A stretch of 21,460 bases of DNA from a virus, in the IMG/VR virus record IMGVR_UViG_3300044800_000169, positions 1-21,460 of that record; one strand, given 5' to 3'. Below, piece after piece: positions 1 to 21,460 of this stretch. The number at the start of each line of letters is the position of its first letter. The first letter of the stretch is position 1. The position numbers were made by a program, and so were the translations under genes. The notes under the pieces are model-generated. The model had not been told where the DNA came from and made no database searches. It saw only the letters and a list, made by a program, of their open reading frames with translations.

Positions 1-2
1 TT

Positions 3-377
3 CGAATGTTGGCACTTGCCGCAGGCCCCATGGGTGTGTGGCATCCCGGACAAGAGATCGAACTGCCTACAGAGGAGGCTATGGCACTCATAACGGCCCA
101 CTACGCCGTACTGGTTGGGGGCAATGACGGTCGCTACACTGCAACCGTTGGTGGCATCCAAGTGGAGACTGCCATGTTGGCGCCGGCTGAACCGATTGCC
201 GTTCCGATTGAAACGCGGACACCGGTCGGGGTTGTGGATCCGATCCTTACCTTTGGGAAATACAAGGGCGAGGCGATGAGTGCAGTCTATGCGAAGGATC
301 CTAAGTACGTCACGGGCTTCCTCGCCAAGAACGAGGATGCTGAGATTGCTGCCGCCGCCAAGGCGATCGCCGGCTGA
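3..377 (+). CDS. Head-region protein, N-terminus cut by window edge
   Basis: The reading frame is open to the window edge, so the first ATG at position 6 is probably internal. The sequence starts mid-way through what looks like the usual short N-terminal beta strand of small phage head proteins, followed by a HPGQEIELP stretch and a helix. The C-terminal ~40 residues carry FGKYKG, then DPKYV, then a helix. That pattern resembles the ExoX-like C-terminal domain found at the end of some exonucleases and in small phage proteins; this is a resemblance by eye. It lies directly before the head-tail connector gene (stop and next ATG are 2 nt apart), so it is probably part of the head completion operon. 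Its function is not known. That it is a real gene is well supported by coupling and composition. Confidence 0.75.
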   Translation, partial: RMLALAAGPMGVWHPGQEIELPTEEAMALITAHYAVLVGGNDGRYTATVGGIQVETAMLAPAEPIAVPIETRTPVGVVDPILTFGKYKGEAMSAVYAKDPKYVTGFLAKNEDAEIAAAAKAIAG

Positions 378-379
378 CC

Positions 380-1459
380 ATGCCAAGTGATATCCTGCTG
401 CTCTCGCTAGGACCAACAGCCGCGGTCACCTGTAAGGTGTCTGCTGTCCTGGTGGGCGCCTTGGCGGGTGAGGTTCTTTCGGCAGACGCGCTTGCCTTAG
501 CAGCTGCCGCGAGCGCCATTAACCTGCTGACGCCCAACCAGGCGGGCGCCGAGACCGACACAACGGGCATGGAGGCGGTCAATGGGACGCTCTCGCGCGA
601 CACAACTGCCTTCTATGCGGGCACCGCATCGTTCAAATTGGTTGTCGCCGCTGCGGGCGATGCACAGATCCGAGCAACATATACCGCAGTAACCGCCGCA
701 CTCCCCTATGCCTTCTCCGTCTATGTTAAGGCGACGGCCGCTGTTGGCAGGATGTGGAAAGTCCGCATTGAGTGGTTCGATGCGATTGGGACTTCTCTCG
801 GCGTACAGGATAGCTTGGCCACTTTGGCATCGGCCTCCTGGACCTGTCTTTATGTGGCGGGCGTGGCCCCAGGCGCAGAACCGATCACATTGGCTCAGGC
901 GAAGGGTCAGACGCGCGTCGAGACGAGTGATGAGGATCCGAATATCGCCAGTCTGATCGCGACGGCTCGAGCGTATGTCGAAGAGACCACGGGGCGGGCG
1001 CTTCTTACCCAAACATGGACATGGCAGCATGTCAACTGGCACACGTTATTCAGCGGATCATGGAGCAGACTGTCTCACGGGGCCTGGGGCCGCAAGGTCA
1101 TTGTGCCTCGGCCCCCGTTACAGTCGGCGACCATCACCTATTTGGACGCGAATAACGTGTTGCGGACGCTCGCGCCGACCGAGTACGTCGTAACACCCGG
1201 GGATCCCGGGACCATTGAACGGTCATCCGCGTTCAGTTGGCCGACGGTCGCCTCCTCCGGTTATCCCGTGACAATAACTTTTTGCGCTGGCTATGGTACT
1301 GCGGCCAAGATTCCAGGACCCCTGACGCAGGCTATGCTGCTTTTAATCGAAGAATGGTATGGAAACCGTTCCTCAATCGTTGCTGCTTCAAGAACTTCGC
1401 TACTTGCGTTGCCACATGCCGTGGAAGCTTTACTAGCCCTGTACCACTGGTATCTGTAG
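380..1459 (+). CDS. Head-tail connector (phiE125 gp8/gp6-like) fused to a carbohydrate-binding-like domain
   Basis: The C-terminal half, from about residue 170, matches the head-tail connector family: PITLAQAK, then a helix with IASLIATARAYVEETTGRAL, a proline-rich strand (PRPPLQ), and a late LLLIEEWYGNR helix. Members of this family form the ring under the portal. Residues ~47-165 look like a jelly-roll carbohydrate-binding module: NLLTPNQAGAET, TAFYAGTASFKL, YAFSVYVKA, WKVRIEWFDAIG. The module appears to end early, just after the strand that normally precedes its last 30-40 residues, and runs straight into the connector start. The connector family is usually about 190-200 residues, so the 359-residue length is explained by the extra front part. 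ATG 380 follows the upstream stop by 2 nt. The connector call is fairly sure; the front domain is inferred. Confidence 0.75.
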   Translation: MPSDILLLSLGPTAAVTCKVSAVLVGALAGEVLSADALALAAAASAINLLTPNQAGAETDTTGMEAVNGTLSRDTTAFYAGTASFKLVVAAAGDAQIRATYTAVTAALPYAFSVYVKATAAVGRMWKVRIEWFDAIGTSLGVQDSLATLASASWTCLYVAGVAPGAEPITLAQAKGQTRVETSDEDPNIASLIATARAYVEETTGRALLTQTWTWQHVNWHTLFSGSWSRLSHGAWGRKVIVPRPPLQSATITYLDANNVLRTLAPTEYVVTPGDPGTIERSSAFSWPTVASSGYPVTITFCAGYGTAAKIPGPLTQAMLLLIEEWYGNRSSIVAASRTSLLALPHAVEALLALYHWYL

Positions 1460-1780
1460 ATGGACGCAGGCATTCTGAACCGTCGCGTTATGATTCAGCA
1501 ACCCTCGGCGGCGCAGGATGCGTATGGCCAGCCGGTTGCTGGTTTTACGACTCTCGCTACGGTCTGGGCGGCTGTTGAACCTCTCTCGGGTCGGCAGTTG
1601 TTTGCCGCAAAGCAGGCGCAGAGCGAGGTGTCGGTCCAGGTGACGATCCGTTACTTGGCCACGGTTACGACGGCTATGCAGGTGGTCTATCTGGACCATG
1701 TGTATGCGATCGATGCCATTATCGACTATGAAAGCAGGCACGAAAGCATGGTCTTGCTCTGCAAGGAGAATGCGGCGTGA
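1460..1780 (+). CDS. Phage head-tail adaptor / head closure protein
   Basis: This 106-residue protein has the normal size and pattern of the siphovirus head-tail joining family (SPP1 gp16 / HK97 gp9 type). It begins with GILNRRVMIQQP, then DAYGQPVAGFTTLATVWAAVEPLSGRQ split over two beta strands, then VSVQVTIRY and a final strand pair. Such proteins form the ring that closes the connector after DNA packaging and provides the interface for the tail. The ATG begins on the base after the connector stop (TAGATG), so translation is coupled. The next gene overlaps its stop as GTGA. Confidence 0.85.
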   Translation: MDAGILNRRVMIQQPSAAQDAYGQPVAGFTTLATVWAAVEPLSGRQLFAAKQAQSEVSVQVTIRYLATVTTAMQVVYLDHVYAIDAIIDYESRHESMVLLCKENAA

Positions 1781-2607
1781 AACTAGGACAGCACATGAGC
1801 GACGAACAAAAGGCTAAGATCTCTATGGCCGAGAAAGGGAGATCAACATCCCTCGAGACGCGCGCCAAAATATCTGCTGCAAAACTGGGACATCACCCGT
1901 CCCTACAAGCGCGGGCGAACCAATCTGCGGCACAGATGGGGCATGTTTTTTACGGCCCGCATCTCTATTCTGCTGAAACGCGGGCAAAAATGTCTCTGTC
2001 GCACAGAGGACAGGTTATGCCAGAAGTAACCCGTTTGGCTCTTCGTAAAGCAAATCTTGGTCGTCACCCTACAGATGAACAGAGGATAAATTATTCGAGA
2101 GCGCATATAGGACACGTTGAATCCGAAGAACAGCGAGCAAAGATTTCTGCTGCGGGGAAAGGAAAACCGAAATCCGATGCATGGCGGGCGAAGATGTCTG
2201 TTCGGCAGAAGGCGAACCCAGGGTGTAACTCTGATGCCTGCAGGGATGCGGCGTATAAAGCGCATTTGGGTAGTCACATGTCGAATGAGAGCAGAATGAA
2301 GATGTCTGCCACTCACCAGGGCTGCTTGTTGTCTGATTGGGAAAAATTCACAAGTTCCGAGAGTTTGTTTATTCGTCACAGTTCAGAATACACCACATGG
2401 CGTACTGCCGTGTTTAAGCGTGACAACTACACGTGCCAAGAGTGCGGGGAACGTAGCGGCAAGGGGCATAAAGTCATACTCGAAGCGCATCACATCCATG
2501 AGTTCGCCGAATATCCTGAATTGCGTTTTGACGTAGACAACGGCAACACACTCTGCCGAAAGTGCCACCACAAGACTAGGCAGAGAAAAGCTAGGGTGGC
2601 AGCATGA
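1777..2607 (+). CDS. Free-standing HNH homing endonuclease with NUMOD3 repeat array
   Basis: About the first 190 residues are roughly ten copies of a ~17-residue unit with the consensus S-E-R-A-K-I/M-S-A-A-x-x-G, the NUMOD3 DNA-binding module of homing endonucleases. Residues ~200-270 form an HNH nuclease: CQEC, EAHHI, DNGNTL and CRKCHH give two zinc CxxC pairs plus the catalytic histidine pair and asparagine. The start is GTG 1777, overlapping the adaptor stop as GTGA, with AAGGAG about 10 nt upstream. Its own stop overlaps the next ATG (ATGA). It therefore sits seamlessly between two essential morphogenesis genes without breaking either. It probably cuts related phages lacking the insertion and spreads by repair; that role is inferred from the family. 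Confidence 0.9.
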   Translation: MKLGQHMSDEQKAKISMAEKGRSTSLETRAKISAAKLGHHPSLQARANQSAAQMGHVFYGPHLYSAETRAKMSLSHRGQVMPEVTRLALRKANLGRHPTDEQRINYSRAHIGHVESEEQRAKISAAGKGKPKSDAWRAKMSVRQKANPGCNSDACRDAAYKAHLGSHMSNESRMKMSATHQGCLLSDWEKFTSSESLFIRHSSEYTTWRTAVFKRDNYTCQECGERSGKGHKVILEAHHIHEFAEYPELRFDVDNGNTLCRKCHHKTRQRKARVAA

Positions 2608-3014
2608 GCAACTTTGTGACCATTGAAATCAAGGGACTGAATGAATGCGATGCCAAGCTGAAATCGCTTAGCGAACGCGTTGCCAAACATAAGGTGGCAC
2701 AGGCTCTCCAAGATGCAGCCGCGTATTTGGTCGTACGCATCGAACGGGCCACATATACGGGCCGTGATAACCCACGCGTGCGACTGAAGAATTCGTTCAT
2801 GGCGGGCGCGACGCATAAGGATGGCGAAAATACAGTTGTGAATGTTGGTCCAAATAAGGCCAAGACGGCAGTCGCAATGGCGCAGGAATTTGGTTGGCCC
2901 ACCACGCCGGCACATCCGATGATGCGGAACACGTTTGATGCAGAGAAGGACAAACTCATTGATATTTTCGTTGGCGCACTCAATGAAGAACTGGAAAAGG
3001 TACAGTTGCCATGA
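2604..3014 (+). CDS. HK97 gp10-like head-tail / tail completion protein
   Basis: The 136-residue protein has the pattern of the HK97 gp10 family: IKGLNECDAKLKSL at the N-terminus, a long helix, then TGRDN, a NVGPNKAKTA strand-turn, and EFG followed by PAHPMMRNTFDAEKD near the end. The PxxP-M-R-ttxd motif before the last helix is typical of the family. These proteins act at the head-tail junction during tail attachment. The gene overlaps the endonuclease stop as ATGA and overlaps the following gene the same way. Without the inserted endonuclease it would directly follow the head-tail adaptor, as in HK97-like phages. Confidence 0.85.
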   Translation: MSNFVTIEIKGLNECDAKLKSLSERVAKHKVAQALQDAAAYLVVRIERATYTGRDNPRVRLKNSFMAGATHKDGENTVVNVGPNKAKTAVAMAQEFGWPTTPAHPMMRNTFDAEKDKLIDIFVGALNEELEKVQLP

Positions 3015-3403
3015 CGGACCTCGACGCAGCCCTGTTCACACGACTGAGCACCTACTCTCCACTGATTACCAGTCTTGTTCCTGCAACTCATATTGCTGCA
3101 TTGACCATAAAACAGGGGATTCTCGTGCCATACGTGGTCTTTCAGGAGATCGATGACATCCCGGACTACGCGCATGACGGTCAGAACGGTCTGAGGCATC
3201 CACGCATGCAGATCTCATCCTATGCTTCGTCTCTTCTTGGCGCCAAGGCGATCGATGTTCAGGTTAGAGCCGCACTCGAAACGTGGCCGGCGACCAATGC
3301 CGACGTGCAATCAGTCCAGATTGAGAACACCATCCCGATGTATGACCAGGCGACCGCCTTGTATGCGATGATCACCGACTTCACCATTCAGTTTCTGACA
3401 TAG
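3011..3403 (+). CDS. Tail completion / tail terminator protein (DUF3168-like)
   Basis: This 130-residue protein begins with DLDAALFTRLSTY, followed by a long strand region with VPYVVFQEIDD, RMQISSYASS, a helix (AKAIDVQVRAALE) and a final beta strand ending the protein. The pattern matches the DUF3168 family, in which the small protein caps the tail tube at the head-proximal end and stops tube growth. Size, position after the gp10-like gene and before the chaperones, and the ATGA overlap with its predecessor all fit. Confidence 0.8.
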   Translation: MTDLDAALFTRLSTYSPLITSLVPATHIAALTIKQGILVPYVVFQEIDDIPDYAHDGQNGLRHPRMQISSYASSLLGAKAIDVQVRAALETWPATNADVQSVQIENTIPMYDQATALYAMITDFTIQFLT

Positions 3404-3411
3404 GAGGAACC

Positions 3412-3999
3412 GTGGACTTCAGCACAGTAGAAAGTGTAGCTGTTGAACTGCTTGGCAAGACGCGTCATTTGAGACTGACGCTAGCTGCGCCGGGTTGGTA
3501 TAAGACTCTGACGCACAAGCGGCTTGACGACCTGATCATGCTGCTACAGCGTCAACTGTCGGCTGGCATGGCGGCCAAACGGGTGAATGACGCGCACGCT
3601 GAGGCACTTGGCGTGCCGGTCGAGCAGTTGCCAGCGGATGAAGTCGTTGATCCTGATTCAATATTGGCTCCCAAAGACAAGGTTGATGTCGCGGACATGA
3701 TCCCGGATGTGATCGCCGCGGTTTATTGCCTGGCTCACTGGGAGGACATTGTCAACCGTCCACAGGGCAAGAAGGACGTGCCGCTCCCGGGGGAACTGAC
3801 CTATGAGGACATGAACACGCAGCTGGACCTGGACGCTTTCCCCACACTCATGGTCCTCATCGTCCAGGTCTATGCTCTCCATGCGATGAAGGCGGGCAAG
3901 GATACAGAAGGCGCGGACCCAAACGCCTCGAGCCTGGGGCCACTGAGCTCTGGGCCATCGGACGAGTCCTCTTTGGACTCACAGGAGAAGAGTTCTTAA
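3412..3999 (+). CDS. Tail assembly chaperone, G-type product
   Basis: GTG 3412 is preceded by TAGGAGGAAC, giving a strong ribosome site. The 195-residue protein is mainly helical: LTHKRLDDLIMLLQRQL near residue 45, VADMIPDVIAAVYCLAHW near 97-115, and FPTLMVLIVQVYALHAM near 143-160. It ends in a serine/glycine-rich tail of the sort read only when ribosomes do not shift frame. No direct family motif is certain; the call rests on size, location next to the tail tube gene, and the open -1 frame that continues with a conserved-looking chaperone C-domain. These proteins bind the tape measure during tail assembly and are absent from virions. Its placement before, not after, the tail tube gene is unusual. 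Confidence 0.7.
   Translation: MDFSTVESVAVELLGKTRHLRLTLAAPGWYKTLTHKRLDDLIMLLQRQLSAGMAAKRVNDAHAEALGVPVEQLPADEVVDPDSILAPKDKVDVADMIPDVIAAVYCLAHWEDIVNRPQGKKDVPLPGELTYEDMNTQLDLDAFPTLMVLIVQVYALHAMKAGKDTEGADPNASSLGPLSSGPSDESSLDSQEKSS
3936..3939 (+). promoter_or_regulatory. Candidate -1 slippery run (GGGG)
   Basis: In the G frame the codons are CTG GGG CCA. A glycine tRNA on GGG can re-pair one base back on GGG because the preceding base is G. The G frame then ends in low-complexity serine/glycine while the new frame immediately enters the conserved chaperone motif. It is a single-tRNA slip, not a classic X_XXY_YYZ heptamer, so the exact site is uncertain within 3807-3996. Confidence 0.4.
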
Positions 4000-4262
4000 C
4001 ATGCACTCCCCGAGAATGGCAAGAATTGTGGCGTGCGTGGGATTCACAACAGCATCGGAGCGAGGTCAATAGTGACTATCAGAGTGCAAAAATATGTTCG
4101 ATCTTGTGCAACCTGCAGCGGTCTCCGGAGAGCAAGGCAGCCGAGATGACAGATTTCCTGCTCTATGACAGGCCGGTGAAACACGAACAGACGGCAGAAG
4201 AGATGCTGGTGATTGCTGGGCTGTTAACTGACGCTTATGGTGGAAAAAGGGTGCTGAACTGA
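3936..4262 (+). CDS. T-frame of tail assembly chaperone, reached by -1 frameshift
   Basis: The -1 frame relative to the G-type gene is open from 3807 to the TGA at 4260-4262. From 3942 it reads TELWAIGRVLFGLTGEEFL followed by TPREWQELWRAWDS. This looks like the FW-LTPRE helix-turn-helix of TAC/GT chaperone C-domains. It has no good ATG or ribosome site of its own; a TTG at 4026 would cut off the recognisable motif. If the shift happens at the GGGG run 3936-3939, the fused G-T product is about 283 residues (176 from G plus 107). The stop overlaps nothing conserved, and the tail tube gene follows after 74 nt. Confidence 0.7.
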   Translation, partial: GATELWAIGRVLFGLTGEEFLTCTPREWQELWRAWDSQQHRSEVNSDYQSAKICSILCNLQRSPESKAAEMTDFLLYDRPVKHEQTAEEMLVIAGLLTDAYGGKRVLN

Positions 4263-4336
4263 TGAATACTGGTCGGAATATGGACAGCATTAACGCTGCC
4301 GCGTTCGTCTACTTAAACAATTCATGAGGAGATAAC

Positions 4337-5056
4337 ATGTCTCAAGCGCAAACGAGTTTCGGTGTAAGCCTGCTCCAGGGCGTTGTGCCCGTTGCAGAAA
4401 TCACTTCCCTCACGCCTCCATCATTCAACAGTGAGACGATCGACGTCACGAACCATGATAGTGTCGGGCGCATGGCTGAGTTCATCGGAGGCATGAGGAG
4501 CTCCGACGACGTCAAGATTACCTGCAACTACATTGTCGACGACCCCGGCCAGGTCCTGCTCCTCGCGGATCAGGCAGACGGGCTGGTCCACGCTTTCACG
4601 ATCAACTTCCCGACGGCATGGGGCGCGAGTTTCGACTTCTCGGCAGTCGTCCTGAAATGCGCCGTCTCGCCGTTCACCGCAAAGGGCGATGCGGTCCAGC
4701 TCGAAACCACCTTGAAGATCTCGGGTTCAGTCACGTTGAGCACGACAGCGAGCGCTGGTCTCACGACCCCGTTCTTTGTCCTCTCTCCCGCCGGAATCGA
4801 CGTTCCAGTGGCATCAGCCACGCCCGGGACGTACATCAACGACCAACTCGACGAAGCGACAGCGGTGACCGTTACCCCAACAGCCGACAATGATGGGGTC
4901 ATCGAAGTCAACGGGAAGGTTGTCCTGAGTGGCGAGGCATCCGGGACCATCACCCTTGGCGCCAAGGGAACGGTGACGACAATCACCATCACGGTCAAAG
5001 AAACAGGCAAGGGCCCCAAGACCTATACCATTCTGGTCGCCAGAGCCTCAGCCTAA
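4337..5056 (+). CDS. Major tail protein (tail tube) with C-terminal Ig-like domain
   Basis: Residues 1-145 match the siphovirus tail tube fold (lambda gpV N-domain type): VVPVAEITSLTPPSF, ETIDVTNHDS, GRMAEFIGGMRSSDDV, then GLVHAFTINFPTAWGASFDF. Residues ~150-239 form an all-beta domain ending VTTITITVKE and TYTILVARA, like cadherin-like or Big-type Ig modules that decorate tail tubes and may touch cell-surface sugars. ATG 4337 has AGGAGAT 5 nt upstream. It is followed by a 109-bp leader with a strong hairpin, so the tape measure may be separately controlled. The protein is probably the most abundant tail component, in line with its own strong ribosome site. Confidence 0.85.
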   Translation: MSQAQTSFGVSLLQGVVPVAEITSLTPPSFNSETIDVTNHDSVGRMAEFIGGMRSSDDVKITCNYIVDDPGQVLLLADQADGLVHAFTINFPTAWGASFDFSAVVLKCAVSPFTAKGDAVQLETTLKISGSVTLSTTASAGLTTPFFVLSPAGIDVPVASATPGTYINDQLDEATAVTVTPTADNDGVIEVNGKVVLSGEASGTITLGAKGTVTTITITVKETGKGPKTYTILVARASA

Positions 5057-5070
5057 CGTGAACTGTCTGG

Positions 5071-5134
5071 CAACAACAATGTACGTCGGCATCGGGAGCG
5101 GAGAATAGTCTCTGCTCCTGGATGTCGGTTGTTG
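5071..5134 (+). promoter_or_regulatory. Large RNA hairpin in the tape-measure leader
   Basis: Three nested complementary blocks can stack. Positions 5071-5077 (CAACAAC) pair with 5128-5134, 5087-5093 (CGGCATC) pair with 5121-5127, and 5094/5095-5104 (GGAGCGGAGA) pair with 5109-5118, closing a 4-base ATAG loop. A 9-base one-sided bulge separates the outer and middle stems. Only G-U wobbles are needed. No T-tract follows, so it is not a plain intrinsic terminator. A 16-codon GTG reading frame (5058-5108) ends with its TAG inside the loop, and the hairpin ends 18 nt before the Shine-Dalgarno. Confidence 0.55.
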
Positions 5135-5152
5135 GTAGGACGTCTGGCGAAG

Positions 5153-5168
5153 AGGAGGTGATGAAATA
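5153..5168 (+). promoter_or_regulatory. Full-length Shine-Dalgarno before an ATA start
   Basis: AGGAGGTGAT at 5153-5162 is complementary to the last ten bases of typical 16S rRNA. Counting from the AGGAGG core, the spacer to ATA 5166-5168 is 7 nt. The ATG at 5161 lies inside the Shine-Dalgarno and gives only ATG AAA TAG. A 15-codon frame from ATG 5122 also ends at this TAG (5167-5169), overlapping the ATA as ATAG in the same manner as the ATGA overlaps elsewhere in the operon. Confidence 0.7.
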
Positions 5169-8048
5169 GCCACGCTCGCAAAACTGATTGTTCAGATAGG
5201 GGCTTCGACAGCCGAGTTCGAATCGGCGATCAAGCAGACCTCAACGCAGCTCAAGAACTTCCAGCGAGATACGAAGGGGCTTGAACCGATCATGAACGCT
5301 GTGGGCACGGCCATTAAGGTGGTCGGGACTGCCATAATCGGAGCGTTCGTGGCCGGCGGGACCGCAGCACTTGCCTCTGGCAAGGTGATCGAACAGTACA
5401 GACTCTCGCTCACGACGCTCATGGGTAGTAGCAAGGCAGCAGGCGAGGCGGTCGCATCCGCACTGAACCTTGCCGCTAAGACCCCATTCACCGATGACCA
5501 ATTGCTTGCTGCTACCGTTGCTTTGGAAAAGTTCGGTCAGGATGCCAAGACGGTCCTTCCTCAGGTTGCGAATATGGCAGCAGCCACGAACGGCGACGTT
5601 GGACAGGCGGCAGAAGCGTACGGTCGTTTCTTGTTGGGTCAAACCAAGGCGCTGGCCTCTTTCGGTATCACAAAGGCCCAAGTCCTTACAGAGGGAGCGA
5701 AGACCGAACAGGGCATCGAGATCGCGAACCAGAAGGGGCAGATCGTCAACCAAGCTGCGTTCAATACCGCCCTGTTGTCCCTCATGGACAAACGGTTCAA
5801 GGCCGGGGCAGAATTGCAGGCCAACTCGCTGGCCGGCCTCATCAAGGGAATGAAGGACACGGGCGAGGATATTCTCAGGACCATCGCCGGGTTCTCGGAT
5901 GACGGCACGATCCGCGCTGGTAGTCTGTTCGACTTCTTCAAGCAGGGCATTACCGAAGTGTTGGCCAAGATTGAAGAGTGGAAGGCGAACGGCTCGCTGC
6001 AGGAATGGGCTGATAACGTCGGGAAGGCAATTATGGTGTTCTTCACCAACGCCAAGATCGTCTTTCTGTGGCTCGTGGATATTGCCACATGGATTGCCAG
6101 AAACTGGGAAGCGATTATTCCGGTCGTTGGTGCCGTTGTTGGGGCGTTCGTAGCCTTCAAGGCTGTCACGATCTATGTCGATGTGGCGGCCGTTGCCGTC
6201 AAACTGTTCGGGGCTGCTGTCGCCGGCACGCTCGGTCCGCTTGGCTGGATCATGGCTGCCGTTGCCGCCCTGTCGGCTGTTGTCGTCATTGCCACAGAGA
6301 AGTGGAGTGCGTACAACGCCGTCATGAACCCCAAACTGACGACAGCTTCATCGACCGCCAATATCCAGGCACTGAAAGCAGAACTGGCGCAGTTCGACAA
6401 GATCACCAAACAGAATAGTGCCACGATGGTTGCGGACGGCCATTCAACACAGGATCAGATCACTGCGTACGAAGCTGCCCGGGCGGCTGACCGCCTTGTC
6501 ATCGCAAAGAAGCTCCAGGAGAACATCGATGGAGTAAATGGGGCAGCTCGAAACAAACAGGCTACAGCACAGACGGACGCAATCGCTGAACAGAAGAGAA
6601 AGGCAGATGCGGCCGCGACCGCGATAGCGGCAGCCGAGAAACAGGGGCGCGATGCCAAGACGGCCGCAGAGAAAACGGCAGCTGATAAGGCCCTGAAGGC
6701 GGCTCAGGCTCTGGCTGCAGAAGTTCTAAAGACCAACACAGATTTAGACGATCAACTCTACAAACTCAGTCACACTCTGGTCGAGGGCCAAATCTATGAC
6801 CTCGCCAAGGCGCGCGATGCGGCGATCGCTTCCGGGGGCTCGAAGTTAACAGCAGACAAGGTCTATGTGCTTGCCGCTAAGAAGGTGTATGCCGATGCGG
6901 CGGCGGCCCAACTCATTGCCGACAACGAGGCAGCGGATAAGGCGCTGCAGGCGAAGAAAGATGCCGAGGACAAATACCTGAGTGCCCTAGCCGATTATAC
7001 CTCGAAGCAACAGGATGTCCGAAGTACTCTAGCTCGGACGATCATCGACAACTACGGCAGGCAGGAGGACGCGGCAGTCTCGGCCCTTGAATCAGAACGC
7101 GACACGGCGATTGACACCATCAATGACCAAATCGATGCGCGCAACCGGCAACTCGAGACGACCCTTGACAACATCTCCAAAGAGAAAGATGCGGCCCTGG
7201 GGATCTTCGACGTACAGATTTCGGCATTGGAAGCGGCGCATGCTGCAGCGCAACGCGCAGAGACCCTCGCCGGATTGCAGGCCAACGTCACTGCAGCCAC
7301 AACGCCAGAGGAACGCCTGCGGGCGCAGAAGGCTCTTGACAAGGAACTGGCTGATGAGGCATACAACGATAAGCTCGACAGTCTGAGAGCACAGAAAGCA
7401 GCAGCCTCCGACTTCTGGGACGCACAGACGAAGGCCGCACAGACGGTCGCTGAGTCAGATCTCCAAATACTCAAGGATCAGGTGACCGCTACCCAAAAGT
7501 CGTACGATGACCGGATCGCGTCCGTCAAGTCCTACTATGCCGACCTGATGCTCCAGCGCAATGCCGATGCGGAAGCAGAGAAACTCCTAGCCAGCAGCAC
7601 GCAAGCTGAAATCCTGGCCATGCTCGAGGGGCGGCTCGGCGACTGGAAGGCCCTCGGAGCCCAGATAAGCGACGCCATGTTCGGCGACGCACTGGCAGCC
7701 AAAGCAGCACTGCTCGCTCTTGGTGCGACAAACGTGCCAGGCACAAGCGCTCCGATCTCTCCCACGTGGAACCAGGGCGCCGGACAAGCAGGATACGGAA
7801 CCTTCCCCATCATCCAGCATGCCACTGGTGGCTACTTCACGACACCGCACATCGCGGCGATCGCAGAAGCAGGACCTGAGTTCATCGTGCCACAAAGCCA
7901 GGCAAGCGCATTCGCTGCGCGCATGGGCAGTATGCCAGTGAACGTCACCTACAACATCAATGGCGCCAGCGACATCCCGGCGATCCGTCTCGAACTGCAG
8001 CACCATGACAAGGAATTGCTAGGCATGCTACGAGGTGGCCGATGGTAA
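5166..8048 (+). CDS. Tape measure protein, apparent ATA start
   Basis: The product sets tail length and is probably ejected into the cell with the DNA. At 960 residues it is by far the longest coiled-coil protein here. From ATA 5166 it reads ATLAKLIVQIGASTAEFE, the standard N-terminus of tape measure proteins; the first ATG in frame (5292) would drop 42 conserved residues. Residues ~43-70 and ~290-380 hold hydrophobic segments typical of the membrane-inserting region. Residues ~415-770 are Ala/Lys/Glu/Asp/Gln-rich coiled coil. The C-terminus (TGGYFTTPHIAAIAEAGPEF) has the common GGxxxxPtxaxvGEaGPE-like motif. No lytic enzyme motif was seen. The frame is open upstream only to 5139. Confidence 0.9.
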   Translation: MATLAKLIVQIGASTAEFESAIKQTSTQLKNFQRDTKGLEPIMNAVGTAIKVVGTAIIGAFVAGGTAALASGKVIEQYRLSLTTLMGSSKAAGEAVASALNLAAKTPFTDDQLLAATVALEKFGQDAKTVLPQVANMAAATNGDVGQAAEAYGRFLLGQTKALASFGITKAQVLTEGAKTEQGIEIANQKGQIVNQAAFNTALLSLMDKRFKAGAELQANSLAGLIKGMKDTGEDILRTIAGFSDDGTIRAGSLFDFFKQGITEVLAKIEEWKANGSLQEWADNVGKAIMVFFTNAKIVFLWLVDIATWIARNWEAIIPVVGAVVGAFVAFKAVTIYVDVAAVAVKLFGAAVAGTLGPLGWIMAAVAALSAVVVIATEKWSAYNAVMNPKLTTASSTANIQALKAELAQFDKITKQNSATMVADGHSTQDQITAYEAARAADRLVIAKKLQENIDGVNGAARNKQATAQTDAIAEQKRKADAAATAIAAAEKQGRDAKTAAEKTAADKALKAAQALAAEVLKTNTDLDDQLYKLSHTLVEGQIYDLAKARDAAIASGGSKLTADKVYVLAAKKVYADAAAAQLIADNEAADKALQAKKDAEDKYLSALADYTSKQQDVRSTLARTIIDNYGRQEDAAVSALESERDTAIDTINDQIDARNRQLETTLDNISKEKDAALGIFDVQISALEAAHAAAQRAETLAGLQANVTAATTPEERLRAQKALDKELADEAYNDKLDSLRAQKAAASDFWDAQTKAAQTVAESDLQILKDQVTATQKSYDDRIASVKSYYADLMLQRNADAEAEKLLASSTQAEILAMLEGRLGDWKALGAQISDAMFGDALAAKAALLALGATNVPGTSAPISPTWNQGAGQAGYGTFPIIQHATGGYFTTPHIAAIAEAGPEFIVPQSQASAFAARMGSMPVNVTYNINGASDIPAIRLELQHHDKELLGMLRGGRW

Positions 8049-8728
8049 GACTCTATTGGGGCACGGGCGGAAGCGACTATACCGACGTCTCGGAGGCTGA
8101 GGCGCTGGCCATCCGCTACGAGCGCACGGTCATCACCGACCACATCCCGTACAGCAATCGTGTGGTGAGCACAGAGCAAGGCTACCAGGCGCGCATTGCC
8201 TTCTCGACCTTCATGAAAACGACGGCGACGCGCGACGCTCTCCTGGGACACTTGCCGGATGTCTACAAGGTGTCAGTCGACAGCGGGACATCCTATCGCT
8301 TGACGACTGACGTGGGACACGAAGTGAGGAGAGAATGGCTGGACTTGTGGCCCGTTGACCTGGACCTGCTGTGCGATGCCGACGCTCTCAGCGCAACACT
8401 ACACTCGGAGCCGGGAGGAGATGCTTGCCTGAATCTCGGCAACCGTCCGAGCACGCCAACCTTCGTTATCACGGTCGGCACAGAGATTGGTGCTGGCCTG
8501 ACGATCTCCGATGGCACGCGAACGCTCGTCCTGACCGGTATCTATCATGTGGCCGACGTCCTGACGATCACGAACTGGAAAGCGCTGCAGAATGCCGATG
8601 AAGTCACGTTGAACATGAGCGGTGAGTTTCCGTTGATCCCGGCAGCCGACGACGTGATTTTCACCTTCACGGGCATCACCGCGCCGGCAACCGAAGTCGT
8701 TATCGCCTATCGGGATACTTGGAGGTAG
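8042..8728 (+). CDS. Distal tail protein (Dit-like)
   Basis: The 228-residue protein follows the tape measure gene and overlaps it by 7 nt, the usual place for the Dit or phage tail family protein that joins tube, tape measure and tip. Its N-terminal half has strands such as SDYTDVSEAEALAIRYER and EVRREWLDLWPVDLDL, compatible with the ring-forming Dit belt domain. The C-terminal half (TPTFVITVGTEIG, LTISDGTRTLVLTGIY, DDVIFTFTG) is all-beta and resembles the galectin-like second domain. Assignment rests on position, length and fold pattern; no diagnostic motif was found. Confidence 0.65.
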   Translation: MVRLYWGTGGSDYTDVSEAEALAIRYERTVITDHIPYSNRVVSTEQGYQARIAFSTFMKTTATRDALLGHLPDVYKVSVDSGTSYRLTTDVGHEVRREWLDLWPVDLDLLCDADALSATLHSEPGGDACLNLGNRPSTPTFVITVGTEIGAGLTISDGTRTLVLTGIYHVADVLTITNWKALQNADEVTLNMSGEFPLIPAADDVIFTFTGITAPATEVVIAYRDTWR

Positions 8729-8731
8729 ACC

Positions 8732-10159
8732 ATGTACAAATGCTACTATAACGTAACCAGCACATCAGCCGCAGACTTTATGAGCAAATTGTACACCTAT
8801 ATCGAAGCGATGGGCTGGGTCAAGGAAAAAGGACTTGAAGTTGCCGATGGCGCCGCATGGCAGAACTCCCATGCCTACGCTCAAGGCGATATGGTCAAAC
8901 CGACAACGGCCAACGGATTCATCTACATCTGCTCGACAGCAGGAACATCAGCCGCTACAGAACCGACATGGGGAACAACACTCAAAGGAGAGACAACCTC
9001 AAGTACCGCCAAGTTCCGTGCCTATAACGTAGGGCGCGTGTATTCGTCAATTGGAGAGGCTGGTACAGAGCCAAAGAACTACGTCTATCTATATATTGCT
9101 GGCATTACAATGGCCTGGAGGCTAATAGGAATTATCGGTACGGCACAATGGGCAGCGAGCACATGGTTATGCGGTCCCTGGCCTAACCAATACGTCTATC
9201 CCCTAACCGATATTTCTGCCAACCCATGCTATGCCTTTATCTATGGGAACAAGGATTTTGTCATTGTGTGCATATTGTATTCGAGTTCCTACTATTATAT
9301 CGGATTTGGCTTTCTCACGCCCGTTTGGACTCAACGAACAACCTTGACCTCATCGGCAACCGCAGGAAGCAACGTCAATCTTGCAGTTGCGAGTTCTGCC
9401 AATGCCAAAGTTGGTCAATGGCTTCAGATGTGGGGCGCGGCTGAAGAAGGGCGCGACAAGGTAGTTGTGTCAGCGGTTCCTGATTCAACTCACATCACCG
9501 TAACAAGCCTTCCACGCAACTATTCCAGCGGTTCCTGGATTGGAATAATCCCTGTTCGAGCGATATTTTTGCGAGCAGGAAACACGCAGCTTGTAGACGG
9601 CGTGCATTATATGAACTTGGCCGATGCCGGAACGGCTGAAGGGGGATCAAATAATGCCTTCTTCTCATATCCCTTAGCAAATCAGTTGGGAAGCGAAGCG
9701 GCACCTGATTATCGTCTACAAAAATACCTATTACGACCTGCCTATTATCAAATGCAGGACTATGTATCGGGTCAACAAGGATTGTGCGTAGGTGGTTATC
9801 TTCCTACGGCTATCATTCTCCAACAGGGCAAGGTAGTCACTTCTCTGGATTTATTTCTTGTCTATGATGGATATTCCTATCCCGTGTCTGGAACAGCAGA
9901 ATCGGGAACGGCGACAACACTCACCGATACGGACAAAACGTTGACCACCGATGCCTGGATTGATTATATTCTTGTTATCACAGGAGGAACAGGCGTTGGT
10001 CAGACGCGAAGAATTATCAGCAATACTGCAACTCAATTCACCGTCACCACATGGCAGACAAATCCAGATGCGACATCGCAATATGCCGTAGTAGAAGAAG
10101 CGTGGAGACAATTAGGAAACGGCGCAGTCAATTCTCCTGTCGTCAAGGAGATTATCTAA
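8732..10159 (+). CDS. Tail structural / host-recognition protein with carbohydrate-binding motifs
   Basis: The 475-residue protein has GGAGGT 6 nt before ATG 8732. Around residues 42-80 is a WQNSHAYAQGDMVKP segment followed by FIYICSTAGTSAATEPTW, which matches the short sugar-binding repeat common in phage tail proteins (ChtBD3-like). Residues ~200-265 and ~390-460 form beta modules with TLTDTDKTLTTDAW and GTGVGQTRRIISNTATQFTV, another frequent phage adhesin module. The middle is rich in Tyr and Trp. The DNA is visibly richer in A/T than the tail genes on either side, suggesting recent exchange. It probably binds the cell surface; the exact receptor is not readable. Confidence 0.6.
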   Translation: MYKCYYNVTSTSAADFMSKLYTYIEAMGWVKEKGLEVADGAAWQNSHAYAQGDMVKPTTANGFIYICSTAGTSAATEPTWGTTLKGETTSSTAKFRAYNVGRVYSSIGEAGTEPKNYVYLYIAGITMAWRLIGIIGTAQWAASTWLCGPWPNQYVYPLTDISANPCYAFIYGNKDFVIVCILYSSSYYYIGFGFLTPVWTQRTTLTSSATAGSNVNLAVASSANAKVGQWLQMWGAAEEGRDKVVVSAVPDSTHITVTSLPRNYSSGSWIGIIPVRAIFLRAGNTQLVDGVHYMNLADAGTAEGGSNNAFFSYPLANQLGSEAAPDYRLQKYLLRPAYYQMQDYVSGQQGLCVGGYLPTAIILQQGKVVTSLDLFLVYDGYSYPVSGTAESGTATTLTDTDKTLTTDAWIDYILVITGGTGVGQTRRIISNTATQFTVTTWQTNPDATSQYAVVEEAWRQLGNGAVNSPVVKEII

Positions 10160-10347
10160 TGGCATTTGCAGTATGGACGGGCCTAAAGACAGAAGGGACA
10201 ACGGCAATTTCCAACATAGTGACGGAGACGAAACAGGCGATTATTCTATCGTTGCCTGTATTTGTCTCTAATCCACGAACCTTATTCTCTGCCTCCAACA
10301 AGGCAGCGATAATTCCTGCATATCGATGGCGTATCAAAAAGGGCTAA
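10159..10347 (+). CDS. Small protein of the tail-tip block, unknown function
   Basis: This 62-residue gene starts at ATG 10159, which overlaps the preceding stop as TAATG, with AAGGAG 8 nt upstream. A longer in-frame start at 10051 would lie inside the previous gene and is rejected. The product begins MAFAVWTGL, nearly the same as the next protein (MAFAIWTAV), and the first 12 bases of both genes are identical. The rest does not look alike. It may be a small tail-tip component or a remnant of a duplicated 5-prime end. Composition is AT-rich like its upstream neighbour. Confidence 0.6.
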   Translation: MAFAVWTGLKTEGTTAISNIVTETKQAIILSLPVFVSNPRTLFSASNKAAIIPAYRWRIKKG

Positions 10348-10998
10348 ATGGCATTTGCAATCTGGACAGCGGTAGTCCTGACAAGATGGCTGGATGCGCC
10401 TGTTCCTGTCGTTACGCATAGGGCTGCTGACCACTTCATCGCTACCTTTGATGCTATTGAAGAAGCAGTCTCCTATGAGTTTACAACAGACGGCTGCTCG
10501 ACATGGCTTCCGATTGCCTCTGGCGTTGATGTCACCACAGATAGCGCAGGGAACGCTCTTGTGGAGAGCACGCACTATCCGCTTCAAGTTCATTCTGTCG
10601 GCATAGGTGGAAATGTTTATGACACATCAATGCCAAGTACTGTCGTTGATGCGTTCACAAACCCTGCTCTGCCACCAACTCTCATGCTGTTGACTCCGCA
10701 GCCGACCGACGATCCTGCCATCTGGATCATGCGCGGGTTGGTTCAGGATTTTGGCTTGGCCGTTGTCACCATCACCTTCCAGTACGGCGCGACGATGTCC
10801 TATGGCACAAACGCCGTCCTCGAAGGGACTTACACCACTGGCGAACGGGTCGTCAAAGCGATAGCACTTGCAGCCGATACGACGTATCACTCCCGCATGA
10901 AGGGTGAAAACATGGGCGGCATCACCTACACGGCTGATGCGATCCTGTTCACGGGTAGAAAACCTCGGTGGCGCGTTTACGAGCGCCAAGTGACGTAG
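10348..10998 (+). CDS. Tail-tip protein with fibronectin III-like domain
   Basis: The 216-residue protein starts on the base after the previous stop (TAAATG). The C-terminal ~90 residues read ITFQYGATMSYGT, then ADTTYHSRMKGENMGGITY and ILFTG, the strand pattern of fibronectin type III modules common in phage tail adhesins. The N-terminal part has YEFTTDGCSTW and may be a second, weaker module. A composition shift occurs inside the gene: the first half is AT-rich like the upstream block and the second half returns to the GC of the hub gene. Its function in host contact is inferred. Confidence 0.6.
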   Translation: MAFAIWTAVVLTRWLDAPVPVVTHRAADHFIATFDAIEEAVSYEFTTDGCSTWLPIASGVDVTTDSAGNALVESTHYPLQVHSVGIGGNVYDTSMPSTVVDAFTNPALPPTLMLLTPQPTDDPAIWIMRGLVQDFGLAVVTITFQYGATMSYGTNAVLEGTYTTGERVVKAIALAADTTYHSRMKGENMGGITYTADAILFTGRKPRWRVYERQVT

Positions 10999-13802
10999 TG
11001 GCCACAACCTACAAGATTCTCGACAACATTATCGACTCACAGGTGAGTGAAGCACGCAACGCGCCGGCCGCCGCCGCACTCATCACCCTGGCGGGAACCG
11101 TCGACGTCACGCTCGGCGAAACCATCGTGTTTGCCCATGACCAAGGCGGACAGCGGGCTTACTATCCGCTGGAGGCGGTGAAGGTCGATCATGAACAGGG
11201 CAGAACGAAGGTCATCGCGCGCTCGCTCCTCTGGCAACTCTTCAACGTCCTGCTCCCGGACATGGCAGATCAGGTAGGAGAGGCATCGGTCATCATCAAG
11301 GCGGTGATCGCAGCGGCAAACGCCTTAGACTTCTGCGACATCTATGTCAACGACAGCAATATCATCGCCTCGACCCGAACCTATACCGCCGTCAACATCA
11401 GCCATCGGAAGGTCGGTGAGCTCTTCCAGGACCTGTGCAAGGACACGGCCTGCGTCATGTGGGTTGGATATGATGAGGTCAACGACAAGTTCAACGCCTT
11501 CTTCTTCCAACCGGTCTCGAGCATCGAACAAGACACGGGCGCGGTGCGCGAGGGCGTCAACATTGTGTCAGAGAATCTGCAGAAGGGATCGCTGGACGAC
11601 ATCTGCAACTACGTTCTCATGTACTATTTCCCGCGCCGGTATCCGTATGGTGAGGACTGGACAGAACCTGCTGTCATCGAAGCAGGAACGGCAGCCTGGA
11701 CCCGAGCAGCCGACTTCGTGCAGCAGGCGCACGTTCCAGGTGCGACGCGCGAAGTGCGATTGTTCCAGCGCGGACCCTGCACCACCATCAGTTCCGACTG
11801 CCTGAATCAGGACCACATCCACGTCGCAAGCACGGCGGGATTCGCAGCGACCGGCGGCATTCTGATTGCCGGTATCGGCCTTGTGTATTACCTGAGCATC
11901 ACTGGCGATCAATTCAACCTGCCAGGCGCCATCAACGGCCTCTGGAAAGCGGGCCTGACCGTGGTACAAGGCTGGCTTTCCGACTTGGGACCGGAGGTCC
12001 AGTGCGAAGTCGCTAATGTCTATATGGCACCAATTACCGAGACAGTGGATCAGATCGACCTCTATATCGAGAGCATCGTTGGAACTCCAGGCCCGATCAA
12101 GGTCTATGCTGTGAGCAGCGAGTACGGTTATCCAGCAACCTATCTCGGAACTATTACCCCGACAGCCCCGGGTTGGCAGACGCTTGAAGTCGCATGGACG
12201 GCTCCTGGACCCTACTACTATTCGCTCCACCTGGTGTTTCAGATTGAACAAGCGGCCACCATCAACGACTACTACACCCTCGGCACCGGACCGGCGGCCG
12301 TCGGCGACTTCTGGGCTTGGTACGTCTATTCGGACGCGTTCGGCGGCGGTTCCGATCCACTGCAGCAACTTTCAATCGCCTTGTGGAGCGGGCTTATGAC
12401 CGCACCCAACACCACCTGGATCTGCACAGGCGCGACGAAGGCCCTCGATCAGGCGGCATTCCTCAGCGCAAGCGGCAATGTCATGAACGACAACCGAGCG
12501 GGCACCGGTTGCATTCGATTCGTGGGCGCCGGCACGGCAAAGGTTGAAGATACCAGCGACATCGCGGAATATGACCGGCTGCATTTCTATTACAAGGGCA
12601 ACATCAGCCAAGTCGAGATCATCTGTGAAGGCGGTTCGTACTACCAGGCCCTCGGTTCGCAAAGCGACTGGAATGAGGAAACGCTGACGATCGCCGCCAT
12701 GCTCAAGTCGGGCACACCGCTCTCGACGCTCATCGCCATCAAGTTCACCATCACCGGCGGTTCCGGATGGGTCGACGGCTTGTACTTCCTGGCCCCAACA
12801 AGCGGACTGCCGGTCACCGTCCAGGATACGAATTCCATTCTCGCCTATGGCCAGCACCCCGAGGTCATCTACGCGAAGGGTGTCGCAGAAAGCAGCTACG
12901 CGTTCTCGCTTGCTGAGGCAATCGTCCTCGACCGCAAGATACCGAAGTATTCTGGGACCATCGTTGTCAAGGACACGCCCGGACGCTGGAGCCCACAGAA
13001 ATCCGTGCGCGTCATGATCGCGAGCAAGGAAATTGATGAGGTCATGGCCATCTACCAGGTCACGCACAGATACGATGGATATGTTCAGCTCGAGGTCAAC
13101 AGTTTCGAGTTCGATTACGCCCGCATCCTCGCTGGCCTTCAGAGCAGCATGGAGAATCTGCAGATCAGCGTCGGTTCGACGGTGCCCGTTGATGAGAACG
13201 TGGCGAAGCAGGCGGTGATTGTAGCGGCCCACGCCGGACGGCATGCAGCAGGGGGGTTCGATGAAATCAATGTAGGTGGGCTGAGTGGTGTCTTGACGAA
13301 TAACCAACCGACAACTTGGGCCCTTGTCGCGTTGAAGCCATCAAGCACCGTGACAGACATTGATAGTGCGGTGAGCCTCAAACACGCGGCGGCGCATACC
13401 CATCCTGAATCAGAAGTTGTCAATCTTGTGACCGATTTGGCTGGCAAGGCTCCGACATTGCATTCCCATGCTGAAAGCGAAGTGACGAATCTTGTAACTG
13501 ATTTGGCTGGCAAGGCGGCCTCTGCACATACGCATCTCTTGGCAGCAGGCGCGACAGACGTTACCGGCAGCGTAACCGATCTGAATGATGCCGTTGCAAA
13601 AAAGCATGAACACACGAATGCGACTGCATTGGCAGCGATTCCGTCTTCCAAATACAACGCCACGGCCGCTCCGACCGTCGATGACGATGTGACGCTTGGC
13701 TACGCTATTGGTTCGCGCTGGTACGACGTGACCGGCGACGCAGAGTATGTTTGCCTCGACGCCACAGACGGCGCTGCAGTCTGGTGGAAAACGACGCCAT
13801 AG
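10998..13802 (+). CDS. Tail tip hub protein with inserted sugar-binding-like region and fibre repeats
   Basis: GTG 10998 overlaps the upstream TAG as TAGTG and begins ATTYKILDNIIDSQ; a GTG at 10968 in frame is less likely. The product is 934 residues. Residues ~1-240 and ~620-730 look like the two halves of a baseplate hub (gp27/Tal type): IVFAHDQGGQRAYYPLEAVK early, and later KIPKYSGTIVVKDTPGRWSP and GYVQLEVNSFEFDYARI. Between them, residues ~310-600 are beta-rich with two jelly-roll-like segments. The last ~130 residues have H-x-H repeats of 22 residues and end in a short beta tip. It probably closes the tube, initiates tail assembly and carries the adsorption fibre. The Tal call is by position and pattern. 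Confidence 0.7.
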   Translation: MATTYKILDNIIDSQVSEARNAPAAAALITLAGTVDVTLGETIVFAHDQGGQRAYYPLEAVKVDHEQGRTKVIARSLLWQLFNVLLPDMADQVGEASVIIKAVIAAANALDFCDIYVNDSNIIASTRTYTAVNISHRKVGELFQDLCKDTACVMWVGYDEVNDKFNAFFFQPVSSIEQDTGAVREGVNIVSENLQKGSLDDICNYVLMYYFPRRYPYGEDWTEPAVIEAGTAAWTRAADFVQQAHVPGATREVRLFQRGPCTTISSDCLNQDHIHVASTAGFAATGGILIAGIGLVYYLSITGDQFNLPGAINGLWKAGLTVVQGWLSDLGPEVQCEVANVYMAPITETVDQIDLYIESIVGTPGPIKVYAVSSEYGYPATYLGTITPTAPGWQTLEVAWTAPGPYYYSLHLVFQIEQAATINDYYTLGTGPAAVGDFWAWYVYSDAFGGGSDPLQQLSIALWSGLMTAPNTTWICTGATKALDQAAFLSASGNVMNDNRAGTGCIRFVGAGTAKVEDTSDIAEYDRLHFYYKGNISQVEIICEGGSYYQALGSQSDWNEETLTIAAMLKSGTPLSTLIAIKFTITGGSGWVDGLYFLAPTSGLPVTVQDTNSILAYGQHPEVIYAKGVAESSYAFSLAEAIVLDRKIPKYSGTIVVKDTPGRWSPQKSVRVMIASKEIDEVMAIYQVTHRYDGYVQLEVNSFEFDYARILAGLQSSMENLQISVGSTVPVDENVAKQAVIVAAHAGRHAAGGFDEINVGGLSGVLTNNQPTTWALVALKPSSTVTDIDSAVSLKHAAAHTHPESEVVNLVTDLAGKAPTLHSHAESEVTNLVTDLAGKAASAHTHLLAAGATDVTGSVTDLNDAVAKKHEHTNATALAAIPSSKYNATAAPTVDDDVTLGYAIGSRWYDVTGDAEYVCLDATDGAAVWWKTTP
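13395..13526 (+). repeat. Two tandem 66-bp (22-residue) fibre repeats plus a degenerate third
   Basis: Units start at 13395 and 13461, each coding H-x-H, then ES-E-V-x-NLVTDLAGKA. A third start at 13527 (HTH) diverges after a few residues and ends KKHEH. Histidine pairs of this kind bind metal in trimeric tail fibres. The two full units are almost identical over the NLVTDLAGKA part, which suggests a recent duplication and a way to change fibre length. Confidence 0.75.
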
Positions 13803-13850
13803 ATTGACCGGAACCACATCAACTGTGAACTAGGACAGCAGGAGGTTGAG

Positions 13851-14198
13851 ATGCCCGACGGGATGGAAGTTCTTACTCAGAAGGTCGAGGACCTTACGGC
13901 AGCAGTAACAAGGGTTGACATCAACACGCAAAAGATGTCGTGGGTTCTGTCGGACGCTGACGTGGGGTTGGTCGGCCAGGTCGGGAGACTCGCGCTGGTC
14001 GTCAAGGAGTTGGAAAAGAGTCGAGACGACCACGAAACACGGATGCGGGCGCAGGAAATCCGGCACAGGACGGAAGACGACAACAGAGCAGAAGTGAAGA
14101 AGCCACTGGTTATGATGGCGTTCAGTCTGTTAGAGAAATTGATATGGGTTGGTCTAGGCGGAGTACTTGCATGGTTGTGGACTGCACGAGGAGTGTAG
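13851..14198 (+). CDS. Small coiled-coil, C-terminally membrane-anchored protein (XhlA-like)
   Basis: The 115-residue protein has AGGAGG 5 nt before ATG 13851. Residues ~5-90 are charged and heptad-like (VLTQKVEDLTAAVTRVDI, KELEKSRDDHETRMRAQE). Residues ~93-112 are one membrane span with GLGGVLAWLW near the end. That layout is the one seen in XhlA-type proteins, which help holin action at the membrane. Location between the tail tip and the amidase supports a lysis role, but small coiled-coil proteins with a C-terminal anchor are diverse and the function is inferred. Confidence 0.55.
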   Translation: MPDGMEVLTQKVEDLTAAVTRVDINTQKMSWVLSDADVGLVGQVGRLALVVKELEKSRDDHETRMRAQEIRHRTEDDNRAEVKKPLVMMAFSLLEKLIWVGLGGVLAWLWTARGV

Positions 14199-14211
14199 CC
14201 GAAGGAGACTT

Positions 14212-14931
14212 ATGTTCAACGGATTGGAAAGACGGCACGGCATCAAGGAAGCTAAGGAAGTTGACCTCAAGTCGCTCCAGGTCGAAGTCTGGCTTGGCGC
14301 AGACGGCGCCATCGAGGAAGTCAATGAGTCTGCTCACCTCGGCACCCAGGATCTGGCGGCAGACCCCGACGTGAAAAACGTTTACAGGTGCGTTGGCGCC
14401 TACGGGCGTCCAGGCTCGAAGATTCCCGTGTCCTTCAAGTTGGACAGTCTCGGAACCGTGGCCCCGAGGATCGAGACGGCCCCGGGCATGCATGAGGTCA
14501 AGAAAGATGTCCTGTTCAATGCTTTGAAATGGCTCGACGAACCGGAAAAGGTCGCTGCGCTCTCGGACGTAGAGATAATCAAGCTTCAGAACATCGGCGT
14601 CATCGAGCTGAACGACATCGTTATTGCCGCTCTCCTGGCGGTTCCGCGCGTGTGGACGCCGTTGGTTGATGCGGCAATGGCTATCATGCAACATGCGAAC
14701 GGAAGTCAGGAAACCTTCCCGAAGCCCATCATCACGCAGGAACACAACACGAACGTGGTGACCGGTGACCACAGTGACGGCGCCGCTGGCGTGTTGACCG
14801 TTGGTAGCCACAACTTCACGGTCGGTGACAAGTATTGGCGCTTCTGCTCTCATGGCTTCTGCAAGGGCCGTGAGCGCTACGCCTTCACGTGGATGGACGT
14901 GCCCGTGAGTTACCTCGACGAACCAAACTAG
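14212..14931 (+). CDS. Phage protein of unknown function between tail and lysis genes
   Basis: I do not recognise this 239-residue protein. ATG 14212 has AAGGAG 4 nt upstream; the longer in-frame start at 14167 overlaps the previous gene and has no ribosome site. The first half is mixed alpha/beta and charged (EVDLKSLQVEVWLGADG). Residues ~130-165 carry helices (IIKLQNIGVIELNDIVIAAL) and the last ~60 residues look like a beta domain (GVLTVGSHNFTVGDKYWRF). There is no signal peptide and no long membrane span. It ends within the TAGGAGG that serves the amidase, so the two are transcribed together. It could be a minor tail or neck protein. Confidence 0.65.
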   Translation: MFNGLERRHGIKEAKEVDLKSLQVEVWLGADGAIEEVNESAHLGTQDLAADPDVKNVYRCVGAYGRPGSKIPVSFKLDSLGTVAPRIETAPGMHEVKKDVLFNALKWLDEPEKVAALSDVEIIKLQNIGVIELNDIVIAALLAVPRVWTPLVDAAMAIMQHANGSQETFPKPIITQEHNTNVVTGDHSDGAAGVLTVGSHNFTVGDKYWRFCSHGFCKGRERYAFTWMDVPVSYLDEPN

Positions 14932-14943
14932 GAGGCACACACG
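14930..14943 (+). promoter_or_regulatory. Ribosome site with ACG start for the endolysin
   Basis: AGGAGG at 14930-14935 is followed by CACAC and then ACG at 14941-14943. The holin leader at 16141-16154 is AGGAGG, CACAT, ATG: same spacing and almost the same bases, with T replaced by C twice. The next usual start, GTG 14950, is 14 nt from AGGAGG, too far for good initiation. Confidence 0.6.
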
Positions 14944-15636
14944 AACATTGTGCAGCGGGCCTCACCAAACAAGCAAACAGGGCGCGACGGTTGGAAGCCG
15001 GACACCATCGTCTGCCACATCACCGAAGGCGCCTATGGCGGCGCCGTCGAGTGGCTCTGCAATCCCAAAGCCGTGGCCTCCGCGCACTTCGTGGTGGCCC
15101 AGGATGGGCGCGTGACGCAGTTGGTCTCCATCGAGGACACGGCCTGGTGCAATGGAACAAGTCCGAACCCGGCACAGACAACCTACTCTGGTAACTCGAC
15201 ACTCAAGACCGTGCGGGATCGCAAGACCAACGCCAATCTGTACACAGTGAGCATCGAGCATGAAGGCATATGGGCAACGACAAAGGGCAGACTGACGCTC
15301 AAACAGCTCGGCACCACCATCGAGCTGGTCGCCTGGATACGCAGCGAGGTCAAGCGCATCTACAACGTGGTGATCCCACTTGACCGGGAACATATCGTCG
15401 GGCACTACCAGATCAGCCCAATAAATAAACCGAATTGCCCTGGCGCGGGATTTCAATTTGACACCATTCTGAAGGTCTTGCACGACCGAGAAACAACCGT
15501 TCCCGCAGTCACCGAGGCCCAAGTCATCAAGTGGCTGGATGACGAAGGGATCATTGTGGCATCAACCGGTGGAGACACGGCAGTTACATATCGCACCCTC
15601 AGGTGGGCCATCTACAAACTGGAACATCGAACATGA
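14941..15636 (+). CDS. N-acetylmuramoyl-L-alanine amidase (Amidase_2) endolysin
   Basis: This enzyme cuts the bond between MurNAc and the peptide stem to release phage. Counted from ACG 14941 it has 231 residues. DTIVCHITEG holds zinc ligand His26, and EHIVGHYQISP plus NCPG hold the late His and Cys ligands of the Amidase_2 family. SAHFVVAQDGRVTQLV and the conserved W-C-N-G segment lie between. The C-terminal ~50 residues (VTEAQVIKWLDDEGII onward) form a small helical tail of unknown use, perhaps wall binding. There is no signal peptide, so export relies on the holin. Starting at GTG 14950 would lose only NIV, which related enzymes usually keep after Met. The stop overlaps the next ATG as ATGA. 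Confidence 0.9.
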   Translation, partial: TNIVQRASPNKQTGRDGWKPDTIVCHITEGAYGGAVEWLCNPKAVASAHFVVAQDGRVTQLVSIEDTAWCNGTSPNPAQTTYSGNSTLKTVRDRKTNANLYTVSIEHEGIWATTKGRLTLKQLGTTIELVAWIRSEVKRIYNVVIPLDREHIVGHYQISPINKPNCPGAGFQFDTILKVLHDRETTVPAVTEAQVIKWLDDEGIIVASTGGDTAVTYRTLRWAIYKLEHRT

Positions 15637-16142
15637 GTCCGATCGTCGGGTTTCGAATGACTGCTGAGACTAAAGCAAAGATGTCTGCATCGCATGTGGG
15701 GCATTCGCATCCCGTGTCTCTAGAACAACGAGTAAAGATATCCGCAAGTCTTATGGGGCGTCCTTTGTCACCGGAGCATCGAGCGAAGATGTCCGCAAGT
15801 CATAAGGGGAAGTCTCAATCTCCCGAAACGCGGATGAAGATATCTATGGGTGAAATGGGACGCATTGTATCTCCAGAGACTCGTGCAAGAATCGCTAATA
15901 GCCTTTGGAAGGGCGGGGAAATCGTGGCCGGGCGTAGAATGAAGGCCAAACGTCGGAGTCTTGGCTTCATCTCGATGAACTCTCCCTTCTTAGGTTGCGA
16001 AGCACATCATTTCAATCCGCAAGAAATCATCCACATCCCGGTAGAATTGCACAAGAGCATTGGGCACAACATCCTTACTGGCAAGAACATGGAACGCATC
16101 AACGCATTAGCTTTCGCGTGGTACATAAAAGACTGGACATAG
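15633..16142 (+). CDS. Second NUMOD3-array homing endonuclease, divergent nuclease domain
   Basis: The 169-residue protein has about five NUMOD3 units (TAETKAKMSASHVG, SLEQRVKISASLMG, SPEHRAKMSASHKG and two more) in residues ~8-95. The C-terminal ~65 residues have GCEAHHFN, then IIHIPVELHKSIGHN and GKNMERIN. That is an HNH-like His-His-Asn arrangement with no zinc CxxC pairs, unlike the nuclease at 1777. The start ATG 15633 overlaps the amidase stop as ATGA and there is no strong ribosome site, so expression depends on coupling. The stop is followed at once by the holin Shine-Dalgarno. It is an intergenic homing endonuclease by family; activity is not shown. Confidence 0.8.
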   Translation: MSPIVGFRMTAETKAKMSASHVGHSHPVSLEQRVKISASLMGRPLSPEHRAKMSASHKGKSQSPETRMKISMGEMGRIVSPETRARIANSLWKGGEIVAGRRMKAKRRSLGFISMNSPFLGCEAHHFNPQEIIHIPVELHKSIGHNILTGKNMERINALAFAWYIKDWT

Positions 16143-16151
16143 GAGGCACAT

Positions 16152-16574
16152 ATGATCGATTGGAACCCCGTCATACTCGCCATCATTGCGCTCATTGGTA
16201 CCATCATCACGACCCTGATCCCGATTGCTGTCACGGCGTTCTTTACCGCGCAGACGGCACGGCTGGAAAAATTGAAGGCTATCAAAGACAAGAACCAAGC
16301 GGCAGCCGAAGCGATTGTCAGAGTCATTCAGCAGACGAAAAACGCATTCACGAACAGCGAAAAGTTTGCGTTGGCTCTCTTGCGGATTGATGAGGAGTTG
16401 CATCTCCCTATTAATACGACGCGTGGATTGATTGACGATGCGGTTGCTAGCTTGAAACTGGCATGGGGGCCGGCCTGGGATAAACTCGGCGGGAAACTCG
16501 ACGGGCAAGAACCCGAGACGCCGGTTCAGCCACCAATCGAACCGATACCGCCGACAGAATTGCCAGCACCTTAA
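16152..16574 (+). CDS. Phage holin, LLH-like
   Basis: The 140-residue protein has AGGAGG then CACAT before ATG 16152. Residues 7-32 form one N-terminal membrane span (VILAIIALIGTIITTLIPIA). A long charged helix with EKLKAIKDKNQAAAEAIVR and QQTKNAF follows, then LIDDAVASLK. The single span, Lys-rich helix and late LIDDAV segment match holins of the LL-H family. A proline-rich tail (PVQPPIEPIPP) ends it. It follows the amidase, separated only by the inserted endonuclease, so these form the lysis pair. It is the last plus-strand gene of the late block. Confidence 0.75.
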   Translation: MIDWNPVILAIIALIGTIITTLIPIAVTAFFTAQTARLEKLKAIKDKNQAAAEAIVRVIQQTKNAFTNSEKFALALLRIDEELHLPINTTRGLIDDAVASLKLAWGPAWDKLGGKLDGQEPETPVQPPIEPIPPTELPAP

Positions 16575-16798
16575 CTGAACTGGAGCAGCCTCACCTACCA
16601 GGAGCAGGAAGAGATCCTCGCCCGATGCTTTTTCAGGTCGGGCGTCGCAGTTTGGCGTCAGATTGCTCCCTGTGCAGACCGGCATCGTAAAAAGAGGCCT
16701 TAGGACGCAATCTCGTTTGGCTTGCCTGGTGTTGGTACCCCTAGTTCACGCTTCGTGCGCGTGGTGGGGCCAGTCCATCAACTGACGCCTCTCAAACC
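16575..16798 (+). other. Gene-free 224 bp with nested inverted repeats
   Basis: This lies between the convergent holin and lipoprotein genes and has no convincing coding frame. Several complementary pairs nest: CGCCCGA 16619-16625 with 16638-16644; GGCGTCAG 16654-16661 with CTGACGCC 16782-16789; AGATTGC 16660-16666 with GCAATCT 16707-16713; and CTGG/CCCC/CACGC (16726-16751) with GCGTG/GGGG/CCAG (16759-16773). None is followed by a T-tract in either direction, so this is not a simple terminator. It could be a structured RNA, a rho-type end region, or a recombination site. Confidence 0.35.
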
Positions 16799-17146
16799 CT
16801 AGTTGCCGAAGATTGATATGACAAGACCCGACTTCTGCGCAAGGACATTGCCGTTTTTGTCCACGATGGTTACTGCCAGCAAACCAGAATCGGTGTCATT
16901 GGACAGGATACATGAATCGAGGGTGCCAACGATCACGTAATCGGCCGGGACAGTTCCCTTGATCTCCCGTGTTTTCTTATCGCCGTATCCCGAGCCGACA
17001 ACGTAGGAACATGAGCCAGTAAAATGGACTCCTTTTGTCCCGGTCACCTGAATCCGGAATGATGGACCGTCTGGAATTGCGGCGGCACGACACCCCGTCA
17101 TCAATAGAACCACAAGAATCAGCGCGAATACTCTCCTTCTATGCAT
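16799..17146 (-). CDS. Small lipoprotein, candidate superinfection-exclusion moron
   Basis: This is the only minus-strand gene in the window. The start is the ATG at 17146-17144 with AAGGAGG 5 nt before it; a longer frame to 17206 reaches into its promoter. The 115-residue product begins MHRRRVFALILVVLLMTGC, an n-region, hydrophobic core and lipobox (LMTG-Cys19), so it should be lipidated and anchored at the membrane. The mature ~97 residues are all-beta: FRIQVTGTKGVHFTGSCSY, a short VPADYVIVG strand, then GLLAVTIVDKNG. Cys at FTGSC and DSC may form a disulfide. Having its own promoter, opposite strand and surface location are typical of lysogenic conversion genes such as exclusion lipoproteins. 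The exclusion role is inferred only. Confidence 0.7.
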   Translation of the reverse strand: MHRRRVFALILVVLLMTGCRAAAIPDGPSFRIQVTGTKGVHFTGSCSYVVGSGYGDKKTREIKGTVPADYVIVGTLDSCILSNDTDSGLLAVTIVDKNGNVLAQKSGLVISIFGN

Positions 17147-17177
17147 GTTTGCCTCCTTGGCAGTACAGTTGTTTGCC

Positions 17178-17206
17178 AGTATGTCTTTATCCCTCCTTCC
17201 TGTCAA
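17178..17206 (-). promoter_or_regulatory. Sigma-70-type promoter for the lipoprotein gene
   Basis: On the minus strand TTGACA (17206-17201), a 17-base spacer, then CATACT (17183-17178). The -35 is perfect and the -10 matches 4 of 6. Transcription would start near 17171, about 25 nt before the lipoprotein ATG. Confidence 0.65.
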
Positions 17207-17228
17207 GGCGCTTTAACTATTTCCCCTC

Positions 17229-17257
17229 TTGACAGTAAAGAGCTTTGCTGCTATACA
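17229..17257 (+). promoter_or_regulatory. Sigma-70-type promoter for the partition cassette
   Basis: TTGACA at 17229-17234, a 17-base spacer and TATACA at 17252-17257 are close to consensus. The start would be near 17264, leaving a ~23-nt leader before GTG 17287. It is back to back with the lipoprotein promoter; the two -35 boxes are 22 bp apart. Confidence 0.75.
17233..17250 (+). promoter_or_regulatory. Candidate operator palindrome between -35 and -10
   Basis: CAGTAAAGAGCTTTGCTG is an imperfect 18-bp palindrome (CAG-x-AAAG / CTTT-x-CTG; 14 of 18 positions symmetric) placed almost exactly in the promoter spacer. A bound dimer would block polymerase. The small RHH-like proteins of the same operon are the natural candidates for autoregulation, as in many partition operons. 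Confidence 0.45.
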
Positions 17258-17286
17258 GGTATTGGACTGGGGGAAGGGAGTCCAGC

Positions 17287-17484
17287 GTGATTCAGCATAA
17301 GTCTCACCCAGAAGTCGACGAACTGTGCAGCGCAAAGATTAGATACCTTGCCAGAACTCTACGTAAACATCCAACACAGATTATCGACGAAGCGATCGAC
17401 CGGATGTTCCGCGAGTGCAACGACCGGCCGCCGGAAGCAACTCTCATTACCGAAGAAATCCCGAGCAGAGAGCGCCTCCTGTGA
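17287..17484 (+). CDS. Small RHH-like protein, first gene of partition cassette
   Basis: GTG 17287 is preceded by AAGGGAG 6 nt away and lies just after the promoter; a TTG at 17245 would be inside the promoter. The 65-residue product has IRYLARTLRKHPTQIIDEAI at about residues 19-38, which resembles the two helices of ribbon-helix-helix repressors (turn at KHP, then TQIIDEAIDRM). The preceding strand is less clear. Its stop overlaps the ParA start as GTGA, so the two are made together. It may be a DNA-binding regulator of the cassette; a missing clear beta strand keeps this uncertain. Confidence 0.6.
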   Translation: MIQHKSHPEVDELCSAKIRYLARTLRKHPTQIIDEAIDRMFRECNDRPPEATLITEEIPSRERLL

Positions 17485-18224
17485 TTGTTGCTGTCGCCAA
17501 TTTGAAGGGCGGCACTGGCAAAACCACCACTACCTTTCATATTGCTCGCTACTTTGCTTCGCAGGGCCGGACGACGCTCGCGGTAGATCTCGACGACCAG
17601 AGCAATCTCACGTCTCTGTTGACCAGCGAGCTGCCGAGGGAACACAACATCGCGCAGATCTTCACGTCGAAGTCTGACCCGCCGACCCCCATGCAAGTCG
17701 GGCTCAACCTGGACCTGATCGGTGCAGACGATACGCTCAGCGAGTACGAATCGGGTCCAGAGTACGAGCGATCTTTTCGATTGAGAGAACTTCTGTCGGT
17801 CCTCTCCTATGATGTCGTTGTCTGTGATACCCCGACACACCTAGGGCTCAGTGTCACCAACGCCCTCATAGCCGCGGATTGCGTCCTCATCCCGGTGAGA
17901 CCGGACCGGTTCAACCGCGACGCCATGGCTCGTCTATTCTCGAGGATCGTGTTTGTCCGGGAACATGGCAACGCATCCTTGAAGATCGCTGGCATGATCC
18001 TCAACGCCGTCCAGGAAAGGACATCCTACGCCAAGGCCTTCGCGCCTATGTTGAGAGAAACATACGACGCCGCGGTGTTCAACACAGTCATTCCCTCGAG
18101 CATTCGCGTTACGCAGGCGCTCGACATACCGCAACCGGTGTGGGAGTTCGCCCCGAACGAAAAGGTATCCGTGGCATGGAAGTCATTTCTGGGAGAATTG
18201 GAAAGGACGCTATGGGGTACCTAG
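17481..18224 (+). CDS. parA: ParA-family partition ATPase
   Basis: The 247-residue protein begins at GTG 17481, directly giving MIVAVANLKGGTGKTTT. The deviant Walker A box KGGTGKTT (residues 9-16) has the signature lysine at 9. VDLDDQ at 35-40 is the A-prime motif, and YDVVVCDTP at 110-118 is Walker B. The length is that of small ParA (type Ib/Soj-size) proteins without an N-terminal HTH. An upstream in-frame extension to 17415 lies in the previous gene and is not used. ParA dimers bind nucleoid DNA and move the partner-bound centromere, keeping low-copy replicons in both daughters. The gene overlaps the next by 13 nt. MinD or other ATPases of the class are less likely since no membrane helix ends it. 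Confidence 0.9.
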   Translation: MIVAVANLKGGTGKTTTTFHIARYFASQGRTTLAVDLDDQSNLTSLLTSELPREHNIAQIFTSKSDPPTPMQVGLNLDLIGADDTLSEYESGPEYERSFRLRELLSVLSYDVVVCDTPTHLGLSVTNALIAADCVLIPVRPDRFNRDAMARLFSRIVFVREHGNASLKIAGMILNAVQERTSYAKAFAPMLRETYDAAVFNTVIPSSIRVTQALDIPQPVWEFAPNEKVSVAWKSFLGELERTLWGT

Positions 18225-18439
18225 ATCGGGCATTGAAGGAGAAGAAAGCTAAGATTACGCTCTACTGGGATGAAGCAACTCTGCTTGCCGTCGGTGAGTT
18301 CTGCTTGCATCACCGGGGCTGGAACAAGTCGACCTTCTCCGAGGCCGCGGTCCTTGAAAAGCTCGAGCACGATAAGACGGCAGAACAGGCGAAGAAAACC
18401 ACTGACCTGATCATGCGGCATACCAGCAAGGAGACATGA
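18212..18439 (+). CDS. Ribbon-helix-helix protein, probable ParB-type partner
   Basis: ATG 18212 with GAAAGGA 6-7 nt upstream gives 75 residues, overlapping the end of parA. KAKITLYWDEATLLAVGEF (residues 12-30) is a beta strand leading into a helix, followed by NKSTFSEAAVLEKLEHD, the typical second helix with S-x-F-SEA. This is the RHH fold. A small RHH gene directly after a short ParA is the layout of type Ib partition systems, where this protein binds the centromere and stimulates ParA. The Lys-rich start probably contacts DNA or activates ParA. CGGCATAC occurs twice near its 3-prime end (18416 and 18440), but one could be chance. Confidence 0.7.
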   Translation: MGYLDRALKEKKAKITLYWDEATLLAVGEFCLHHRGWNKSTFSEAAVLEKLEHDKTAEQAKKTTDLIMRHTSKET

Positions 18440-18559
18440 CGGCATACTGGTAAGACACCACACTGGCTGCAGATGCTGACAGCCTGACCAAACGTCACGT
18501 GCGCCCGCTATAGAGTGCCGTGGCTTCACTATTCTTTCACGATTGGTGTGTAATTCTTC

Positions 18560-18587
18560 TTGACAGGGGCAACCGAAGGGAAACAAT
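18560..18587 (+). promoter_or_regulatory. Promoter for the small-gene run, within a 210-bp gap
   Basis: TTGACA 18560-18565, a 16-base spacer and AACAAT 18582-18587 (4 of 6). It sits in the gene-free interval 18440-18649. The three best promoters in the window share CTTGACAG at the -35, suggesting common recognition. The rest of the gap holds only a weak GGCTG/CAGCC hairpin (18465-18484). Confidence 0.5.
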
Positions 18588-18649
18588 AAGAACAGCAAGA
18601 CACACGAGGCCAAGAGTCCTCGAGACATATGCGGACTGGGGAGGAAGCA

Positions 18650-18823
18650 ATGAAATCGGTAACAAATCACGGTACGTCCAAACACGGCGCAGATGCAGCG
18701 TACAACAGATATGTACGTGCAGCCAAGCGTTCAGATCGCCGTCAATCTCTCAATCTCGCATGGATGTTCGTCACGCCACACCATCAGCCGCGCTCGGTCG
18801 GCACATTCGGACGTGCGGTATGA
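18650..18823 (+). CDS. Small basic protein, unknown function
   Basis: ATG 18650 follows GGGGAGGA with good spacing and gives 57 residues. The product is basic and polar (SKHGADAAYNRYVRAAKRSD) and has no clear motif. Its stop overlaps the next ATG (ATGA), which supports translation. A longer start at 18629 has no ribosome site. It is probably the first gene after the 18560 promoter. Function is unknown; short basic proteins at this place often modify host processes. Confidence 0.5.
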   Translation: MKSVTNHGTSKHGADAAYNRYVRAAKRSDRRQSLNLAWMFVTPHHQPRSVGTFGRAV

Positions 18824-18942
18824 CCTCTCTTACTTACCTTGTATCCTTCGGCCTTGGCATCATCGTCGGAGTGGGTGTCGGCATCTGGCTGGTCTTCCGT
18901 AAGATGCATTGGCTCGTGAAGTGGGGTCTCGTCGATGAGTGA
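18820..18942 (+). CDS. Small single-span membrane protein
   Basis: This 40-residue gene is below common length cut-offs. ATG 18820 overlaps the previous stop (ATGA) and its own stop overlaps the next start. Residues 3-26 (SLTYLVSFGLGIIVGVGVGI) are a strong membrane span followed by a positively charged FRKMHW turn, so the N-terminus should face out and the C-terminus in. A larger frame from 18520 has unlikely upstream sequence and is rejected. Function is unknown. Confidence 0.5.
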   Translation: MTSLTYLVSFGLGIIVGVGVGIWLVFRKMHWLVKWGLVDE

Positions 18943-19453
18943 ACTACGGGCGAAATACTTACACCAGGTCGTGATCATCCGGGACGGTTCGACGAGTGAT
19001 GGGATGTACGGTCTGGTAACACAGACCATCGAAGGCTCTGAGACTCCTTTGACCGTGACATTCTGGATTGGTCAAGGAATCCGGCATGACAACTACTACG
19101 CGCCCGAGGACATAGAATTAACCGATCAGGCCTGGAACGAGTTCCTCACCCGTGACTCAGAACTCAGGTGCATCTACGACAAGCACTACAGCCATCTCTA
19201 CTACATCTGCGGAAAGGGCGGCAGGGACATCAACGGCTATCCGACGGTGAATAGAGCCTGGGCGCACTGGTTTAAAAATGACGAAGCGACGGCAGCATTG
19301 CACCGGTTGGTGCAGGAGGCGACGAATGATCCATCCTCTCGTTCTGTGGAGAGTACAGACGCATCAGACGCAATTGGCAGCGGCAAAGGCGATGAAAGTA
19401 TCGCTGCCGACCTGGAAACATTGGGAGAGCGGCGTGAGCCTTCCCAAAGTTGA
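18935..19453 (+). CDS. Hypothetical protein overlapping an HTH gene
   Basis: The 172-residue product from ATG 18935 is not recognised. Residues ~1-120 have an orderly mix (QVVIIRDGSTSDGMYGLV, PLTVTFWIGQGI, YYAPEDIELTDQAW, HLYYICGKGGRD) and read like a small beta-rich domain. The last ~45 residues are Ser/Asp/Glu-rich and lie in the 128 bp shared with the HTH gene in another frame. The tail is thus either disordered or the cost of the overlap. Confidence 0.6.
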   Translation: MSELRAKYLHQVVIIRDGSTSDGMYGLVTQTIEGSETPLTVTFWIGQGIRHDNYYAPEDIELTDQAWNEFLTRDSELRCIYDKHYSHLYYICGKGGRDINGYPTVNRAWAHWFKNDEATAALHRLVQEATNDPSSRSVESTDASDAIGSGKGDESIAADLETLGERREPSQS

Positions 19454-19520
19454 ACGCATGGCAAAGCTCACGAAGTTGACCGGTGTCACGCGACAACAGC
19501 TCGAGACTGCGCGCGGATAA
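19326..19520 (+). CDS. Cro/CI-type helix-turn-helix protein
   Basis: AGGAGG (19314-19319) with a 6-nt spacer precedes ATG 19326, giving 64 residues. LWRVQTHQTQLAAAKAMKVS is helix 1 and the start of the HTH; LPTWKHWESGVSLPKVERM matches the recognition helix and the W-x-x-G-x-x-x-P signature of Cro/CI domains. The size is that of a Cro-like regulator with DNA-binding domain only. It begins inside the preceding gene in a different frame. It may control the lytic or partition promoters; no operator was tied to it. Confidence 0.75.
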   Translation: MIHPLVLWRVQTHQTQLAAAKAMKVSLPTWKHWESGVSLPKVERMAKLTKLTGVTRQQLETARG

Positions 19521-19548
19521 GAAATACTAGCGGATTGGGGAGGTCACT

Positions 19549-19800
19549 ATGGACGGTTGGGTTATTTTGTTGGCTATATGTGTCGCAGCTCTCTGCGGCG
19601 CGATCATTGAACACAAGAGACTCCAGGAGAACTACGAATTCCGTATGGATCATTTGCACACTTGCTACCTGGAACAGATCAAGCGGAACGCCAAACTCAC
19701 TGAGACGCTTGCTGCGGAACACGCCGAGCCGGTTGATGTTATCCTGGATCGACTGCTACAGGATTGTCCAGACGAGAGCAAGGTCGAGAGCAATGGCTGA
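19549..19800 (+). CDS. Small membrane-anchored protein with periplasmic or cytosolic helix
   Basis: The 83-residue product starts at ATG 19549, with GGGGAGGT 6-7 nt upstream. Residues 3-20 (GWVILLAICVAALCGAII) are a membrane span, followed by a charged helix (EHKRLQENYEFRMDHLH). There is no lipobox. The layout resembles small phage i-spanin-like or anchor proteins, but it is far from the lysis genes, so no role is claimed. Confidence 0.6.
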   Translation: MDGWVILLAICVAALCGAIIEHKRLQENYEFRMDHLHTCYLEQIKRNAKLTETLAAEHAEPVDVILDRLLQDCPDESKVESNG

Positions 19801-20005
19801 CCTTCCACTGTTCGTTCCTCGTTGGATGGTACGCAAGATGGTCGACGTGGCCTATCAAGAAGGCAAGCGTGAACAATTCCAGGAAGACACTGCGGCGATT
19901 GATCGCGTCTTCAAGAAGGATCTCGCCGACCACGGGCAATCATTACCTTCGAAGTTTGACATCGACGGACGTCCTGGACGTATCGATCCAGACCGGGGAA
20001 CGTGA
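19793..20005 (+). CDS. Small hypothetical protein
   Basis: This 70-residue gene begins at ATG 19793, overlapping the previous stop. It reads ADLPLFVPRWMVRKMVDVAY, then a charged helix (EGKREQFQEDTAAIDRVFKK) and a polar end. An in-frame extension back to 19535 passes through the previous gene and is rejected. Nothing in it points to a known family. Confidence 0.5.
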   Translation: MADLPLFVPRWMVRKMVDVAYQEGKREQFQEDTAAIDRVFKKDLADHGQSLPSKFDIDGRPGRIDPDRGT

Positions 20006-20565
20006 TGAAACGCCTCGGCAAGGTGGCGATCCTGACATTTGCCGAATACGAATCCCTGGTCTGCCGAACAGAGGACGCAGAAGCACATGCTGCAGACTTC
20101 GCAGAAGAACTGAGCCGGATGCAGGTTGAACAGCGCGCAGCAGAGGACCGGCGCCGGATCGAGCGCAAGGCAGCCTTCACCGCTGGCAAGTTCCACAGCG
20201 CTGGCGGGTATGGGAAGGCCCTCAAGGATACAAGAGCACGGCTCGCCGGCACCACGGCCACGATGATTCGTTTCATGGACCTTGCTGCAAAGTGGCGCCC
20301 GTTGGTCGAAGCTCTAGAGACGTACCCCAACCAGTTCGTCGAGATCGGCTTCGACGCGGGCATGCACTTCCCGGTGAAGCGCTGGAATAAAGACGGCACC
20401 GAGTATCTCGCAAGCGTCCAGTACCAGGACAAGCAGTATCCGGACCATCAGGCCGCAGCGACGTTGAGACAATTGGCGCATGACCCGGATGTCAGTGATC
20501 CTGACGCTGGGGCTGACTTCGACGTCGTCGGCGTTGCAGTGGCCGCAGAACGAAGGCAGGCATGA
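20005..20565 (+). CDS. Hypothetical protein with N-terminal coiled coil
   Basis: ATG 20005 overlaps the preceding TGA as TGATG; GTG 20002 in frame is an alternative. The 186-residue product has a strongly charged helix at ~16-60 (DAEAHAADFAEELSRMQVEQ, then RAAEDRRRIERKAA). A second region follows with LVEALETYPNQFVEIGFDAG. The Ala-rich end overlaps the next gene as ATGA. I do not recognise the family. Confidence 0.6.
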   Translation: MKRLGKVAILTFAEYESLVCRTEDAEAHAADFAEELSRMQVEQRAAEDRRRIERKAAFTAGKFHSAGGYGKALKDTRARLAGTTATMIRFMDLAAKWRPLVEALETYPNQFVEIGFDAGMHFPVKRWNKDGTEYLASVQYQDKQYPDHQAAATLRQLAHDPDVSDPDAGADFDVVGVAVAAERRQA

Positions 20566-20774
20566 GAGCCGGAGATAGAATCGGCCTTATGGTCAAAGGG
20601 CAGAATGGTCCAGAGCATCGGACTGGCGTTATCGTATCCATGGAGACGGGAGCGAACGGTCATCTACAACACGGTTATGTCCTTCTTGATGACCATCTCC
20701 CCGGTGACGGAACCTATGTCGGCATTACGCCGGACACCGTTATTGACGTGCCTGCCCCGAAGGTGAAGCCATGA
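20562..20774 (+). CDS. Small beta-rich hypothetical protein
   Basis: This 70-residue frame, with ATGA overlaps on both sides, codes a likely small barrel: RAGDRIGLMVKGQNGPEHRT, GVIVSMETGANGHL, YVLLDDHLPGDGTYVGIT. Such short strands with turn glycines suggest an SH3- or OB-like fold. Function is unknown. Confidence 0.5.
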   Translation: MRAGDRIGLMVKGQNGPEHRTGVIVSMETGANGHLQHGYVLLDDHLPGDGTYVGITPDTVIDVPAPKVKP

Positions 20775-21052
20775 GAGAGAACATCAAGCCCTCGCAGGAG
20801 ATGGTCGCCGTCACCTTCCGCTACTATTGGCGCGTGAAGTTTGCTCTCGAAGAAGGGAAGTGGATCTGCTATGTCCCCTGGATGCCTCAGGGCAAGGACG
20901 TCACAATGGACATTCCAGTTGGACATTTCCAGATGATGCAGAAGGAGAAGGACGAAGGCGATCCTGTCTTTGGAGCAGAGACATATCACAACGCGCGGCG
21001 ATACTACCGCATGGTTGTGGTGCAGGAACTGAACAAGAAGGTGACGGCATGA
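20771..21052 (+). CDS. Hypothetical protein, 93 residues
   Basis: It overlaps its neighbours as ATGA at both ends, which supports expression. The sequence is rich in aromatic residues and beta-prone (EMVAVTFRYYWRVKFALEEG, KWICYVPWMPQGK) and ends with a helix-like segment. No family was recognised. Confidence 0.5.
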   Translation: MRENIKPSQEMVAVTFRYYWRVKFALEEGKWICYVPWMPQGKDVTMDIPVGHFQMMQKEKDEGDPVFGAETYHNARRYYRMVVVQELNKKVTA

Positions 21053-21243
21053 CCGTCGGTGATCATATCCGGTGGCATCGCGAGTATGAAAAGGGCTTCT
21101 ATAACAATCCAGCACATGAGACGATCTGGAGTGGGATTGTCGTTGAACTCGTGACGTCCCAGGTGGTCAAGGTTCGACGCGACTTTGACGGCGACCGGAC
21201 ATACTTGGTCCTCGTGAGTGACATCAAGGAGGCCGAGTCCTAA
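21049..21243 (+). CDS. Small beta-rich hypothetical protein
   Basis: ATG 21049 gives 64 residues (TVGDHIRWHREYEKGFYNNP, then IWSGIVVELVTSQVVKVRRD). The GDHIRW opening and later V-V-K-V strand resemble small SH3-like barrel proteins, like the gene at 20562. A longer frame from 20827 reads across the previous gene and is rejected. The stop overlaps the next ATG (TAATG). Confidence 0.5.
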   Translation: MTVGDHIRWHREYEKGFYNNPAHETIWSGIVVELVTSQVVKVRRDFDGDRTYLVLVSDIKEAES

Positions 21244-21392
21244 TGGCTATTGCTGCTAAAGACAACGCCATCAGAGCGCTGGATATCGAGGTCGCATTGG
21301 CCGACCGCTGCGCCATGCATTCCCCTCCGTCCTGCCTCCCACCAATAGAAACGGATAAGCCCTTATTGGGTTTGGAGGCGTCCCACGTCTAG
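21243..21392 (+). CDS. Small protein near right end, unknown
   Basis: ATG 21243 overlaps the previous stop as TAATG, with AAGGAGG about 10 nt upstream. The 49-residue product is AIAAKDNAIRALDIEVALAD, then a Cys/Pro-rich part (CAMHSPPSCLPP). It was too short for the usual length cut. The two cysteines and the His could be part of a small metal site, but this is a guess. The 68 bp after it to the window edge show nothing I can name. Confidence 0.4.
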   Translation: MAIAAKDNAIRALDIEVALADRCAMHSPPSCLPPIETDKPLLGLEASHV

Positions 21393-21460
21393 CCGAATTC
21401 TGTTCGATTCAATTCTCACATCAGAAACATTGGATAAGCTCTGTCCCGAGCAGGAAAACC

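Follow-up and report, generated by a model that had tools for sequence, protein, structure and literature searches.

Start codons of the AUH kind (AUA, AUC or AUU) have been described in bacterial genes and in a phage. Ribosome profiling in Staphylococcus aureus identified AUA starts for infC, ccpN and citZ and an AUU start for cvfC1. Extended Shine-Dalgarno sequences are predicted for infC, ccpN and cvfC1 in this species, and the three non-canonical starts that were tested gave about 10% of the output of an AUG reporter in poor medium (PMC13009471). The infC gene, which encodes initiation factor IF3, starts at ATT in Escherichia coli and at ATC in Streptomyces (PMC5472188). IF3 destabilises initiation complexes on such non-canonical codons, and in the case of SigR an unusual GTC start leaves the protein less abundant than its partner (PMC5472188). 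When the ATG of E. coli rpoS is changed to ATA, RpoS falls by up to fivefold (PMC12864459). Among phages, an AUU start is predicted for orf28, a gene in the terminase region of Streptococcus thermophilus phage TP-J34, and its authors excluded a sequencing error by repeated sequencing (PMC3952083).

A phage gene for the tape measure protein (TMP), which determines the length of the tail, very probably uses the same kind of start. It lies in an IMG/VR fragment of 21,460 bases, referred to here as the window, whose relatives (contigs with L numbers) were collected by protein searches of viral_contigs. All window features described below are on the plus strand. The gene spans 960 codons from ATA to TAA (5166-8048) and matches the PHROG tail length tape measure families phrog_339, phrog_1533 and phrog_991 (best 2.6e-05). 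A tblastn search also pairs it with phage tape measure proteins, among them that of Geobacillus phage TP-84 (6e-21), and it is a long gene that follows tail tube and chaperone genes. Directly upstream is the major tail (tube) protein gene, which has an ATG start (4337-5056; PF16461, phrog_158). This is preceded by a probable tail assembly chaperone pair (3412-4262) with an in-frame -1 slippery heptamer, CCCAAAC (3918-3924), that is also present in L003, L008 and L028. The downstream frame of the pair extends to 4262 and lacks a separate start near this heptamer. No family match was found for the first frame, and the chaperone name consequently rests on position and frameshift. The tube gene follows the chaperone pair in the window, L002 and L003 and precedes it in L008, L027 and L028, which is a local gene-order swap. 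No close phage record was found by nucleotide search, and genome_contigs yielded no relative.

We assign a probability of roughly 85% to the reading that the TMP gene of the window begins at the AUA at 5166-5168 (AUC in sister phages) and not at an AUG. The possible start region is bounded upstream by an in-frame TAG (5136-5138), and an earlier sequence-only reading of the window was correct that no ATG, GTG or TTG occurs in frame between this stop and the ATG of codon 43 (5292-5294). That reading had also described a perfect 10-base Shine-Dalgarno sequence (SD) with a 7-nt spacer. The SD is present as AGGAGGTGAT (5153-5162), which is complementary to the 16S tail over ten bases and has a single exact copy in the window. 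The spacer is 7 nt when counted from the GGAGG core (5154-5158), but it is 3 nt when counted from the end of the 10-mer. The SD duplex (-19.7 kcal/mol, assuming a standard 16S 3' end) is the strongest among those of 22 window genes, the next ones reaching -12.4. Across 18 loci of the phage group and the window, SD matches of at least ten bases occur only at five TMP sites, which start with ATA, ATA, ATC, ATC and ATG, and in all five the start codon stands exactly 7 nt after GGAGG. The gene contains six ATA codons including the start, and one of these, residue 11, is an isoleucine in all relatives. Because ATA is thus used as an ordinary codon within TMP, it is not recoded as methionine.

Comparison of homologous leaders, a check that the sequence-only reading had named beforehand, gave further instances of this start in contigs from other samples. 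The 38-kb IMG/VR contig L002 was assembled separately and has 78% identity to the window in the best TMP segment found by protein search of viral_contigs. It is 98% identical over the TMP N-terminus and carries an identical GGAGGTGATGAAATAGCC, and hence the same ATA. The homologous TMP codon is ATC in L008, L027 and L028, where it stands behind nearly the same ribosome-binding site, and L003 is the only contig with ATG behind the shared site. L002 and L003 retain the SD as AGGAGGTGAT, L027 and L028 have it as AGAAAGGAGGTGA, and in L008 it is weaker (-13.5 kcal/mol). In L008 an internal frameshift or deletion (L008:4518-4714) interrupts the TMP gene, and this contig consequently provides weaker support. 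When 2.9 million viral contigs were scanned for GGNGGTGAYGAAAT-N with x-T-L-A-K-L after it, five contigs matched (ATA, ATC, ATC, ATC and ATG). Counting the window, the start is AUH in five of the six contigs with the GGNGGTGAYGAAAT site, a small set in which not all members are independent: the window and L002 share one ATA origin, and L027 and L028 share one homing cassette. The ATG of L003 behind the same site indicates that an AUH start is not required there. L020 and L021, which have the same 17-mer, were discarded as unrelated sequence, and a leader motif match at position 1485 of L041 falls inside an unrelated coding sequence.

More distant relatives place the start at the same residue. 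Their TMP genes begin with ATG in L006, L010, L013 and L004 and with GTG in L009, L015 and L038, and where the protein alignment has Met for these other relatives, the five AUH contigs have their Ile codon. TP-84 likewise has a GTG start annotated for its tape measure gene, and the position of this GTG in the alignment is that of residue 1. L004 contains a second, truncated TMP 5' end (856-1000) upstream of its full start (2184), for which a duplication, a recombination scar or an assembly join are candidate origins.

The sequence-only reading had regarded a mutation or read error at 5168 as the main rival to an AUA start. ATA is one base from ATG, and L003 carries ATG at this codon. Nevertheless, a read error or a private loss-of-function mutation of an ATG is hardly credible when the same ATA occurs in the separately assembled L002, in which about half of the synonymous sites in codons 2-42 have changed, and when three more contigs have ATC. 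Over these codons the AUH contigs have pS values of 0.44-0.74, so that about half or more of their synonymous sites have diverged. Because the contigs are so diverged, the AUH state is old. It is also shared and has A or C as its third base, and it fails as an artefact.

The same comparisons bear on whether the first 42 codons are translated. In codons 2-42, the window and L002 differ by 15 synonymous and 2 nonsynonymous changes (dN/dS = 0.027), and 16 of 17 mismatches within a 126-nt stretch occur at third codon positions. Third positions also account for 17 of 21 mismatches to L008 and 21 of 27 mismatches to L028. These patterns strongly, if indirectly, support translation of TMP codons 2-42, which evolve as protein under strong selection. 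Initiation at the ATG at 5292, with the upstream 42 codons left untranslated, is very improbable, even though no canonical start precedes this ATG in the frame and L002, L003 and L028 share it. It has no SD and is missing in L008 and L027, and it is further disfavoured because codons 2-42 show protein-like evolution and match, in the alignment, the N-terminus of every relative with an ATG or GTG start. The proposal of an AUA start made in the sequence-only reading is supported by the homologous leaders, by purifying selection on codons 2-42 and by the TP-84 N-terminus at the same residue.

An out-of-frame ATG AAA TAG (5161-5169) overlaps the TMP start, and in both the window and L002 its TAG (5167-5169) overlaps the ATA (5166-5168). 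If ribosomes started at this ATG, they could reach the TMP frame either through a -1 shift or by terminating and reinitiating on the overlapping ATA. Both routes are very improbable. The ATG at 5161 is only 2 nt from GGAGG, which is too close, and it is replaced by ACG in L008, L027 and L028. Reinitiation from this mini-frame was rejected because the ATG is not conserved, and programmed -1 frameshifting was rejected because the XXXYYYZ heptamer that it requires in the upstream frame was not found near the TMP start in any of the five AUH contigs. The window and the five related contigs contained no tRNA gene, and so no special phage initiator tRNA, and no IF3 gene was found in the phage contigs. 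Since the other routes into the frame fail, initiation at AUA or AUC itself is the simplest remaining reading.

The leader between the tube and TMP genes contains a conserved 17-bp hairpin (5088-5126). Its pairing is conserved in four contigs, where 66 of 66 cells are paired with four further G-U/A-U pair types and no double change, and the leader fold has a z-score of -3.65. Neither the leader nor the hairpin matched an Rfam family. The hairpin is possibly an mRNA processing or attenuation element. A leader peptide encoded in frame further upstream (MYVGIGSGE, then stops) was rejected because its frame is not kept in relatives, the hairpin loop being one base shorter in L002 and L013.

The AUC start has a distinctive genomic context in two contigs. 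An HNH endonuclease gene lies directly before it in L027 (2655-3345) and L028 (4356-5046), and the two copies are 99.2% identical. The similarity extends to 59 of the 60 nucleotides after the HNH gene, which include the SD, the ATC and the first codons, whereas identity is 72% in the upstream flank and about 50-80% in the downstream flank. This is the pattern that homing with co-conversion should leave behind, a process that would have carried the AUC start over to a different TMP allele. In a tree of TMP N-termini the AUH labels fall in at least two groups, and sharing of the AUC site through this homing cassette would be one reason for their separation.

The AUA or AUC codon might then be used without being adaptive, as the scar of a homing-endonuclease or tail-gene cassette that entered at the TMP start, displaced the earlier ATG or GTG, and brought a strong SD tolerating a poor codon. 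This account is the chief competitor of the dosage reading, and we judge it to fall just short of an even chance. It agrees with the near-identical L027 and L028 cassettes adjoining the AUC start within diverged flanks, with the variable gene order around the start among relatives, and with the ATG or GTG that relatives lacking a cassette have just after the chaperone stop. However, L008 has the AUC start with no HNH gene between chaperone and TMP. The AUH state has also outlasted a synonymous divergence of pS 0.5-0.7, although one transition turns ATA into ATG.

Other traces of homing genes occur elsewhere in the window. A short frame, MNTGRNMDSINAAAFVYLNNS (4263-4327), resembles the C-terminal end of the HNH genes and is probably what is left of a homing endonuclease that once lay between the chaperone and tube genes. 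Two homing-endonuclease-like genes lie among the structural genes (1777-2607 and 15603-16142; family match tested only for the second). Free-standing homing genes appear to be abundant in this phage group.

A tail requires few copies of the tape measure protein and many of the tube protein. If fMet-tRNA initiates TMP at AUA (or at AUC in the sister phages), then an SD of at least ten bases with its GGAGG core 7 nt away would hold the 30S subunit over the near-cognate codon. With imperfect pairing at the third base of the codon and a complex that host IF3 would disfavour, initiation would be weak. The strong SD may rescue this weak start, and TMP would still be made in small amounts compared with the abundant tube protein, whose gene lies directly upstream. 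Output could thereby drop in two steps between the tube and ruler genes, perhaps first at the hairpin and then at the weak start. Work in other organisms makes it plausible that the AUA start sets the TMP dose. That a lower dose is the selected role of the AUA or AUC start is a possibility to which we give clearly less than even odds. A fuller account, which we offer tentatively and consider no more probable, is that AUA and AUC were fixed to set tail stoichiometry via host IF3, which would make tail assembly dependent on host initiation fidelity, and that the extended SD and AUC also pass as a module from one TMP allele to another through co-conversion with homing endonucleases.

A gene caller restricted to ATG, GTG and TTG starts would cut 42 residues off this protein or misplace its start. 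If the dose role is true, an AUH start would be a simple translational means by which a phage produces a little tape measure protein and much more tube protein. Since AUA, AUC and AUG all occur naturally behind nearly one ribosome-binding site, these alleles can be compared directly with each other.

Each of the described systems shares some features with this locus. In the literature searched, whose coverage was incomplete, no tape measure gene was described as having an AUH start. Bacterial infC has an AUH start that is expected to be disfavoured by IF3, and in S. aureus it combines AUA with an extended SD (PMC13009471). It uses this start for autoregulation, whereas TMP is a structural gene of an uncultured phage known from sequence alone. 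The AUA starts of ccpN and citZ and the AUU start of cvfC1 in S. aureus are of the same kind and lower reporter output (PMC13009471), but these are chromosomal genes studied by profiling and reporters, in contrast to the phage tail gene considered here. The GTC start of Streptomyces sigR is likewise non-canonical and IF3-repressed and keeps one partner scarcer (PMC5472188); it differs in its codon and in having mutational proof. Phage TP-J34 offers the predicted AUU start of orf28 (PMC3952083), which is another gene, and its own tape measure gene starts at ATG. AUH starts are thus already known as a kind from infC, ccpN and a phage terminase-region gene. The TMP gene has an AUH codon at its homologous first position with no fitting canonical start and a strong, extended and properly spaced SD, and its membership in this kind is well supported at the sequence level.
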